From: Tissierellia bacterium | GTDB taxonomy: Bacteria > Bacillota > Clostridia > Tissierellales > Tepidimicrobiaceae | NCBI GenBank assembly: GCA_012735215.1 | Contig: JAAYHX010000023.1 | Location: 124,001-188,000 of the forward strand | DNA: 64,000 bases | Direction of reading: 5' to 3' | Shown: positions 1-64,000 of the stretch, piece by piece | How positions within the stretch are numbered: position 1 is the first letter of the stretch | How the letters are laid out: every line of letters begins with the position of its first letter | Program-made: the position numbers and the translations under genes | The notes under the pieces: generated by a model | Databases searched by the model: none | What the model saw: the letters and a program-made list of their open reading frames with translations, nothing else | Told to the model about the DNA's origin: nothing

Positions 1-290
1 TTACAGGTTGTAATATTGAAGTATCCTCCTATTCTCCTACCCTATGTGCAGAAAGAACTGCCATATTTAAAGCAATTTCCGAGGGCCATAAGAAGATTAA
101 GGCTATTGCAGTTGTTGGGGATTCAGATTTTACCTATCCCTGTGGTGTGTGTAGGCAGGTTATGAGAGAGTTTGGCAAAGATGCCACTATAATAGTTGCT
201 AATTCTGAAGAGGATTATAGGATATATAAACTGGAAGAACTGCTACCCCATAGCTTTGGCCCAGAGGATTTAGAATCAAACAAGGAGTGA
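1..290 (+). CDS. cdd: Cytidine deaminase, 3' part (cut by window start)
   Basis: The reading frame is open from base 3 to a TGA at 288-290, about 95 codons, with the 5' end outside the window. It keeps the zinc-deaminase signatures: a CAER catalytic stretch and, about 40 residues later, a PCGVCR zinc-binding motif. The family deaminates cytidine and deoxycytidine to (deoxy)uridine in pyrimidine salvage, in the cytoplasm. The stop lies 4 bases before era, so the two are probably co-transcribed; a cdd-era order is common in Firmicutes. Confidence 0.9.
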   Translation, partial: TGCNIEVSSYSPTLCAERTAIFKAISEGHKKIKAIAVVGDSDFTYPCGVCRQVMREFGKDATIIVANSEEDYRIYKLEELLPHSFGPEDLESNKE

Positions 291-294
291 GAAA

Positions 295-1179
295 ATGTTT
301 AAATCAGGATTTGTAACGGTTATTGGTAGGCCAAATGTAGGCAAGTCTACTTTACTAAACTGGATAATTGGTGAGAAGATTTCTATAATATCAGACAAAC
401 CACAAACTACCAGGAATAAGATTCAGTTAATATATACAAGGGACAGTTGCCAGATAGTATTCTTGGATACCCCAGGCATCCAGATGCCAAAGAATAAGTT
501 AGGGGAGTATATGTTGAAGGTTTCCAAGGAAACCTTGAATGAAGTAGATGTGGTTGCCTTTATGGTAGATGTTAGCATGAAAACTGGCCAGTTGGATAAC
601 TATATTATAGAGGAGTTAAAGGGTATTAGGACTCCTATAATTCTCCTTATCAATAAGATAGACCAGATAAGCAAGAAGGATTTGGAAATACTAGTAGAAA
701 AATACAAAGGGATGAATATGTTCCATGATATAATCCCAATATCGGCTAAAAAGGGCGATAATGTGGAAAGCTTTATAGAAGCTTTAATTGAACTATTACC
801 AGAAGGACCTCAGTATTTTCCTGATGATATGATTACAGACCAGCCAGAGCGTTTCATCATATCTGAGATAATAAGAGAAAAGGCCTTAGAGAACTTGCAG
901 GAGGAGGTTCCCCATGGCATAGTTGTTGATATAGAGCAGATAAAGGAGAGGGAAGATAAGGATCTACTAGATGTCCATGCGGTCATATATTGTGAGAAGG
1001 AGTCCCATAAGGGAATTATAATAGGTAAAGGCGGTAAAATGCTAAAAACCATAGGTTCCAGTGCTAGAATGGATATTGAAAGATTAATGGGAAGTAAAAT
1101 CAATCTACAGCTATGGGTCAAGGTAGAGAAGAACTGGAGAGAAAGAGAAAATAAGGTCAGATATTTTGGCTATAAATAG
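295..1179 (+). CDS. era: GTPase Era
   Basis: Era is a 294-residue GTPase that binds the 3' end of 16S rRNA and helps mature the 30S subunit. G1 (GRPNVGKS) lies near residues 11-18, G3 (DTPG) near 58-61 and G4 (NKID) near 120-123. The C-terminal KH domain shows GKGGKMLK. The length is normal for the family. The ATG at 295 follows an AAGGAGTGAG ribosome site that overlaps the cdd stop. recO follows 14 bases downstream, which is the usual partner in this phylum. Confidence 0.97.
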   Translation: MFKSGFVTVIGRPNVGKSTLLNWIIGEKISIISDKPQTTRNKIQLIYTRDSCQIVFLDTPGIQMPKNKLGEYMLKVSKETLNEVDVVAFMVDVSMKTGQLDNYIIEELKGIRTPIILLINKIDQISKKDLEILVEKYKGMNMFHDIIPISAKKGDNVESFIEALIELLPEGPQYFPDDMITDQPERFIISEIIREKALENLQEEVPHGIVVDIEQIKEREDKDLLDVHAVIYCEKESHKGIIIGKGGKMLKTIGSSARMDIERLMGSKINLQLWVKVEKNWRERENKVRYFGYK

Positions 1180-1193
1180 GAAGGTTAAGTCAC

Positions 1194-1949
1194 ATGTATG
1201 GAAGAATTGAAGGGATAATTCTTAAGGAGTTAAGGTTTAAGGATACCAGCAAAATACTTACTCTTTTAACTCCTTATGATGGGAAAATATCGGCCATAGC
1301 TAGGGGAGCTTATAGGCCCAAGAGCCAGATAATAGGTACCACTCAGCCCTTTGCATATAACAGGTTCATATTGTTTAAAGGGAAAAACTTCTATTATATT
1401 AACCAGATAGACCCTATTGAGTCCTATTATTCCATTAGGGAAAATATGAACAGGCTGCTCTATGGTTCCTATATGCTGGAGCTGGCTGATAGCTCTGTCC
1501 TAGAAGGAGAGGAGAATGTTAAGATCTTCCTCTTGTTAAAAAAGGGCTTGGATGTCCTATCCAAGACTGATACAAACTTTGCAAAATTTATTGCAGCCTA
1601 TGAGCTTAAGTTTGTTTCCTTTTTAGGATATAAGCCCTTGTTGGAGGGCTGTGTGATGTGTGAGGATAGGGAACTTAAGGATATGGCCTTTAGTATAGCC
1701 AGTGGAGGCATAGTATGTAAGAAGTGTTCAAATTTAATAAATGATAGCATGTATTTTGATCAGGCAATGCACAATGCTATGAAGAGCCTCCTTTATATTC
1801 CCCTTGACCAATTGGACAGGGTAAAAATTTCCCCTAGGATGGCGTCTAAAATTCATGACATTATGGTAAAATACATATTAAATAGGATTGACAGAAGGAG
1901 CTTCAACTCTTTAGATATTTTAAAGTCCATGAAAAACGGAGGTGAGTAG
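1194..1949 (+). CDS. recO: DNA repair protein RecO
   Basis: A 251-residue RecO, which loads RecA onto SSB-coated single-stranded DNA with RecR in recombinational repair. The N-terminal half is the OB fold (it opens near GIILKELRFKDTSKILTLLTP, a typical RecO start). Two CxxC pairs near residues 148-177 form the zinc site common in Gram-positive RecO proteins. It begins 14 bases after era, and its stop codon abuts the next ATG at 1950, so translation is probably coupled. Confidence 0.95.
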   Translation: MYGRIEGIILKELRFKDTSKILTLLTPYDGKISAIARGAYRPKSQIIGTTQPFAYNRFILFKGKNFYYINQIDPIESYYSIRENMNRLLYGSYMLELADSSVLEGEENVKIFLLLKKGLDVLSKTDTNFAKFIAAYELKFVSFLGYKPLLEGCVMCEDRELKDMAFSIASGGIVCKKCSNLINDSMYFDQAMHNAMKSLLYIPLDQLDRVKISPRMASKIHDIMVKYILNRIDRRSFNSLDILKSMKNGGE

Positions 1950-2363
1950 ATGGATATTTCACTAGAAAAAATTGACAATGTGGTAGCTAGGACTAATGCT
2001 ACTTATCAGGAGGCAAAGGAAGCATTGGAAAAATGCAATGGAGATGTTGTAGAGGCCATAGTTTATTTGGAAACTCGTAAAACCAATTGGAAGGAAGACC
2101 TTTCAGATAGAAGCCAAGAGATGATAGAAAAGGTTAAGGAGGTACTGAAAAAGGGAAATGTAACCAAGATTACTGTAAAGAAGGATGGAGAAATTATAAT
2201 GAACATACCCTTAACTGCAGCAGCTGTAGGGGCTATTATATCAGTGCCTTTAGCCTTGCTAGGCTTAGGAGGGGCTCTCCTATCCAAGTGTACTATCGAA
2301 ATACTAAAGGAAGATGGGGAAGTTATCAATATTAACCAACTGATAAGCGGAGAAAGAGATTAA
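1950..2363 (+). CDS. UBA-like/DUF4342 domain membrane-associated protein
   Basis: A 137-residue protein. The first 45 residues form a UBA-like three-helix segment (TNATYQEAKEALEKCNGDV), as in the N-terminus of EF-Ts and nascent-polypeptide-associated factors. The rest matches the DUF4342 pattern, including one hydrophobic helix (about residues 87-108) rich in Ala, Gly and Leu. Function is unknown. It starts directly at the recO stop, so it belongs to the era-recO transcript. Its pairing with glycyl-tRNA synthetase genes recurs in Clostridia, but I cannot derive a role from that. Confidence 0.75.
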   Translation: MDISLEKIDNVVARTNATYQEAKEALEKCNGDVVEAIVYLETRKTNWKEDLSDRSQEMIEKVKEVLKKGNVTKITVKKDGEIIMNIPLTAAAVGAIISVPLALLGLGGALLSKCTIEILKEDGEVININQLISGERD

Positions 2364-2372
2364 TATATAATA

Positions 2373-2401
2373 TTGACATTATAGAAAAATTTTGTTAGAT
2401 T
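2373..2401 (+). promoter_or_regulatory. Putative sigma-A promoter for glyQS
   Basis: A consensus -35 (TTGACA, 2373-2378) is followed after 17 bases by a weaker -10 (TAGATT, 2396-2401). It lies just after the DUF4342 stop and before the structured leader, so transcription of that leader would start near 2408. Confidence 0.5.
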
Positions 2402-2409
2402 AATTCTAT

Positions 2410-2610
2410 AGATTAATAGGTGTTATATAAATAAACAATGGTTGTGAATTTCCATTTTAAGCTTTTCGATGAAAGGCACTTCTCAGCATTTGTAATAAAA
2501 TGCCATATCAGGAAAGGATCAATAGTGGCTGTAGTACGGAAGTAACCTTTCGTCCCTAGGGGGATGTAAAGGTTTTCTATTTGTTATACCTATAACGGGG
2601 AGGTAAAAAT
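2410..2610 (+). promoter_or_regulatory. Structured attenuator leader of glyQS (T-box-like)
   Basis: The 200-base leader contains several hairpins and ends in a terminator at 2544-2580. The terminator's left arm CCTTTC (2546-2551) can also pair with GAAAGG at 2512-2517, giving a mutually exclusive antiterminator. The CGTCCC in the terminator and the aminoacyl-tRNA synthetase gene downstream are typical of T-box leaders. I do not see the canonical TGGNACCGCG box; a degenerate version may lie at 2524-2540. The attenuator is seen directly, and tRNA-Gly as ligand is inferred. Confidence 0.5.
2544..2580 (+). terminator. Conditional terminator before glyQ
   Basis: AACCTTT-CGTCCC (2544-2556) pairs with GGGATG-(T)-AAAGGTT (2561-2574) around a 4-base loop, with one bulged T and one G-T pair. 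A U-rich tail TTCTATTT follows. It sits 30 bases before the glyQ start. Confidence 0.7.
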
Positions 2611-3498
2611 ATGTATTTTCAGGATTTAATGTTAAAGTTGCTTGATTACTGGGGAAGTAAAGGCTGTATTATATTAGAGCCTTATGATGTTGAAAAGGGC
2701 GCAGGTACTATGAGCCCCCATACATTTTTGAGAGCTTTAGGACCAGAACCATGGAAGGTAGTTTATGTTGAGCCTTCTAGAAGGCCGGCAGATGCCAGAT
2801 ATGGAGAAAACCCACACAGACTGTATCAGCATCATCAGCTGCAGGTAATTCTAAAGCCTTCTCCTGATAATATTCAGGATTTGTATTTGGATAGCTTGAG
2901 GGCTATTGGTATAGACCCATTGATGCATGATATAAGGTTTGTTGAAGACAACTGGGAAGCACCAACTCTAGGAGCATGGGGTTTAGGTTGGGAAGTGTGG
3001 TTAGATGGTATGGAGATTACCCAGTTCACCTATTTCCAACAGGTGGGAAGCATAAACTGTGAGCTGGAATCTGCAGAACTAACCTATGGATTAGAACGGA
3101 TTGCCATGTATTTACAGGATGTTGACAATATATTCCAGGTTAAGTGGAACAAGGACCTTACATATGGTGATATATTCAGGAAGGCAGAGTATGAGCATTC
3201 TGTATACAGTTTTGAAAAGGCCAATATTGATACCTTAAAGTATATGTATGATGTGTATGAAGAAGAAGCAAGGAAAAATATTGAAGAAGGCCTAATCTTG
3301 CCTAGCTATGACTATGTGTTGAAGTGTTCACATACCTTTAACCTACTGGATGCTAGGGGAGCAATTAGTGTTACTGAGAGAACCCATTATATCAGCAGAG
3401 TTAGGAATTTGGCAAAATTAGTGGCATCTAAGTATATAGAACAGCGTAAAGAGATGGGATATCCCCTATTAAAGGGAGGGAAACTAGATGACAAGTAA
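2611..3498 (+). CDS. glyQ: Glycyl-tRNA synthetase alpha subunit
   Basis: A 295-residue alpha subunit of the bacterial (alpha2beta2) glycine-tRNA ligase, the catalytic class II part that makes glycyl-adenylate. It opens with the typical [17 protein letters not shown] and carries [19 protein letters not shown], both hallmarks of GlyQ. Length is normal. The ATG at 2611 has GGGGAGG at 2597-2603. The 3' end overlaps glyS by 11 bases, so the two subunits are translationally coupled. Confidence 0.97.
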
Positions 3499-5575
3499 TA
3501 AGTACCTATTAGAAATAGGAGTAGAAGAAATACCTGCTAAGTTTATCGATAAAGCCCTAGAGCAGCTTAAAAATAATACTGGAGATATGTTAAGGGAAAA
3601 TAGAATAGAGTATACAGACATATATACCTATTCAACTCCAAGAAGGTTGACAGTTATTGTAGAAGGTTTGGCAGAAAAACAATCAGATTTAGAGGAGGAA
3701 GTAAAAGGGCCTGCCAAGAGGATTGCTTTTGCTGAAGATGGAAGTCCTAGCAAGGCCTTACAAGGATTTTTAAGGAGTAAGGGCATAGAAGAGAAGGATA
3801 TTGTGATTAAGGAGTTCAATGGAGAGGAATACGTATTTGCTAATATAGTTAAGGATGGCAGGGAAACAGTTCAAGTCTTGTCAGAAGAAATACCCAATGT
3901 TATAAAATCCATAGTATTTCCTAAGTCCATGAGGTGGGGAGGCAAGAGCATTCGCTTTGCAAGACCCATTAGGTGGATTGTTTCTATGTTGAATGACAAG
4001 ATAGTACCCTTTGATTTGGAAGGTATTATGGTGTCCAATATCTCAAAGGGTCATAGATTCTTGGGAAGCCAGCATATAGAATTAAAATCAGTAGATGAGT
4101 ATATGTCAAAGCTGGAAGAGAATTTTGTTATAGTGGATAAGAAGAAGAGAAGAGAGATAATTAAATATGGTTCAGATAAGCTAGTTAAAGAAAAGGGCGG
4201 CAGCATTTTAGCGGATGAGGACCTAATAGATGAGGTAACTAACCTGGTAGAATATCCTACACCCCTATTAGGAAATATAAAGGAAGAGTATTTAAGCTTG
4301 CCTAGGGAGGTAATTATTACTCCTATGAAGGAGCAGCTAAGATTCTTCCCAGTTGTCAATGATCACAACAGGTTGCTACCTTATTTTGTAACCATCAGGA
4401 ATGGGAATAAGGAATATGCGGATACTGTAATAAAGGGTAATGAAAAGGTATTAGGAGCTAGATTAGAAGATGCCAAGTTCTTTTATTATGATGATATAAA
4501 GGAACCTTTAGAGTACTATGTGGAAAAGCTAAAGGATATCACCTTCCAAGAAAAGCTAGGAAGCTTATATGATAAGACATTAAGAGTACAAAAGTTAGCT
4601 GTTAAGATAGGAGATTATCTAGAAGTTGCGGAAGAAACTCAGAAGAATGTGCAAAGGGCTGCTTTCCTATCAAAGGCTGATTTGGCAACCAAGATGGTTG
4701 GCGAGTTTACAGAATTGCAAGGTAGAATGGGCATGGAGTATGCTAATCATTCTGGTGAAAATGAAATAGTTAGTACAGCAATTTATGAACAGTATTTACC
4801 TAAGTTTGCTGGAGATGCTTTGCCCACTACTACTGCTGGTGCTATATTGAGCATTGCTGATAAAATAGATACCATAGCTGGATCTTTTGTAGTTGGTATT
4901 CAGCCAACAGGTTCCCAGGACCCATATGGTTTGAGAAGGCAAGCTTTAGGAGTAATAAATATTATCTTGGACAAGAGACTAAACTTAAGCCTAAAGGATA
5001 TAGTTGAGTATGCCCTATACATCTATGTAGAAAATCAGGGCTTAGTATTTGATTATAATACTGTGAAGGATAGTATTATTGACTTCTTCTCAGGCAGGCT
5101 TAAAAACATGTTTGGTGATATGGGAATTAGGTATGATATAATAGATGGAGTATTGAGTACCGGTGTAGATGATATTTACGACTTAAAGGTTAGAGCAGAA
5201 AAATTAAATCAATATTTATTAGAAAATGAAAGTGAATTAGCTGAAGTCCTAACCACCTTCAATAGAGTGATCAATTTGGCAGACAAGGCTACCTCAACAG
5301 AAGTGGAAAGGGAGCTGCTTGTTGAAGGGGAAGAAGTTGAACTCTATGATATATTTGAGCAGATCGAGGAAAGTGTTACAGCCTATATAAATGATAAAGC
5401 TTATGATAAGGCCTTAGAACAGTTTATAACTCTTAAGGGTCCAGTTGATCAATTCTTTGACCATGTAATGGTTATGGTTGAGGATGAAAAGCTTCGTGGG
5501 AATAGACTAGGTCTTTTAGCTAAAATATCTGAAAAGATGCTCATGATCTGTGATCTGTCAAAGTTAGTAAAATAA
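3488..5575 (+). CDS. glyS: Glycyl-tRNA synthetase beta subunit
   Basis: A 695-residue beta subunit, needed for tRNA-Gly recognition in the alpha2beta2 enzyme. Family landmarks include the start [15 protein letters not shown], an HD-like segment ([19 protein letters not shown]), and [12 protein letters not shown]. The C-terminal part is the anticodon-binding region. Length matches the family. The ATG at 3488 lies inside glyQ with AAAGGGAGG upstream. A strong terminator at 5571-5600 ends the operon. Confidence 0.97.
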
Positions 5576-5600
5576 GTCCACAAAAGTGGACTTATTTTCA
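5571..5600 (+). terminator. Rho-independent terminator after glyS
   Basis: AATAAGTCCAC (5571-5581), loop AAAA, then GTGGACTTATT (5586-5596), an 11-bp perfect stem ending in a T-rich stretch. Confidence 0.85.
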
Positions 5601-5611
5601 AGTAAAGTGGG

Positions 5612-6256
5612 GTGATTAAAATCCATCTAACTGAAAGGCAAGAGAAGATAATTGATATAGTAAAAGCAAATCAGCCAATTACCAGTGAAAATATCGCCAA
5701 GAAATTAAAATTAACTAGATCTACCTTAAGACCTGATTTAGCAATACTTACTATGGCAGGAATACTTGATGCCAGACCTAAGGTTGGATATTTTTTTACT
5801 GGCAAGACTGTTTTCAATGTGATTTCAGAAAAGATTAGAGGTATAAAAGTAACTGATAGAAAATCAGTACCTATAATAGTTGATGAACAGACAAGTATAT
5901 ACGATGCAATTGTTACCATGTTTATAGAGGATACGGGTACCATATTTGTTACATCCAATGGTTATCTATCAGGGGTTGTATCCAGAAAGGATTTCTTAAA
6001 AAGTGCAATTGGGGGCATGAATTTGAGCAATACTCCTGTAGCTGTTATCATGACCAGGATGCCCAATGTAATTGTAACCTATCCAGAAGAGAGCATCTTA
6101 GATGCTGCTATGAAGTTAATTGAGCATGAAATAGATAGTTTACCAGTGGTAAGAGAAGTGGTTTTAGAAAATGGTGAAAAAGCCTGTGAGTTAATCGGTA
6201 GAGTTACAAAGACTACAATAACAAGACTATTTGTTGAGCTTGGGATAAACGAGTAA
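5612..6256 (+). CDS. ccpN: CcpN-like transcriptional regulator (HTH plus tandem CBS)
   Basis: A 214-residue repressor: an N-terminal winged helix-turn-helix (about residues 8-60, NQPITSENIAKKLKLTRSTL) followed by two CBS motifs (about 75-135 and 145-205). In Bacillus, CcpN represses gluconeogenic genes and senses nucleotides through CBS; the next gene there, as here, is the PPDK/PEP-synthase regulatory protein. The GTG at 5612 aligns with the Bacillus start (IHLTERQEKI), though its ribosome site is weak. The regulated genes gapB and pckA are not in this window. Confidence 0.8.
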   Translation: MIKIHLTERQEKIIDIVKANQPITSENIAKKLKLTRSTLRPDLAILTMAGILDARPKVGYFFTGKTVFNVISEKIRGIKVTDRKSVPIIVDEQTSIYDAIVTMFIEDTGTIFVTSNGYLSGVVSRKDFLKSAIGGMNLSNTPVAVIMTRMPNVIVTYPEESILDAAMKLIEHEIDSLPVVREVVLENGEKACELIGRVTKTTITRLFVELGINE

Positions 6257-6271
6257 TAGGAGGGGAGGATT

Positions 6272-7096
6272 ATGGATAATATCATTACCATATATGTTCT
6301 TTCAGACTCCATAGGAGAGACGGGAGAGCAGGTAGCTAGAGCAGCAGTAAGTCAGTTTACTCCTGATAAGTATGAAATAATAAGGTTTCCCTATATAACT
6401 GATGAGGAACAGATAAATGAAGTTTTGGAAGAAGCCAAGAATGGCAACAGCATGATTATATATACAATTGTTATAGAGAAGCTAAGGGATTATTTGGTGG
6501 AAAAGACAGGGGAATTAAATATTCCTACGGTGGATCTGATGACACCAACCATAAATGCCATTGAACAGATCTTGGGAACTAAGCCAAAGAGAGAGTCTGG
6601 TATTATAAGAAGGCTGGATGAAAAATACTTCAAGAAGGTTGAAGCAGTAGAATTTGCTGTAAAATATGATGATGGCAAGGATGCAAGGGGTATTAAGAAG
6701 GCTGATATAGTACTTATAGGAGTATCTAGGACATCAAAAACTCCTCTCAGCATGTACTTAGCCCATAAGTATTTTAAGGTGGCAAATGTTCCTCTAGTGC
6801 CAGAAGTTGGAGTTCCTGATGAGTTGTTTGAAAAGGATCCTAAAAGGGTCTTCGGCCTCATAGCTAACCCTTTTAAGCTTAATGAAATCAGGCAGGAGAG
6901 GTTGAAGTCCTTAGGGCTGAGCAACAATGCAAATTATGCAAGTATTGAAAGAATCAACTATGAACTTGAATATTCTAAGAAGATTATGGAAAAACTTAAC
7001 TGTATGGTAATAGATGTTTCTAATAAGGCAGTTGAGGAGACTGCAGGAATTATAATTGACCAGATGAAGGCAAATTTTGGTGACGAAATATTGTAG
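6272..7096 (+). CDS. Pyruvate, phosphate dikinase regulatory protein (PSRP, DUF299)
   Basis: A 274-residue bifunctional kinase/pyrophosphorylase. The family phosphorylates PPDK or PEP synthase on a threonine with ADP and reverses this with phosphate, switching the PEP-pyruvate interconversion. The sequence opens with IYVLSDSIGETGEQVARAA and has the nucleotide-binding GVSRTSKTP loop near residues 149-157. It starts 15 bases after the CcpN-like gene behind GGAGGGGAGG, so the two form an operon. No ppdK or ppsA lies in the window. Confidence 0.9.
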   Translation: MDNIITIYVLSDSIGETGEQVARAAVSQFTPDKYEIIRFPYITDEEQINEVLEEAKNGNSMIIYTIVIEKLRDYLVEKTGELNIPTVDLMTPTINAIEQILGTKPKRESGIIRRLDEKYFKKVEAVEFAVKYDDGKDARGIKKADIVLIGVSRTSKTPLSMYLAHKYFKVANVPLVPEVGVPDELFEKDPKRVFGLIANPFKLNEIRQERLKSLGLSNNANYASIERINYELEYSKKIMEKLNCMVIDVSNKAVEETAGIIIDQMKANFGDEIL

Positions 7097-7126
7097 AAGT
7101 GTTGTAAATACGACACTTCTTTTTAA
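7094..7126 (+). terminator. Terminator after the PSRP gene
   Basis: AGAAGTGTTGT pairs with ACGACACTTCT (one G-T pair) around loop AAAT, then TTTTT. The stem starts in the stop codon region. Confidence 0.85.
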
Positions 7127-7234
7127 ACGCTTTTCATAATCATATTTTAGGAATAAATTCGAAAAATATTGAAGGATTATAAGAACTTATGTTGTATATA
7201 TAATATATAAGAATTAATAGGATGAGGTATGGTT

Positions 7235-8248
7235 ATGAATATCCGTTTAGAAATAGAGAAAAGAGAAGAAGCCTTCCTGTCTAGGTATGCTACTTTAAGC
7301 AAGAATAGCAAGGGAAGATTGGTTGAGGAAGAGAAGTGCAATATAAGGACTGACTTTCAAAGGGATAGGGATAGGATCCTCCATTCAAAGGCTTTTAGAA
7401 GATTGAAGCATAAAACCCAGGTTTTTGTTGCTCCAAAAGGTGACCACTACAGAACTAGGCTTACTCATACTTTAGAGGTGTCTCAAATTTCAAGGACCTT
7501 AGCTAGGGCCTTGAGATTAAATGAGGATTTGGTTGAGGCTATTGCTTTAGGCCATGATTTGGGACATACTCCCTTTGGACACACTGGGGAAGATATATTA
7601 AATGAGCTCCATTCTAAAGGGTTTAAACATAATGAACAAAGCCTCAAGGTAGTGGAGCAGTTAGAGCACTCCTATAACAAGAGAGGCCTAAACCTAACCT
7701 ATGAGGTAAGAGATGGTATATTGAATCATACAGGGGACAATAAACCAGAGACTTTGGAAGGGAAGGTTGTAAAGCTGGCTGATAGGATAGCCTATATAAA
7801 CCATGATATTGATGATGCTATTAGGGCTCATATAATAAAGACTGAAGATCTGCCCAAGGATTGTGTTAAACATTTAGGACTTACCCATGGAGAAAGAATA
7901 AATACCATGATACAGGATGTAATAGATAATAGTTTGGATAAACCTTATGTATCTATGAGTGAAGAAATAGGTTTTTATACAGATAAGTTAAGGAATTTTA
8001 TGTTTGAAAGGGTATATTTGAATAAAACAGTAAAAAGTGAGACTGATAAGGCTAGGTACATAATTGAACAGATATACCAGTACTATATGGAGAATTATGA
8101 TAAGTTGCCTAGTGAACATAAAAGCTTATACAGGGATGATAGCACAAAGGAGGATATAATTTGTGATTATATTGCTGGTATGAGCGATAGGTTTGTTATT
8201 GATCTTTTTAAGGATATATTTATACCAAAAACTTGGAAAAAATATTAA
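7235..8248 (+). CDS. dgt: dGTPase-like HD-domain triphosphohydrolase
   Basis: A 337-residue HD phosphohydrolase of the deoxyguanosinetriphosphate triphosphohydrolase-like family, which splits dNTPs into nucleoside and triphosphate. Metal-binding HD residues are visible in TRLTHTLEV and IALGHDLGHTPFGHTGE, with DRIAYINHDIDDA downstream. An upstream in-frame ATG at 7229 sits on top of the ribosome site GGATGAGG (7220-7227), so the ATG at 7235 is preferred. The gene sits just before dnaG, a common arrangement in Clostridia. Confidence 0.88.
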   Translation: MNIRLEIEKREEAFLSRYATLSKNSKGRLVEEEKCNIRTDFQRDRDRILHSKAFRRLKHKTQVFVAPKGDHYRTRLTHTLEVSQISRTLARALRLNEDLVEAIALGHDLGHTPFGHTGEDILNELHSKGFKHNEQSLKVVEQLEHSYNKRGLNLTYEVRDGILNHTGDNKPETLEGKVVKLADRIAYINHDIDDAIRAHIIKTEDLPKDCVKHLGLTHGERINTMIQDVIDNSLDKPYVSMSEEIGFYTDKLRNFMFERVYLNKTVKSETDKARYIIEQIYQYYMENYDKLPSEHKSLYRDDSTKEDIICDYIAGMSDRFVIDLFKDIFIPKTWKKY

Positions 8249-8258
8249 TAGGTATGAA

Positions 8259-8287
8259 GAAGGATTTTATAAATTTTTGTCGAATAT
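8259..8287 (+). promoter_or_regulatory. Sigma-H type promoter for dnaG-rpoD
   Basis: GAAGGATTT (8259-8267) fits the sigma-H -35 consensus RNAGGAWWW at every position. After 11 bases, GTCGAATAT (8279-8287) fits RNNGAATWW at every position. The consensus spacing is 11-12. The Bacillus sigA operon also has a sigma-H promoter. The -10 overlaps TTTGTCGAA, which alone would resemble a Spo0A box. Confidence 0.7.
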
Positions 8288-8330
8288 ATACTTTGCCTGC
8301 TTATTTTGGCACTTGTAAAGGTGATTGATA

Positions 8331-10172
8331 ATGGGGTATAAGATAAACGAAGAGCTCATTGAAAAGATTCATGACAGTTGTGATCTGATAGATATAGTTT
8401 CAAGATATGTCCACATGAAAAGAACAGGCAGCAATTATGTTGGCTTGTGTCCATTCCATAACGAGAAAACTCCTTCTTTTACAGTGTCTAGCACGAAGCA
8501 GCTTTTCCATTGTTTTGGATGTGGAACAGGTGGAGATGTTATCACATTTATAATGAAGATAGAGAATTTATCCTTTCTTGAAGCTGTAAAGTATCTAGCT
8601 GAATTGTATGGCATTCCATTAGAAGAAGATGATGATAATGTAAGCAATCAAAGGAAGTTGGAACAAGAGAAGATATATGAGATAAACAGGACAGCAGCTA
8701 TATACTATTACCAAATGCTCAGCAAAAATTCTAAGGCTGTTAATTATCTTAGGGGTAGAAATATTGATATTACAAAGATTAAAATGTTTGGATTAGGATA
8801 TGCTTTAGATAGTTGGACCAATATGTTTGATTATCTAAAAGGAAAGGGATATGATGAAGCAGACATAGAAAAATCTGGTTTAATTAGCAAAAGTAAAGGT
8901 AATACTAAGTACTATGATAAGTTTAGGAATCGGATTATCTTTCCCATAATCGATACCAAAAATAGGGTTCTAGGCTTTGGAGGAAGGGTTCTAGATGATT
9001 CAAAGCCTAAGTATTTAAATTCTCCAGATACCTTGGTTTTTGAAAAAGGGAAAAATTTATACGGATTGAACTTGATATATAAGCATTCTAATAGGGAGAA
9101 GATCATATTAGTAGAAGGCTATATGGACGTCATATCCTTATTTAGCAGAGGTATAAACTATGCAGTTGCCAGCCTAGGTACTTCATTAACCAACTATCAA
9201 GCAAGGCTTTTAAAAAGGTTTGGAAAACAGGTATATGTCTGTTACGATTCCGATGAAGCAGGTACAAGGGCCACCCTTAGAGCATTAAATGTATTGAAAC
9301 AAGAGGGAGTTGATGCAAGGGTAATTACACTACCAGAAAAATACGATCCGGATGATTATGTAAGAGAATATGGTTTAGAAGGATTTAATAGACTTGAGAG
9401 TACTGCTTTAAATTATATAGATTACAATATCTTTATCCTCAAAAGAACCCATGACCTTACTACTCCAGAGGGTAAGATAAGGTTTACTAAGAAAGTTGCA
9501 AATCTTATAAGGGACTTAAAGAGCCCAATAGAGCAAGATGTGTACATGGATAAGATAGCTATGGATACAAAGGTTTCAAAGGAAGCAATAAGGAATGAGG
9601 TCATAGGTAAGGCTTCGCCTATAATTATCAATAAGGACAAGTATATAAATGTCAAAAAAAGCCACACTAATATCATAAATCCTGTTGAAACAGTTATTGA
9701 ACCTGCCCAATTAACCGCCGAAAAAAATTTAATCTTGTTGATGATAAGAAGTAGAAGTAACTTTGAATTGATCAAAAAGCATATAGAGGTGGATGATTTT
9801 TCATCAGATAATTATAGGACTTTGACTAAAGCAATTTTTGATGAGTATAAAAACAATCCTCATGTAATAGATATAGATATTAAAGAAATTACCAACAAGA
9901 TTTTTGAAAAGGGCAATAGAATTGATGCTGATGTAGCTAAAGAGATAGCTGATAGCAGCATAGAATCTTCTATTGAGAATATAGATAAGTTTATAAAGGA
10001 CTTAATAGATACAGTTAAATATTACAAGCTGAAAAATGAAAGGGAAGAAATATCTAAAAAGATTAAAGAGATAGAACAAAAGAAGGATTTAAAAGAAAAA
10101 GAGGTAGAGGAGTTAAGAAGATTATGCGTGAGATTAACAGAATTAGACAAAGAGTTAAATACACATACATAA
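8331..10172 (+). CDS. dnaG: DNA primase
   Basis: A 613-residue primase that makes RNA primers at the replication fork. The N-terminal CHC2 zinc finger (CPFHNEKTPSF and HCFGCGTGGD) lies near residues 40-65. The catalytic TOPRIM core follows (LVEGYMDVISL, then YDSDEAGTRA). The C-terminal helicase-binding part is weakly conserved and ends in a charged coiled coil (KKIKEIEQKKDLKEKEVEELRR). A TTG at 8325 is in frame, but AAAGGTG at 8317-8323 is better spaced for the ATG at 8331. rpoD follows 24 bases downstream. Confidence 0.95.
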   Translation: MGYKINEELIEKIHDSCDLIDIVSRYVHMKRTGSNYVGLCPFHNEKTPSFTVSSTKQLFHCFGCGTGGDVITFIMKIENLSFLEAVKYLAELYGIPLEEDDDNVSNQRKLEQEKIYEINRTAAIYYYQMLSKNSKAVNYLRGRNIDITKIKMFGLGYALDSWTNMFDYLKGKGYDEADIEKSGLISKSKGNTKYYDKFRNRIIFPIIDTKNRVLGFGGRVLDDSKPKYLNSPDTLVFEKGKNLYGLNLIYKHSNREKIILVEGYMDVISLFSRGINYAVASLGTSLTNYQARLLKRFGKQVYVCYDSDEAGTRATLRALNVLKQEGVDARVITLPEKYDPDDYVREYGLEGFNRLESTALNYIDYNIFILKRTHDLTTPEGKIRFTKKVANLIRDLKSPIEQDVYMDKIAMDTKVSKEAIRNEVIGKASPIIINKDKYINVKKSHTNIINPVETVIEPAQLTAEKNLILLMIRSRSNFELIKKHIEVDDFSSDNYRTLTKAIFDEYKNNPHVIDIDIKEITNKIFEKGNRIDADVAKEIADSSIESSIENIDKFIKDLIDTVKYYKLKNEREEISKKIKEIEQKKDLKEKEVEELRRLCVRLTELDKELNTHT

Positions 10173-10196
10173 AGACCAGGGAAGGAGGGAACTAAG

Positions 10197-11309
10197 TTGG
10201 ATCAAAAAAGCAAGAATGACAGAATGGCTGATAATGATAAGAAACAGGCTATTAGTAAATTAATTGATAAAGGAAGACAAAAAGGAATATTAACATATAA
10301 AGAAATCATGGATGCATTGGAAGAGATAGATATAGATGTGGAACAGGTAGATAATCTATATCTAAGACTAGAGGATCTAGGTATTGATGTAGTGGGAGAA
10401 AAAGAGGAACTTGAGCTGCTGGATGCTACTGATGAGGACACTGATGGGGATGAGGATGACCTGTCTTTGCCCAAGGGCATTAGCGTAGATGATCCAGTGA
10501 AAATGTATTTGAAGGAAATTGGAAAGATACCTCTCTTAAAGGCTGAAGAGGAAGTTGAGTTGGCTAAGAGGATGGAAGCAGGAGATGAGGAAGCTAAGAA
10601 GAGATTAGCTGAAGCAAATCTTAGGTTAGTTGTAAGTATTGCAAAGAGATATGTGGGAAGAGGTATGCTGTTTCTTGACCTAATTCAAGAAGGGAACTTA
10701 GGCCTTATGAAGGCTGTTGAAAAGTTTGACTACAGGAAAGGTTTTAAGTTTAGTACTTATGCGACCTGGTGGATCCGCCAAGCTATAACCAGAGCAATAG
10801 CAGATCAAGCTAGAACTATCAGGATACCAGTACACATGGTTGAAACTATAAATAAGCTGGTAAGAGTTCAAAGGCAGCTGGTTCAAGAATTAGGCAGGGA
10901 TCCTTCTCCTGAAGAAATAGCTAAAGAGATGAATATGGAAGTAGATAAGGTTAGAGAGATTATGAAGATAGCACAGGAACCAGTATCTTTAGAGACTCCT
11001 ATAGGGGAAGAAGAGGATAGCCATTTAGGTGATTTTATAGAAGATGACAATGCACTTGCTCCTCAGGATGCTGCAACCTTCACCATGCTTAGAGAACAGT
11101 TAATAGGAGTATTAGATAGCTTGACTCCTAGAGAGCAAAAGGTTCTAAAACTTAGATTTGGTTTGGAAGATGGAAGGGCTAGAACCTTAGAGGAAGTAGG
11201 TAAGGAATTTGATGTTACAAGAGAGAGAATTAGACAGATAGAGGCTAAGGCTTTGAGAAAACTTAGACATCCAAGCAGAAGTAAAAAGCTTAAAGATTTC
11301 TTAGAATAG
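10197..11309 (+). CDS. rpoD: RNA polymerase primary sigma factor (sigma-A)
   Basis: The 370-residue housekeeping sigma factor. An acidic region 1.1 occupies residues 1-90. Region 1.2 starts at [17 protein letters not shown]. Region 2.4 holds [17 protein letters not shown], and region 4.2 holds [20 protein letters not shown]. The start is TTG at 10197 behind GAAGGAGGG. The dnaG-rpoD order is the classic macromolecular-synthesis operon of Firmicutes. The sigma-H type promoter upstream of dnaG would add expression at entry to stationary phase. Confidence 0.97.
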
Positions 11310-11313
11310 CAAA

Positions 11314-11340
11314 AAAGATTCGCTTAGCGAATCTTTAATT
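11314..11340 (+). terminator. Hairpin terminator after rpoD
   Basis: AAAGATTCGC, loop TTA, GCGAATCTTT: a perfect 10-bp stem. The T-run is short (TTTAATT), so termination may be partial and allow read-through into the small ORF and trmK. Confidence 0.7.
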
Positions 11341-11372
11341 GTTCCATCAAGTTTGACAAGGATGGTGATTCT

Positions 11373-11516
11373 ATGTCCATGTATGATGAGGATGACAAGG
11401 ATTATATTAATAGCATCATAGATTCAGATGAATCGGAGGATGAAGACTGTAGTAATTTCGATGATTTTCATATAGAGGACTATACAGACTTAATAGTATT
11501 CGATGAGGACTACTAA
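11373..11516 (+). CDS. Small highly acidic protein of unknown function (47 aa)
   Basis: An open frame of 47 codons from ATG 11373 to TAA 11516, with an AAGGATGG ribosome site 7 bases upstream. The product is extremely acidic (begins MSMYDEDDKDYIN and ends VFDEDY), with about 19 Asp/Glu and one Lys, no Arg, and no hydrophobic segment. I do not recognise a family. It fills the gap between the rpoD terminator and trmK and has no competing reading frame on this strand. The composition resembles small acidic modulators or region 1.1-like tails, but a function cannot be assigned. Confidence 0.6.
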   Translation: MSMYDEDDKDYINSIIDSDESEDEDCSNFDDFHIEDYTDLIVFDEDY

Positions 11517-11560
11517 GCAAATCAAACAACTTCAATTGGATTATAGAAAGGGTAGAAGGC

Positions 11561-12259
11561 ATGATACTATCAGAGAGGCTGAAGACAATTGCAGATTTTG
11601 TTCCTGCCAATAGCATTGTAGGTGATATTGGAACAGATCATGGTTATTTACCAGTATATTTAATAGAAAAGGGGATAGCAAAAAAAGCAATAGGGACTGA
11701 TATTAGCAGGAATTCATTAGAAAAGATTTACCAGCTGGTGAAATCAAGAGGGCTGGAAAAGCAAATAGATGTTAGGTTAGGAAATGGACTTGAGGTATTT
11801 AAACCCTTTGAAGTAGATACCCTTGTAATTGCAGGTATGGGAGGATTGCTAATTCGGGATATACTGGATAACCATAAGGAAGTGGCAGATTCAGTAAGCA
11901 ATTTTATTTTACAACCCAATATTGCTGCAAAGGAGTTAAGAGAGTATCTATATGATAACAATTTTGAAATAATAGATGAGAGACTAGTTAAGGAATGGGA
12001 TAAATACTATGAGGTTATATACGCTAAGAAGGGGAAGGCTTACTTAAAGGAAGACATATATCTTGAAATAGGAGAAAGGCTATTTATAAACAGGGATCCC
12101 CTGCTGAAAGAGTATGTCCAACATAAGATACTAGTTACGGAAAACATCATAGATAAACTAGATGTAGATGCTTCAGAAAAAAGCAGGGACAGGTATCTTG
12201 AATTAAGTAAAAAAATTGAAGACTATAAGGAGGTGTTAAGTAGGATTGAAAGCTTCTGA
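11561..12259 (+). CDS. trmK: tRNA (adenine-22-N1)-methyltransferase
   Basis: A 232-residue SAM-dependent methyltransferase of the TrmK/YqfN family, which makes m1A22 in tRNAs of Gram-positive bacteria. SAM motif I is VGDIGTDHGYLPVYL near residues 21-35, and the catalytic-region AGMGG motif is near residue 92. It opens with SERLKTIADFVP, a standard start. The last 14 bases overlap the Nif3-like gene, and the trmK-yqfO pair is conserved in Firmicutes. Confidence 0.93.
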   Translation: MILSERLKTIADFVPANSIVGDIGTDHGYLPVYLIEKGIAKKAIGTDISRNSLEKIYQLVKSRGLEKQIDVRLGNGLEVFKPFEVDTLVIAGMGGLLIRDILDNHKEVADSVSNFILQPNIAAKELREYLYDNNFEIIDERLVKEWDKYYEVIYAKKGKAYLKEDIYLEIGERLFINRDPLLKEYVQHKILVTENIIDKLDVDASEKSRDRYLELSKKIEDYKEVLSRIESF

Positions 12260-13346
12260 TATAGTTGATTTGATGAATAAGTGGGCCCATCCATATTTAA
12301 TAGATGAATGGGATAATACAGGATTTCAGCTGGGAGATTTAGATAAGGAAGTTAACAAAATAATTGTTGCTCTGGATCTAAATATAGAGGTTTTGGAAAA
12401 GGCCCTGGAAGAAAAGGCTGATATGATCATTACCCACCACCCACTTATCTTTAAGCCCCTAAAGGCCATAAGGAAGCAGGATTACAAGGAAGGCTTGATC
12501 ATGGATCTGATAAGACAAGATTTGGTGGTCTATAATGCTCATACTAATTTGGACTTGGCTGCTGGTGGAGTAAATGATGTATTGGCTGAAGTGCTAAATA
12601 TAAAGAATCCCGAGCCTCTGAAAGTAACCTATGAAGAAGCCCTCTATAAGTTTGTAGTATTTGTTCCTCATTCCCATGCACAAATACTAAGAGAAGTTCT
12701 GGGAAATGAGGGGGCTGGATTTATAGGAAATTACAGCCACTGTACCTACAATGTGGAGGGGAAGGGTACCTTTATGCCCCTGGAGGGGACATCCCCTTAT
12801 ATTGGAGAGCAGAATAGGCTAGAAGTGGTAGAGGAGGTTAGGATAGAAACCATAGTTAATAGCAAGGACTTAAAAAGGGTTCTGGCTAAGGTGTTGGAGA
12901 ATCATCCCTATGAAGAAGTAGCCTATGATATATATCCATTGAAAAACAAAGGGGAGTCCTTTGGGTATGGTCGTATTGGTGAAGTTGACAGGATGAAATT
13001 AAAGGATTATTTGAATTTAGTTAAGGAACAGTTAAATGTTGATGGTCTCATTGTTTACGGAGACCTAGATAGAGAAATATGTAAGGTGGCAGTTTGTGGA
13101 GGCAGTGGAGCTGCTTTCATATACGATGCTTATTTAAGAGGTGCTGATTTATATATTACAGGGGATGTTAAATATCACGATTCCCAGCAAGCCAGTGAGC
13201 TAGGATTGACGATTGTAGATGCGGGCCATTATGATACAGAAAAAGTGATCCTTCCAGCCATTAAAAAATATATAGAAGAAAATACGAATGGATCCCTTTC
13301 AGTAATTATATATGACAAAATCAGCCCCCTTCGTGTATTCTATTAA
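12246..13346 (+). CDS. Nif3-like dinuclear metal centre hexameric protein (YqfO)
   Basis: A 366-residue NIF3/DUF34 protein. Metal ligands are visible in ITHHPLIF near residue 63 and in NAHTNLD near 100, with GDVKYHD and DAGHYDTE at the C-terminus. The length indicates the version with a central PII-like insert (about residues 130-235), as in Bacillus YqfO. The family folds into a toroidal hexamer; its substrate is not settled. The start is TTG at 12246 behind AAGGAGGTG, inside the end of trmK. Confidence 0.9.
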   Translation: MKASDIVDLMNKWAHPYLIDEWDNTGFQLGDLDKEVNKIIVALDLNIEVLEKALEEKADMIITHHPLIFKPLKAIRKQDYKEGLIMDLIRQDLVVYNAHTNLDLAAGGVNDVLAEVLNIKNPEPLKVTYEEALYKFVVFVPHSHAQILREVLGNEGAGFIGNYSHCTYNVEGKGTFMPLEGTSPYIGEQNRLEVVEEVRIETIVNSKDLKRVLAKVLENHPYEEVAYDIYPLKNKGESFGYGRIGEVDRMKLKDYLNLVKEQLNVDGLIVYGDLDREICKVAVCGGSGAAFIYDAYLRGADLYITGDVKYHDSQQASELGLTIVDAGHYDTEKVILPAIKKYIEENTNGSLSVIIYDKISPLRVFY

Positions 13347-13367
13347 ATATCTCTTGGAGGTGGGTGG

Positions 13368-14081
13368 ATGTCAGACATAGACAGGTTGTGGGAAATGCAA
13401 CAACACACCAGCAGTTATATGACTGTAAAAAAGAGCCTTAAAGATTTATCGGCAAAGGATAAGATAAAGAGAATAGATAATCAGCTGAAGGAGACAGAAA
13501 GGGAGTTAACGGAGTTAGGAGAGAAGATAAAATCAAGTGAGGATATGCTAAATAAGAGTAATCGCCTGTTAAAGGATTATGATTATCGTTTGAAGAAGGT
13601 AGAAAAGAGCCTGTACGAGGAAAACATTAATGATTTAAAACAGCTCAGCCTATTAGATAAGGAAAGAAATGATATTATAAAGGATATAGAGGATAAGGAA
13701 ACGGAAATACTTCTAACCATGGATGAAATAGAAAGGTTAAGAAAAGAGTTTCATGACTTGGAAAAGGAATTTAGCAGATTGAAGGCTTCTTACAATAAAG
13801 CAGTCAAGGAGTATAGGATTTTGCTTGAAGATTTGAATAAAAAAGCTGAGGAAGAGATCAGGGAGATTAAAAGGATTGCAGCTATCCTGGATGAGGACTT
13901 ATATAATAAGTTTAGAGAGCTTATAAACACTAAGGGGATTGCAGTGGTTCAGGTAGTAGACAATAGGTGTAGCGGCTGTAATATGGTATTGCCTTGGGTT
14001 ATAATAGACAAGCTCAAGAAAAAAGATGAAATAACCTATTGTGAAAACTGCCATAGGATGCTTTATTATGATGCAGATTAA
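13368..14081 (+). CDS. Coiled-coil zinc-ribbon protein (DUF164 family)
   Basis: A 237-residue protein. Residues 10-170 are a charged antiparallel coiled coil rich in Lys, Glu and Leu. The C-terminal zinc ribbon has two pairs, CSGC near 202 and CENC near 225. The family (C4-type zinc ribbon, sometimes called CdsZ or YqfO-associated) often follows the Nif3-like gene in Clostridia and Actinobacteria. A nucleic-acid-binding role is suspected from the ribbon but not shown. It starts 21 bases after the Nif3 gene behind TTGGAGGTGG. Confidence 0.85.
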   Translation: MSDIDRLWEMQQHTSSYMTVKKSLKDLSAKDKIKRIDNQLKETERELTELGEKIKSSEDMLNKSNRLLKDYDYRLKKVEKSLYEENINDLKQLSLLDKERNDIIKDIEDKETEILLTMDEIERLRKEFHDLEKEFSRLKASYNKAVKEYRILLEDLNKKAEEEIREIKRIAAILDEDLYNKFRELINTKGIAVVQVVDNRCSGCNMVLPWVIIDKLKKKDEITYCENCHRMLYYDAD

Positions 14082-14120
14082 AGTATTGGCCATATCTAGA
14101 TAATTTGGTTAATAATTCAT

Positions 14121-14149
14121 TTGAAATTGGAGTGTAATTGTGTTATCAT
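14121..14149 (+). promoter_or_regulatory. Putative sigma-A promoter of rnpB
   Basis: TTGAAA (14121-14126), 17-base spacer, TATCAT (14144-14149). A second overlapping candidate is TTGGAG-17-TATACT, six bases further on. Either would place the transcript start shortly before the mature RNA. Confidence 0.5.
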
Positions 14150-14170
14150 TATACTACCAATAAAAGAGTA

Positions 14171-14516
14171 TATGAGTAAGTCGGATGATCGCATGTTCAT
14201 TTGAGCATGAGGAAAGTCCGTGCTCCATAGGGCAGGATGCTGGATAACGTCCAGTGGGGGCGACCCTAAGGCTAGTGCAACAGAAATATACCGCCTAACT
14301 CGTGTTAGGTAAGGGTGGAAAGGTGAGGTAAGAGCTCACCAGCAACTAGGCGACTAGTTGGCTCTGTAAACCCCATCTGGAGCAAGACCAAGTAGGGACA
14401 TAAAAAGGTGGTTGCCCGCTGCCGTCCCAATGGTAGGTCGCATGAACCTATTGGCAACGATAGGTCATAGATAGATGATCATCTAAAACAGAACACGGCT
14501 TACAGACTTACTCATA
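14171..14516 (+). ncRNA. rnpB: RNase P RNA, bacterial type
   Basis: The catalytic RNA of RNase P, which removes 5' leaders from tRNA precursors. The universal core is present: GAGGAAAGTCCGTGCTC near 14208, GGGTGGAAAGGTG near 14312, and ACAGAACACGGCTTACAG near 14487. P1 is closed by TATGAGTAAGTC (14171-14182) pairing with GACTTACTCATA (14505-14516). Size is about 346 nt. It is followed by its own terminator. Ends may be off by a few bases. Confidence 0.97.
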
Positions 14517-14523
14517 TCAACGT

Positions 14524-14562
14524 GGAACTTAATGGCCAATAGCCCTTAAGTTCCTTTTTTTA
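14524..14562 (+). terminator. Terminator of rnpB
   Basis: GGAACTTAA pairs with TTAAGTTCC with a GC-rich internal loop, followed by seven or eight Ts. Confidence 0.85.
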
Positions 14563-14662
14563 ACTCAATTCTGTAAGAAAGTTTTGAAAATGACTTCTTT
14601 ATTGTATAATTTTGCATAATATTTTTTGTAAGGCCACTAATATTTGAAAGGGAGGTATAAGG

Positions 14663-16125
14663 ATGATTGCATTTATTAAGCTTTCTCCAATAATAATATT
14701 GGCAGGGCTTATGATGGCAAGCAATATTGGGGATCTGGGCCTTGATATACTGATAATAGCTCCCATTACAACTGTATACGCAGCCCTAATTGCTATTTTC
14801 ACAGAAAAATATAAGCTTAGTGAGATAGTGGATGCTGCAGTAGATAGAGTAAAGGAAGAACAGCTTGTATTCTTCATTCTCATGTTGGCCTATGGTATGG
14901 CAGAAGCCTTTATGGCAACTGGAGTTGTGCTGCCATCATAAATGTAGCTTTAAACTTTGGGATTACAGGAAAGACAGTTGCTTTAGTAGCATTTGTCATA
15001 TCCTGTATACTATCAGTGGCTACTGGTACCTCCTGGGGTACATTTGCAGCATGTGCGCCTGTTTTCTTATGGCTAAACCACATAGTTGGTGGGGATCCAG
15101 TTCTTACCATATGTGCCATAGCTGGTGGATCATGCTTTGGTGATAATATTGGTCTTATATCGGATACTACTGTAGTTAGCTCTGGGATACAGGGAGTGGA
15201 AGTAATACATAGGGTTAGACACCAAGGGGTCTGGTCCCTATTGTGTTTGATACTTGCTGCCATCATGTTCTTGATCTCTAGCTTAGGCTTACCTAGTGAA
15301 GTTGGAAGTGCAGTTGAGGCCATTGAGCAGATTCCAGAAGAGGTGTATACTGTTTTAACAGAAGAAAGGCCATCAGCGGTAAATTTACTTAATCAGGTTA
15401 AAGAAGGGGTACCCTTCTACATGGTAATACCCCTGATATTAGTGCTAGTAGTTGCTGTAATGGGATTTCCCACCCTAGTATGTTTAGGTCTTGGCATTAT
15501 ATCTTCTTACATTTTTGGCATGATTGCTGGTACCATAGATAATACCCATGAATTCTTAGACCTTATGTATACTGGCTTTTCGGAGGCAGGTTCCTGGGTT
15601 ATAGTTATGATGATGTGGGTTGGTGCCTTTGGTGGCATCATGGGCAAGATGGGAGCCTTTAAGCCCCTTTCAAATTTAGTTCTAAGATTAGTAAAGAATG
15701 TAAGACAGCTGATGTTTGCCAATGGAATCTTGTCCCTCTTGGGCAATGCAGCTTTAGCAGATGAGATGGCTCAGATTGTTACTATAGGACCCATGATTAA
15801 AGAATTAACTGAAGAGAATGTGGAAGCAAGTGAAGAAGATATGTATAGGTTGCGGCTGAGAAATGCAACTTTTTCTGATGCCTTGGGAGTATTTGGTTCC
15901 CAACTAATACCTTGGCACGTGTACGCTGGATTCTTTGTAGGAATTGCAGGCTCTGTCTATCCCTTATTTGAATTTACCCCATTTCACTTAATCAAGTATA
16001 ACTTTATGGCCATTATAGCTGTTCTATCAATACTAATTTTAACATTAACTGGTGCAGACAGATTTATTCCCTTATTTAAGCTGCCAAAGGAGCCAGATGT
16101 AGTGTTAAAGAAAAGTGTTGATTAG
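14663..16125 (+). pseudogene. NhaC-type Na+/H+ antiporter, broken by one frameshift
   Basis: Two frames together encode one antiporter of about 487 residues with roughly ten membrane segments. Frame A (ATG 14663, GGGAGG upstream) runs to TAA 14939-14941. Frame B continues the protein to TAG 16125 and is open well before its first ATG at 15016; read back from there it gives CAAIINVALNFGITGKT, which joins onto the MATG of frame A near 14920-14930. NhaC signatures such as ATGTSWGTFAA and GDNIGLISDTT are in frame B. The junction shows no slippery heptamer. Everything else is intact, so this is either a recent mutation or a sequencing error. Confidence 0.8.
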
Positions 16126-16161
16126 ATGTATATTATTGGGTATAATAGTAAGGATAACATA

Positions 16162-16300
16162 ATGGCAGAGTAGATAGTTTGCGTTAAGTGTTAGAGGATG
16201 GAACGTGGCCTCTAAACGAAAAGCTTAAGGCTTGCGGTAAACTATCGCGTTCGCTGTCACATCGTAGAAAGTCTCTTTCTTGATGTGGTAGTTCTGCCAT
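16162..16300 (+). promoter_or_regulatory. Tetrahydrofolate (THF) riboswitch controlling folT
   Basis: The conserved THF aptamer core is recognisable: AGTAGATAGTTTGCGTTAAG near 16169 and GCGGTAAACTATCGCG near 16234. P2 is GATAGTTT/AAACTATC, P3 TTAGAGG/CCTCTAA, and P1 probably GGCAG (16164-16168) with CTGTC (16254-16258). The P1 left strand can instead join an 8-bp helix, ATGGCAGA (16162-16169) with TCTGCCAT (16293-16300), an alternative fold. A hairpin (16258-16287) contains CTTTCT, which could pair with AGAAAG in the folT ribosome site, so translational control is plausible. The downstream gene is a folate transporter. Confidence 0.88.
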
Positions 16301-16325
16301 ATCAAATAGAAAGGAGGCTTTTTTA

Positions 16326-16871
16326 ATGAAAAAATATAAAACGTTCAGAGTATCTTTTATTGTTTACTGTGCCTTGTTGATTGCACTAAATGTGGTACTA
16401 ACCAGGGTTGGCAGCATTAGAATTGGCGGTGGTGGAGTAGAAATTGTTAGAATAGGCTTTGGAGGATATCCAATCATATTTGCAGGAATTATGTTTGGGC
16501 CCTTGGCAGGAGGAATTGTTGGAGCCATAGGGGATATTATAGGTATGATAATCAGTCCTATGGGACCCTATATGCCTCATTTTACCATTTCTGCTGCTCT
16601 GACTGGAATTATACCTGGCTATATCATGAGAAGTTGTGCAAGTAAGGAATGTAAAACTTCAACCAAGAGATTGATGATAGCCATAGGAATTGGTCAGATA
16701 GTAACATCTATTATTCTAGTTCCCTATTTCATGAAAGTGCTGTTTGGAGTACCATTTGCTGTATCACTTCCATCAAGACTGATATCACAGGCCATAACTA
16801 TACCAATTTACGTCTATATGACTAAAATATTGATTAATAGATTATACTTTGTAGTAGGCGTGAATAGATAA
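16326..16871 (+). CDS. folT: Folate-specific ECF transporter S component
   Basis: A 181-residue integral membrane protein with five or six hydrophobic helices, matching the S components of energy-coupling factor transporters of the folate class (LTRVGSIRIGGGGVEIVRIG and the PIIFAGIMFGPLAGGIVG stretch). It would bind folate and partner with a shared EcfAAT module encoded elsewhere. The ATG at 16326 has AAAGGAGG 8 bases upstream. The THF riboswitch immediately upstream is the main argument for folate rather than another vitamin. folD follows. Confidence 0.9.
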   Translation: MKKYKTFRVSFIVYCALLIALNVVLTRVGSIRIGGGGVEIVRIGFGGYPIIFAGIMFGPLAGGIVGAIGDIIGMIISPMGPYMPHFTISAALTGIIPGYIMRSCASKECKTSTKRLMIAIGIGQIVTSIILVPYFMKVLFGVPFAVSLPSRLISQAITIPIYVYMTKILINRLYFVVGVNR

Positions 16872-16924
16872 AATACTATTGTAATTGGTATAGATTAATA
16901 AAAATCAAAGGAGGAGTGATAAGG

Positions 16925-17779
16925 TTGGCGGAGGTATTAAAGGGTAAACTGGTTGCTGATCATATTAAGGAAAGGATTAGGGCCAATATTGAAAGACTAT
17001 CTAAGGAAAACTTGTTTCCTACATTAGCAATTGTTAGACTAGGAAGCAATCCAGGGGATATTTCCTATGAAAAGAGCATTATAAAAAATTGCGATAGTGT
17101 AGGCATTAAGTCAAAGGTTATTGAGAAAGATGAAAACATAACTACAGAGGAGCTATCAAACTTAATAGAAGAATTAAACGAAGACAACAGTATTTCAGGA
17201 ATATTAGTTTTCAGGCCTTTACCCAAGCACATCGACGAAGAAGTTATAAGGAATAAGATTAGCCCAATGAAGGATGTTGATTGTATGCATCCTTTGAACC
17301 TGGAGAGGATATTTGAAGGTGATATGAGTGGTTTTGCTCCTTGTACACCAAAGGCAGCTATGGAAGTTCTTAAGTATTACAAGATTCCTATAGAGGGCAA
17401 GAATGTTGCAGTGGTAAATAGAAGTATGGTAGTAGGCAAACCCTTGGCTATGATGTTACTAAAAGATAATGCTACGGTTACCGTTTGCCATTCTAGAACT
17501 AAAGACCTACATGAGGTTACTAACAAGGCTGATATAGTGGTAGTGGCCTTAGGTAAGGCTAAGTTCTTTGATGAAAAGTATTTTAATGAGAAGTCTGTAG
17601 TAATAGATGTAGGAGTTAGCTTAGATGAGAATGGTAAAATAAGTGGTGATGTAGATTATGACAAGGTTGAACCAATAGTAGATAAGATAACACCAGTACC
17701 TGGTGGAGTAGGCAGTGTTACAACCTCTATATTGTTGAATCAAGTTGTCCTAGCCTGCGAGAAGTCTAAAGATAGATAA
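16925..17779 (+). CDS. folD: Methylenetetrahydrofolate dehydrogenase/cyclohydrolase FolD
   Basis: A 284-residue bifunctional enzyme that oxidises 5,10-methylene-THF and hydrolyses methenyl-THF to 10-formyl-THF. The catalytic Lys/Tyr region (YEKSIIKNC) is near residue 50, MKDVDCMHP near 118, the NAD(P)-binding NRSMVVGKP near 160, and the C-terminal TPVPGGVGSVT signature near 260. A GTG at 16916 touches the ribosome site; the TTG at 16925 is 10 bases from GGAGG and gives the usual AEVLKGK start. It shares the folate theme with folT and may be under the same riboswitch. Confidence 0.95.
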   Translation: MAEVLKGKLVADHIKERIRANIERLSKENLFPTLAIVRLGSNPGDISYEKSIIKNCDSVGIKSKVIEKDENITTEELSNLIEELNEDNSISGILVFRPLPKHIDEEVIRNKISPMKDVDCMHPLNLERIFEGDMSGFAPCTPKAAMEVLKYYKIPIEGKNVAVVNRSMVVGKPLAMMLLKDNATVTVCHSRTKDLHEVTNKADIVVVALGKAKFFDEKYFNEKSVVIDVGVSLDENGKISGDVDYDKVEPIVDKITPVPGGVGSVTTSILLNQVVLACEKSKDR

Positions 17780-17793
17780 GATAAGATTAGATT

Positions 17794-17866
17794 ACACTTG
17801 TGAATTAATCTCCTTGAATGTTTTGAAATGTAACATTTAAGAGCGGTTTTCACAAGTGTTTTTTTG
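17794..17866 (+). terminator. Terminator after folD with a long loop
   Basis: ACACTTGTGAA (17794-17804) pairs perfectly with TTCACAAGTGT (17849-17859), followed by seven Ts. The 44-base loop may hold a small secondary hairpin (TGTT/AACA). Confidence 0.75.
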
Positions 17867-17924
17867 TGCATATAATATTGGTTTATTATTTTACTAAATT
17901 CAACAAAACTAGTCTTTTTTCTAT

Positions 17925-17954
17925 GAAGGATAAAGTTTAATGTAAGTAGAATAG
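17925..17954 (+). promoter_or_regulatory. Sigma-H type promoter of the spoIIA operon
   Basis: GAAGGATAA (17925-17933) fits RNAGGAWWW fully; after 12 bases GTAGAATAG (17946-17954) fits RNNGAATWW except the last base. The spoIIA operon is sigma-H dependent in Bacillus. Spo0A boxes were not obvious nearby. Confidence 0.7.
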
Positions 17955-17989
17955 TAATAGGAGTATTATATGTCAGGAGGGGATAGGGT

Positions 17990-18322
17990 TTGCAAATGGA
18001 TTATGATATTGTAGATGATTACTTGATAGTGAAGCTGTCAGGGGAGCTAGATCACCACACATCTGAGAGCCTAAGAAGAAAGATTGATCGATACTACTCA
18101 TCTAAGAATTTATCCAATTTAATACTTGATTTAAGAGATCTCAAATTCATGGATAGTTCAGGAATTGGACTAATCATGGGTAGATATAAAATGTGTAAAG
18201 ATAAAAAGGGGAATATATCTATTGTTAGTACAAGCCCTTATATAAATAGAATGTTGAAGATGTCAGGAATATATCAGATTGTTGACGTTTTCTCAGATAT
18301 TGATGAGGCAATAAAGGGCTAA
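17990..18322 (+). CDS. spoIIAA: Anti-sigma-F factor antagonist SpoIIAA
   Basis: A 110-residue STAS-domain protein. In the forespore its unphosphorylated form binds SpoIIAB and releases sigma-F. The phosphorylation site is within [16 protein letters not shown], Ser58 of DSSG. The start is TTG at 17990, seven bases after AGGAGGGG; an ATG at 17996 is further than usual. It is the first gene of spoIIAA-spoIIAB-sigF. Confidence 0.95.
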
Positions 18323-18336
18323 GGAGGATGAGTATA

Positions 18337-18786
18337 GTGGAAAAGAGTATTGATAAGAATTACATGAAACTGGAGTTTTTGAGCAAGTCCAGCAACGAAT
18401 CCTTTGCTAGGGTTGTAGTTGCAGCTTTTGCTTCCCAATTGGATCCTACCATAGAGGAGATATCGGATATAAAGACAGCAGTGTCAGAAGCTGTTACCAA
18501 TGCCATAATTCATGGTTATGAGTATGGAGAAGGGATGGTGGTGGTTGAAGCTAAACTAGAAGGCAATAGGATTGAGATAACTATTGAAGATTTTGGTAGG
18601 GGAATAGAGGATGTGCAAAAAGCCATGGAGCCCTTTTATACTTCTAAGCCAGATTTAGAGCGTTCTGGCATGGGGTTTACTGTGATGGAGACCTTTATGG
18701 ATGAGTTGGTGGTGAAAAGCGAACTAAACAAAGGGACCAAGGTTAAAATGATAAAAGAAATAAAGAGTCAATCAAATAGGGAGTAG
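18337..18786 (+). CDS. spoIIAB: Anti-sigma-F factor / serine kinase SpoIIAB
   Basis: A 149-residue GHKL-type kinase that sequesters sigma-F and phosphorylates SpoIIAA. The ATP-binding N box ([15 protein letters not shown]) lies near residue 48 and the G1 box (DFGRGIED) near 86, followed by [14 protein letters not shown]. The ATG at 18328 sits directly on the AAGGAGG site, so the GTG at 18337 (9 bases away) is the likely start. It is followed by sigF after 5 bases. Confidence 0.94.
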
Positions 18787-18791
18787 GTATC

Positions 18792-19550
18792 ATGAAAAAA
18801 GGGAGTAGAGATAATGAATTGCTTAGCCATGGAGAAACTATAGAGCTGATTAAAAAAGCTCAACAGGGAGATATGGAAGCAAAGAATAAGCTGGTTATGA
18901 ACAATGTAGGTCTCGTAAAAAGCGTACTCAGGGGATTTTCTAATAGAGGTTATGAAGTAGATGATCTGTTTCAAATTGGGAGCATAGGATTATTAAAAGC
19001 CATAGATAAGTTTGATACATCCTTTAATGTAAAGTTTTCTACTTATGCTGTTCCCATGATTATTGGAGAGATTAAACGCTTTCTAAGGGATGATGGAATA
19101 ATAAAAGTTAGCAGATCCTTAAAACAGACAGCCAACAAGGTAAAATATGCAAAGGAGGATCTGGCCAAGAAGCTGGGAAGGGAGCCTACAATTAATGAAT
19201 TGTCTGAGGAACTGGATATAAACAAGGAAGAAATTGTAATGGCTATGGAATCATCCTACCATCCAGAGTACCTGTATGATGTAGTACATCAGGATGATGG
19301 AAACCCCCTTTTGTTGATTGATAAAGTTGGTTTGGAGGAAGACGGGGAAGGGGACTTAATTGATAGGATAGTCTTAAAAGAGCTGTTGAGTGAGTTAAAA
19401 GAAAGGGATAGGCAGGTTATAATCTTAAGATATTTTAAGGATAAAACCCAAGTAGAAGTTGCAAATTTATTGGGAATCTCTCAGGTTCAAGTTTCTCGAA
19501 TAGAAAAAAAGATAATAGAGGAGATGAAAAAAAAGCTGGCAAAGGCATAA
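18792..19550 (+). CDS. sigF: Sporulation sigma factor F
   Basis: A 252-residue sigma-70 family factor, the first forespore-specific sigma. Region 2 contains VDDLFQIGSIGLLKAIDKFD and FSTYAVPMIIGEIKRFLRDD; region 4 ends with TQVEVANLLGISQVQVSRIEKK. Its place after spoIIAB identifies it over the similar sigma-G. The stop codon lies inside the stem of a terminator. The gene is inactive until SpoIIAA frees the protein from SpoIIAB. Confidence 0.95.
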   Translation: MKKGSRDNELLSHGETIELIKKAQQGDMEAKNKLVMNNVGLVKSVLRGFSNRGYEVDDLFQIGSIGLLKAIDKFDTSFNVKFSTYAVPMIIGEIKRFLRDDGIIKVSRSLKQTANKVKYAKEDLAKKLGREPTINELSEELDINKEEIVMAMESSYHPEYLYDVVHQDDGNPLLLIDKVGLEEDGEGDLIDRIVLKELLSELKERDRQVIILRYFKDKTQVEVANLLGISQVQVSRIEKKIIEEMKKKLAKA

Positions 19551-19569
19551 TATTATGCCTTATTTTTTT
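19542..19569 (+). terminator. Terminator overlapping the sigF stop codon
   Basis: AAGGCATAA/TTATGCCTT palindrome followed by ATTTTTTT. The left arm encodes the last two residues and stop of SigF. Confidence 0.8.
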
Positions 19570-19619
19570 GCATTAAAAATTGATTATGGATAATAATAAG
19601 TATAGATTGGGGTGATAGA

Positions 19620-19796
19620 ATGAATTACATAACAAAAGTATATAAAAGGAGAAAAACAGTTGTAGTTCTATTGTTTTTACTGTTATTCATAGCTGCTTGT
19701 TTTATAGGCTTTAGGGAGTTGGGAACTAATAGGGAAGCTCCCAAGAAGGCCACCTATGTATTAAACAACATTATGATAGGGAGTGAAATAATATAG
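19620..19796 (+). CDS. Small membrane or lipoprotein, first gene of spoVA operon (58 aa)
   Basis: An open frame of 58 codons, ATG 19620 to TAG 19796, with GGGGTGA four bases upstream. A Lys/Arg-rich N-terminus (KVYKRRK) is followed by a hydrophobic stretch (about residues 13-30). IAAC at residues 24-27 fits a lipobox, so the mature product might be a 32-residue lipoprotein; a plain membrane anchor is equally possible. I do not recognise a family. Its stop overlaps the apparent start of spoVAA, so it probably drives coupled translation of that gene. Confidence 0.6.
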   Translation: MNYITKVYKRRKTVVVLLFLLLFIAACFIGFRELGTNREAPKKATYVLNNIMIGSEII

Positions 19797-20416
19797 AAAA
19801 GGAACAGGTATACATCTGCTTAAATGAAAAGCATTCCTTAGATATTAATACCAATGTGTATGTTGAGGATATAGGAGAGGTATATTGCAAAGACCAAACT
19901 ATAAAGAAAAAAGTAGAAAAGGTTAGAGTATACAATAAACAGAAAGAAGAAACCTATGATTATATTACTGCAAAGGATATTATTTCTAAGGTTTTAGATA
20001 GTATTGATAATATTGATGTGACCATCATAGGTGGTCCTGATGTGCTCTTGGAGATAAAGGATAAGGAAAGTCCCAATAATATTCTTGAAATATTAAAAAT
20101 ACTAGTTATATGTGCAATCTTGTTCTTTGGTTCTGGTCTTGCTATTGTAAATTTTTATGAAGATGTAGAAATGAAAGCATCCATTGAAAAGATTCATTAC
20201 ATAATTACGGGAGAAGATGTAGAAAATCCTATGATATCTACTATTCCCCTATCCATTGGAGTTGGGCTGGGGATACTTACCTTTTTTAATAGGGTGATTA
20301 GTTTAAGCAAGAGGAGAAGACAAGAACCAGGACCCTTGGAGATAGAGCTAAATTTATATGACAAGGATATGGAAGAGGTTATTATAAAAGAATTAAAAAA
20401 CAAAGACAAAACTTAA
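19793..20416 (+). CDS. spoVAA: Stage V sporulation protein AA, apparent AUA start
   Basis: SpoVAA, a membrane protein needed for dipicolinic acid uptake into the forespore. The frame runs from a TGA at 19784 to TAA 20416. The first standard start is GTG 19856 (186 residues), but the upstream codons read EKEQVYICLNEKHSLDI, a natural SpoVAA beginning. The only codon suitably placed is ATA 19793, 7 bases after GGGAGTG (19779-19785), giving 207 residues against 206 in Bacillus. ATA also overlaps the preceding TAG as ATAG. Two hydrophobic segments lie near residues 103-120 and 155-170. The product call is firm; the start is not. Confidence 0.85.
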   Translation: MEKEQVYICLNEKHSLDINTNVYVEDIGEVYCKDQTIKKKVEKVRVYNKQKEETYDYITAKDIISKVLDSIDNIDVTIIGGPDVLLEIKDKESPNNILEILKILVICAILFFGSGLAIVNFYEDVEMKASIEKIHYIITGEDVENPMISTIPLSIGVGLGILTFFNRVISLSKRRRQEPGPLEIELNLYDKDMEEVIIKELKNKDKT

Positions 20417-20431
20417 TTTGGTGGTGAAATT

Positions 20432-20848
20432 ATGTATTCCTTTTTGTCTGCTTTTGTTGGCTTATCTGCAGGAGTAGTTATTGGAAGTGCCGCTGCTGCA
20501 TTTTTTACCCTGTTAAACTTTATCTCAAGAACAATACAGGTAGCAAATGCAAGAAAAATGGTTAAGATTTATCAAAATATTATTGCTTTAGGAGCCTCAG
20601 CTTATAGTTTTATATACTTTAGCAATATTACCTTTAAACTTAACAATATGATTAGTGCTTTAGTGTCCTTGTTTATGGGCTATTTTCTTGGCATGTTTTC
20701 TTCTGCTCTAGCTGAAGTATTGGATGTAATTCCCATATTATCAAAAAAGTTAAAGACAAAACATAGATTAAAATACATTACCACATCATTATTATTTGGG
20801 AAAACTCTAGGATCCTTGTGTTATTGGCTTATTTATGTAAAAAGGTAG
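20432..20848 (+). CDS. spoVAB: Stage V sporulation protein AB
   Basis: A 138-residue integral membrane protein with about four helices, close to the 141 residues of Bacillus SpoVAB. It starts 15 bases after spoVAA behind TTGGTGGTG. The family sits in the inner forespore membrane with the SpoVA dipicolinate channel; its exact role is not defined. The order AA-AB-AC-AD-AE is complete here. Confidence 0.88.
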   Translation: MYSFLSAFVGLSAGVVIGSAAAAFFTLLNFISRTIQVANARKMVKIYQNIIALGASAYSFIYFSNITFKLNNMISALVSLFMGYFLGMFSSALAEVLDVIPILSKKLKTKHRLKYITTSLLFGKTLGSLCYWLIYVKR

Positions 20849-20860
20849 AGGTGATGTTGT

Positions 20861-21310
20861 TTGGATAATATGACTCACAAAGAGTATCAAGAATATGTAA
20901 AGAAGAAAGTACCTAAGCCTCCTTATCTTAAGAATTCTATTAGGGCCTTTATAACAGGAGGTATTATCTGTCTAATTGGGCAAATAATTAGAAACTTCTT
21001 ATTTAGATTTGGCTTAGGTGAAAAAGAAGTAGCTACTGGAACCTCTATAATACTAGTTTTTATTGGTTCCTTGCTAACAGGTCTTGGGATTTACGATAAA
21101 ATAGGGAAATTTGGTGGTGCAGGAGCAGTGATTCCTATAACAGGTTTTGCAAATTCAATCGTTGCTACAGCAATGGAGCATAAAAGAGAAGGATATATTT
21201 TTGGTGTTGCAGCTAAGATGTTTACAATTGCAGGACCTGTTTTGGTTTATGGGATTGGAGGTTCAGTAGTTGTTGGATTATTATATATAATATTTTTTTC
21301 AGGGAGGTGA
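20861..21310 (+). CDS. spoVAC: Stage V sporulation protein AC
   Basis: A 149-residue membrane protein, a core part of the dipicolinic acid channel and proposed mechanosensitive pore. It opens with MTHKEYQEYVKKKVPKPPY and has hydrophobic repeats including GAVIPITGFANSIVATAMEHK. The start is TTG at 20861, six bases after GAGGTGA; an ATG at 20870 is the alternative. SpoVAE downstream is homologous to it, with the same Pro-Ile-x-Gly-Phe motif. Confidence 0.92.
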   Translation: MDNMTHKEYQEYVKKKVPKPPYLKNSIRAFITGGIICLIGQIIRNFLFRFGLGEKEVATGTSIILVFIGSLLTGLGIYDKIGKFGGAGAVIPITGFANSIVATAMEHKREGYIFGVAAKMFTIAGPVLVYGIGGSVVVGLLYIIFFSGR

Positions 21311-21314
21311 TAGG

Positions 21315-22334
21315 ATGGCGACCAAGCGCATTGGAATACAAACCCTTAGGTTGGAAAATCCACCTTCAATAATTGGAACTGCATCCATAGTGGGGCCAAA
21401 GGAAGGAGAAGGGCCCTTGGGTAGTTATTTTGATCTGATTTTAGATGATGACACTTGGGGGCAAAAGTCCTTTGAAAAGGCCGAAGCAAGGATGCAGGAA
21501 GAAGCTATTAAACTAGCTATTACCAATGCAAAATTATCCATAAAGGACATCCACTTTCTAATAGCGGGAGATTTGCTAAATCAGATTATATCTTCATCCT
21601 ATACAGCAAGGCAGATTGGAATACCCTATTTCGGCTTATACGGAGCTTGTTCAACTATGAGTGAGTCCCTATGTTTAGGGTCTATGTTAATAGATGGAGG
21701 ATTTGCAGATAAGGTAGTGTGTGCTACATCTAGCCATTTCAGTTCTGCTGAGAGACAATTTAGGTTTCCCTTAGAGTATGGTGCCCAGAGGAAGTATACT
21801 TCCCAGTGGACTGTAACAGGGGCAGGGGCAACAGTACTATCTTCTACAGGTAATGGTCCCTATATAACCTATTTAACTCCAGGCAAGATACAGGATTACG
21901 GAATAAAGGATGCAAACAACATGGGTGCTGCCATGGCCCCAGCAGCCTTTGATACTATTATTCAACATTTTAAGGATACGGGATATACTCCAGATGACTA
22001 TGACCTTATTATTACTGGGGATCTGGGTCTGATAGGCAGGAGAATAGTGGTAGATCTATTGGAAAAGGAAGGCTATAGCATATCTGATAAGTTTTCAGAT
22101 TGTGGAATTAAGATATTTGATGGAGTCCAACAGGATACTCATGCTGGGGGCAGTGGCTGTGCCTGCTCAGCTGTGGTTTTCAATAGTTATATATATAAGG
22201 AGATGATAAAGGGAAATATAAATCGGGTGCTATTAATTTCTACAGGTGCCCTGCATTCACCTATTTCTACCTTACAGGGAGAATCCATACCAGGAATTGC
22301 TCATGCTGTAACTATAGATAATCTATCGAGTTAG
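21315..22334 (+). CDS. spoVAD: Stage V sporulation protein AD
   Basis: A 339-residue soluble member of the thiolase-fold superfamily that binds dipicolinic acid and acts as the cytoplasmic plug of the SpoVA channel. Landmarks are GTASIVGPKEGEGPLG near the N-terminus, FGLYGACSTMSESL near residue 108 and HAGGSGCACSA near 276. The ATG at 21315 follows AGGGAGGTGATAGG. Only 4 bases separate it from spoVAC. Confidence 0.95.
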   Translation: MATKRIGIQTLRLENPPSIIGTASIVGPKEGEGPLGSYFDLILDDDTWGQKSFEKAEARMQEEAIKLAITNAKLSIKDIHFLIAGDLLNQIISSSYTARQIGIPYFGLYGACSTMSESLCLGSMLIDGGFADKVVCATSSHFSSAERQFRFPLEYGAQRKYTSQWTVTGAGATVLSSTGNGPYITYLTPGKIQDYGIKDANNMGAAMAPAAFDTIIQHFKDTGYTPDDYDLIITGDLGLIGRRIVVDLLEKEGYSISDKFSDCGIKIFDGVQQDTHAGGSGCACSAVVFNSYIYKEMIKGNINRVLLISTGALHSPISTLQGESIPGIAHAVTIDNLSS

Positions 22335-22347
22335 GGAGGAAGGTTCT

Positions 22348-22704
22348 ATGGATTATTTGATTGCCTTTTTAGTGGGAGGATTGATATGTGTAATCGGGCA
22401 AATAATACTTGATACAACAAGTCTGACTCCTGCTCATATTATTGTAACTTTTTTAATAATAGGCATCATACTGGGGGCCATTGGGGCTTATGAGCCAGTA
22501 GTAAAGTTTGCAGAAGCAGGAGCCACTGTACCAATACTGGGCTTTGGATATACATTAAGCAAGGGAGCCATAGAGGGAGCCAAGGCTAAGGGAGTGCTGG
22601 GAGCCTTCGCAGGAGGATTGGAGAGGACTGCTGGGGCTATAGCTGCTGTAATACTCTTTGGATATATTATGTCGGTTATTTCCTATCCTAGATCAAAAAA
22701 ATAA
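22348..22704 (+). CDS. spoVAE: Stage V sporulation protein AE (SpoVAEb type)
   Basis: A 118-residue membrane protein homologous to SpoVAC, with VGGLICVIGQI at its start and VPILGFGYTLSKGAIEGAK in the middle. It completes the DPA channel. The ATG at 22348 has TAGGGAGGAAGG upstream. A long bidirectional terminator follows the stop, shared with the convergent PBP gene. Confidence 0.92.
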   Translation: MDYLIAFLVGGLICVIGQIILDTTSLTPAHIIVTFLIIGIILGAIGAYEPVVKFAEAGATVPILGFGYTLSKGAIEGAKAKGVLGAFAGGLERTAGAIAAVILFGYIMSVISYPRSKK

Positions 22705-22732
22705 TAGGAGCAAAGGCTCCTATTATTTAACT
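22700..22732. terminator. Bidirectional terminator between spoVAE and the PBP gene
   Basis: AATAATAGGAGC (22700-22711), loop AAAG, GCTCCTATTATT (22716-22727): perfect 12-bp stem, T-rich on both strands, lying between convergent stops. Confidence 0.88.
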
Positions 22733-22736
22733 TATA

Positions 22737-25700
22737 TTAATTTTTCTTATCCTTGTTGTCATTGTTGTTGCCGTTGTTGTTACCATTGTTACTTCCGTTA
22801 TTGCTGCCTCCATTGCCACTGCCATTGCCAGTTCCGTTACCATTTCCGCTTCCGTTGTTGTTTCCACTGTCGTTATCCTTATCGTTTTTCTTGTCATCAT
22901 CTTTTTTATCATCATCTTCTTTGTCTTTGTTGTCTGGTCCATTTATCAAGTCATCAAGCCAATCTTTAATGGTATTATCCTTATTGTGTACATCACATAC
23001 ATCTGTAGGTATTGTGTATTCATAATCGCTAGGAAGGATGCCCTTGTTCTTCGCTGGGTCATAAGCTATAGGTCTTTTGACGAATACTTTGGTTCCTATG
23101 CTGTCCTTAGGACAGTATTCATTTGCCAACTTATTGGATACTGTACATACTTCTACTTCAACGTGAGCATCACAAACCTCCGTTGGCTGAGTTCCTTTAG
23201 CGAATATCTCACTTCGTACCATACTACCTCTTGGATCCTTACTGCATAATTCAGTTGCTAATTTACCAGATTGGGTACAGATTCTGACGGTAAGCACACC
23301 GTTAGGACGTTCAAAGTTTCTTGATGGTAGTCCCTTGTGTACTTCTGTCATAATAATTCTCCACAGCTGTGCAGCTATTGGGCTGCTCTTATTTAATTTA
23401 ATTTGAGGTGAGTCGTTACCTATCCATACTCCAGATACATAATAGGGTGTATATCCTACAAACCATACGTCTGCTTGGTCTTGAGTGGTTCCTGTTTTAC
23501 CAGCAGTAGGCATGTTAGGCACCTGTGCTCTTGAAGCAATTCCATTGCTTACAGTTGTCCTCAATATATCAGACATTACATAAGCCACCTGAGGAGATAC
23601 TACAGCATTTTCCTTAGGAGTCTTGTCTATAATAACCTGGCCATTTTTATCAATAATTTTAGTAAAGGCTATAGGTTCAATATATGTTCCGCTATTAGCT
23701 ATGGCTCCAAAGGCTGCTGTTATTTCTAAGGGGCTCATTCCTCTAGTCATACCACCCAAACCCAATGCGGATAGGTTTTCATCGTTACTGGAGCTGTTTT
23801 CTGCAGCCGTAACAAAGTTGTCCATAGAAGGATTTTCCTTGTTGATTATACCCATCCTGCTTAAGTATTCCATAGATGTATGAAGGCCTATGGATTGTAG
23901 GGTTTTGACTGATATTACGTTTACAGATTGTTCAACGGCTTTTCTGATGGTATGGATTCCCCTATAGCCGCTGTACCAGTTGCTAGGCCAAAGTCTACCA
24001 TTTACGTAGAAGGGGGCATCGTCCATAGGGGTTGCAGCGGTAAATCCATTGTCTAGTGCTGGTAGATAAACAGCTATAGGCTTAATGGTAGAACCAGGCT
24101 GTCTAGGTTGTGTAGCCCTGTTTAGTATTCTAGCTCCTTCAACATCTCTACCACCCACTAGGGCTTTTATATGTCCAGTCCTATAATCGATTAAGACAGT
24201 AGCAGATTGGGGCTGAACTACACCATCTTCATGTATATAGAAGTACTTATTGCTAATGATCAAATTTCCATTTCCATCAATTGAATAGAAGTCGTTGTTT
24301 TTACTCAAATAGTCGCTGCTTATGACTAAAGTCTTTTTATCAGTTATAGTATAACTATCTTCTGGTATAGATAAATTACCTACAGTATGGGTTACCAGAT
24401 TCTTTTTATCATTTATTGTATAGTAGTCTGCTATATCAATTGTTTTACCATAAAAAGCTAGTTTCCTGCTATTTATAGTCAAGCCGCTATCAGTTAGTTC
24501 AAAGGATCCCTTCTCAATTACAAGGTTGGACTCGCCGTTTAGAAGGTTATCCTTGTTGTAGAATATGATTTTATTGTTTTCGTCTAATATATTTTTAGCC
24601 TTATCTCTCTTCCAGCTAATTAGAGCTGGTCCACTTATTTTGCTTGGATTTCCTACCAAGACTTCAGTAAAGTTGTCATATATGTTTTCTAGTTTTCTTT
24701 GAAGCTCTAAATCCATTGTCGAGTATATTTTCAATCCACCAGTGTACAATTCACTTTCAGCCTGTTCTCTTGTATATCCTAATTCATTTACCAAGGTTTC
24801 AATTACCTGGGTCTTTATAAAATCGTTAAAGTATGATGATATACCTTCGACCTTTTTCTGACCTGGTTGAATTTTAGATTTTATGTCTTCGTTTATTGCT
24901 TCATTATACTCTTGCTGGGTGATCTTGCCAAGTTCTAACATCTTAGCTAGTACAACTTTTTGACGTTCTATAGCCCTTTCATTGTAAACAGCAATATACT
25001 TTTCTCCCATTATGTCTACTTCTCCCACTGGTTCATGCTTTTCTGTATCGAAGTTTTCAGGTTTTACTGTTTGATAAAGTGCAAATCTGGAAGGGCTTTG
25101 TACTATACCTGCTAATACGGCGGATTCAGCCAAGGTCAAGTCTTCTACATTTTTAGAAAAATATGTTTGTGCTGCTTCCTGGACTCCGTAGGCTCCTTGA
25201 CCTAGAAAGATTCTATTTAAATATCCTTCTAAGATTTGGTCCTTGCTTAGTTCCTTTTCCATTTGTAAAGCCAAGTAGGCTTCTTGGATTTTTCTAGTCC
25301 AATTTTGATCTAGGGTTAGATATAAGTTTCTTGCCAACTGTTGAGTAATGGTACTTCCGCCCCTTACAATTTCTCCAGCTTTTATGTTATCAATGGCTGA
25401 CTTGACTATACCAATTACATCTACCCCAATATGTTTCTCAAATCTTTCATCCTCTATAGATATGAAAGCATCTTTGAGGTGTTTAGGCATCTTGTTTATG
25501 CTAACTACAGTCCTATATTCTTCTGTTTGAATCTTTTCTAATAGGTTGCCCTCTTGGTCTAGTATAACGGAAGTTTGTGTAAGCAGTGAGTCCATATTTG
25601 ATGGATTGATTTCTGGAGCATCTTTAGCTATAGCTAATACAATGCCTCCAACAGCACCTATGCCGATTACTGCTAACATAAAGATTGTTATAAAAAATAT

Positions 25701-25766
25701 TTTAAGTCTTTTTTTCCTATTGGATTTAGTTTTCGATTTCTTACTTTTCTTGTTGTTTTCTGTCAT
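22737..25766 (-). CDS. Class A penicillin-binding protein (PBP1A type) with insert and low-complexity tail
   Basis: A 1009-residue bifunctional peptidoglycan synthase. After a basic N-terminus and one membrane helix (21-46), the GT51 glycosyltransferase carries EDERF (105-109) and RGGSTITQQLARN (135-147). The transpeptidase has SxxK at 559-562 (STIK), SVN at 614-616 and KTG at 757-759. Between them lies an extra segment (about 370-515) of repeating short beta units. After the catalytic domain come two copies of a Cys-containing motif (about 828-869 and 871-927), each ending VCDxH. The last 65 residues are almost only Asn, Gly, Asp, Lys and Ser. The start is ATG with AAGGAGG upstream. Confidence 0.93.
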   Translation of the reverse strand: MTENNKKSKKSKTKSNRKKRLKIFFITIFMLAVIGIGAVGGIVLAIAKDAPEINPSNMDSLLTQTSVILDQEGNLLEKIQTEEYRTVVSINKMPKHLKDAFISIEDERFEKHIGVDVIGIVKSAIDNIKAGEIVRGGSTITQQLARNLYLTLDQNWTRKIQEAYLALQMEKELSKDQILEGYLNRIFLGQGAYGVQEAAQTYFSKNVEDLTLAESAVLAGIVQSPSRFALYQTVKPENFDTEKHEPVGEVDIMGEKYIAVYNERAIERQKVVLAKMLELGKITQQEYNEAINEDIKSKIQPGQKKVEGISSYFNDFIKTQVIETLVNELGYTREQAESELYTGGLKIYSTMDLELQRKLENIYDNFTEVLVGNPSKISGPALISWKRDKAKNILDENNKIIFYNKDNLLNGESNLVIEKGSFELTDSGLTINSRKLAFYGKTIDIADYYTINDKKNLVTHTVGNLSIPEDSYTITDKKTLVISSDYLSKNNDFYSIDGNGNLIISNKYFYIHEDGVVQPQSATVLIDYRTGHIKALVGGRDVEGARILNRATQPRQPGSTIKPIAVYLPALDNGFTAATPMDDAPFYVNGRLWPSNWYSGYRGIHTIRKAVEQSVNVISVKTLQSIGLHTSMEYLSRMGIINKENPSMDNFVTAAENSSSNDENLSALGLGGMTRGMSPLEITAAFGAIANSGTYIEPIAFTKIIDKNGQVIIDKTPKENAVVSPQVAYVMSDILRTTVSNGIASRAQVPNMPTAGKTGTTQDQADVWFVGYTPYYVSGVWIGNDSPQIKLNKSSPIAAQLWRIIMTEVHKGLPSRNFERPNGVLTVRICTQSGKLATELCSKDPRGSMVRSEIFAKGTQPTEVCDAHVEVEVCTVSNKLANEYCPKDSIGTKVFVKRPIAYDPAKNKGILPSDYEYTIPTDVCDVHNKDNTIKDWLDDLINGPDNKDKEDDDKKDDDKKNDKDNDSGNNNGSGNGNGTGNGSGNGGSNNGSNNGNNNGNNNDNKDKKN
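22741..22935 (-). repeat. Low-complexity coding repeat, Asn/Gly/Asp/Lys tail of the PBP
   Basis: On the plus strand this reads as imperfect triplet repeats (GTTGTT, TTACCATT, CCGTTA). On the coding strand it gives a DK-rich block followed by NG/SG repeats. Slippage in such a stretch is likely to vary in length between strains. Confidence 0.7.
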
Positions 25767-25908
25767 GTAAAAACCTCCTTAATTAGGAAAGGATAATAAT
25801 CAAATTAATTATAACATACAAATAGTTTAATGTTAACTTTAAATAAAGCTAGGTAGACATACTTTAACTGGCTGATATAAACATATTATATACTAGGAGG
25901 GATGATTT

Positions 25909-26562
25909 GTGAGGTATTATTTGAAGATTATCAGAAGAAAAGGATCTATACTATGGATTATAGCCTTGATCATACTGATAATATACACATATAGATACAT
26001 AGATAAGAATATAAGGCCAAGTATAGTTGCCATTTCTGAAGTCAAGGCAAAGCAGGTTACAACTCAAGCAATAAATAATACCATAAAGAATAAGATAAAA
26101 AACGATATAGATTATAGTGATTTAATATTTGTACAATATGATAATGAGGGAAAGGTTACTCTTATGCAGGCAAACACTATGCTGATGAATAGTGTGGCCA
26201 GTGAAGTTGCCCTGCAGGTTCAGGAAGAGTTAAAGCAGATATCCGAATCCATCATAAGGGTGCCCCTAAGCAATGCCTTCGACACTGACCTGATTAGTTT
26301 GCCTAGCATCAAGGTTAGAATAGTACCCCAGGGATCTGTGGTTGTAGATTATGCTACTGAGTTTGAGTCTACAGGTATTAATCAAACTAGGCATAGAATA
26401 TACATAATTGTAACAACGGATATCAAGTTGATTGTTCCCCTTGTGTCTGAGGAAATCAGGGTTACAACAAATATACCTATTGCGGAAACCATTATAATAG
26501 GAGATGTACCAGAACAGTTTGTAAACGTTCCTGATGATGAAATACTGAATCTAGTTAATTAA
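25909..26562 (+). CDS. yunB: Sporulation protein YunB
   Basis: A 217-residue membrane-anchored protein. An N-terminal helix (about 13-30) precedes an extracytoplasmic domain with RPSIVAISEVKAKQVTTQAIN, characteristic of YunB. In Bacillus it is a sigma-E controlled mother-cell protein. The start is GTG at 25909 behind AGGAGGGATG. It is divergent from the PBP gene, sharing about 140 bases of upstream region. The C-terminus (PIAETIIIGDVPEQF) is also typical. Confidence 0.88.
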   Translation: MRYYLKIIRRKGSILWIIALIILIIYTYRYIDKNIRPSIVAISEVKAKQVTTQAINNTIKNKIKNDIDYSDLIFVQYDNEGKVTLMQANTMLMNSVASEVALQVQEELKQISESIIRVPLSNAFDTDLISLPSIKVRIVPQGSVVVDYATEFESTGINQTRHRIYIIVTTDIKLIVPLVSEEIRVTTNIPIAETIIIGDVPEQFVNVPDDEILNLVN

Positions 26563-26618
26563 TAACATATTTAGTGGTATAATAGTGTTACCAAAATAAA
26601 ATGAAAAAGGAGGCAAAA

Positions 26619-27908
26619 TTGAAAGGAGAATCTATTAGCAAAGAAAGAATTTTAATTGTTGGGGTTGAATTGGATAAGGATGTAATAGATATAGATGATT
26701 CCATGGATGAGTTGGAAAGTCTAGTTGAAGCAGCGGGTGGCACTGTAGTGTCTCGGGTGGTACAAAGGAGACACTCTATAGATTCGGCATTTTTTATAGG
26801 CAGGGGTAAGGCCCTTGAGATTAAAAAGTATTGTGACGAGTTGGATGTGGATACGGTAGTATTTAATGATGAATTATCTGGGGCACAGCTTAGAAACTTG
26901 GAGGATACCATAGAAAGAAAGATAGTAGATAGAACAAATCTAATACTGGATATCTTTGCTATAAGAGCAAGCTCTAGGGAAGGAAAATTGCAGGTAAAAC
27001 TTGCTCAACTAAAATACAGGTTGCCCAGACTAGTAGGATTTAGAAAATATCTATCTAGAACAGGAGGAGGAATTGGCACTAGGGGACCGGGAGAACAAAA
27101 GCTAGAAACCGATAGACGTCATATACTTAGAGAGATTAAGAATATTGAAAGAGCTTTAAAGGATGTGGAGCGAACCAGGGAAGTAAATAGGAAGAGGAGA
27201 ATTACTTCATCTATACCCATACTGGCCTTGGTAGGCTATACTAATGTGGGAAAGTCAACCTTATTGAATAAATTAGTGGAAAACTACGGTGATATAGAAG
27301 AAAAGGAAGAGGGCAAGCAAGTGTTCGTTTGTGATCAGCTATTTGCTACCTTGAGCACTTCACTTAGGCGAGCTAAGCTGCCAAATGGACAGCCTTTTTT
27401 GATAACTGATACAGTGGGCTTTGTAAGCAAACTACCTGTACATCTTGTGGAAGCCTTTAAAGGAACACTGGAGGAAGTGAAATATGCAGATTTACTTCTC
27501 CATGTGGTTGATGCCTCTAGTAAGAATCTAAATATGCAGATAAAGACAACTATTGATATATTAAAGGACTTAGAAGTATTAGACAAACCCATTATTACTG
27601 TATTTAACAAAATGGATAAAGCAGATTTCCAAAGCATTATATACGATAGCAAATATGTTGACAAAAAGGTATTTATATCAGCCCAGAAGGAAGAAAATCT
27701 AGATCAATTGATAAATATGATTCAGGAAAGCTTTCCTGTTAAATATAGGGAAGTGAAAATGCTTATACCTTACAGCTACCAGTCTGACCTAAGCTATATA
27801 TTGGATAGATACAATATACTGCAAATGGAACATAAGGAAGATGGTGTACATTTAAGCTTAAATATAGCCCTTGAGGATTATGAACGATATAAAAAGTTTA
27901 TAGTATAA
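26619..27908 (+). CDS. hflX: GTPase HflX
   Basis: A 429-residue GTPase that binds stalled or damaged 70S/50S ribosomes and can split them. The N-terminal HflX domain includes the glycine-rich GGIGTRGPGEQKLETDRR near residue 148. G1 is GYTNVGKST, G3 is DTVGF, and G4 is NKMD. An ATG at 26601 has no ribosome site, while AAAGGAGG (26606-26613) is five bases before TTG 26619, so TTG is preferred. Confidence 0.93.
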   Translation: MKGESISKERILIVGVELDKDVIDIDDSMDELESLVEAAGGTVVSRVVQRRHSIDSAFFIGRGKALEIKKYCDELDVDTVVFNDELSGAQLRNLEDTIERKIVDRTNLILDIFAIRASSREGKLQVKLAQLKYRLPRLVGFRKYLSRTGGGIGTRGPGEQKLETDRRHILREIKNIERALKDVERTREVNRKRRITSSIPILALVGYTNVGKSTLLNKLVENYGDIEEKEEGKQVFVCDQLFATLSTSLRRAKLPNGQPFLITDTVGFVSKLPVHLVEAFKGTLEEVKYADLLLHVVDASSKNLNMQIKTTIDILKDLEVLDKPIITVFNKMDKADFQSIIYDSKYVDKKVFISAQKEENLDQLINMIQESFPVKYREVKMLIPYSYQSDLSYILDRYNILQMEHKEDGVHLSLNIALEDYERYKKFIV

Positions 27909-28002
27909 TCTAAATATATAATATTTTGAAATTTAATAATAGTTGAATTTTTATTCAATTTTGGGTATTATAATAGTAATACTTCTAAGGAGGCTGATTC
28001 TT

Positions 28003-28443
28003 ATGATAGTAAGAGACTGTGCAGGTGGTGTTGTCTTCCACAAGGATAAGGTTTTAATATTAAAGAACGATAAGAACCAATGGGTTTTACCTAAAGGAAA
28101 AATTCGTGACGGTTTTCTTCCCACTGAAACTGCTATAAGCCGTATTAAACATGAAGCTGGCGTAGATGCGAGTATAGTATCAACTGCGGGGGAAACTAGT
28201 TACGAATTTTTTTCATTATCAAGGAAACAGCTAGTTTGTAATCAAATCATATGGTATGTTATGGAAGCTTCAAGTGAGAACTATAAGATAAATGCTGAAG
28301 AGGGATTTAGAGATGGTGGCTTCTATCCAATAAATCAAGCTCTTGAAATGATTACCCATAGTCAGGACAGATCACTAGTTAGTTTATCATATAAAAAATA
28401 CTTAGAATATAAGGATTTTGAGGTTAAGCAAATCCTTGCTTAA
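28003..28443 (+). CDS. Nudix-fold protein with degenerate Nudix box
   Basis: A 146-residue protein of the Nudix fold: RDCAGGVVF start, WVLPKGKI entering the Nudix box. The box should read G-x5-E-x7-R-E-U-x-E-E-x-G-U. Here G32 is kept, but E38 is Phe, R46-E47 is Ser-Arg, and E50 is His; only E51 and G53 remain. Pyrophosphohydrolase activity is therefore doubtful; a binding or regulatory role is possible. The ATG at 28003 has AAGGAGG 9 bases upstream; the frame is open further upstream but without a ribosome site. Confidence 0.8.
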   Translation: MIVRDCAGGVVFHKDKVLILKNDKNQWVLPKGKIRDGFLPTETAISRIKHEAGVDASIVSTAGETSYEFFSLSRKQLVCNQIIWYVMEASSENYKINAEEGFRDGGFYPINQALEMITHSQDRSLVSLSYKKYLEYKDFEVKQILA

Positions 28444-28474
28444 AAAATAGACTAGATAGGACTAAATGATAATT

Positions 28475-28533
28475 TGCTCCCTTTATAGCAGAGACAATAT
28501 AATTTCTGTTTATTAAGGGGAGCATTTTATATT
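28475..28533 (+). terminator. Terminator after the Nudix-like gene
   Basis: TGCTCCC (28475-28481) pairs with GGGAGCA (28518-28524), extended by CTT/AAG, followed by TTTTATATTT. The loop is about 30 bases. Confidence 0.6.
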
Positions 28534-28614
28534 TGTAAGGTATAATAATGATATAATATAATTATGCTGCAATAATTGAAATGTTATTGGGTGATTATAT
28601 AGGAGGAGATGGGT

Positions 28615-29262
28615 TTGGACAAGGTATATAGAACGGTACATAAGTTTGGTAAAGATGAAATTATAATCAATAAGTCTAGGTTTATTGGCTATGCCATGCC
28701 TGTAGAATCTGAAAGTGAAGCCCTGGATTTTATAGATAGAATAAAGACAGAACACAGGGATGCTACCCATAATGTTTATGCCTATGTGCTAGGAGAGAAT
28801 AGTAATGTTCAGAAATTCAGTGATGATGGGGAGCCTTCTGGTACTGCTGGGATACCGGTGTTGGAGGTAATAAAGAAAGAGGATTTGAGGAATGTTGCAG
28901 TGGTGGTTACCAGATATTTTGGTGGCATTAAACTAGGGGCTGGTGGACTTATAAGGGCCTATACAAAGGGTGCTAAAGTAGGATTGGAAGCTGCTATAAT
29001 AGTTGATAAGGTATTGCATTACAGGGTAAAAATTAGAATAAATTACTCCTTATATGGAATGGTTGAAAATTTCCTGAATACCCATGGCTATATAGTAGAT
29101 GATATACAGTATGATGAGGCAGTGAATATTTTTGTATACGTGAAATTTTCTGATGTAGAGAGGTTTATTAATACAGTTAAGGACATGGCTAGTGGCAATG
29201 TGGACATTGAAAGGGTAGGGGAAGAATACTTATCTATTAAAGATGGGAAAAGAATTATATAG
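28615..29262 (+). CDS. IMPACT/YigZ family protein (UPF0029)
   Basis: A 215-residue two-domain protein: an N-terminal IMPACT domain (KSRFIGYAMPVESESEAL, then DDGEPSGTAG and VTRYFGGIKLGAGGLIRAY) and a C-terminal ferredoxin-like domain. Bacterial members are ribosome-associated by analogy to eukaryotic IMPACT, but the function is not established. The ATG at 28609 sits on the AGGAGG site, so TTG 28615 (8 bases away) is preferred. Confidence 0.88.
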   Translation: MDKVYRTVHKFGKDEIIINKSRFIGYAMPVESESEALDFIDRIKTEHRDATHNVYAYVLGENSNVQKFSDDGEPSGTAGIPVLEVIKKEDLRNVAVVVTRYFGGIKLGAGGLIRAYTKGAKVGLEAAIIVDKVLHYRVKIRINYSLYGMVENFLNTHGYIVDDIQYDEAVNIFVYVKFSDVERFINTVKDMASGNVDIERVGEEYLSIKDGKRII

Positions 29263-29308
29263 TTTTATACAAGCTATTTAGAGATATTATATTAGAGAGG
29301 TGATTTGC

Positions 29309-29707
29309 ATGTTAAGAGATGAATTGTTAAGTAAGAAAATTTGGGCAGTAGTTGGTGTTACAGAGAATAGGGAAAAATTCGGATACAAGATTTTCAAAAA
29401 ACTTATTGAACATGGTTATGAAACCTATGGGGTAAACCCAAAATATAGTTCTATTGATGGAGAAAAGGTGTATCCAGATCTAAAAAGCCTTCCAAAGAAG
29501 GTGGAAGCAGTAGATGTTGTTGTACCACCAAAGGTTGCTTTAGGGTTGCTTGATGAGATACAGGAGCTTGGCATTGAGAACGTATGGTTCCAACCAGGAA
29601 CATATGATGAAGAGGTAATTGAGAAGGCTCAAAAGTTAGGATTAAAGATTGTATATGATGATTGTGTTTATGCTAGGTTAGTTGAAAGGGAAGAAGATAG
29701 GTCCTAA
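29309..29707 (+). CDS. CoA-binding domain protein
   Basis: A 132-residue Rossmann-fold protein of the CoA_binding_2 family (YccU type). The fold starts with KIWAVVGVTENREKFGYKIF, the dinucleotide-like loop, and continues with AVDVVVPP and FQPGTYDEEVIEKAQ. The family resembles the CoA-binding half of succinyl-CoA synthetase; physiological role unknown. ATG 29309 is preferred because GTG 29300 lies within the AGAGAGGTGA ribosome site. Its stop overlaps the convergent permease gene by 4 bases. Confidence 0.85.
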   Translation: MLRDELLSKKIWAVVGVTENREKFGYKIFKKLIEHGYETYGVNPKYSSIDGEKVYPDLKSLPKKVEAVDVVVPPKVALGLLDEIQELGIENVWFQPGTYDEEVIEKAQKLGLKIVYDDCVYARLVEREEDRS

Positions 29708-29724
29708 GGGGACCTATCTTTTTT
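29694..29724 (+). terminator. Terminator in the overlap of convergent genes
   Basis: AAGATAGGTCC (29694-29704), loop TAAGG, GGACCTATCTT (29710-29720), then Ts. The stem contains the stop codons of both converging genes. Confidence 0.8.
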
Positions 29725-30060
29725 GAAGAATTCATAGAGGCCAATAAGGAGCAGGAAGATTCCAAAGTATTTTCTTAAATTATCAGGATCTATATTAATA
29801 GCTAAGTAGGAGCCTAACAGAGCACCAGCAATGCCTGATGGTATTATCCGCTTGATAGATTTTAAGTCAATATTTTTTTGCCTATAGTGTACTATCAAGG
29901 CGATTATTGCTGCTGGAATAAATACTATCAAGTTTATTCCCTGAGCCTCCTGCTGTTTAAGATCAGTAAGCAATACTAGTGATGGGATCAGTATTGAGCC
30001 TCCGCCAATTCCCATACCGCTAATGATTCCTGATAGGAGGCTTATTATGAATAATTTCAT
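29704..30060 (-). CDS. TSUP/TauE-SafE half-permease, second subunit
   Basis: A 118-residue membrane protein with about four helices, equal to one half of a usual (about 250-residue) TauE/SafE family sulfite/sulfonate exporter. It contains the GIISGMGIGGGSILIPSL glycine motif that normally occurs once per half. Its ATG overlaps the stop of the upstream half gene as ATGA (30057-30060). A heterodimer is the likely working form. Substrate unknown. Confidence 0.82.
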   Translation of the reverse strand: MKLFIISLLSGIISGMGIGGGSILIPSLVLLTDLKQQEAQGINLIVFIPAAIIALIVHYRQKNIDLKSIKRIIPSGIAGALLGSYLAINIDPDNLRKYFGIFLLLIGLYEFFKKDRSP

Positions 30061-30416
30061 AGTATTATCATCCTAACTGCTGTATATATGATAAGTCCAC
30101 CAAATACTTTTCTCAGTATGGTTACTGGGACTTTTTTTAGAAATTTTGCTCCAATGAAGCTGCCTATCATAGCCCCAATTCCAACAATTATAGCTATGTC
30201 AAACCTTATAATGTTGTTTTTTAAATAGACTATTGTACTTATTATTGTTAAGGGCAATATTATGGCTATGGCAGTAGCATGAGCCTTGTAGTCCTGAAAA
30301 TGGAGTATGAAGGTAAGGGCAGGGACTACAAGGATTCCACCGCCAGAACCGAACAAGCCGTTAATAAGTCCAGTGATAAAGCCAATTATAATAAACTTTA
30401 AATGTCTAATGTACAT
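30057..30416 (-). CDS. TSUP/TauE-SafE half-permease, first subunit
   Basis: A 119-residue membrane protein, the other half of a TSUP permease, with GLINGLFGSGGGILVVPAL near residue 17. AAAGGAGA lies 7 bases upstream of its ATG on the minus strand. It is transcribed divergently from nadE. The glycine motif shared with the second gene suggests an ancient internal duplication kept as two genes. Confidence 0.82.
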   Translation of the reverse strand: MYIRHLKFIIIGFITGLINGLFGSGGGILVVPALTFILHFQDYKAHATAIAIILPLTIISTIVYLKNNIIRFDIAIIVGIGAMIGSFIGAKFLKKVPVTILRKVFGGLIIYTAVRMIIL

Positions 30417-30523
30417 ATATTTCTCCTTTGTGTTATAATAAGTATTGTTAAAAGTGGTATTACTAATTATAATTAGCCAATGTGTAGTTACTTATACCTG
30501 AAAAAAACATGGGGAGGAATATA

Positions 30524-31252
30524 ATGGAAAGGTTATGCAAGGAGATTGTAGATTGGCTCAAGGAAAAGGCAGCAGAGGCAAAGGCTAAAGGTCTAGTTTT
30601 TGGAGTTAGTGGTGGTGTTGATTCAGCAGTAGTAGCAGCTTTAGCAAAAAGAGCTTTTCCAGAGAATTCTTTGGGAATCATTATGCCCTGTCATAGCAAT
30701 CCTATTGATGAAGAACATGGTCTGTTAGTTGCAAATAGTGTAGGTATTGATATTCAAAAGGTGGATCTAAGTAAAACCTATGATCAGCTATTAGAATCTT
30801 TAGATTTGGAAAATGCAAACAAGATGGCGCTTGCTAATATAAAACCTAGATTGAGGATGATAACATTATATTTTTATGCCCAAGTCAATAACTACTTGGT
30901 AGTTGGCTCTACCAACAAAAGTGAATTTACTGTAGGCTACTTTACAAAATACGCTGATAGTGGTGTAGATTTAATGCCTTTGGCATCTCTAACTAAGACC
31001 GAAGTGCGAAAGTTGGCTGAATATCTGAATATACCTAAGATAATCATTGAAAAGGCTCCTACAGCAGGATTATGGGAAAACCAAACTGATGAAGATGAGA
31101 TGGGATTTGGTTATGATGTATTAGACAACTATATAAGAAATAAAACAGGACCTAAGGATATTGTAGAGAAGATCAATCTTATGAATAGAAGGAGCGAGCA
31201 TAAGAGAAATCTTCCGCCTATATTTGTGCCTAACTGCAAAGATTTACTATAA
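30524..31252 (+). CDS. nadE: NH3-dependent NAD+ synthetase
   Basis: A 242-residue enzyme that adenylates and amidates nicotinic acid adenine dinucleotide to NAD+. The PP-loop is FGVSGGVDSAVV near residue 30; NKSEFTVGYFTKYADSGVD near 138 and EKAPTAGLW near 182 are also typical. There is no glutaminase domain, so ammonia is the nitrogen donor. An upstream ATG at 30509 overlaps the ribosome site GGGGAGG; ATG 30524 is 6 bases beyond it. Confidence 0.95.
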   Translation: MERLCKEIVDWLKEKAAEAKAKGLVFGVSGGVDSAVVAALAKRAFPENSLGIIMPCHSNPIDEEHGLLVANSVGIDIQKVDLSKTYDQLLESLDLENANKMALANIKPRLRMITLYFYAQVNNYLVVGSTNKSEFTVGYFTKYADSGVDLMPLASLTKTEVRKLAEYLNIPKIIIEKAPTAGLWENQTDEDEMGFGYDVLDNYIRNKTGPKDIVEKINLMNRRSEHKRNLPPIFVPNCKDLL

Positions 31253-31308
31253 ACTAATATTAGAATATGTTATTATATATGTGAAATATTTAGGGAGGTT
31301 AGATTACA

Positions 31309-32052
31309 ATGGCAGGTCATTCTAAATGGCATAATATAAAAAACAAAAAAGGCAAAGAAGATGCAAAAAGAGCTAAGATGTTCACTAAACTAGCAAGATA
31401 TATCATAGTGGCTGTTAGGGAAGGCGGTCCAGATCCAGAATTTAATTCAGCCTTAAAGGCAGCTATTGAAAAGGCAAAAGCGGCTAATATGCCAAACGAC
31501 AATATAGAAAGAGCTATAAAAAGAGGTAGTGGTGAATTAGGTGCAAATACTTATGAAGAAATTAGGTATGAAGGATACGGTCCTGGTGGAATAGCAGTGT
31601 TTGTAACATGTCTAACAGATAATAGGAATAGAACGGCTTCCGATATTAGACATGCCTTCGATAAGTTTGGCGGTAACTTGGGACAATCTGGGTGTGTTTC
31701 CTTTATGTTTGATAGAAAAGGTTTATTATTAATAGAAAATGAGGCTGGCATATCCGAAGAGGACTTAATGTTAGAAGCTGTAGACTTAGGAGCAGAAGAT
31801 TTTACTAACGAAGAAGATGGATTTGAAATCATAACTAGTCCTGAAGACTTCGATAAGGTAAGAGATGGACTTGCAGAAAGAGGATATAAGTTTGCTGCAG
31901 CAGAAATAACATATATACCACAAAACACTACAGAACTAACCGATGAAGATGATATAAAGAATATGATGAAGCTAATTGAAACCTTGGAAGAAAACGATGA
32001 TGTGCAAGAAGTTTACCATAATTGGGAAATTCCTGAAGAGCTGGAGTTTTAA
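31309..32052 (+). CDS. YebC/PmpR family protein (TACO1 type)
   Basis: A 247-residue member of the YebC family, opening with [20 protein letters not shown] and containing [11 protein letters not shown]. Older annotations call it a transcriptional regulator; recent work links one branch to relief of ribosome stalling at proline tracts. It has normal length and three domains. The ATG at 31309 follows AGGGAGG. It is a single-gene unit, followed by a small ORF. Confidence 0.93.
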
Positions 32053-32185
32053 GGTTCTAATAATCAAAATAAAGGATAATGGATTTTTGAACTATCTTTA
32101 GGTTATTTTGTTCAGAATAAAAATACCTTCTTTAAACATAATAAGTAGTGATACAAGTCAAGTGGATGTTTAAAGGAGGAATCTT

Positions 32186-32362
32186 ATGCCAGTAGACTTA
32201 AATACCTTTGAGTCAATTAAAGAAAGGTTTAGAAATGCAGATGTAGATGAAAAGATTGAAATATATACTACTGTACAGGGTTTATCTGTAGAGCAATATA
32301 AAGAGCTTTTAAGGATGTTTCCTATTAAGTATTTGGATAAACTAGAAAGAGCTATGAGCTGA
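32186..32362 (+). CDS. Small protein of unknown function (58 aa)
   Basis: A 58-codon open frame with AAAGGAGG six bases before ATG 32186 and a clean terminator after it. It begins MPVDLNTFESIKERF and ends LDKLERAMS. The composition is mixed charged and hydrophobic, predicted to be mostly helical, with no signal or membrane segment. I do not recognise it. The strong ribosome site and own terminator support a real gene. Confidence 0.65.
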   Translation: MPVDLNTFESIKERFRNADVDEKIEIYTTVQGLSVEQYKELLRMFPIKYLDKLERAMS

Positions 32363-32386
32363 TAGTCCTAGTTTATACATGATAAT

Positions 32387-32422
32387 AAAAGTTGAAAGAA
32401 GCTTCTTTCAACTTTTATTTTT
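32387..32422 (+). terminator. Terminator after the 58-residue ORF
   Basis: AAAAGTTGAAAGAA and TTCTTTCAACTTTT form a 14-bp perfect stem (loop GC plus fraying), followed by ATTTTT. Confidence 0.88.
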
Positions 32423-32467
32423 CAATTCATTAAGCTCAGCTAAGTAAGGATTGAAGGAGATAGTTTT

Positions 32468-33133
32468 ATGAAAAAAGCTTTTATTATCCTATTAATTATA
32501 TTTTTGCCTCTATATCTTTTTTTACAATCTATTGAGATTAATGCCTTTGATAAGGACTTCTATCTTGATTCCTATAAAAAATATGGGGTATTAGAAGTTA
32601 GCAAGAAGACCTTAGAGGAATTAGATGGTATAACAGAAGACCTTCTTAGCTACTTGAGGGATAAATCTGATGACAGTGTACTTGAAAGGCACTTTAATGA
32701 GAAAGAAGTACTCCATATGAGAGATGTGAAAATCCTTTTTAAATATGGCTTTGTTCTAAAGAATATATCCTTTGTACTATCTCTTATATCTTTAGGTGTT
32801 CTATGTTATAAAGGATATTTTAAAAGCTTAGGAATCTCATTGTTTTATGGACCCTTCATATGGTGGGGTGGGATTTTAACTATATTTTTGCTATCATTAA
32901 GCGATTTCAACAAGTATTTTACATATTTTCATCTGGTCTTTTTCGATAATGATCTATGGCTTTTGAACCCAAAGACTGATTTGTTAATCCAAATGCTTCC
33001 CCAGGAGTTTTTTAGCAGTATATTCAAGAAGATGATATTATTATTTTTACTTATGTTGGTAATAATACAAATAATAGGATATGTAGTTATGAGAAAGGGG
33101 AAGAATGGGAGTGAAAAGGCTAGGAGATTTTAA
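32468..33133 (+). CDS. lit: Lit-like membrane protein (TIGR01906/DUF1461)
   Basis: A 221-residue integral membrane protein: one N-terminal helix, an outside loop of about 75 residues, then three helices. Conserved signatures of the TIGR01906 family are EVLHMRDVK near residue 80 and YFHLVFFDNDLWLLNPKTD near 155. In the characterised member, Lit, histidines at these two positions move an acyl chain within lipoproteins to make lyso-form lipoproteins. Both His are kept here. lgt, the upstream enzyme of lipoprotein lipidation, is 8 kb away. The symbol is by homology. The downstream gene overlaps by 29 bases. Confidence 0.7.
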   Translation: MKKAFIILLIIFLPLYLFLQSIEINAFDKDFYLDSYKKYGVLEVSKKTLEELDGITEDLLSYLRDKSDDSVLERHFNEKEVLHMRDVKILFKYGFVLKNISFVLSLISLGVLCYKGYFKSLGISLFYGPFIWWGGILTIFLLSLSDFNKYFTYFHLVFFDNDLWLLNPKTDLLIQMLPQEFFSSIFKKMILLFLLMLVIIQIIGYVVMRKGKNGSEKARRF

Positions 33134-34031
33134 AAGTTACTTTAAAAGCTATAATAGAAGGTTGCTACTTAAAAACTATTACGCAGGTAAAATTAATAAG
33201 GGTAAAAACCTTTATGCTAGCCTGCTGGATAGGCTGTTTGCAACTTTAGCTTTTACTCTGCTTATATATATAATAACCTATAGGATATTTGATAGTTTGT
33301 TAGTAAGCGCTTTATTAACATCCCTCTTTGCTTCACTATATTTAGCTCTTATCTATTTGAAAAGCAGGATTATAAGGAATAAGAAGATAGCTGAAATAAA
33401 TGATCAAATAGCAAGTAAGCTTTTCATGAAAGAGCTATCTCAATATAAAGACCATGATTTTCTGTTGAGAATAAAGGAAATACTTGAAAGGTATTACAAT
33501 ACTAGTTTTCATGAAAATGCCAGTTATATTGACCTAGTAGGAGAAATAAATGGGGAACTTTATGCAGTAAAATGTATTAACAGTCCTATGAATACAAAGG
33601 TGACATTTAGGGATTTGGAAAATTTCCTATTGGAGGTTGAAAGGCAAAATATTAAGGAGGCTATAGTAGTTACCAGCTCGTACTTTACCGATGAGGTAAA
33701 GGAAAAAGTGGACTATTTACTGATGGATTTTGATCATTTAAAAGAGATTATGAAAGAAATAGGTCAATATCCTACAAGGGAAGAGATAGAGGATTATATA
33801 ATATCTGATTATAATTACAGGAAGGAAAGCATGAAGAAAGTCCTAAAAAACAACAGCAGGAACAGGATATTTAAGTTCATTCTATTAGGATTTGTGCTGT
33901 ATATGTTTTCGTTTTTTGTTCCCTATAAGACCTATTACAGGATCATATCCTACCTATCTATAGGAATTGGTACGGCAATGGCACTGTTTAAGGTGGTAAG
34001 GTACATTGAGGGGGCACAAAAGAAGGCTTGA
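33105..34031 (+). CDS. Membrane protein with a possible Mrr-like (restriction-endonuclease fold) domain
   Basis: A 308-residue protein, not clearly recognised. Two hydrophobic helices (about 46-60, 63-85) precede a soluble domain (about 95-250), and two more helices (256-272, 278-297) close the protein. The soluble part has the pattern of an Mrr-type fold: helix, D143, then ELYAVKC, then AIVVTSSYFTDEV. The usual [EQ]xK motif is not intact, so catalysis is doubtful. It overlaps the Lit-like gene by 29 bases, with GAAAGGGGAAG just before ATG 33105, so they form a coupled pair. Confidence 0.6.
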   Translation: MGVKRLGDFKSYFKSYNRRLLLKNYYAGKINKGKNLYASLLDRLFATLAFTLLIYIITYRIFDSLLVSALLTSLFASLYLALIYLKSRIIRNKKIAEINDQIASKLFMKELSQYKDHDFLLRIKEILERYYNTSFHENASYIDLVGEINGELYAVKCINSPMNTKVTFRDLENFLLEVERQNIKEAIVVTSSYFTDEVKEKVDYLLMDFDHLKEIMKEIGQYPTREEIEDYIISDYNYRKESMKKVLKNNSRNRIFKFILLGFVLYMFSFFVPYKTYYRIISYLSIGIGTAMALFKVVRYIEGAQKKA

Positions 34032-34059
34032 ATATAGTTATGTAGTTTGGGGTGATCAT

Positions 34060-35175
34060 ATGATAAGATTCCTTACAGCTGGGGAGTCTCATGGAGAGTA
34101 CTTAGTAGGTATAATTGAGGGTTTCCCATCAAACCTATATTTGAATGTAGACTATGTAAACAATCAATTGAAGAGAAGGCAAATGGGATATGGAAGAAGC
34201 AGCAGAATGAGTATTGAGAGAGACCAAGTGATAGTTTTATCAGGTGTAAGCGATAACTTAACAACTGGCAATCCCATATCCCTATTGATAAAGAATAGGG
34301 GAAGAGACATAGATGTGGATAAGATAATTAAACCTAGGCCAGGCCATGGGGATCTGGCAGGCATGTTAAAGTACAATCATCAGGATGCTAAACATGTCAT
34401 GGAAAGAGCTAGTGCCAGGGAGACGGCTATGAGGGTAGCTATAGGTAGTATCTGCAGGCTTTTGTTAAAGGAGTTCAACATCAGTATTTACAGCCATGTA
34501 GTACAGATTGGGAAAGTTAAGGCTTCAGATAGAAGTTATGAAGAAGAAGCACTGTTACAAGCTGATCAATCTCCCTTAAGAGTTCTGGATAAGGAAGCAG
34601 AGAAATTGATGATAGAGGAGATTGAAAGGGCAAAGGATGAAGGAGATACCTTAGGAGGCATTTTTGAAGTTATTGCTAAAAATCTACCTGTAGGCTTGGG
34701 AAGTTATGCTAGCTGGGATAGGAGACTTGATAGTAGTATATCTGCTGGCATAATGAGCATACCGGGAATAAAGGGGATTGAGTTTGGTCTAGGATTTGAT
34801 TTGGCTAAGTTGAAGGGATCCCAGGTCCATGATGAAATCTATTATGATCAAAACAGATATTTTAGAAAGACCAACAATGCAGGTGGCACAGAGGCAGGTG
34901 TATCAAACGGAGAGGACATAGTTTTTAGGGCGGTTATGAAACCTATACCAACCTTGAGAAAACCTTTAAGGACTGTAAATGTTAGAACCAAGGAAGAGGT
35001 ATTGGCTCAGTTTGTCAGATCCGATGTGTGTGCAGTTCCATCTGCCAGTGTTGTTGCTGAGAACATCCTGGCCTATGTATTGGCTAAGGAGATAGTTATG
35101 AAGTTTGGCGGGGATTCTATGGAAGAACTAAAAGCCAACTATAATAGCTATGTTAATAGCTTACAATATAGGTAA
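34060..35175 (+). CDS. aroC: Chorismate synthase
   Basis: A 371-residue enzyme that turns 5-enolpyruvylshikimate-3-phosphate into chorismate with reduced FMN. Motifs include FLTAGESHGEYLVGIIEGFP at the start, RPGHGDLAGMLKYNH near residue 93 and RASARETAMRVA near 112. ATG 34060 follows GGGGTGAT; an upstream in-frame ATG at 34006 lies in the previous gene and would add unrelated residues. aroA follows 47 bases later. Confidence 0.95.
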   Translation: MIRFLTAGESHGEYLVGIIEGFPSNLYLNVDYVNNQLKRRQMGYGRSSRMSIERDQVIVLSGVSDNLTTGNPISLLIKNRGRDIDVDKIIKPRPGHGDLAGMLKYNHQDAKHVMERASARETAMRVAIGSICRLLLKEFNISIYSHVVQIGKVKASDRSYEEEALLQADQSPLRVLDKEAEKLMIEEIERAKDEGDTLGGIFEVIAKNLPVGLGSYASWDRRLDSSISAGIMSIPGIKGIEFGLGFDLAKLKGSQVHDEIYYDQNRYFRKTNNAGGTEAGVSNGEDIVFRAVMKPIPTLRKPLRTVNVRTKEEVLAQFVRSDVCAVPSASVVAENILAYVLAKEIVMKFGGDSMEELKANYNSYVNSLQYR

Positions 35176-35222
35176 TATACAGGTGAGGGTTATAATTGGA
35201 CAAGGTATATTGAAGGTAGAGG

Positions 35223-36515
35223 GTGAAGGATTTGATAATTAAAGGAAATAAAGGAAGGATATTTGGAGAGGTCCGGGTGCCTGGTGATAAATCAATATCC
35301 CACAGAAGTATAATATTAGGGGCTATGGCTGAAGGGGATACTCTTGTAAAGAATGGACTGATTTCAGAAGATATTATAAGGACCATACAGGCTTTTAGGA
35401 GTATGGGTGTTAGTATTGAAGTTGAAGAGGATGGAATATTAATACATGGTGTTGGTCTAGGTGGATTGAAAAAGCCTGCTGAACCTATTGATTGTGGCAA
35501 TTCTGGGACAACAGCTAGGCTGCTAAGTGGAATACTTGCAGGGCAGACTTTTTCTTCAACCTTGATTGGAGATGAGTCCCTATCAAAAAGGCCCATGGAT
35601 AGGGTGATTATTCCTTTGAGTAAAATGGGAGCAAATATAAGAGGAAGGGAAAATAAGTATTTGCCCCTTGAGATAAGACCAGCCAAAGGAAAGCTGAAGG
35701 CCTTAAGCTATGAGCTGCCAGTAGCTAGTGCCCAGGTTAAATCAGCTATTTTGTTGGCTACTTTATTTGCCCAGGGCATTACTGAAGTAATTGAAAAGAA
35801 GACAACCCGTGATCATACAGAGAGGATGTTAGAATATTTTGGCTGCCACATAAGAAAAAAAGATAAATCCATTATTATGGATTCTGAAGCCTTTTTAGAG
35901 GGTAAGAATATATATGTACCTGGTGATATTTCATCAGCAGCCTATTTTATTGTAGCTGCTACTTTGATAAAAGGCTCAAACTTGGTTGTAAGGGATGTTG
36001 GAATTAATCCAACAAGGAATGGCATCATTCATGTACTAAAAAGCATGGGAGCAGATATTACTACTTTTAATGAAAGGGTTATTAACAATGAACCTGTTGG
36101 AGATATTAGTGTTAAATATGCCCCATTAAAAGGAGTAACCATGGATAGAGAAATTACTGCTATAATTATTGATGAGATTCCTATATTAGCAGTAGCTGCT
36201 TGTCTAGCCCAGGGTAGAACTGTAATAAGAGATGTACAGGAGCTGAAGTATAAGGAAAGCAATAGGATAGAAGCCATATCCAAGGAGCTTAGAAAGATGG
36301 GGGCCAAAATAGAGGCAGTAGAAGATGGTTTGATAATTGAAGGAGTGGATAGGCTACAAGGGGCTGAGGTGGATTCCCATGGGGATCATAGAATTGCTAT
36401 GGCCTTATCTATTGGGGGGCTGGCGGCCTATGGTGATACTCAAATAGATAATCACCAATGTGTAAATGTATCTTATCCAAGTTTTTATGATACTTTAGCT
36501 TCCCTCTATATATGA
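35223..36515 (+). CDS. aroA: 5-enolpyruvylshikimate-3-phosphate synthase
   Basis: A 430-residue enzyme of the shikimate pathway. It joins PEP and shikimate-3-phosphate. Signatures are VPGDKSISHRSIILGAMAEG near residue 19, the DCGNSGTTARLLSG near 94, and ESNRIEAISKELRKMGA near 345. The start is GTG 35223 with a weak AAGGTAGAGG site. It supplies the substrate for AroC. Other shikimate genes are not in the window. Confidence 0.94.
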   Translation: MKDLIIKGNKGRIFGEVRVPGDKSISHRSIILGAMAEGDTLVKNGLISEDIIRTIQAFRSMGVSIEVEEDGILIHGVGLGGLKKPAEPIDCGNSGTTARLLSGILAGQTFSSTLIGDESLSKRPMDRVIIPLSKMGANIRGRENKYLPLEIRPAKGKLKALSYELPVASAQVKSAILLATLFAQGITEVIEKKTTRDHTERMLEYFGCHIRKKDKSIIMDSEAFLEGKNIYVPGDISSAAYFIVAATLIKGSNLVVRDVGINPTRNGIIHVLKSMGADITTFNERVINNEPVGDISVKYAPLKGVTMDREITAIIIDEIPILAVAACLAQGRTVIRDVQELKYKESNRIEAISKELRKMGAKIEAVEDGLIIEGVDRLQGAEVDSHGDHRIAMALSIGGLAAYGDTQIDNHQCVNVSYPSFYDTLASLYI

Positions 36516-36576
36516 GTTTATACTCTTGAATTTTAATAAATATAATTTAATAAATAAGTATTTAGGAGGTTATCTT

Positions 36577-37149
36577 ATGGATTTGAAATTACCAATTGCA
36601 TTATCAAACAGACATGTTCATTTAAGCCAAGAAGATCTTGAAATACTGTTTGGAAAAGGACATACTCTGACAAAGAAAAAGGACTTATCTCAGCCAGGCC
36701 AATATGCTTGCGAAGAAACAGTGGATATAATAGGACCTAAGAATACCATTAAAAAGGTAAGAGTTTTAGGACCTGTTAGAAGTAGAACACAAGTGGAAAT
36801 ATCTATTTCCGATGCTTTTAAATTAGGTGTTGAACCTGTTATAAGAAACTCTGGAGATATTAAAGGAACCCCAGGAGCAAAGCTGGTAGGACCTAAGGGT
36901 GAAGTTGATATTGAAGAAGGGGTTATTATAGCTGCAAGGCATATACACATGCACACATCCGATGCTGAAAAATTTGGAGTAAGAGATGGGGATGTTGTTA
37001 AGGTTAAAACTGAAGGAATTAGGGCATTGATCTTTGATAATGTGTTAGTGAGAATGGGAGATACCCATGCTTTAGAGATGCATGTGGATGTTGAAGAAGG
37101 CAATGCTGCTGGAGTAAAAAATGGAGATTTAGTTGAATTAATAAAGTAG
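36577..37149 (+). CDS. pduL: Phosphate propanoyltransferase, PduL type
   Basis: A 190-residue acyl-CoA phosphotransacylase, which swaps CoA and phosphate on acetyl or propionyl groups; it is unrelated to Pta. The zinc-binding His motifs are SNRHVHLSQEDL and AARHIHMHTSDA. There is no N-terminal targeting peptide, so a free cytoplasmic role in acetyl-CoA to acetate conversion is likely, in line with amino-acid fermentation. ATG 36577 has AGGAGG 7 bases upstream. deoC follows after 12 bases. Confidence 0.88.
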   Translation: MDLKLPIALSNRHVHLSQEDLEILFGKGHTLTKKKDLSQPGQYACEETVDIIGPKNTIKKVRVLGPVRSRTQVEISISDAFKLGVEPVIRNSGDIKGTPGAKLVGPKGEVDIEEGVIIAARHIHMHTSDAEKFGVRDGDVVKVKTEGIRALIFDNVLVRMGDTHALEMHVDVEEGNAAGVKNGDLVELIK

Positions 37150-37161
37150 AGGTGTTGTGAT

Positions 37162-37815
37162 ATGAATATTGCTAATATGATTGATCATACTTTGCTAAAG
37201 CCAGAGGCTACGGAAGATATGATAGAAAAACTATGTAGTGAAGCTAAGGAATATGGCTTTGCAGCAGTTTGCGTTAATCCTTATTATGTGAAAAAAGCTA
37301 AGGAGTTACTTGAAGGTAGCAATGTAAAAGTTGCTACAGTTATAGGATTTCCTTTGGGAGCTAATGTAAAAGAGGTAAAAGCCTTTGAAGCAAGGAAGGC
37401 TATTGAAGATGGTGCTGAAGAGCTAGATATGGTAATAAATATTGGAGCTCTTAAAGACGGGAATTATGAAATAGTAAAAGAGGATATTAAGGCAGTAGTT
37501 GAGGCAGCAGAAGATAAGGCTATAGTGAAGGTAATAATAGAGACTTGTATTCTAAGCCATGAAGAAAAGGTAAAAGCCTGTGAATTGGCAAAGGAAGCTG
37601 GGGCTCAATTTGTCAAAACATCAACAGGATTTAACAAATCTGGTGCAACAGTAGAAGATGTGAAGTTGATGAAGGAGACAGTAGGAGAAAGTGTAGAAGT
37701 GAAGGCCTCTGGAGGAGTTAGAGATTATGAAACAGCTATAGCAATGATTGAAGCTGGTGCTACAAGAATAGGAGCTAGTTCTTCAGTAAGTATAGTACAA
37801 GGGCAAAAAGGCTAA
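37162..37815 (+). CDS. deoC: Deoxyribose-phosphate aldolase
   Basis: A 217-residue class I aldolase that splits deoxyribose-5-phosphate into acetaldehyde and glyceraldehyde-3-phosphate in nucleoside catabolism. It opens with [12 protein letters not shown]; the Schiff-base lysine is in FVKTSTGF near residue 153, and [12 protein letters not shown] near 175. It shares a transcript with pduL. Acetaldehyde and acetyl-P metabolism make the pairing sensible. Confidence 0.95.
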
Positions 37816-37843
37816 TAAAATATTTTAGCCTTCTTGTTTGTTT
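37808..37843 (+). terminator. Terminator overlapping the deoC stop
   Basis: AAGGCTAA (37808-37815) pairs with TTAGCCTT (37825-37832), followed by CTTGTTTGTTTT. Confidence 0.7.
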
Positions 37844-37900
37844 TATAACAATATGATAAGATTACAGTATGAGAATTAATATCAATAGGAGGGGGATAAG

Positions 37901-38248
37901 ATGACTCAGTATCATGAACCAGTAGAAAAGCTAGATGAAAAGGCAAGGGATATTGTGAGGGCTCTGAACAGTTTAAAAGAAGAGATAGAGGCTGTAGACT
38001 GGTATAATCAAAGGGTTGTGGCATCTAATGATGAAGAACTAAAGCAAATTATGGCACATAACAGGGATGAAGAAATTGAACACGCATGTATGACCTTAGA
38101 ATGGCTAAGAAGGAATATGCCAGTTTGGGATGAACAGCTTAGAACTTATTTATTTACAGAAGGCCCAATTACTGAGCTAGAAGAAGCAGCAATGGAAGGG
38201 GAAGCAAGTAGTGACAAAGGCGGATTAAGCGTAGGAGATCTAAAATAA
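37901..38248 (+). CDS. Encapsulated ferritin-like cargo protein (EncFtn)
   Basis: A 115-residue ferritin-like protein of the encapsulin-associated type. Ferroxidase ligands are E28-E30 in the first helix and E58-x-x-H61 in RDEEIEHACMTLEWLRRN, spaced as E32, E62 and H65 of the Rhodospirillum enzyme. After a linker of Glu/Ser/Asp comes a C-terminal loading peptide GGLSVGDLK, similar to known LxVGxLK tags that dock cargo in the shell. It lies 19 bases upstream of the shell gene. It would oxidise and store iron inside the compartment. Confidence 0.92.
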   Translation: MTQYHEPVEKLDEKARDIVRALNSLKEEIEAVDWYNQRVVASNDEELKQIMAHNRDEEIEHACMTLEWLRRNMPVWDEQLRTYLFTEGPITELEEAAMEGEASSDKGGLSVGDLK

Positions 38249-38267
38249 TAAAAGGGGTGATATTTGT

Positions 38268-39053
38268 ATGTTTAATAGGCATTTAGCACCTATTAGTGAT
38301 GAAACTTGGAAAGAGATTGAAGAAAGGTTGATGGAAGTATTTAAGAACTATCTTTCAGCTAGAAAGGTTGTAAAGGTAGAAGGTCCAAAGGGATTAGATT
38401 ACAATGCTATTTCAGAAGGTAGATTAGGAGAAGTTCAAGAAGATGGGGACTTATGCTACGGAAACTATAAGATTGTTCCCTTAACAGAAGTTCGAGTGGA
38501 ATTTGAACTAGACAAGTGGGAATTAGATAATGTTCTTAGAGGAGCTAAGGATGTAGATTATGAACCATTAGAAGAAGCAGCTAAGAAGATTGCTCTTTTT
38601 GAAGAAAATGTTATTTACAATGGTTCTGATAAGTTAAACATTAAGGGACTAATAAAATCCTCTGAACATGAAGTTTTAGACTTTGGAAATGATCAAGAAT
38701 CCATATTGGATGCTATTGCTAAGGGTCTTATTAAGCTTAGAGAATCCTATCAAGAAGGTCCCTTTACACTTGTGGTTGGCGAAAAGGCTTATAGAAGACT
38801 TCTATCAAAGGGAGAAGGGTATTCACTAATAGACAGGATAGAAAGTCTAACTGGACATAAGGTTATATATAGTCATGTATTAGATGGAGCAGTACTGGTT
38901 CCCTATGATCATGATGATCTAGAGTTAACCATAGGACAGGATTTGGACATAGGCTATCAAAATCATGATAATAAGAAGATAAGATTCTTCATAACCGAGT
39001 CCTTCACCTTTAGGGTATTAGATCCAACTATAATCGTAAATTATAAGTTATAG
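38268..39053 (+). CDS. Family 1 encapsulin nanocompartment shell protein
   Basis: A 261-residue HK97-fold shell protein, close to the 265 residues of the Thermotoga encapsulin. It starts with NRHLAPISDETWKEIEERL, typical of family 1, and ends with an E-loop/A-domain region (FRVLDPTIIVNY). It would self-assemble to a 60-mer that encloses the upstream ferritin-like protein. ATG 38268 has AAAGGGGTGAT upstream. The pair ends in a strong terminator and forms its own unit. Confidence 0.95.
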   Translation: MFNRHLAPISDETWKEIEERLMEVFKNYLSARKVVKVEGPKGLDYNAISEGRLGEVQEDGDLCYGNYKIVPLTEVRVEFELDKWELDNVLRGAKDVDYEPLEEAAKKIALFEENVIYNGSDKLNIKGLIKSSEHEVLDFGNDQESILDAIAKGLIKLRESYQEGPFTLVVGEKAYRRLLSKGEGYSLIDRIESLTGHKVIYSHVLDGAVLVPYDHDDLELTIGQDLDIGYQNHDNKKIRFFITESFTFRVLDPTIIVNYKL

Positions 39054-39060
39054 TCAAGAT

Positions 39061-39104
39061 AAAAATACTCCATATGCCTAAAAGGCATATGGAGTATTTT
39101 TATC
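39061..39104. terminator. Strong bidirectional terminator after encapsulin
   Basis: AAAAATACTCCATATGCC (39061-39078), loop TAAAA, and its perfect complement (39084-39101): an 18-bp stem with A/T flanks on both sides. The facing gene is ychF. Confidence 0.9.
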
Positions 39105-39187
39105 TAATTCGGCTCTCATCTTTGCTACCTGCTTGTAATTATATCTGAAGTTAACAGCATAAAACATAAAACTGTAAGCCCAAATTA

Positions 39188-40279
39188 TTATACATTAAAT
39201 CTAAATAACACCACATCTCCATCTTGAATTACATAATCTTTACCTTCTAATCTTACAAGCCCCTTTTCTTTAGCCTTAGCCATTCCACCAGCTTCTAAAA
39301 GGTCCTTATAGTTGATAACTTCTGCGCAGATAAATCCTCTTTCTATATCAGAGTGAATCTTTCCAGCTGCCTTTGGTGCCTTGGTTCCCTTCTTAATAGT
39401 CCAAGCCCTTACTTCCTTTTGCCCGGCAGTTAAGAAGCTCATCAAACCTAATAGGTCGTAGCTAGCACTGATCAGCTTGTCTAAGCCAGATTCATCCAGT
39501 CCTAATTCTGCCAGGAACTCTTCTTTTTCTTCTTCATTTAGTTGCGATATTTCTGATTCTATCTTTGCAGATATTACTATTACCTCAGAGTTCTCTTTTC
39601 CTGCATACTCCTTTACTTGAGCAACATATTCATTTTCTACATCCTCTATTAGGTCTTCTTCTGATACGTTACAAGCATATAGTACTGGCTTTAAGGAAAG
39701 TAAATTAAATCCTCTAATTAAGCCCAACTCATCTTCGTTAAATTCTAGTTTTCTTAAGGGCTCTTCTCTTTCTATGGATTCCTTTAGTTTTATCAATAGC
39801 TCTTGTTCCTTCTTATATGCTTTATCTCCCTTAGCTAGTTTTTCAACTTTTTGTAACCTATTTTCTATCATTTCCAGATCAGAGAGCATTAACTCTAAGT
39901 TTATGGTTTCAATGTCTGACAAGGGCTCTATTTTACCTTCTACGTGGGTTATATTCTTATCTTCAAAACATCTAACTACATGTACTATGGCATCCACTTC
40001 TCTTATATGGGAAAGGAATCTATTTCCTAATCCCTCTCCTTTGCTAGCGCCTTTTACTAGACCAGCTATATCAACGAATTCTATAGTGGCATGGGTGACC
40101 TTTTCTGGATTGATTAATTCCTTAAGCAGGTCTATTCTTTTATCGGGAACCGATACTATGCCTACATTTGGCTCAATGGTACAAAAAGGATAATTTGCTG
40201 CTTCAGCTTTGGCAGATGTTAAAGCATTGAACAAGGTACTCTTGCCTACGTTTGGTAATCCAACTATTCCTAATTTCAT
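39188..40279 (-). CDS. ychF: YchF family P-loop NTPase (OLA1 type)
   Basis: A 363-residue ribosome-associated ATPase of the Obg superfamily. G1 is GLPNVGKS; G3 is DIAGLVKGASKGEGLG; the G4 position reads NVSE rather than NKxD, the family's shift to ATP. A C-terminal TGS domain ends KDYVIQDGDVVLFRFNV. The start is chosen at 40279 because AAGGAAG precedes that ATG; an upstream ATG would add 6 residues. It faces the encapsulin operon. Confidence 0.95.
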   Translation of the reverse strand: MKLGIVGLPNVGKSTLFNALTSAKAEAANYPFCTIEPNVGIVSVPDKRIDLLKELINPEKVTHATIEFVDIAGLVKGASKGEGLGNRFLSHIREVDAIVHVVRCFEDKNITHVEGKIEPLSDIETINLELMLSDLEMIENRLQKVEKLAKGDKAYKKEQELLIKLKESIEREEPLRKLEFNEDELGLIRGFNLLSLKPVLYACNVSEEDLIEDVENEYVAQVKEYAGKENSEVIVISAKIESEISQLNEEEKEEFLAELGLDESGLDKLISASYDLLGLMSFLTAGQKEVRAWTIKKGTKAPKAAGKIHSDIERGFICAEVINYKDLLEAGGMAKAKEKGLVRLEGKDYVIQDGDVVLFRFNV

Positions 40280-40447
40280 ATAATATCTTCCTTTCAACTT
40301 TCTGTATTAGCACAGAATTATTATATATTATTAAATGCCTTGATTCAATATAGTTTATTTTTAATAAATAGTTAGATTATTATTAGAATCGTTTTTTGTT
40401 ATAAATTTTCAATTTTATGAAAAACTATAGGATAAGGAGGGAAGATT

Positions 40448-40942
40448 ATGAAGCTTACTAAAAGAAAGAAGTTTTTATTACTTATATTGATAGGAATCAT
40501 GTTAGTAGGATGTAGCATTAGAGAAGACATAACAGATAAGGACAATAGTACTGAAGATGAAATTGTTGGGGAAGAAGATGATAATAGAACTAGTTTGGAC
40601 GTAAGTAGTAAGGATTACAACTTGCTGATACGTTCAGAGGAGATATCCGATGCTGTTGTAAATCTATATGGCATAGACAATGCAACGTCCATAATTTTTA
40701 ACGATGTGGTGGCTATAGCTGTAGAGCTTGCTGAGGATTATACATTTTCACAGGAATTAAAGGAGACAATAGTGAGTACAGTAAAGGAGAATGATAGCTC
40801 CATTAAACAGGTGTACGTTACTGACAACAAGCAGGTATTTAATGATATTGAAAGTGTAATCAATGCTCTGCTAAATGGGCAAAGCTATGACAGCCAGGTT
40901 GAGAAGATTAATAGTATTATAGAAAAGGTAAGCAGCCTATAA
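40448..40942 (+). CDS. YhcN/YlaJ family sporulation lipoprotein
   Basis: A 164-residue lipoprotein. A basic N-terminus (KLTKRKKF) precedes a hydrophobic helix and lipobox LVGC with C22. After an acidic linker the domain has ISDAVVNLYGIDNATSI and VYVTDNKQVF, typical of the YhcN/YlaJ family found in spore membranes. It would be lipidated by Lgt, encoded just downstream. The GTG/ATG choice is clear: ATG 40448 with AAGGAGGGAAG. A terminator follows. Confidence 0.85.
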   Translation: MKLTKRKKFLLLILIGIMLVGCSIREDITDKDNSTEDEIVGEEDDNRTSLDVSSKDYNLLIRSEEISDAVVNLYGIDNATSIIFNDVVAIAVELAEDYTFSQELKETIVSTVKENDSSIKQVYVTDNKQVFNDIESVINALLNGQSYDSQVEKINSIIEKVSSL

Positions 40943-40972
40943 AAACCAGTTCTAAACTGGTTTTTTATTTTT
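40941..40972 (+). terminator. Terminator after the YhcN-type gene
   Basis: AAAAACCAGTT (40941-40951), loop CTA, AACTGGTTTTT (40955-40965), then ATTTTT. Confidence 0.88.
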
Positions 40973-41047
40973 ATCCTTCTTGGGTATATGTAATAGCTGA
41001 AATCTGTGTTATACTAATTTTATGGAACTACTAGAAAGGAGATACAT

Positions 41048-41782
41048 ATGGATCGTGTGGCATTTGAAATATTTGGTATACAAGTCATGTGGTATGGTGT
41101 AATCATTACTGCTGCTGTAGCCCTAGGTGCCTTTTTGGCTATTAGAGAAGCAAAGAGAGTGGGAGTAGATGAAAATGATTTTATCGATCTTTTGCTATTT
41201 GCAATACCTGCTGCCATAATTGGTGCTAGGGCTCATTATGTCATCTTCTCTTGGGATAATTACAAAGACAATCTTGCTGAAATATTTAATTTAAGAGGTG
41301 GAGGATTGGCAATACATGGAGCAGTTATTGCAGCAGTAATAACAGCTGTTATATTTACAAGAATAAGGGGTTTGGATTTTTGGCAGATGGCAGATATTGC
41401 TGCCCCCAGCCTAATATTAGGTCAAGCCATAGGACGATGGGGTAATTATATAAATCAGGAGGCTTATGGAACCCCAACTGATCTACCCTGGGGGATAATG
41501 GTAAACGGAGTTAAAGTCCACCCTACTTTTCTTTATGAGTCTATAGGAAATCTATTAGTGTTCCTATTTTTAATATGGTATAGAAAGAAAAAAGTAAAAG
41601 TTACAGGAGAAGTATTTCTACTGTATATAGTATTGTACTCTGCTGTAAGATATTTTGTGGAAGGCTTAAGAATTGATAGCCTTATGTTAGGCCCAATCAG
41701 GGTAGCACAATTGATTAGTGTATTAAGTATAGTTATAGGGCTTATTTATTTTTTCATAAGGAGAAGGAAGGTTCAGTCTTAG
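41048..41782 (+). CDS. lgt: Prolipoprotein diacylglyceryl transferase
   Basis: A 244-residue membrane enzyme that adds a diacylglyceryl group to the lipobox cysteine of prolipoproteins. The signature GQAIGRWGNYINQEAYG is near residue 122 and LPWGIMVNG follows. Seven hydrophobic helices are expected. ATG 41048 has AAAGGAGA upstream. Its neighbour is a lipoprotein gene; the Lit-like gene is 8 kb upstream. Confidence 0.95.
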   Translation: MDRVAFEIFGIQVMWYGVIITAAVALGAFLAIREAKRVGVDENDFIDLLLFAIPAAIIGARAHYVIFSWDNYKDNLAEIFNLRGGGLAIHGAVIAAVITAVIFTRIRGLDFWQMADIAAPSLILGQAIGRWGNYINQEAYGTPTDLPWGIMVNGVKVHPTFLYESIGNLLVFLFLIWYRKKKVKVTGEVFLLYIVLYSAVRYFVEGLRIDSLMLGPIRVAQLISVLSIVIGLIYFFIRRRKVQS

Positions 41783-41819
41783 CAGACTAAATACTACTAT
41801 TTCATGGGAGGAGTTGGAA

Positions 41820-42290
41820 TTGTCTATAGACAGAGCTAGAGAGTATTTAAAAAAATGGAATTTTGACCATAGAATAATGGAATTTGATGTATCCAGCGCA
41901 ACGGTAGAGTTAGCAGCACAAGCAGTAAACTGTGAACCTGAGAGAATCGCAAAGTCTATGGCCTTTATGGCTAATGATAAATGCATTATGATAGTAACGG
42001 CGGGGGATGCCAGAATTGACAACAAAAAATATAAGAAAAGATTTAAATGCAAGGCAAAAATGGTTCCTCCTGATGAACTTGTAACCTTAATAGGACATGA
42101 AATTGGAGGAGTTTGCCCTTTTGGAATAGAAGAAGGGGTAGAAGTATATTTGGATGAATCCTTAAAAAGATTTGAAACCGTATTCCCTGCTTGTGGAAGT
42201 AGCAATAGTGCTATTGAGTTGACCATTGAAGAATTGGAAAGGTGTTCAGGCTACATAGAGTGGGTAGATGTATGTAAGGATTGGCAGTAA
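41820..42290 (+). CDS. YbaK/EbsC family aminoacyl-tRNA deacylase-like protein
   Basis: A 156-residue protein of the YbaK/ProX editing-domain family, which hydrolyses mischarged tRNAs such as Cys-tRNA-Pro. Motifs are RIAKSMAFMAND and VGGVCPFG-like IGGVCPFGIEEGVEVYLDESL, plus FPACGSSNSAIEL near the C-terminus. TTG 41820 is preferred over TTG 41814, which sits on the GGGAGGAG site. A terminator at 42304 ends the unit. Confidence 0.85.
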   Translation: MSIDRAREYLKKWNFDHRIMEFDVSSATVELAAQAVNCEPERIAKSMAFMANDKCIMIVTAGDARIDNKKYKKRFKCKAKMVPPDELVTLIGHEIGGVCPFGIEEGVEVYLDESLKRFETVFPACGSSNSAIELTIEELERCSGYIEWVDVCKDWQ

Positions 42291-42303
42291 GGAAGGGTTT
42301 AAG

Positions 42304-42338
42304 AGCAGATATTCCAGACTTGGAATATCTGCTTTTTA
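42304..42338 (+). terminator. Terminator after the YbaK-like gene
   Basis: AGCAGATATTCC (42304-42315), loop AGACTT, GGAATATCTGCT (42322-42333), then TTTT. Confidence 0.9.
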
Positions 42339-42477
42339 ATTGTAGAGATAAGCAATAATTATCTAAGTTTCGTCAGAATCCCTTTAAAAACTATGTCAAA
42401 AAATAATGTAATAGATAATATTATGTATAAAAATAGGACCAAAGTCCCATAATATGTTGGCTATTTTATTAAAATTA

Positions 42478-42506
42478 TTGAAGGAATTATGAAAAAGATA
42501 TAGAAT
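42478..42506 (+). promoter_or_regulatory. Putative sigma-A promoter of the mraZ cluster
   Basis: TTGAAG (42478-42483), 17-base spacer, TAGAAT (42501-42506). The predicted start falls on the MraZ operator directly downstream. About 170 bases before it (42339-42477) are AT-rich with no ORF; only a short GGAC/GTCC hairpin is visible. Confidence 0.45.
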
Positions 42507-42511
42507 TATAA

Positions 42512-42546
42512 TAGTGGAGTAAAGTGGTACAAAGTGGTGCGTAGTG
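42512..42546 (+). promoter_or_regulatory. MraZ operator: four AGTGG-type repeats at 10-bp spacing
   Basis: The repeats TAGTGGAGTA, AAGTGGTACA, AAGTGGTGCG and TAGTGTTATG follow each other every 10 bases. MraZ in other bacteria binds closely spaced TGG-containing repeats in its own promoter and represses the cluster; the arrangement here fits. Confidence 0.75.
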
Positions 42547-42576
42547 TTATGAATGGGTTGTAAAAGGGTGAGTGGT

Positions 42577-43008
42577 ATGTTTATAGGAGAATATCAACAT
42601 ACGGTAGATAGCAAGGGTAGAATTATAATGCCTTCAAAGTTCAGAGATGGACTTGGTCAAAACTTTGTTGTGACTAAGGGCCTTGATAATTGCTTGTTTG
42701 TATATCCTATTGAGGAATGGCAGAGCTTTGAGAAAAAGTTGAGAACTTTACCACTTACCAACAAGAATGCAAGGGCCTTCATAAGATTTTTCTTTGCAGG
42801 TGCATCTGAGTGTAGCTTAGATAAGCAAGGAAGGATACTTATACCAAATAACCTGAGAGAATATGCTAAGCTTGCAAAAGATGTGGTTATTATAGGTGTT
42901 GCTGAGAGGATTGAAATTTGGGCTAAGGATGAATGGGATAATTACAATAGTGAAGATAACTTAAGCTATGAAGACATTGCTGAAAAGATGGAGGAATTAG
43001 GAATATAG
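42577..43008 (+). CDS. mraZ: Transcriptional regulator MraZ
   Basis: A 143-residue protein with two SpoVT/AbrB-like MraZ domains, each with a DxKGR motif ([14 protein letters not shown] and [14 protein letters not shown]). It forms a ring that represses its own cell-division cluster. ATG 42577 gives the family start [14 protein letters not shown]; an upstream ATG at 42553 would add eight unrelated residues. AAAGGGTGAG is the ribosome site. Confidence 0.94.
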
Positions 43009-43022
43009 AGGGAGTGGAGGCT

Positions 43023-43955
43023 TTGAGATTTGAACATACGCCAGTATTACTTAATGAGGTAATTGAAGGCCTAAATATAAAAGAGGATGGCATTTATGTT
43101 GATGGTACCCTAGGAGGTGCAGGACATTCAATAGAGATAGTTAAGAGGCTAACTTCAGGAAAGCTAGTTGGCATAGATCAGGACATGAATGCTATCAATA
43201 AAGCAAAGGAAATACTCAAGAATCACTTGGATAGAGTAATATTTGTCCACGACAATTATGCAAATATAGAGCAAATATTGAAGGATTTAAATATAGAAAG
43301 GGTTGACGGCATTTTGCTGGACATAGGGGTTTCTTCCCATCAATTGGATGAAGATGAGAGAGGTTTTTCTTATAACAAGGATGCCCGTCTAGATATGAGA
43401 ATGGATACTAGCAGAGACTTTACAGCCTGGGATGTGGTAAACAAGTATTCAAAGGAAGACCTAGAAAGGATCATTAAGGATTACGGGGAGGAAAGATGGG
43501 CTAGGAGAATAGCTGAATTCATTGTAGAGTCAAGGAAGAATAAATCCATAGATACTACTTTGGAATTGGTTGAAATAATAAAAAAGGCTATTCCTAAAAA
43601 GGCAAGGGCCACAGGCCACCACCCAGCTAAAAAGACTTTCCAGGCCATTAGGATAGAGGTAAATAATGAGCTTGGGGTGTTGGAAGATAGCATACCCAAA
43701 ATGGCTAGACTCTTGAACAAGGGTGGACGCTTATGTATTATAACTTTTCATTCTTTAGAGGATAGGATAGTTAAAAAGGCTTTTCTCGATCTTAGCAAGG
43801 ACTGTATATGTCCACCAGAGTTACCTATTTGCACATGTAATAAGGTAAAAGAAGTTGAAATAATAACAAGAAAACCAATAGTACCTAGCAAGTATGAAAT
43901 AGAATCAAATCCCAGATCTAGAAGTTCAAAATTAAGGATTGTTGAGCGAGTTTAG
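43023..43955 (+). CDS. rsmH: 16S rRNA (cytosine-1402-N4)-methyltransferase
   Basis: A 310-residue SAM methyltransferase (formerly MraW) modifying C1402 in the ribosomal P site. It starts [17 protein letters not shown]; the SAM loop is [11 protein letters not shown] near residue 29; [14 protein letters not shown] and [12 protein letters not shown] are also family motifs. The start may be TTG 43023 or GTG 43014; GGGAG at 43010-43014 favours TTG. It starts 14 bases after mraZ. Confidence 0.94.
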
Positions 43956-43982
43956 TTCTAAATCAAAGGGGGAAGGAATAAA

Positions 43983-44471
43983 TTGTTAGTAGCTAAAAGA
44001 GAATTAGAATACTATGATGATTATATTTACCAGCCGGTAGAGAAAGAGATTAAGAGGACGCCTAAAACAAGCAAGAAGACACAAAAAAAGAAAAATCTAA
44101 AAGTAATGTATAAGATGGCACTTCTAGGGTTAGCTATAGTGGGATTGGCACTATCTTTGCTAGTTTTATATAGATATGCAAACATTACTAAGATGAAGTT
44201 TGAGATCACACAAATACAAGAGCAAAAAGCTCAACTACAGAAGGAAAAGGAAGACCTAATGGCAGAATTAGAAGCCATTAAAAGCTATTCTAATATTGAG
44301 GAAGAGGCAGCTGTTAAGCTGGGAATGGGTTATCCAACAGAGGATCAAATAGTGTACATAAGCGTATCAGAATCACCTTTAGGAGAAGAAGCCCATAACC
44401 AGTCAGCTGAAAACTATAATATATTTAGCCAGATAAAGAATATAGTAAATCTAGTGTTGGGATTCTTTTAA
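43983..44471 (+). CDS. ftsL: Cell division protein FtsL (DivIC-like)
   Basis: A 162-residue bitopic protein: a basic cytoplasmic tail, one membrane helix (about residues 43-65) and an extracytoplasmic coiled coil (about 70-102, QIQEQKAQLQKEKEDLMAELEA), followed by AAVKLGMGYPTEDQIVYI. The location between rsmH and a PBP is the FtsL position. It bridges DivIB and DivIC in the divisome. The start is TTG 43983 after GGGGGAAGG. The C-terminal extension after residue 130 is not conserved. Confidence 0.85.
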   Translation: MLVAKRELEYYDDYIYQPVEKEIKRTPKTSKKTQKKKNLKVMYKMALLGLAIVGLALSLLVLYRYANITKMKFEITQIQEQKAQLQKEKEDLMAELEAIKSYSNIEEEAAVKLGMGYPTEDQIVYISVSESPLGEEAHNQSAENYNIFSQIKNIVNLVLGFF

Positions 44472-44483
44472 GGGGGTTTAAAT

Positions 44484-46475
44484 TTGGCTTCACCTAGTAG
44501 CTCTACTAAAAAAAGACTATTATTCGCTTTTGTTGCAGTTGTATCTATATCATTTATTCTAGTTGTTAGACTAGGGTATATACAGATAGTGAAAGGAGAA
44601 GAGCTTAAAAAGGGAGCTTTGGAGCAATGGACGAAGAGCATAGAGATAAAAGCAAAAAGGGGCACTATCTATGATAGAAATGGAAAGGAACTTGCAATTT
44701 CTGTAAGCTCTCATACTGTATGGGCCAGCCCTGCGGATATAGAGAATCCAGAAGAAACTGCAAAGAAGCTAGCAGAAGTACTGAGTATGGAAGAAAGGGA
44801 AGTATATGAGAAGATAACCAGAAAGGTAAATGTTATAAAACTAAAGCAATGGATAAGCATGGAAGAAACAAAGAGTTTAAGAGAGTTGAACTTGTCAGGA
44901 ATAGAAATTGTTGATGACAACAAGAGATTTTATCCCTATGGGGCTTTTGCCAGCTATGTTTTAGGCTTTACTGATATAGACAACAATGGATTATATGGAA
45001 TAGAGAGAACCTATGATAAATACCTTTCTGGAGCTTCTGGCAGATGGGTTAAAACCGAGGATGCTAGAGGCGTTGAAATGCCATATGGTGGAGAAAAGGT
45101 ATATGAACCAGAGGATGGATTAAATGTAGTCTTGACAATAGATGAAACAATACAGCATTTTGCTGAAAAGGCTGCCAAGGAAACTTTGGAGAAGACTAAG
45201 GCTAAAAATGTAGCAATAATAATGATGGAACCTAAGACAGGGGACATATTAGCATTGACAAATCTACCCCAGTATGACCCGAACAATCCCAGGGAGCCTT
45301 TGGATGAAGAGTTAAAGGCCAAATGGTCAAGCTTAACTCAGGAAGAATTAGAAAAAGAATGGTATGATATGTGGAGAAACTTTTCAATAAACGATTCCTA
45401 TGAACCAGGGTCTACCTTCAAGGTTATAGTTGCAGCGGCGGCCTTAGAGGAAGGTGTAATAAATGTAGATAGCCAGTTTTACTGCAATGGTTTTGTAAGG
45501 GATATTCCCGGTGCAGTGTTAAAATGTGCAAGATGGTATAATCCCCATGGGGCTCAGAACTTCAGGGAAGGTTTCGCAAACTCCTGTAACGTGGTTTTTG
45601 TTGATGTAGGAAGGAGGTTAGGCAAGGAGAAACTATATGAATATATCAAGGCCTTTGGATTTGGGGAAAATACCGGTGTCGAGTTAACAGGAGAGCAAGG
45701 AGGAATTATACCAGTTAACACAGATGTCATAAGGGAAGTAAACCTTGCTACCATGTCTTACGGCCATGGGGTAGCTGTTACCCCTATACAGCTGATAACT
45801 GCAGTTTCTGCTATTGCTAATGGGGGAAAGTTAATGACTCCAAGGATTGTATCTCAATTGGTTGATAATGAAGGTAATGTAGTAAAGACCATAGAACCTG
45901 AAGTAAAGCGTCAGGTAATATCAGAATCGACAGCAAATACCATATTAGAATTGATGGAAGAAGTTGTTTCAGAGGGTACAGGTTCAAATGCTTATGTTCC
46001 AGGATTTAGAGTAGCAGGAAAGACTGGTACTGCACAAAAAATTGTAGATGGAAGATATGCTCCAGGTAAGTATATAGGTTCTTTTGTTGCCGTAGCACCT
46101 GCTGATGATCCAAAGGTTGCAGTTTTAGTTATAGTTGATGAGCCTGAAGGTATTTACTATGGAGGTAGTGTAGCAGCTCCAGTGGCAGGACAATTAATTG
46201 AGGAAACTCTCAATTATCTAGAAGTAAAACCTGAGTATACCGAGGAGGAAAAGGAGGAGTTTCATAATACTCAGATAGTTCCAGATGTAAGAAATTTAAA
46301 AATAGAGGAAGCAGGCAGGATTTTGACAGATCTAGGTTTTAGATATACAACTGAGTCCTATGACTTTGACCAAAATTCAGTGGTTATAGAACAATTCCCT
46401 CTACCAGGAACAGAGGTTACAAAAGGTTCTATTATAGATCTGTACTTGGATGTGGATTCTAAAAATAAAGATTAA
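44484..46475 (+). CDS. spoVD: Class B penicillin-binding protein with one PASTA domain (SpoVD/FtsI)
   Basis: A 663-residue transpeptidase. One N-terminal membrane helix (about 11-34), a dimerisation domain, then the catalytic motifs SxxK at 310-313 (STFK), SCN at 367-369 and KTG at 513-515. A single PASTA domain lies at about 595-660 (VPDVRNLKIEEAGRILTDLG). Firmicutes clusters often hold both a division PBP and SpoVD; here only one is present, so it may serve both vegetative division and cortex formation. The start is TTG 44484 after AAGGGGG. Confidence 0.9.
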   Translation: MASPSSSTKKRLLFAFVAVVSISFILVVRLGYIQIVKGEELKKGALEQWTKSIEIKAKRGTIYDRNGKELAISVSSHTVWASPADIENPEETAKKLAEVLSMEEREVYEKITRKVNVIKLKQWISMEETKSLRELNLSGIEIVDDNKRFYPYGAFASYVLGFTDIDNNGLYGIERTYDKYLSGASGRWVKTEDARGVEMPYGGEKVYEPEDGLNVVLTIDETIQHFAEKAAKETLEKTKAKNVAIIMMEPKTGDILALTNLPQYDPNNPREPLDEELKAKWSSLTQEELEKEWYDMWRNFSINDSYEPGSTFKVIVAAAALEEGVINVDSQFYCNGFVRDIPGAVLKCARWYNPHGAQNFREGFANSCNVVFVDVGRRLGKEKLYEYIKAFGFGENTGVELTGEQGGIIPVNTDVIREVNLATMSYGHGVAVTPIQLITAVSAIANGGKLMTPRIVSQLVDNEGNVVKTIEPEVKRQVISESTANTILELMEEVVSEGTGSNAYVPGFRVAGKTGTAQKIVDGRYAPGKYIGSFVAVAPADDPKVAVLVIVDEPEGIYYGGSVAAPVAGQLIEETLNYLEVKPEYTEEEKEEFHNTQIVPDVRNLKIEEAGRILTDLGFRYTTESYDFDQNSVVIEQFPLPGTEVTKGSIIDLYLDVDSKNKD

Positions 46476-46650
46476 CTAGCTGTACTAGGACTAACTGAAA
46501 AGACTAAGGATGAACAATCAATCTCTTATATAATAGATTTAATATGAATTCAATGGTAAAGGTATAGCTTATAACTAACCCTAAGCCAAGAACTGAAGTG
46601 AAGATAAACTTTAAAGTATAACTGAATTATCAGACACTAAAGAATAATTG

Positions 46651-46676
46651 AAAGGCGACTTACAGTTGCCTTTTAA
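46651..46676 (+). terminator. Internal terminator between spoVD-like PBP and murE
   Basis: AAAGGCGACT (46651-46660), loop TAC, AGTTGCCTTT (46664-46673), one G-T pair, then TTAATT. It divides the division cluster into two transcripts or attenuates it. The rest of the 240-base gap (46476-46716) holds no ORF I could support. Confidence 0.7.
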
Positions 46677-46716
46677 TTAATTGGACCATAATACAGTTCG
46701 AAGGCAGGGGGATAAG

Positions 46717-48183
46717 TTGAAGTTATATGATTTATTAAGGGGTTTCGATTATGAGTTGATTAGAGGGAATGTAGATGTAGATATATCAAAAATTGAAAAT
46801 GATTCAAGAAAGATATCAAAGGGAGATATGTTTATAGCCATACAGGGTTTTTCTGTAGATGGCCACTGTTATATAGACGATGCTATCCAAAGGGGTGCAG
46901 CTTGTATAGTAGTTGAAAAGGATATGAAGACAATTGAAAGTAAGGATATTACCATTATAAAAGTAAAGGATACCTACAGGGCTTTAGCTAGATTTTCATC
47001 AATATTTTATGGGAAGCCTTCAGAAGAGCTAAATGTAATTGGAGTCACTGGTACCAATGGTAAAACTTCAACAACCTATTTGATAAAAAGAATATTTGAT
47101 GAAGATGGAAGAACAACTAGCGTAATGGGCACCCTAGGTGCTGTAATAAACGGAGAAAGAATAGAGAATAAAAATACAACCCCAGAATCTTTAGTGATAC
47201 AAAAACAGCTAAGGAAGATGTTGGATAAGGGGAGCAAGTATTGTGTTATGGAAGTTTCTTCCCATGCCTTAGATTTAAAAAGGGTAGAGTATATCAACTT
47301 TCAGGTTGGGATATTTACCAATTTAACCAAGGATCATTTAGATTTTCACAAGACCATGGAAAACTACTATAAAAGCAAGTTAAAACTTTTCAATAGGACT
47401 AATAAGTGCAATATAATAAATATTGATGATGAGTATGGGAAAAAGATGTTAAAGGAAATCCACAATAAGGTACCAATATTGACCTATGGAATCAATGAAA
47501 AATGCCATGTATATGCTACAGATATAAACTACCATACTATGGGTGTAGACTTTATTATGAATACTCCTGAAGGTACTATCCCTATCAAGATGAAATTGCT
47601 GGGCAAATTTAATGTATATAATGCATTGGCAGCAGCCTCCTGTGCAATTTCCTATGGCATTAGTTTGCCTGTCATTAAAAAGGGTATAGAGTCCATAAGT
47701 AGAATAAATGGCAGATTTGATGTAATTCATGTTGACTCTAGAGGTTTTAATGTTATCATAGATTATGCACATACGCCAGATGGATTAGATAAGGTTTTGA
47801 CAACCATTGATGGCTTTGCTCAAGGCCGAAAGATTGTTGTATTCGGTGCAGGTGGAAACAGAGACAGGGAGAAAAGGCCCATTATGGGAGAGATAGCAGC
47901 CAAACATGCTGATATATGTGTGGTAACTTCCGATAATCCAAGATATGAGGATCCTGATAAGATAATAGAGGACATTCTAGTAGGGGTAAGAAAAGGAAAA
48001 GCAAAGTATATTGCCATAACAGATAGAAAAGAGGCAATAAAGTACGCATTACAGATTGCTAAGCCGAAAGATACCATATTATTAGCTGGAAAAGGACATG
48101 AAACATATATTATAATAAAAGACAAAGTGATTCCATTTGATGAGAAGAAAATAGTAATGGATATAATCAATGGGGCAAGTTAG
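46717..48183 (+). CDS. murE: UDP-MurNAc-tripeptide synthetase
   Basis: A 488-residue Mur ligase that adds the third amino acid to UDP-MurNAc-Ala-Glu. The P-loop is GVTGTNGKTSTT near residue 109; VMEVSSHALDLKRV is the family motif. DNPR (in VTSDNPRYEDPD) marks enzymes that use meso-diaminopimelate. An upstream frame is open but TTG 46717 is next to AGGGGGA and fits the family start. It is not followed by murF: mraY is next. Confidence 0.94.
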   Translation: MKLYDLLRGFDYELIRGNVDVDISKIENDSRKISKGDMFIAIQGFSVDGHCYIDDAIQRGAACIVVEKDMKTIESKDITIIKVKDTYRALARFSSIFYGKPSEELNVIGVTGTNGKTSTTYLIKRIFDEDGRTTSVMGTLGAVINGERIENKNTTPESLVIQKQLRKMLDKGSKYCVMEVSSHALDLKRVEYINFQVGIFTNLTKDHLDFHKTMENYYKSKLKLFNRTNKCNIINIDDEYGKKMLKEIHNKVPILTYGINEKCHVYATDINYHTMGVDFIMNTPEGTIPIKMKLLGKFNVYNALAAASCAISYGISLPVIKKGIESISRINGRFDVIHVDSRGFNVIIDYAHTPDGLDKVLTTIDGFAQGRKIVVFGAGGNRDREKRPIMGEIAAKHADICVVTSDNPRYEDPDKIIEDILVGVRKGKAKYIAITDRKEAIKYALQIAKPKDTILLAGKGHETYIIIKDKVIPFDEKKIVMDIINGAS

Positions 48184-48224
48184 GTTAAGCTAAATGAGAA
48201 CAAATACAAGAGAGGAGAAAAACA

Positions 48225-49190
48225 ATGGTAGAATATATTGATATTATTAGAATTATAATTATTGCATTCTTTATAACTATAGTCTTAGGACCAATTACTA
48301 TACCCCTTTTAAAGAAATTGCATATTGGACAGAATGTTAGAGACGATGGCCCTCAAACTCACTTATCCAAGAGTGGAACACCAACAATGGGAGGAGTCAT
48401 AATATTACTGGCCCTAGTTGTAACATCTTTAACATCTGGATTATTGAACAAGGATATGTATATACTATTAATATTCACCTTAGGGTTTGGAGCCATCGGT
48501 TTTTTAGATGATATATTGAAGGTAAAGTTTAAGAGGTCTCTGGGCCTTAAGGCTTACCAAAAACTAATAGGACAGGTAGTATTAGCTGTAATATTGGCTT
48601 ATTATCAGTCTAATAATTCTGTACTTGGGACAAAGGTAATCATTCCTTTTCTAGACAATCAGTATTTGGATTTAGGAATCTTGTATGTGCCTTTTATAGC
48701 TTTTGCTGTGGTAGGAACAGTTAACAGCGTTAATCTAACTGATGGGCTAGATGGATTAGCTTCAGGGGTTACTTTGATAGTGTCTTCCTTTTTTGGGCTA
48801 GTGGCTTTAAATTGGGGTATGGATAGTGTATCCGTATTCGCAGCAGCTCTTACTGGTGCATGTCTAGGATTTTTGATACATAATGCATACCCTGCAAAGA
48901 TATTTATGGGAGATACAGGGTCTTTGGCTTTAGGTGGAGCTATTTCAGCTATTGCCATACTGCTTAACCTGCCTTTGGTCATCCCTATTGTTGGAGGAAT
49001 ATACTTTATAGAAGCTTTATCTGTCATCATACAGGTTGTATCTTTTAAGCTTACTGGAAAAAGAGTTTTTAGAATGGCACCACTTCACCATCATTTTGAA
49101 CAAAAAGGGTGGAAGGAAACTAGAGTGGTAATACTATTTTGGAGTATAACTGTAATATTGAGCCTAATAGGTGTAGTTAGCTTAAGTTGA
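48225..49190 (+). CDS. mraY: Phospho-MurNAc-pentapeptide transferase
   Basis: A 321-residue integral membrane enzyme that makes lipid I from UDP-MurNAc-pentapeptide and undecaprenyl phosphate. Landmarks include GTPTMGGVIIL near residue 49, FLDDILKVKFKRSLGL near 90, NLTDGLDGLASG near 170, and MAPLHHHFEQKGW near 285. About ten helices. ATG 48225 follows AGAGGAG. Confidence 0.95.
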   Translation: MVEYIDIIRIIIIAFFITIVLGPITIPLLKKLHIGQNVRDDGPQTHLSKSGTPTMGGVIILLALVVTSLTSGLLNKDMYILLIFTLGFGAIGFLDDILKVKFKRSLGLKAYQKLIGQVVLAVILAYYQSNNSVLGTKVIIPFLDNQYLDLGILYVPFIAFAVVGTVNSVNLTDGLDGLASGVTLIVSSFFGLVALNWGMDSVSVFAAALTGACLGFLIHNAYPAKIFMGDTGSLALGGAISAIAILLNLPLVIPIVGGIYFIEALSVIIQVVSFKLTGKRVFRMAPLHHHFEQKGWKETRVVILFWSITVILSLIGVVSLS

Positions 49191-49209
49191 TTAGAAAGAT
49201 GGTGATAAA

Positions 49210-50580
49210 ATGGATGTAAGCAATATGCATGTTTTGATTTTAGGATTGGGAATCAGTGGTGTGTCTACAGCTAAAGCTTTAAAAAAGCTGGGAGCAAAGA
49301 TATCCATAACTGATTTGAAAAAGGAAGAGGAATTGAAGGATTATATTAATCAACTGGATGGAATGGATGTAAATTTGATTTTAGGAACCAACAGTGTCCC
49401 CTTGGATGGTGTTGATTTAATAGTAAAGAGTCCAGGGATACCTTTAAAGATAGATATTATTAAAGAGGCAAAAGAAAGATCTATAGATGTAATCACTGAT
49501 TTAGAACTAGCTTACAGGCTATTTCCTAATAGGAATTACATAGCTATAACTGGTACCAATGGAAAAACCACAACTACAACTTTAACTGGTCAGCTGTTTA
49601 AGGAAGCAGGATTTACTACCCATGTATCAGGAAATATTGGTGTAGGCATATTGTGGGATCTTATAAACTCTCAGGATGAAGATGTGTTTGTGATAGAGAC
49701 AAGTAGCTTTCAGCTAGAAAATACTTATGAGTTTAAACCTAAGATAAGCGTTATATTAAATATTACTCCAGATCATATAGATTGGCATGGCAGCTATGAA
49801 AAATATATTGAGGCTAAAAAGAGAATATTTATAAACCAAACTAAAGATGAATATACAGTATTAAATTATGATGATATGCAATTGAGGAGCTTAAAGGATG
49901 AAGTAAAGTCCAATTTGGTTTGGTTTAGTGTAGATAATGTATTAGAAAAAGGAGTATATATTGAAGATGATACTATTGTCATCAAGGATGGTGTAGAGAC
50001 ACATAAAGTTATGACAATAGATGAAATACAGATCTTAGGTAAGCACAATTTAGAGAATGTGCTTGCTAGTGTATCTGTTGGCTGGATAATGGGTTTGGAT
50101 ATAGATGTAATGAGAAAAGCTATAAGGGAATTTAAAGGTGTAGAACACAGGATTGAGTATGTTGCAAGTATAAATGGTGTTAAGTATTATAATGATTCTA
50201 AAGGAACAAATCCAGATGCCAGTATAAAGGCCATCAAGGCAGTAAATCCTCCAATTATTCTGATAGCTGGAGGAAAGGATAAGGGAGTACCCTTTGATGA
50301 GTTTATACAATCATTCAATGAAAGAGTAAAGGATCTTGTTTTATTAGGGGAAGCAAAGGATAAAATAAGAGAAACAGCATTAAGGTATGGTTTTAAGAAT
50401 ATACATTTAGTTAATACCATTAGGGAAGCAGTTTATAAGAGCTTTCAACTGGCAAAGGAAGGGGATAATGTGTTGCTTTCTCCAGCGTGTACCTCATGGG
50501 ATATGTACGCAAGCTACGAAGAGAGAGGCAAGGACTTTAAGAAGGCTGTTTTTGATTTGAAGGAGGAAGAAAATGGCTAA
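49210..50580 (+). CDS. murD: UDP-MurNAc-L-alanine:D-glutamate ligase
   Basis: A 456-residue Mur ligase adding D-glutamate. The N-terminal domain starts VLILGLGISGVSTAKALKKLG; the P-loop is ITGTNGKTTTT near residue 115; NITPDHIDWHGSYE and KYYNDSKGTNPDAS follow. The stop overlaps the ftsW/spoVE start by 8 bases, so translation is coupled. Confidence 0.95.
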   Translation: MDVSNMHVLILGLGISGVSTAKALKKLGAKISITDLKKEEELKDYINQLDGMDVNLILGTNSVPLDGVDLIVKSPGIPLKIDIIKEAKERSIDVITDLELAYRLFPNRNYIAITGTNGKTTTTTLTGQLFKEAGFTTHVSGNIGVGILWDLINSQDEDVFVIETSSFQLENTYEFKPKISVILNITPDHIDWHGSYEKYIEAKKRIFINQTKDEYTVLNYDDMQLRSLKDEVKSNLVWFSVDNVLEKGVYIEDDTIVIKDGVETHKVMTIDEIQILGKHNLENVLASVSVGWIMGLDIDVMRKAIREFKGVEHRIEYVASINGVKYYNDSKGTNPDASIKAIKAVNPPIILIAGGKDKGVPFDEFIQSFNERVKDLVLLGEAKDKIRETALRYGFKNIHLVNTIREAVYKSFQLAKEGDNVLLSPACTSWDMYASYEERGKDFKKAVFDLKEEENG

Positions 50581-51688
50581 AAAGGTAAGGATGAAGGCTT
50601 GTGATTTTACCCTGCTATTAGCAACACTGCTTTTGGTATTTATTGGAATAATAATGGTATTCAGTTCTTCCTGGCCAGAGGCTATTAGAATGAATGATGG
50701 CTACTACTTTTTGAAACGTCAGATTGTATCGGCTGGGTTGGGCTTTTTTGCCATGTTGTTCTTTATGAATTTTAATTACAAAATCCTTCATAGGTTTTCT
50801 AAAATAATATATGCTATTTCCTTATTTACAGGACTGTTAATTTTCACTCCACTTGGTTTAGAATTAAAGGGAGCCAGAAGGTGGATCAATTTAGGTTTCA
50901 TGACCTTTATGCCTTCAGATATTATTAAGTTAGGTTCAATAATATTTTTAGCTGCATTTTTTTCCAAAAGAAAAGATGAGGTCAAAAGCTTAACAAGAGG
51001 GACTATACCAGCTATGCTGATAATTGGCCTTTCTTGCGGCATGATCTATGCTCAGAGGAGTTTGAGTGTTACTGTTACTTTAGCAGTTACCCTAATGGCA
51101 ATGTTCTTTGTAGCAGGTATGAGATTGTCCCACTTGACCGCCATGATAACTGTTGCTCTTGGTGGACTTTATTATGCCATAACAGATGAAAAACATGCCT
51201 ACAGGATGAGAAGGTTTACAGCATTTTTAGATCCCTTTGCTGACAAAACCGACTCTGGATGGCAAGCAGTCCAATCCCTGTATGCTCTAGGTTCTGGTGG
51301 ACTCTTTGGATTAGGGTTGGGAAAAAGTAGGCAAAAGTTCTTCTACATACCAGAGCCTTATAACGACTTCATTTTTGCTATTATAGGAGAAGAATTAGGT
51401 TTTTTAGGAGCATTAACTGTAATACTGCTCTTTTTAGTGATAATTTGGAGGGGAATAAGGATAGCTATTAACATGGAAGACTTATTTGGCTGTCTGCTAG
51501 CAACAGGAATAGTGGCTTTGATTTCAGTTCAAACCCTTATCCATATTGCTGTTGTTACATCTTCAATGCCAACCACTGGGATTCCTCTTCCATTGGTTAG
51601 TTATGGAGGAACATCCTTGGTCATCAATATGGCATCTATAGGAATACTATTGAATTTATCAAGACATGTAAGAACAGGTAGGAGTTGA
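50573..51688 (+). CDS. spoVE: FtsW/RodA/SpoVE family glycosyltransferase
   Basis: A 371-residue SEDS protein with about ten helices, the peptidoglycan polymerase partner of class B PBPs. Family motifs are SWPEAIRMNDGYYFLKRQ, the GGLFGLGLGKSRQKFFYIPEPYN and GIPLPLVSYGGTS stretches. The cluster has one SEDS protein, matching the single class B PBP, so FtsW and SpoVE roles cannot be told apart. It overlaps murD by 8 bases. Confidence 0.9.
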   Translation: MAKKVRMKACDFTLLLATLLLVFIGIIMVFSSSWPEAIRMNDGYYFLKRQIVSAGLGFFAMLFFMNFNYKILHRFSKIIYAISLFTGLLIFTPLGLELKGARRWINLGFMTFMPSDIIKLGSIIFLAAFFSKRKDEVKSLTRGTIPAMLIIGLSCGMIYAQRSLSVTVTLAVTLMAMFFVAGMRLSHLTAMITVALGGLYYAITDEKHAYRMRRFTAFLDPFADKTDSGWQAVQSLYALGSGGLFGLGLGKSRQKFFYIPEPYNDFIFAIIGEELGFLGALTVILLFLVIIWRGIRIAINMEDLFGCLLATGIVALISVQTLIHIAVVTSSMPTTGIPLPLVSYGGTSLVINMASIGILLNLSRHVRTGRS

Positions 51689-51693
51689 AAAGT

Positions 51694-52797
51694 ATGAGAT
51701 ATTTAATTACTGGAGGAGGAACTGGAGGACATATTAATCCAGCTTTAGCCATAGCTAATGAGATAAGGGATAGACATAAAGATGCAGAAATCCTTTATGT
51801 AGGTACTAAGAAGGGACTAGAAAGCGAATTGGTTCCTAGGGAAGGTTTAAATTTTAAAACCATTAGAGTAAAAGGACTGCCTAGGAAGCTAAATGCAGAT
51901 GCCTTTAAAGCCCTTAAGGAGTTGGCTCTTGGAATAAGAGATGCCAGTAAAATAATAAAGGAATTTAACCCTGATATTGTTATAGGAACTGGTGGTTATG
52001 TTTGTGGGCCAGTAGTATATATAGCCAGCAAGAAGGGCATACCAACTGTAATACATGAGCAAAATGCCTTTCCAGGTATAACCAACAAGATTCTTTCCAG
52101 ATATGTTGACAGAGTATTGGTTACTTTTGAAGAATCAAAAAAGTATTTTAAGAAACAGGAAAAAATTATCTTGACAGGAAACCCTATCAGGAAAAGTATT
52201 GTTAATGTGGATAGAAAGAAAGCATACTTTGATTTAAAAATTAATCCAAACATACCCTTTATTCTTTCCTTTGGAGGAAGTGGGGGTCAAAATAAGCTTA
52301 ATGAAGCAATGCTTAAGGTAATTGAAGAATTTGCAAATAATGAATTTATACAGATAGTCCATGTAACAGGGAATAGATTTTATGAAGATTTCAATCATAA
52401 GTTAAAATCTAAGAACTTATATTTAAAAGATAATATAAGGATAATGCCTTACTTATACAAGATGCCTGAAGCTTTAAATATTGCAGATTTGGTGGTTACC
52501 AGTGCTGGGGCAATTACTCTAGCTGAAATTTCCGCAGTGGGAGTAGCTAGTATTTTAATACCCAAGGGATATACTGCAGAAAATCATCAAGAACACAATG
52601 CAAGAGTTTTTGCAGATAAGGGAGCTAGTTCTTTGATTTTGGAAAAGGATCTAACCGGGGAACTATTATATAAGACTATAAAGGAACTCATAGAGGATAG
52701 GAAAAAGTTAAGTGAAATGGGTAGAAAGTCTAAAATGTTGGGAGAGGTTAACGCAACTGAAAAAATTGTCGATATTATATGTGAGCTAATTGACTGA
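51694..52797 (+). CDS. murG: UDP-GlcNAc:lipid I N-acetylglucosaminyltransferase
   Basis: A 367-residue glycosyltransferase that completes lipid II on the inner membrane face. It opens with RYLITGGGTGGHINPALAIA; EQNAFPGITNKILS and AGAITLAEISAVGVASILIP are also typical. TTG 51685 is in frame, but ATG 51694 is 9 bases after AGGTAGGAG. A short gap of 76 bases separates it from murA. Confidence 0.95.
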   Translation: MRYLITGGGTGGHINPALAIANEIRDRHKDAEILYVGTKKGLESELVPREGLNFKTIRVKGLPRKLNADAFKALKELALGIRDASKIIKEFNPDIVIGTGGYVCGPVVYIASKKGIPTVIHEQNAFPGITNKILSRYVDRVLVTFEESKKYFKKQEKIILTGNPIRKSIVNVDRKKAYFDLKINPNIPFILSFGGSGGQNKLNEAMLKVIEEFANNEFIQIVHVTGNRFYEDFNHKLKSKNLYLKDNIRIMPYLYKMPEALNIADLVVTSAGAITLAEISAVGVASILIPKGYTAENHQEHNARVFADKGASSLILEKDLTGELLYKTIKELIEDRKKLSEMGRKSKMLGEVNATEKIVDIICELID

Positions 52798-52873
52798 TTA
52801 CATTGTCACACTTCCAATAAATATGCATAATATGGTCATATACGGCTGTATAGGCATATTTGGAGGTGCGATA

Positions 52874-54127
52874 ATGGAAAAGATAATAGTTGAAGGTGGA
52901 AGAAGATTAACAGGGGAAGTTTGCGTTACTGGTGCAAAGAATGCAGTTTTACCCATTTTAGCAGCAACTGTTATAGGAGCAAATGAAAGTACAATCTTTA
53001 ATGTTCCCAACCTTAAAGATGTAGATGTAATGGAAAAGATTTTACTATCTCTTGGCTGTAATGTGAAGAGAATGGATAATATGATGTGGGTTGATTCAAA
53101 GCCTTTGGATAAGATCAAGATTCCTGAAGACTTGGTTAGTGAGATGAGATCATCAATTATACTTATGGGAGCAATGCTTGCAAGAACTGGTGAAGTTGTA
53201 GTTAGCTATCCAGGTGGTTGTGAGATTGGTCCAAGGCCAATAGATATGCATCTAAAGGCGTTAAGGGAGTTAGGTGCAGATATAGAAGAGTCTCATGGAT
53301 TTATCTATGCTAAAGCTGCTGAATTAAAGGGATGTGAAATACAGCTGGACTATCCAAGTGTAGGGGCTACAGAAAATGCAATTCTAGCAGCTACTAGGGC
53401 TAAAGGAACAACCATAATCAGAAATGCAGCTAGAGAACCAGAGATAGTGGATTTGCAAAATTTCTTAAACAAGGCAGGGGCAAAGATAAGTGGTGCTGGA
53501 ACCAGTGTAGTAATGGTTGAAGGAGTAGATAAGTTTCATGATGTAAGCTATACAACAATGCCAGATAGGATTGTGGCAGGAACATATATGGTAGCTTCGG
53601 CTATTACTGGAGGAGAAATAGTTGTTAAGAATATAGTGATAGATCATTTACAGGCAACTATTGCAAAATTAAAAGAAGCAGGCAGTTTGATATATTATGA
53701 TAATGATTCTTTGAAAATAGTTGGTCCTAAAAGGCCAAACTCTATTGAAATGATACAAACATTACCTTATCCTGGTTTTCCTACTGATATGCAGGCCCAG
53801 ATAATGGCATTGTTAACTATAGCCAATGGTACTAGCATAATCTCAGAAACAGTTTTTGAAAATAGATTCAAACATGCAGAAGAATTGATCAAAATGGGAG
53901 CAAGTATTAAGCTGTTTGGAAATGTAGCAGTGGTTAAGGGAGTTAAAGAGCTTACGGGAGCTAAGACAACAGCTAAGGATCTTAGAGGTGGTGCATGTCT
54001 CGTATTGGCCGGATTGGCAGCAAAAGGCATTACTGTAGTAGAGAATGTTTACCATATAGAGAGAGGTTATGAGAATTTCCACGAGGAATTGAGAAAGCTA
54101 GGAGCTGAGATTAGAAAGGTAGAATAA
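52874..54127 (+). CDS. murA: UDP-GlcNAc 1-carboxyvinyltransferase
   Basis: A 417-residue enzyme of the first committed step of peptidoglycan synthesis. EKIIVEGGRRLTGEV starts the protein; the catalytic cysteine is C116 in YPGGCEIGPRPIDMH, the fosfomycin target, present here. GGACLVLAGLAAKG near the C-terminus. The frame is open 28 codons further upstream, but TTTGGAGGTG precedes ATG 52874. Its place in the murG-divIB interval is common in Clostridia. Confidence 0.95.
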   Translation: MEKIIVEGGRRLTGEVCVTGAKNAVLPILAATVIGANESTIFNVPNLKDVDVMEKILLSLGCNVKRMDNMMWVDSKPLDKIKIPEDLVSEMRSSIILMGAMLARTGEVVVSYPGGCEIGPRPIDMHLKALRELGADIEESHGFIYAKAAELKGCEIQLDYPSVGATENAILAATRAKGTTIIRNAAREPEIVDLQNFLNKAGAKISGAGTSVVMVEGVDKFHDVSYTTMPDRIVAGTYMVASAITGGEIVVKNIVIDHLQATIAKLKEAGSLIYYDNDSLKIVGPKRPNSIEMIQTLPYPGFPTDMQAQIMALLTIANGTSIISETVFENRFKHAEELIKMGASIKLFGNVAVVKGVKELTGAKTTAKDLRGGACLVLAGLAAKGITVVENVYHIERGYENFHEELRKLGAEIRKVE

Positions 54128-54178
54128 AGCAGCTTTTGCTGCTATACAAAGATTGGACAAGCAAACAGGTGATTAATA

Positions 54179-54922
54179 ATGGCGAAAAAGAAAATGAAGA
54201 ATAGAAGGAAGGCTTTCCGTAGATTTTTTTTATTCACATTAATCTTGGTATTATCTTATATATTATTATTTAAGACGGATTACTTCAATATCAAGCGTGT
54301 AGAAGTCCATGGAAATAAGAAGCTAAGCTATGATGTAATTGTTAAAGCTTCTTTATGTAACAAGGGAGAGAACATATTTAGAGTAAATACTAGTAAAGGA
54401 GAAGAAAGCCTTGAAAGATTGGCCTATATAAAGAAAAGTGAAATAAAGAGAAAACTTCCTAGTAAAATCATAATTCAAGTAGAAGAAAGAGAAGAGATTG
54501 CTATAATACCTTATTTAAATTCAGTCGCCTTAATTGACAAGGAAGGCTATATCCTATCTATTGAGAAGGATGATAAGAGTATTAAGCTTCCCAGGATAAA
54601 AGGATTTGACAAGATGGAGTTAAAAGCAGGTGAGAATATATTCCAAATGGCTAAGAAAGACAATATAGAAGAGTTTATAAGTACAGCCCACCAGTTGAGT
54701 TTGCTAGCCAATATGACTTATGTAGATTTTTCCAATGAGAAGAACATAATATTTCAAATAAATAACGATACTAATGTTGATTTTGGTTCTTTAGATAATG
54801 TAAAATATAAGTTAGACTTCTTAATAAAAATAATAGAGGACGTAGATAAGAAAGGTGTAAAAGCAAAGCATATATTTTTCAATAAGGGAGATAACCCCAT
54901 TATTGTTACTGATAATAGGTAG
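54179..54922 (+). CDS. divIB: Cell division protein DivIB/FtsQ
   Basis: A 247-residue bitopic protein. A very basic N-terminus (AKKKMKNRRKAFRR) precedes one helix (about 17-32) and a POTRA domain beginning FNIKRVEVHGNKKLSYDVI. The beta domain follows. It stabilises FtsL/DivIC at the septum. ATG 54179 lies after CAGGTGATTAATA. Confidence 0.9.
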   Translation: MAKKKMKNRRKAFRRFFLFTLILVLSYILLFKTDYFNIKRVEVHGNKKLSYDVIVKASLCNKGENIFRVNTSKGEESLERLAYIKKSEIKRKLPSKIIIQVEEREEIAIIPYLNSVALIDKEGYILSIEKDDKSIKLPRIKGFDKMELKAGENIFQMAKKDNIEEFISTAHQLSLLANMTYVDFSNEKNIIFQINNDTNVDFGSLDNVKYKLDFLIKIIEDVDKKGVKAKHIFFNKGDNPIIVTDNR

Positions 54923-54931
54923 GTGTAATAA

Positions 54932-55660
54932 ATGAAAAATATGAAGGGTAAAGCAGCACTTGTTTTGGTTTCAATACTATTAGGAATTATATTAGCCATT
55001 CAATTTAAAACGGTTAATAAAACAGTAGGTGAAGGAGTTTTGCCTACTCAAAGGGCCCAGCAGTTGGCTACAGAATTAAAGAAGGCCCAAGAGGAAAGGG
55101 ATGCCCTAATTAAGGCATTGGATGAAGCGGAAGAGAAGATAAAGCAATATGAACTTGGAGAAGCAGATAATGACGTTTATGTTGAAAATCTATATAAGGA
55201 TTTAGAAAAATATAGGATTTTAGCAGGATATGTAGATTTGGAAGGACCAGGAGTTATTTTGGAGATCAAGGATCCACCAATAGATGTCCAGTATGGTGTA
55301 GAGTACAGTATAGTAGATGACATAGATTTAATACTTCAAACAATAAGCGTATTGAATGCAGCCCAAGCGGAGGCTATTTCTATAAATGATCAAAGATACA
55401 CTGCCTATACTGAAATAGTAAGAGCTTCTGATCATATTGAAATAAATGGAGTTTCTATAAATTCACCAATAGTAATTAAAGCTATAGGTGATCCTGATAC
55501 GTTAGAGTCAGCACTTTCCATCAAGAGAGGTATGATATGGACTTTTAGATATTATAACTATGATGTAAACTTAATCAAGGATAACAATGTGAAAATTCCC
55601 AAATATAGAAAGCTTGTTGAGTTTGTATATTCACAACCAGTAGAAGAAAAGGCCAATTAA
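54932..55660 (+). CDS. DUF881 family membrane protein (YlxW/YlxX type)
   Basis: A 242-residue protein: an N-terminal helix, a coiled coil (about 45-90, AQQLATELKKAQEERDALIKA) and a C-terminal DUF881 domain with LAGYVDLEGPGVILEI and AEAISINDQR. The family sits in the divisome cluster before ftsZ in many Firmicutes; its exact role is unknown. The next gene is a paralogue. Confidence 0.87.
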   Translation: MKNMKGKAALVLVSILLGIILAIQFKTVNKTVGEGVLPTQRAQQLATELKKAQEERDALIKALDEAEEKIKQYELGEADNDVYVENLYKDLEKYRILAGYVDLEGPGVILEIKDPPIDVQYGVEYSIVDDIDLILQTISVLNAAQAEAISINDQRYTAYTEIVRASDHIEINGVSINSPIVIKAIGDPDTLESALSIKRGMIWTFRYYNYDVNLIKDNNVKIPKYRKLVEFVYSQPVEEKAN

Positions 55661-55675
55661 ACCTAGGTGATATAT

Positions 55676-56404
55676 ATGGATAAAAAAACAAAAACAAAAT
55701 TTATATTATTCTTGTTGTTTGTCTTCTTTGGTATAGTTTTGGGAGTTCAACTTAAAAACAAGGTGCCAGTTTTTACACCTGTTACATTAAATACTATTGA
55801 AATGACTAAGGATGAGATAGATAATATAAATAAGGAGATTGAAGAATTAAAAAAAGTATTAAAGGATATGGAAGAAAAGATCGATTTATACGAGAATACT
55901 GCTATAGAAAGTAAAGATGTTATTGATTTGATCCAAGGGGAATTAAATAAAACCAAATTGATTGCAGGCTTTGTAGATGTTAAAGGTCCTGGTTTAATAG
56001 TAAAAATGGAAGATAATATGAGTGAAGAAGCTATGGGACAGAGCCTTGACCTTGATCTTATTCACGATGCTGATGTTTTGAGAATAATCAATGATTTAAA
56101 GGAAGCAGGTGCTGAAGCCATAAGCATAAATGGACAGAGAGTATTATCTATTTCTGAAATAAAGTGTGGTGGTCCGATTATTAGGATTAACGGAAAGAGT
56201 ATAGGAACACCCATATATATTAATGCCATAGGAGATCCAAAACTATTAAATGCTGCAATAAATGCTCCCAACACTTATGGATATGCACTAAAAACTATAG
56301 ATCAATTGGTTGTGGAAACTGAGGTAGTAGATGAGCTAGTGGTTCCAGGATTTAGAGGGAATTATGAATTTAAATATGCTAATCCCATAAAAGAAGGTGA
56401 TTAA
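55676..56404 (+). CDS. DUF881 family membrane protein, second copy
   Basis: A 242-residue paralogue of the preceding gene with the same architecture: membrane helix, coiled coil (NIDKEIEELKKVLKDMEEK-like), then IAGFVDVKGPGLIV and AEAISINGQRV. ATG 55676 is preferred over GTG 55667, which overlaps the ribosome site CTAGGTGA. Tandem DUF881 genes flank sbp and ftsZ in several Firmicutes. Confidence 0.87.
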   Translation: MDKKTKTKFILFLLFVFFGIVLGVQLKNKVPVFTPVTLNTIEMTKDEIDNINKEIEELKKVLKDMEEKIDLYENTAIESKDVIDLIQGELNKTKLIAGFVDVKGPGLIVKMEDNMSEEAMGQSLDLDLIHDADVLRIINDLKEAGAEAISINGQRVLSISEIKCGGPIIRINGKSIGTPIYINAIGDPKLLNAAINAPNTYGYALKTIDQLVVETEVVDELVVPGFRGNYEFKYANPIKEGD

Positions 56405-56405
56405 A

Positions 56406-56765
56406 TTGATATATGCAGCAATAGGAGTCATTATAGGTATAATTGTTGGAATTATTTTGCCCTTTACCTATAGTGTTACATACTCACTATACATTTCGGT
56501 GGCCATATTAGCCTGCTTGGACTCTATATTTGGAGGAATAAGGGCTAATCTAGAAGGCAATTTTGATTTAAATATTTTTATATCAGGCTTTTTTGGAAAT
56601 GCAATACTAGCAGCATTTTTAGCTTATATGGGAGATAGGCTAGGAGTACCACTATATTATGCAGCAATTTTCACCTTTGGTGGAAGACTATTTGAGAACT
56701 TTGCTATTATTAGACGTATTCTCATTAAAGGCAGAAGCAAAAAAGTTAAAGATGATCAGGATTAA
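56406..56765 (+). CDS. sbp: Small basic protein Sbp (DUF1290)
   Basis: A 119-residue membrane protein with three or four helices: GVIIGIIVGIILPFTYSV, CLDSIFGGIRANLEGNFD, and FTFGGRLFENFAIIRR, all typical of DUF1290. In Bacillus the gene is next to ftsAZ. The role is unknown. TTG 56406 follows GAAGGTGA; a GTG at 56397 is part of the site. ftsA, present here in Bacillus, is missing. Confidence 0.85.
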   Translation: MIYAAIGVIIGIIVGIILPFTYSVTYSLYISVAILACLDSIFGGIRANLEGNFDLNIFISGFFGNAILAAFLAYMGDRLGVPLYYAAIFTFGGRLFENFAIIRRILIKGRSKKVKDDQD

Positions 56766-56835
56766 GTTTCAAGTTTGTCTATATATTGTTGCAGTAAGAA
56801 TTAAAATCGATGGATATAAATAAGGGGGTTAAAGT

Positions 56836-57900
56836 ATGTTTGACTTTGATGTTGATGTGGAAGGTTTTGCTAAGATTAAGGTTATTGGTGTTGGAGGTGG
56901 AGGAAATAACGCTGTTAATAGAATGATTGAGTGTGGAGTTAGAGGTATTGAGTTTATAGCAGTCAATACTGACAGACAAGCTTTATACTCATCTCGAGCT
57001 GAGCAAAAATTACAGATAGGGGAAAAGTTAACTAAGGGATTAGGGGCAGGAGCTAATCCAGAAATAGGAATGAAGGCTGCTGAAGAAAATAGGAATGAAA
57101 TTACTGAAGCTTTAAAAGGTGCAGATATGGTATTTATAACTGCTGGAATGGGCGGAGGAACAGGAACTGGTGCCGCTCCGATAATTGCCGAAGTGGCAAA
57201 GGATTTAGGAATATTAACAGTCGGTGTTGTTACTAAACCTTTTACCTTTGAAGGCAGAAAGAGGCAGATGCATGCTGAAAAAGGAATTGAGGAGTTAAAG
57301 CAAAGGGTGGATACTTTAGTAACCATACCAAATGATAGATTGTTACAAGTGGCAGAGAAAAAAACCACTATGGTACAAGCCTTTGCTATGGCTGATGAAG
57401 TTCTAAAGCAAGGTATACAAGGTATATCAGATTTAATTGCGGTACCTAATTTAATTAATTTGGACTTTGCAGACGTTAAAACCATTATGTATGATCGTGG
57501 CATAGCACACATGGGAATTGGGAGCGCTACTGGAGAGAATAGGGCAGTAGAAGCAGCTAAACAAGCTATAAAGAGCCCTCTACTAGAGACTTCCATTGAT
57601 GGAGCCAAAGCTGTATTGTTGAATATAACCGGTGGGGATGATTTAGGACTATTTGAAGTAAATGAAGCTGCAGACTTGATAAGACAAGCTGTTGATGAAG
57701 ATGCTATTATAATATTTGGAGCAGGAATTGACTCCAATATGAAGGATGAAGTCAGCATAACAGTTATTGCTACAGGCTTTGACGACAGACCTAGATTTGA
57801 AGAAGTTGATTTGGAGTTAGATGAAATTGCTGCAACATCATCACATTTTAATTTAGAAGAATTAGATATTCCACCTTTCTTAAGGAAGAAAAGAAGATAA
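56836..57900 (+). CDS. ftsZ: Cell division protein FtsZ
   Basis: A 354-residue tubulin homologue that forms the Z ring. It has [15 protein letters not shown] near residue 17, the GTP-binding [10 protein letters not shown] near 106-115, and a short linker ending in the conserved C-terminal peptide [12 protein letters not shown] that docks FtsA, SepF and ZapA. FtsA is not encoded nearby, so SepF elsewhere may anchor it. The start ATG follows AAGGGGG. A terminator closes the cluster. Confidence 0.97.
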
Positions 57901-57920
57901 AAAATTAATATAATCTGTCA

Positions 57921-57957
57921 AAAAAACGTTTCTCAAAATTGAGATACGTTTTTTTTA
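57921..57957 (+). terminator. Terminator after ftsZ
   Basis: AAAAAACGT-T-TCTCAA and TTGAGA-T-ACGTTTTTT pair with a T-T mismatch, followed by a T-run. Confidence 0.85.
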
Positions 57958-57970
57958 ATTTACTCATAAT

Positions 57971-58033
57971 GACAAATTTTTGCGAATATATTTTATATAA
58001 TAAACATAAACTTATTAGCTTTTGAATAAGTTT
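57971..58033 (+). promoter_or_regulatory. Candidate spoIIG promoter with imperfect Spo0A boxes and a leader hairpin
   Basis: A -10 element TATAAT lies at 57996-58001. Two imperfect Spo0A boxes are near the -35 region: TTTGCGAA (57979-57986) and, reversed, ATGACAAA just before. Spo0A drives spoIIG in Bacillus. Directly downstream, AAACTTATT (58008-58016) and AATAAGTTT (58025-58033) form a 9-bp hairpin with Ts after it, which could attenuate the transcript. Confidence 0.35.
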
Positions 58034-58065
58034 TTAATATAGTGATTATTTTGAGGAGGTATCAG

Positions 58066-58962
58066 ATGTATGTGTATTTGGAGTATCTGCTAGTAGAAAA
58101 TGCCATTATTAATTTTATTATATTATATGTAACCAAAATGTTTACAAGAACAAAAACTAGTAAAATAAGGTTGTTCATTGCTTCATTATTAGGGTCTTTA
58201 TATACATTTTATATTTTTTTCCCCAGTGCTCAGTTTATGGGCAGGCTCATATTTAAGTTTGCAGTATCGGTGCTTATGATTGTCATAGCTTTTTGTCCAG
58301 AAAGATTCAACATTTTCTTAAAATTGATTTCAGGCTTTTATTTGATATCTTTTATATTTGCAGGTACCACCATGGGTTTGTACTATATTTTAAGCAGCAA
58401 TTTGGTATTATCTAATATTAGCTTTGGTACATCTGAAGAACTTATAAGGTTTTTAGTTATAGGTATAGGATTGGCTATTATCCTAATTAAATATTTATTT
58501 AAATATCATCGTCTAAGGATGAATAAGGAAAACTTTTTAACTAGGGTAACTATCAACCTGAACAATAAAAAAGTAAACTTGGTGGCATTAATTGATACGG
58601 GTAACTCTTTAAAAGAACCCATAACACAAAAGCCTGTAATAATTGCTGAATACAATGCTATAGAGCCAATTTTGCCAGAAAGATTGAGGAAGTTGTATAC
58701 AGAAAAGAAAGAATTTGATCTTAATTTTATAGCAAAGCTGATGGAGGAAATTGGGAATGAAATTAAATTGAGACTGATTCCATATAAGTCAATTGGCAAT
58801 GAGAATGGCATCCTAATTGGATTTAAGCCAGATAGTGTAAATGTATATTTAAATGATGAAACCCACAAAATGGAAGATGATATAATAGTAGCCATATACA
58901 ATAATAGACTAGCCCATGATAAACAGTATAATGGGCTATTGCACCCAGAAATATTAGGTTAA
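58066..58962 (+). CDS. spoIIGA: Sigma-E processing peptidase SpoIIGA
   Basis: A 298-residue aspartic peptidase: five membrane helices (about 1-145) and a C-terminal catalytic domain with [14 protein letters not shown] (active D177), as D183 in Bacillus. SpoIIGA cleaves the pro-sequence of sigma-E after a forespore signal (SpoIIR). ATG 58066 has AGGAGG six bases upstream. sigE follows 11 bases later. Confidence 0.92.
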
Positions 58963-58973
58963 GGGGGATAAAA

Positions 58974-59687
58974 ATGAATGAGATGGTTGTTAAAGCTAAA
59001 CTAGTTTTATATAAGATAATAAGCAAGTTTAAGTTGCTTGAAACTGTATTTTATATAGGAAGTGGAGAAATCCTTCCACCTCCCTTGAAGCCGGAGGAGG
59101 AAAGTTATTTTTTGAAGAGGTTGAAATATGATGATAGCATTAAGGGTATTTTAATTGAAAGAAATTTGAGATTAGTAGTATATATTGCAAAGAAGTTTGA
59201 GAATACTGGAATTGGTATTGAAGATTTGATTTCTATTGGTACTATTGGACTTATAAAGGCTGTTAATACTTTTAATCCAGACAAGAACATAAAATTAGCC
59301 ACCTATGCTTCAAAGTGCATAGAAAATGAGATCCTGATGTATTTGAGGAGAAATAACAGGCTAAGATCAGAGGTTTCCTTGGATGAGCCTTTAAATGTGG
59401 ATTGGGATGGCAATGAGCTGCTCTTATCAGATATATTAGGAACTGATGGGGATACAATCTTTAAACTTTTGGAGGAAGAAGTAGATAAGGAGTTATTAAG
59501 CCAAGCAATTGGGAGACTTTCTGGCCGGGAAAAGACAATTGTTGAGTTGCGATTTGGTCTTAATAATGGCAAGGAGAAGACACAAAAAGAAGTTGCAGAT
59601 CTCTTGGGAATCTCCCAATCGTATATTTCTAGACTGGAAAAGAGAATTATTAAAAGGCTAAGGAAGGAAATGGTTAAACTCATGTGA
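58974..59687 (+). CDS. sigE: Sporulation sigma factor E precursor
   Basis: A 237-residue mother-cell sigma factor, close to Bacillus sigma-E (239). The hydrophobic pro-sequence ends around [12 protein letters not shown], the site cleaved by SpoIIGA. Region 2 includes [22 protein letters not shown]; region 4 ends [18 protein letters not shown]. The stop codon is embedded in the terminator stem. SigE drives the mother-cell program, including spoVD-, yunB- and spoIVF-type genes. Confidence 0.96.
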
Positions 59688-59712
59688 CAGCTTTAAGCTG
59701 TCACTTTTTTAT
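59684..59712 (+). terminator. Terminator overlapping the sigE stop
   Basis: GTGACAGCTTTAAGCTGTCAC (59684-59704) followed by six or seven Ts. The stem contains the TGA stop. Confidence 0.9.
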
Positions 59713-59816
59713 TACATAAATTGGATATTATTGTCATATGAAACTTGAATAAAAATAATGTGGGAGGTAATACTTTAAAAAGTAAAGGGGCAATAAACTA
59801 GAAAGGAATGAATGTT

Positions 59817-60590
59817 GTGCACACAAATAAGGTTGAAATTTGTGGTGTAAATACTTCTGAATTACCTGTACTTACTAATGAAGAAATGCAAGAACTATTC
59901 AAGAAAATTAAAGCAGGAGACATGGAAGCAAGAGAGAAATTTATCCAAGGAAATCTAAGATTGGTATTAAGTATAATACAAAGATTTAACAGAAGAGGAG
60001 AAAATGTTGATGATTTATTCCAAGTAGGGTGTATAGGTTTAATTAAGGCTATTGATAATTTTGACTTAAACCAAAATGTTAGATTTTCAACTTATGCTGT
60101 ACCTATGATCATTGGAGAGATAAGGCGCTATCTTCGTGACAATAATCCTATTAGGGTTAGCAGGTCTTTAAGGGATATTGCCTATAAGGCACTACAAGCT
60201 AGAGATCAATTGGTCAACAAAAATTTGAAAGAGCCTACTATAACAGAAATAGCTAAGGAATTAAATTTACCTAAAGAAGAAATAGTTTTTGCCCTTGATG
60301 CCATTCAAGAACCTATTTCTCTTTTTGAGCCTATATTTCATGATAGTGGAGATGCAATATATGTCATGGATCAGGTGAAGGACGAGAAGTCAGAAGATGA
60401 AGTATGGCTTCAAGAGATAATGATAAAAGAAGCCATAAGCAAGCTCAATAAAAGAGAAAGGCATATACTAAATCTTAGGTTTTATGAAGGTAAAACCCAA
60501 ATGGAAGTGGCAGAAGAGATAGGTATTTCTCAAGCCCAGGTTTCTAGATTGGAGAAAAATGCATTAAGACAAATGAGGAAACTAATATAA
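59817..60590 (+). CDS. sigG: Sporulation sigma factor G
   Basis: A 257-residue late forespore sigma factor. NKVEICGVNTSELPVLTNEEM at the start matches Bacillus sigma-G (NKVEICGVDTSKLP). ATG 59808 lies against GAAAGGA, so GTG 59817, 9 bases away, is preferred. Regions 2 and 4 show VDDLFQVGCIGLIKAIDNFD and TQMEVAEEIGISQAQVSRLEK. Downstream of sigE it is transcribed by sigma-F/sigma-G; the expected -35/-10 were not clear. Confidence 0.95.
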   Translation: MHTNKVEICGVNTSELPVLTNEEMQELFKKIKAGDMEAREKFIQGNLRLVLSIIQRFNRRGENVDDLFQVGCIGLIKAIDNFDLNQNVRFSTYAVPMIIGEIRRYLRDNNPIRVSRSLRDIAYKALQARDQLVNKNLKEPTITEIAKELNLPKEEIVFALDAIQEPISLFEPIFHDSGDAIYVMDQVKDEKSEDEVWLQEIMIKEAISKLNKRERHILNLRFYEGKTQMEVAEEIGISQAQVSRLEKNALRQMRKLI

Positions 60591-60686
60591 TATAGAATAA
60601 TAATCATTACCTCCCGGACAATTATGCATATTTTAATAGGGCAATAAAATATATATAAATATGAAGGATAGGAAAGAGGTGAGGTA

Positions 60687-60953
60687 ATGATTAATCTGTC
60701 TGATATGAGACAAAAGGAAGTAATTAATATAAGGGATGGATCCAGACTAGGGTATATTTATGATTTCGAAATAGACTTGGATAAGGGGGTTGTTCTTGCC
60801 CTTGTTCTTCCTGGGCAAGGCAGAATACTTGGGTTATTTGGTAAAAACAATGATCTGATAATAGATTGGAAGAAGATTGTTAGGGTGGGACATGATATAA
60901 TATTAGTAGATTTGGACATGGAACAAAGCAAAACATTAGACAATTACAAATAG
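60687..60953 (+). CDS. YlmC/YmxH family sporulation protein (PRC-barrel)
   Basis: An 88-residue PRC-barrel protein, with SDMRQKEVINIRDGSRLGYIYD and GRILGLFGKNNDLIIDWKKIVRVG. The family is called YlmC/YmxH and is often next to sigG and nrdR or in ylm operons in Firmicutes. The function is unclear, but sporulation expression has been noted. ATG 60687 has GAGGTGAGG upstream. Confidence 0.85.
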   Translation: MINLSDMRQKEVINIRDGSRLGYIYDFEIDLDKGVVLALVLPGQGRILGLFGKNNDLIIDWKKIVRVGHDIILVDLDMEQSKTLDNYK

Positions 60954-60994
60954 ATATAATATAATCAAATTGAAGAGGCGTTGGAGGTGAAAAC

Positions 60995-61450
60995 ATGCAT
61001 TGTCCATTTTGCGATTTTCCAGAAACTAAGGTAGTAGATTCTAGACCTACAGATGAAGGACAAGCTATTAGAAGAAGAAGAGAATGCTTAAGATGTACCA
61101 AGAGATTTACTACCTACGAGAAAATAGAAAAGATTCCCCTTATTGTAGTGAAAAAAGACGGGAATAGGCAACTGTATGACAGAAACAAGATCTTAAATGG
61201 CCTATTAAAAGCCTGTGAAAAAAGACCAGTTTCTCTAAATGTGATTGAGGAAATAGTAAATGACATAGAAAAGGAACTTTACAATTCCATGGAAATGGAA
61301 GTTACAAGTCAACAGATCGGACAGATGGTTATGGATAGGTTAAAGAAAATAGATGAAGTATCCTATGTTAGGTTTGCTTCTGTTTATAGACAATTTAAAG
61401 ATATTAATACCTTTATGGAGGAGCTTAAGAAGTTACTAAATGAAAAATAG
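60995..61450 (+). CDS. nrdR: Transcriptional repressor NrdR
   Basis: A 151-residue repressor of ribonucleotide reductase genes. The zinc ribbon uses C3, C6, C31 and C34 ([20 protein letters not shown] and ECLRCTKRF). An ATP-cone (about residues 46-136) senses ATP and dATP. No nrd gene is in the window, so its targets are elsewhere. ATG 60995 follows TTGGAGGTGA. pgeF is next. Confidence 0.96.
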
Positions 61451-61469
61451 TTATTAAATGGAGGGTAAT

Positions 61470-62219
61470 ATGCCGCTTATAGAAAAGAGAAGGGATGAAT
61501 TAGTATACTTTCAGTTTGAGGAGTTTAATAATTATAGCCATATTTTTAACCACCTTTTTTCATCTAGAATAGGATGGGATAAAGATAAAAATAAGATGAA
61601 GGAACAAATCGCAAGCATAATGGACATCCCTAAAGAAAATGTTATTGATGTAAAGCAGGTTCATGGTACTGATATAATAGTAGTCGATTCAGATTTAAAA
61701 GATTCTGGAGATAATAGGCAGTTGGAAGGGGATGGTCTTGTTACAAACCTTTCTAAAATATCATTGATTACATATCATGCAGATTGTGTACCCATTTTTT
61801 TTGCAGACGTATCAAACAGGGTGGTTGGATTAGCTCATAGTGGATGGAAGGGTACCTTGAACAATATTAGCGGGAAAATGATTAACCTCATGGAGAAGCA
61901 TTTCAATTCCAAGACTAAAAACATATTAATAGGAATAGGTCCATCCATAGGAGCTTGCTGCTATGAGGTAAAAGAGGATCTAATCCAAGTATTTACTAAA
62001 AAATACTCCCACTTTAATAATATATTTAGAGTTGATGGTGGAAAGACATTTTTGGATCTATGGAGGGTAATCTACCTGCAAATTTTAGATGAGGGGATAC
62101 CTAAAGAGAATATCATAGCAGCTAATACTTGTACCAGCTGCAATGTAGATAAGTTCTATTCCTATAGGAAGGAAAAAGGAATAGACAAAAGAATGGTGGC
62201 TGCAATAAGTCTAATATGA
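61470..62219 (+). CDS. pgeF: Peptidoglycan editing factor PgeF (multicopper-oxidase-like YlmD)
   Basis: A 249-residue protein of the YfiH/YlmD family. Motifs are VKQVHGTDI near residue 68, ADCVPIFF near 107 and GLAHSGWKGT near 123, plus GIGPSIGACCYEV. PgeF hydrolyses UDP-MurNAc-L-Ser, editing misincorporated serine, and several paralogues act as purine nucleosidases. ATG 61470 is better spaced from GGAGGG than the ATG at 61458. Confidence 0.9.
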   Translation: MPLIEKRRDELVYFQFEEFNNYSHIFNHLFSSRIGWDKDKNKMKEQIASIMDIPKENVIDVKQVHGTDIIVVDSDLKDSGDNRQLEGDGLVTNLSKISLITYHADCVPIFFADVSNRVVGLAHSGWKGTLNNISGKMINLMEKHFNSKTKNILIGIGPSIGACCYEVKEDLIQVFTKKYSHFNNIFRVDGGKTFLDLWRVIYLQILDEGIPKENIIAANTCTSCNVDKFYSYRKEKGIDKRMVAAISLI

Positions 62220-62239
62220 TGTATTTATATTGGAAAGCA

Positions 62240-62284
62240 AGAGCAAAATAATTTGCTTTTAATAAGCATATTATTTTGCTCTTC
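62240..62284 (+). terminator. Hairpin after pgeF
   Basis: AGAGCAAAATAAT (62240-62252) pairs perfectly with ATTATTTTGCTCT (62270-62282). The following tail is TCTCTTGT, not a clean T-run, so termination strength is uncertain. Confidence 0.6.
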
Positions 62285-62369
62285 TCTTGTAAGATGCTCA
62301 TAATCAATATTATAATAAAATAGATGTTTAATATTGTGAGGATATTAGGGCCAATATAATTATGTAGAA

Positions 62370-62397
62370 TTGGCATTAATATTGCATTATATATAAT
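62370..62397 (+). promoter_or_regulatory. Putative sigma-A promoter of the ornithine operon
   Basis: TTGGCA (62370-62375), 16-base spacer, perfect TATAAT (62392-62397). The gene starts 25 bases further on. Confidence 0.55.
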
Positions 62398-62421
62398 TGA
62401 AATTGATTTGGAGGTGCTTTT

Positions 62422-63477
62422 ATGAGGAAGGAAAAGGTTAAAGTTATAATTTGGGGATTAGGAGCCATGGGGAAGGGCATGGCAGAAATGCTTATGAAGA
62501 AAAAAGGCGTAGAAATTGTAGGAGCTTGTGATGTGGATCCTAATTTAGTTAATAAAAGTCTCTATGATCTTGTAGGCTTTGATAGGGGCAATTGTAAAGA
62601 TGTTGTTGTAAAGGACAAAGTAGAAGAGGTAATTACTGAAAAAGGAGCAGATGTAGTATTGATTGCAACAGATTCCTTTGTTAAAGGTGCCTTTGATAAG
62701 ATTGTCTACTGTTTGAAAAAGGGAATAAACGTGATAACAACAGCAGAGGAAATGGCCTATCCACAAGCTCAGGAACCAGAACTGGCAAAAGAGATAGACA
62801 GGATAGCAAAAGAAAATGGGGTTACTGTTTTGGGAACAGGAATAAATCCAGGGCTTATTATGGACCTTTTTGTTGTAACATTGACAGGTGCATGTATAGA
62901 TGTTGATTATATTAAAGCTGAAAGAATAAATGATCTATCTCCTTTTGGTCCTGCTGTAATGAGTGAGCAGGGGGTAGGGATAAGTGTTGATGAATTCAAT
63001 GGGCGAGTGGCAGATGGAACTCTAGCAGGCCATGTAGGCTTTCCTGAATCCATTAACATGATAGCAGATGCCTTAGGCTGGAAATTGAGCAGTGAAATAG
63101 TACAATCAAAAGAGCCAATAGTATCCAATGTATATAGAAAGGCTCCCCATGCAGAAGTAGAGCCAGGAAAGGTAGCAGGATGTAAAATGTTAGGACATGG
63201 ATATGTAGATGGTGAATTGAAGATAGAAATGGTTCATCCACAGCAAGTAGAGCCACACTTGGAAGGTGTTGAAACTGGAGACTATATAACTATTAAGGGA
63301 ACTCCAAATATAAATATGCAGATAAAGCCAGAGATACCCGGCGGTATAGGAACTATAGCCATGTGCGTGAACATGATACCACATGTTATTAATGCTAAGC
63401 CTGGATTGAAAACAATGATTGATTTACCAGTACCAAGGGCTATTTTGGGTGATATGAGAGATTTAATCGAAGAATAA
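62422..63477 (+). CDS. ord: 2,4-diaminopentanoate dehydrogenase
   Basis: A 351-residue NAD(P)-dependent dehydrogenase related to dihydrodipicolinate reductase. The Rossmann loop is WGLGAMGKGMAEML. It deaminates (2R,4S)-2,4-diaminopentanoate to 2-amino-4-oxopentanoate in anaerobic ornithine oxidation. Identity rests on the match to the Ord family and on ortA-ortB immediately downstream. ATG 62422 has TTGGAGGTGC. It is the first gene of an operon that runs out of the window. Confidence 0.92.
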   Translation: MRKEKVKVIIWGLGAMGKGMAEMLMKKKGVEIVGACDVDPNLVNKSLYDLVGFDRGNCKDVVVKDKVEEVITEKGADVVLIATDSFVKGAFDKIVYCLKKGINVITTAEEMAYPQAQEPELAKEIDRIAKENGVTVLGTGINPGLIMDLFVVTLTGACIDVDYIKAERINDLSPFGPAVMSEQGVGISVDEFNGRVADGTLAGHVGFPESINMIADALGWKLSSEIVQSKEPIVSNVYRKAPHAEVEPGKVAGCKMLGHGYVDGELKIEMVHPQQVEPHLEGVETGDYITIKGTPNINMQIKPEIPGGIGTIAMCVNMIPHVINAKPGLKTMIDLPVPRAILGDMRDLIEE

Positions 63478-63553
63478 AGGTGCTTTTATTATAGGGTTTA
63501 GAATTCTCACTTAAAGTACTAAAGTTAAAACAAGAAGAAGGGAAGATCAATAA

Positions 63554-63859
63554 ATGGATGCAAGGAAAGGTGATTGGGTAAGAATTCATGATGCTGTACT
63601 TGAGGCCGGGAAAAGGGCACCGAGTGTGCCAGAGGATACTCAAAGGGTACCCTTGGAAATGTGGGTTAAAGGATTTTTATTAGATGAGGGAGCAAATATT
63701 GGGGACAGGGTCAAAATAGAAACCTATATTGGCAGAATCGTAGAGGGAGTACTTGTTGAAGTAAATCCATATTATAAACATGATTTTGGCAAATGCGTAC
63801 CAGAACTGCTTTACATAGGAAAACAGGTAAGAAGCTTATTAGATGAGGACGGTGAGTAG
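63554..63859 (+). CDS. ortA: 2-amino-4-oxopentanoate thiolase subunit OrtA
   Basis: A 101-residue small subunit of the OrtAB thiolase, which with CoA cleaves 2-amino-4-oxopentanoate to acetyl-CoA and alanine. The sequence GDWVRIHDAVLEAGKRAPSVPEDT and GRIVEGVLVEVNPYYKHDFGKCVPELL is typical. ATG 63554 is preceded by GAAGGGAAG. ortB starts one base after its stop. Confidence 0.92.
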   Translation: MDARKGDWVRIHDAVLEAGKRAPSVPEDTQRVPLEMWVKGFLLDEGANIGDRVKIETYIGRIVEGVLVEVNPYYKHDFGKCVPELLYIGKQVRSLLDEDGE

Positions 63860-63860
63860 T

Positions 63861-64000
63861 ATGGAAAAGGATATGAGTTATGAAGCGGTCATGGGACGAA
63901 ATTTTGAGATTATGAGAAAAGCAGTTGGAATGGATTATAGTAGGTTTGAATCCAAGGGAATTGGTTTTGATTATGAAAAGATGATGGAAGAAACTGGCTA
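63861..64000 (+). CDS. ortB: 2-amino-4-oxopentanoate thiolase subunit OrtB, 5' part
   Basis: The first 46 codons of the PLP-dependent large subunit, starting at ATG 63861 with GACGGTGAG upstream (within the end of ortA). It begins MEKDMSYEAVMGRNFEIMRK, a typical OrtB N-terminus. The rest lies past the window's end. Confidence 0.88.
   Translation, partial: MEKDMSYEAVMGRNFEIMRKAVGMDYSRFESKGIGFDYEKMMEETG

Follow-up and report, generated by a model that had tools for sequence, protein, structure and literature searches.

AUA is a very rare start codon, and to our knowledge few conserved AUH starts (AUA, AUC or AUU) have been documented in bacteria. For IF3 genes, a non-AUG start of this kind is expected. 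In Staphylococcus aureus, the AUA start of infC, the AUU start of cvfC1 and the AUA start of ccpN, all with extended Shine-Dalgarno sequences (SDs), were mapped by Ribo-Ret; AUH reporters (cvfC1, ccpN, and citZ) gave ~10–30% of AUG expression in this species, and the AUA start of ccpN is conserved to Bacillus subtilis (PMC13009471). In the genome studied here and in 17 relatives, infC starts with ATT behind GGAGGTG (L210, G000:C9, around 162305, reads AGGAGGTGCAGCAAT ATT AAA GAA CTT CAA ATT AAT), and no ATG was found near the infC N-terminus in this genome and its family (L210, L211–L227). AUH initiation is thus in use in this lineage.

The sporulation gene spoVAA of the Tissierellales appears to resemble these cases. 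It shares with infC a conserved AUH start with a strong SD, which infC carries as ATT in the same genomes; infC, however, uses its AUH codon in self-regulation by IF3, whereas SpoVAA is a forespore membrane protein unconnected to initiation. Similarly, ccpN (AUA; S. aureus and B. subtilis) and staphylococcal cvfC1 (AUU) combine a conserved AUH start with an extended SD, but they are unrelated genes from a different lineage, and in spoVAA, unlike in these two, AUA, AUC, and AUU interchange between species, AUG re-appears, and an upstream open reading frame (ORF) has a stop that overlaps the start. B. subtilis SpoVAA, encoded by the first gene of the spoVA operon, belongs to the same family (PF12164) and occupies the same place after sigF; the sampled spoVAA loci of Bacilli show canonical codons close to the aligned position, in contrast to the locus described below. 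The kind of start is known and spoVAA is a new member; no paper linking spoVAA to a non-canonical start was found in the literature searched.

Results

The window analyzed is a stretch of 64,000 nucleotides from a Tissierellia bacterium (contig JAAYHX010000023.1, positions 124,001 to 188,000), to which all positions below refer. It contains the gene order sigF - small ORF - spoVAA - spoVAB - spoVAC - spoVAD (Table 1). The spoVAA product was assigned to SpoVAA on both its score in a Pfam search (55.1 bits against PF12164 SporV_AA, with a curated cut-off of 25 and a match to positions 2–89 of the 90 in the profile) and its position between sigF and spoVAB/spoVAC/spoVAD, and relatives from the same family are 56–65% identical to it. 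The profile match begins at residue 6 of the open frame. In this frame, the codons following an in-frame TGA are AAT AAT ATA(19793) GAA AAG GAA CAG GTA TAC ATC, and the first in-frame ATG, GTG, or TTG, the GTG at 19856, lies 21 codons beyond the ATA. An earlier, sequence-only reading had placed the start at this ATA, giving 207 residues and an ATAG overlap with the stop of a 58-codon ORF, and had noted that ATG, GTG, and TTG are missing between the TGA and GTG 19856. Direct reading of the sequence agrees with all of its coordinates at the junction and with each of these statements, and every comparative test described below favors the proposed start.

Table 1 Features of the spoVAA region of the window.
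Feature	Position	Strand	Basis or remark
sigF (spoIIAC), upstream neighbor, canonical ATG start	18792..19550	+	TIGR02885, 365.8 bits
58-aa ORF, conserved small single-pass membrane protein between sigF and spoVAA	19620..19796	+	Homolog in 61/63 Tissierellales loci
SD of spoVAA, GGGAGTGA	19779..19786	+	-10.7 kcal/mol with 16S 3' tail; ~6-7 nt before ATA
TGA stop in spoVAA frame	19784..19786	+	Bars any in-frame start further upstream
spoVAA CDS from the putative AUA start (207 aa + stop)	19793..20416	+	PF12164, synteny, family relatives
ATA (AUA), putative start codon of spoVAA	19793..19795	+	Aligned codon ATA/ATC/ATT in 38/63 Tissierellales loci
TAG stop of small ORF, overlaps spoVAA start as ATAG	19794..19796	+	Direct reading
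GTG, first canonical codon in frame	19856..19858	+	Rejected as start: no SD, within conserved domain
spoVAB, canonical ATG start in window	20432..20848	+	PF13782, 94.1 bits

Whole-genome searches retrieved SpoVAA from 19 of the 20 genomes of the family of the window, which includes Schnuerera (placed in Tepidimicrobiaceae by NCBI), [Clostridium] ultunense (Schnuerera ultunensis), and Clostridium sp. Cult1-3. It was also found in 67 of 199 sampled genomes of the order, and the class and phylum contributed additional loci; removal of duplicates left 63 distinct Tissierellales loci. The codon aligned with the start is ATA, ATC, or ATT in 38 of them and canonical in 25. The AUH loci comprise 23 ATA, 10 ATC, and 4 ATT at the aligned column, plus one locus (L023) that the alignment had shifted and that was read by hand, in which ATA ATA follows GGGGTGATATATT and no canonical codon occurs before a TTG at +21. 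The canonical loci comprise 21 ATG, 1 GTG, and 1 TTG at the column, and 2 ATG one codon earlier (-3). AUH starts occur in Schnuerera, Anaerosalibacter, Sporosalibacterium, Thermohalobacter, Caloranaerobacter, and Anaeromonas, among other genera, and in species including Clostridium sp. Cult1 and Cult2 and Tissierella simiarum; most loci of the order carry AUH, which is present on both sides of the SpoVAA tree. The expectation of the sequence-only reading that relatives would carry ATG, with ATA unique to this genome, is not supported. On the tree, we counted ~8 changes between AUH and canonical codons and 9 among ATA, ATC, and ATT; since AUH and ATG interchange this often, the weak start is favored but not required.

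These counts bear on the possibility that the true codon is ATG, from which ATA differs by a single base, and that the ATA reflects an assembly error or decay of spoVAA in this strain. AUH codons are seen in independent assemblies of many species, and spoVAA is an intact gene in the window, with conservation extending along its 207 codons. Comparison across assemblies thus already refutes an assembly error for the order, and we consider the probability of this explanation negligible.

In order to count loci under a lenient rule, any ATG, GTG, or TTG between -12 and +8 codons of the homologous start was accepted as canonical. Even so, 15 of the 63 spoVAA loci, distributed over about nine family codes and including the window, have no canonical start. 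The same rule applied as a control to the starts of six neighboring genes left only 4 of 309 without one (three of the odd spoVAB cases described below and one contig-end artefact), a difference with a Fisher p of ~1e-9, not corrected for relatedness.

The aligned codon behaves as a start rather than as an ordinary isoleucine. Ile codons are replaced there by start codons and by nothing else, whereas other Ile columns show Ile, Val, and Leu; among 37 Ile-rich alignment columns, it is the only one in which Met takes the place of Ile (37 I, 21 M, and 2 V+L, the last two being the GTG and TTG starts). The ATA:ATC:ATT ratio of 23:10:4 at this position differs from the Ile codon usage of 563:57:354 in the same genes (chi-square p of 2e-7, not corrected for relatedness). 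Between species of the family, mismatches at codon positions 1/2/3 occur in 0/0/70% of pairs at the start codon, in 21/10/53% at codons +1 to +10, which is a coding pattern, and in 36/55/52% at codons -3 to -1, which is not. Coding thus begins exactly at the AUH codon, the pattern starting with the next codon and not extending to the three preceding ones. A recoding of AUA as Met was also considered and dismissed, given that ATC and ATT take the same role in relatives.

The coding constraint extends over codons +1 to +21, which bears on the GTG at 19856. As the first canonical codon in frame, this GTG is the start that an automatic annotator might call, with a protein shorter by 21 residues. 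However, its pairing with the 16S tail is only -1.1 kcal/mol, it lies inside the PF12164 domain, and in several AUH relatives this position holds no canonical codon. No relative has a conserved start there, and none of the other outcomes that the sequence-only reading named as refuting it was observed. Initiation at GTG 19856 is thus highly unlikely, and the AUA at 19793 is, on comparative evidence, very probably the start of spoVAA in the window.

A second candidate lies upstream. Many AUH loci have an in-frame GTG at -9, and 22 of 37 (~60%) have some upstream in-frame canonical codon, usually a GTG within the SD, making them less decisive than the 15 loci above. Were this GTG the true start where it occurs, the Ile would be residue 4 and loci like the window would have lost the GTG. 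Yet the GTG belongs to the SD itself (within GGGGTGA). If translation began at this GTG, the remaining upstream pairing would amount to -2.0 to -8.7 kcal/mol, mostly at a spacing of 0–2 nt, whereas the AUH codon is preceded by an SD of -9.5 to -14.8 kcal/mol at 3–5 nt. Moreover, two loci (L138 and L141) combine the same GTG at -9 with an ATG at the AUH position, and codons -3 to -1 lack a coding signature. At this site the window has TGA, and Thermohalobacter, Caloranaerobacter, Anaeromonas gelatinilytica, and others likewise have no in-frame GTG there. We regard a start at -9 as very unlikely and retain the AUH codon.

The SD of the window (GGGAGTGA) includes GGGAGTG at 19779–19785. AUH loci typically have GGGGTGAT or GAGGTGAT, and in every one of them (n = 37) the spacing to the AUH codon is 3–7 nt. 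Their mean pairing of -11.95 kcal/mol (n = 37) exceeds that of ATG loci, -8.67 kcal/mol (n = 21), with a Mann-Whitney p of 5e-7 that ignores relatedness; the contrast is confounded by relatedness, and the four independent pairs go in the expected direction (3.0 to 0.1 average) but are too few for significance. The SD of the window is weaker than the AUH mean. We also observed a pyrimidine (T or C) at -1 in 33 of 37 AUH loci and in 14 of 21 ATG loci. At the level of sequence comparison, the position of the start, its conservation, and its strong SD can be considered established.

The small ORF encodes a protein of 50–67 amino acids across relatives, with a transmembrane segment followed by the motif N-[KR]-E-x-P-K-[KR]-A-x-x-V. 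Searches of Pfam and NCBIfam gave no match above cut-off, and a profile detected homologs beyond the order in other clostridia such as Natronincola, Anaerosolibacter, Alkaliphilus, and Thermotalea. Its stop lies mostly at +5 of the spoVAA start, and at +1 in the window, and its end ranges from -18 to +35 among relatives. Based on this overlap, ATG loci as well as AUH loci are likely to use termination-reinitiation from the small ORF. Coupling is thus plausible, but because a strong SD is the feature that accompanies AUH, it is not needed as the sole explanation of AUH initiation.

The overlap of the two ORFs in different frames in the window could also mean that they form one protein by programmed frameshifting, in which case spoVAA would need no start codon of its own. 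Among relatives, however, the small ORF occupies any of the three frames relative to spoVAA (0, 1, or 2) rather than a fixed one, which excludes such a fusion. The junction showed no common slippery motif, and in 25 relatives an ordinary start stands at this site or beside it. This makes a fused product extremely unlikely, leaving separate initiation at the AUH codon as our preferred reading.

Two neighboring genes may also have unusual starts. The spoVAB of the window begins with a normal ATG, but in six relatives the SpoVAB N-terminus lacks a start that could be used in frame: Clostridium sp. Cult1 (L131), Cult2 (L134), [Clostridium] ultunense (L136), the metagenome-assembled genome JAAYEM010000021.1 (L130), and two genomes of the family of the window (L039 and L045). 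In all six, an SD is followed by an out-of-frame [A/G]TG GGA AAG, and the zero frame is closed by a stop shortly downstream. GGGAAAG fits the X XXY YYZ pattern of slippery heptamers. Slipping by -1 would yield M-G-K-(A/E/G/V)..., as encoded by the in-frame GTG GG(G/C) AAA GCA of sister species; from the sequence, these six are candidates for a -1 programmed frameshift at codons 2–3. Upstream, the spoIIAA start (17990 in the window), called as the nearest canonical codon without alignment, is TTG in 30 of 36 loci, and the mean SD pairing over all 36 calls is strong (-12.7 kcal/mol). This TTG, in the sigF operon just upstream, is possibly a further weak start that has been conserved.

Discussion

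Our analysis points to spoVAA of the window as an instance of a near-cognate AUH start conserved in its order, a reading to which we assign a probability of about 0.9; the start would be used with a strong SD and translational coupling and would keep SpoVAA low. As in infC, ccpN, and cvfC1, no canonical codon is present at the functional start of spoVAA in the window, AUH is kept between species, here across many families of the order, and a strong or extended SD lies at a suitable spacing.

In the proposed mechanism, the strong SD helix 3–7 nt upstream (GGGAGTGA in the window) would hold the 30S subunit, while ribosomes that complete the small ORF would terminate on top of the spoVAA start. 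The initiator tRNA-fMet(CAU) would then pair with AU and a mismatched third base, so that SpoVAA would begin with fMet. Such initiation would have a low efficiency and, if infC is a guide, would be subject to discrimination by IF3. The likely purpose would be to limit SpoVAA, which is an accessory component of the SpoVA channel, relative to SpoVAC/AD/AEb. We infer the fMet, the low efficiency, the IF3 sensitivity, the coupling, and the purpose. By analogy with the described AUH starts, the yield of SpoVAA would most likely be low and dependent on the SD, and probably sensitive to IF3. That the weak start serves to throttle SpoVAA synthesis seems to us somewhat more probable than not.

The finding adds a conserved AUH start in a sporulation gene across a whole order. 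The exchanges of AUA, AUC, AUU, and AUG between species provide natural variants for testing the role of the weak codon. Gene callers restricted to ATG, GTG, and TTG will truncate spoVAA in these genomes or place its start at the GTG within the SD.

In B. subtilis, germination is premature when SpoVAA or SpoVAB is lost, an effect that deletion of gerA suppresses (PMC11841064). It is conceivable, though we consider it unlikely, that both proteins are deliberately held low and IF3-sensitive, SpoVAA by its conserved AUH start and coupling to the unannotated membrane microprotein of the small ORF and SpoVAB, in one subclade, by a -1 frameshift at codons 2–3. If so, the two devices would together determine how much is made of the proteins with this loss phenotype. 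Given that phenotype, a translational throttle on SpoVAA and SpoVAB would bear on spore dormancy.
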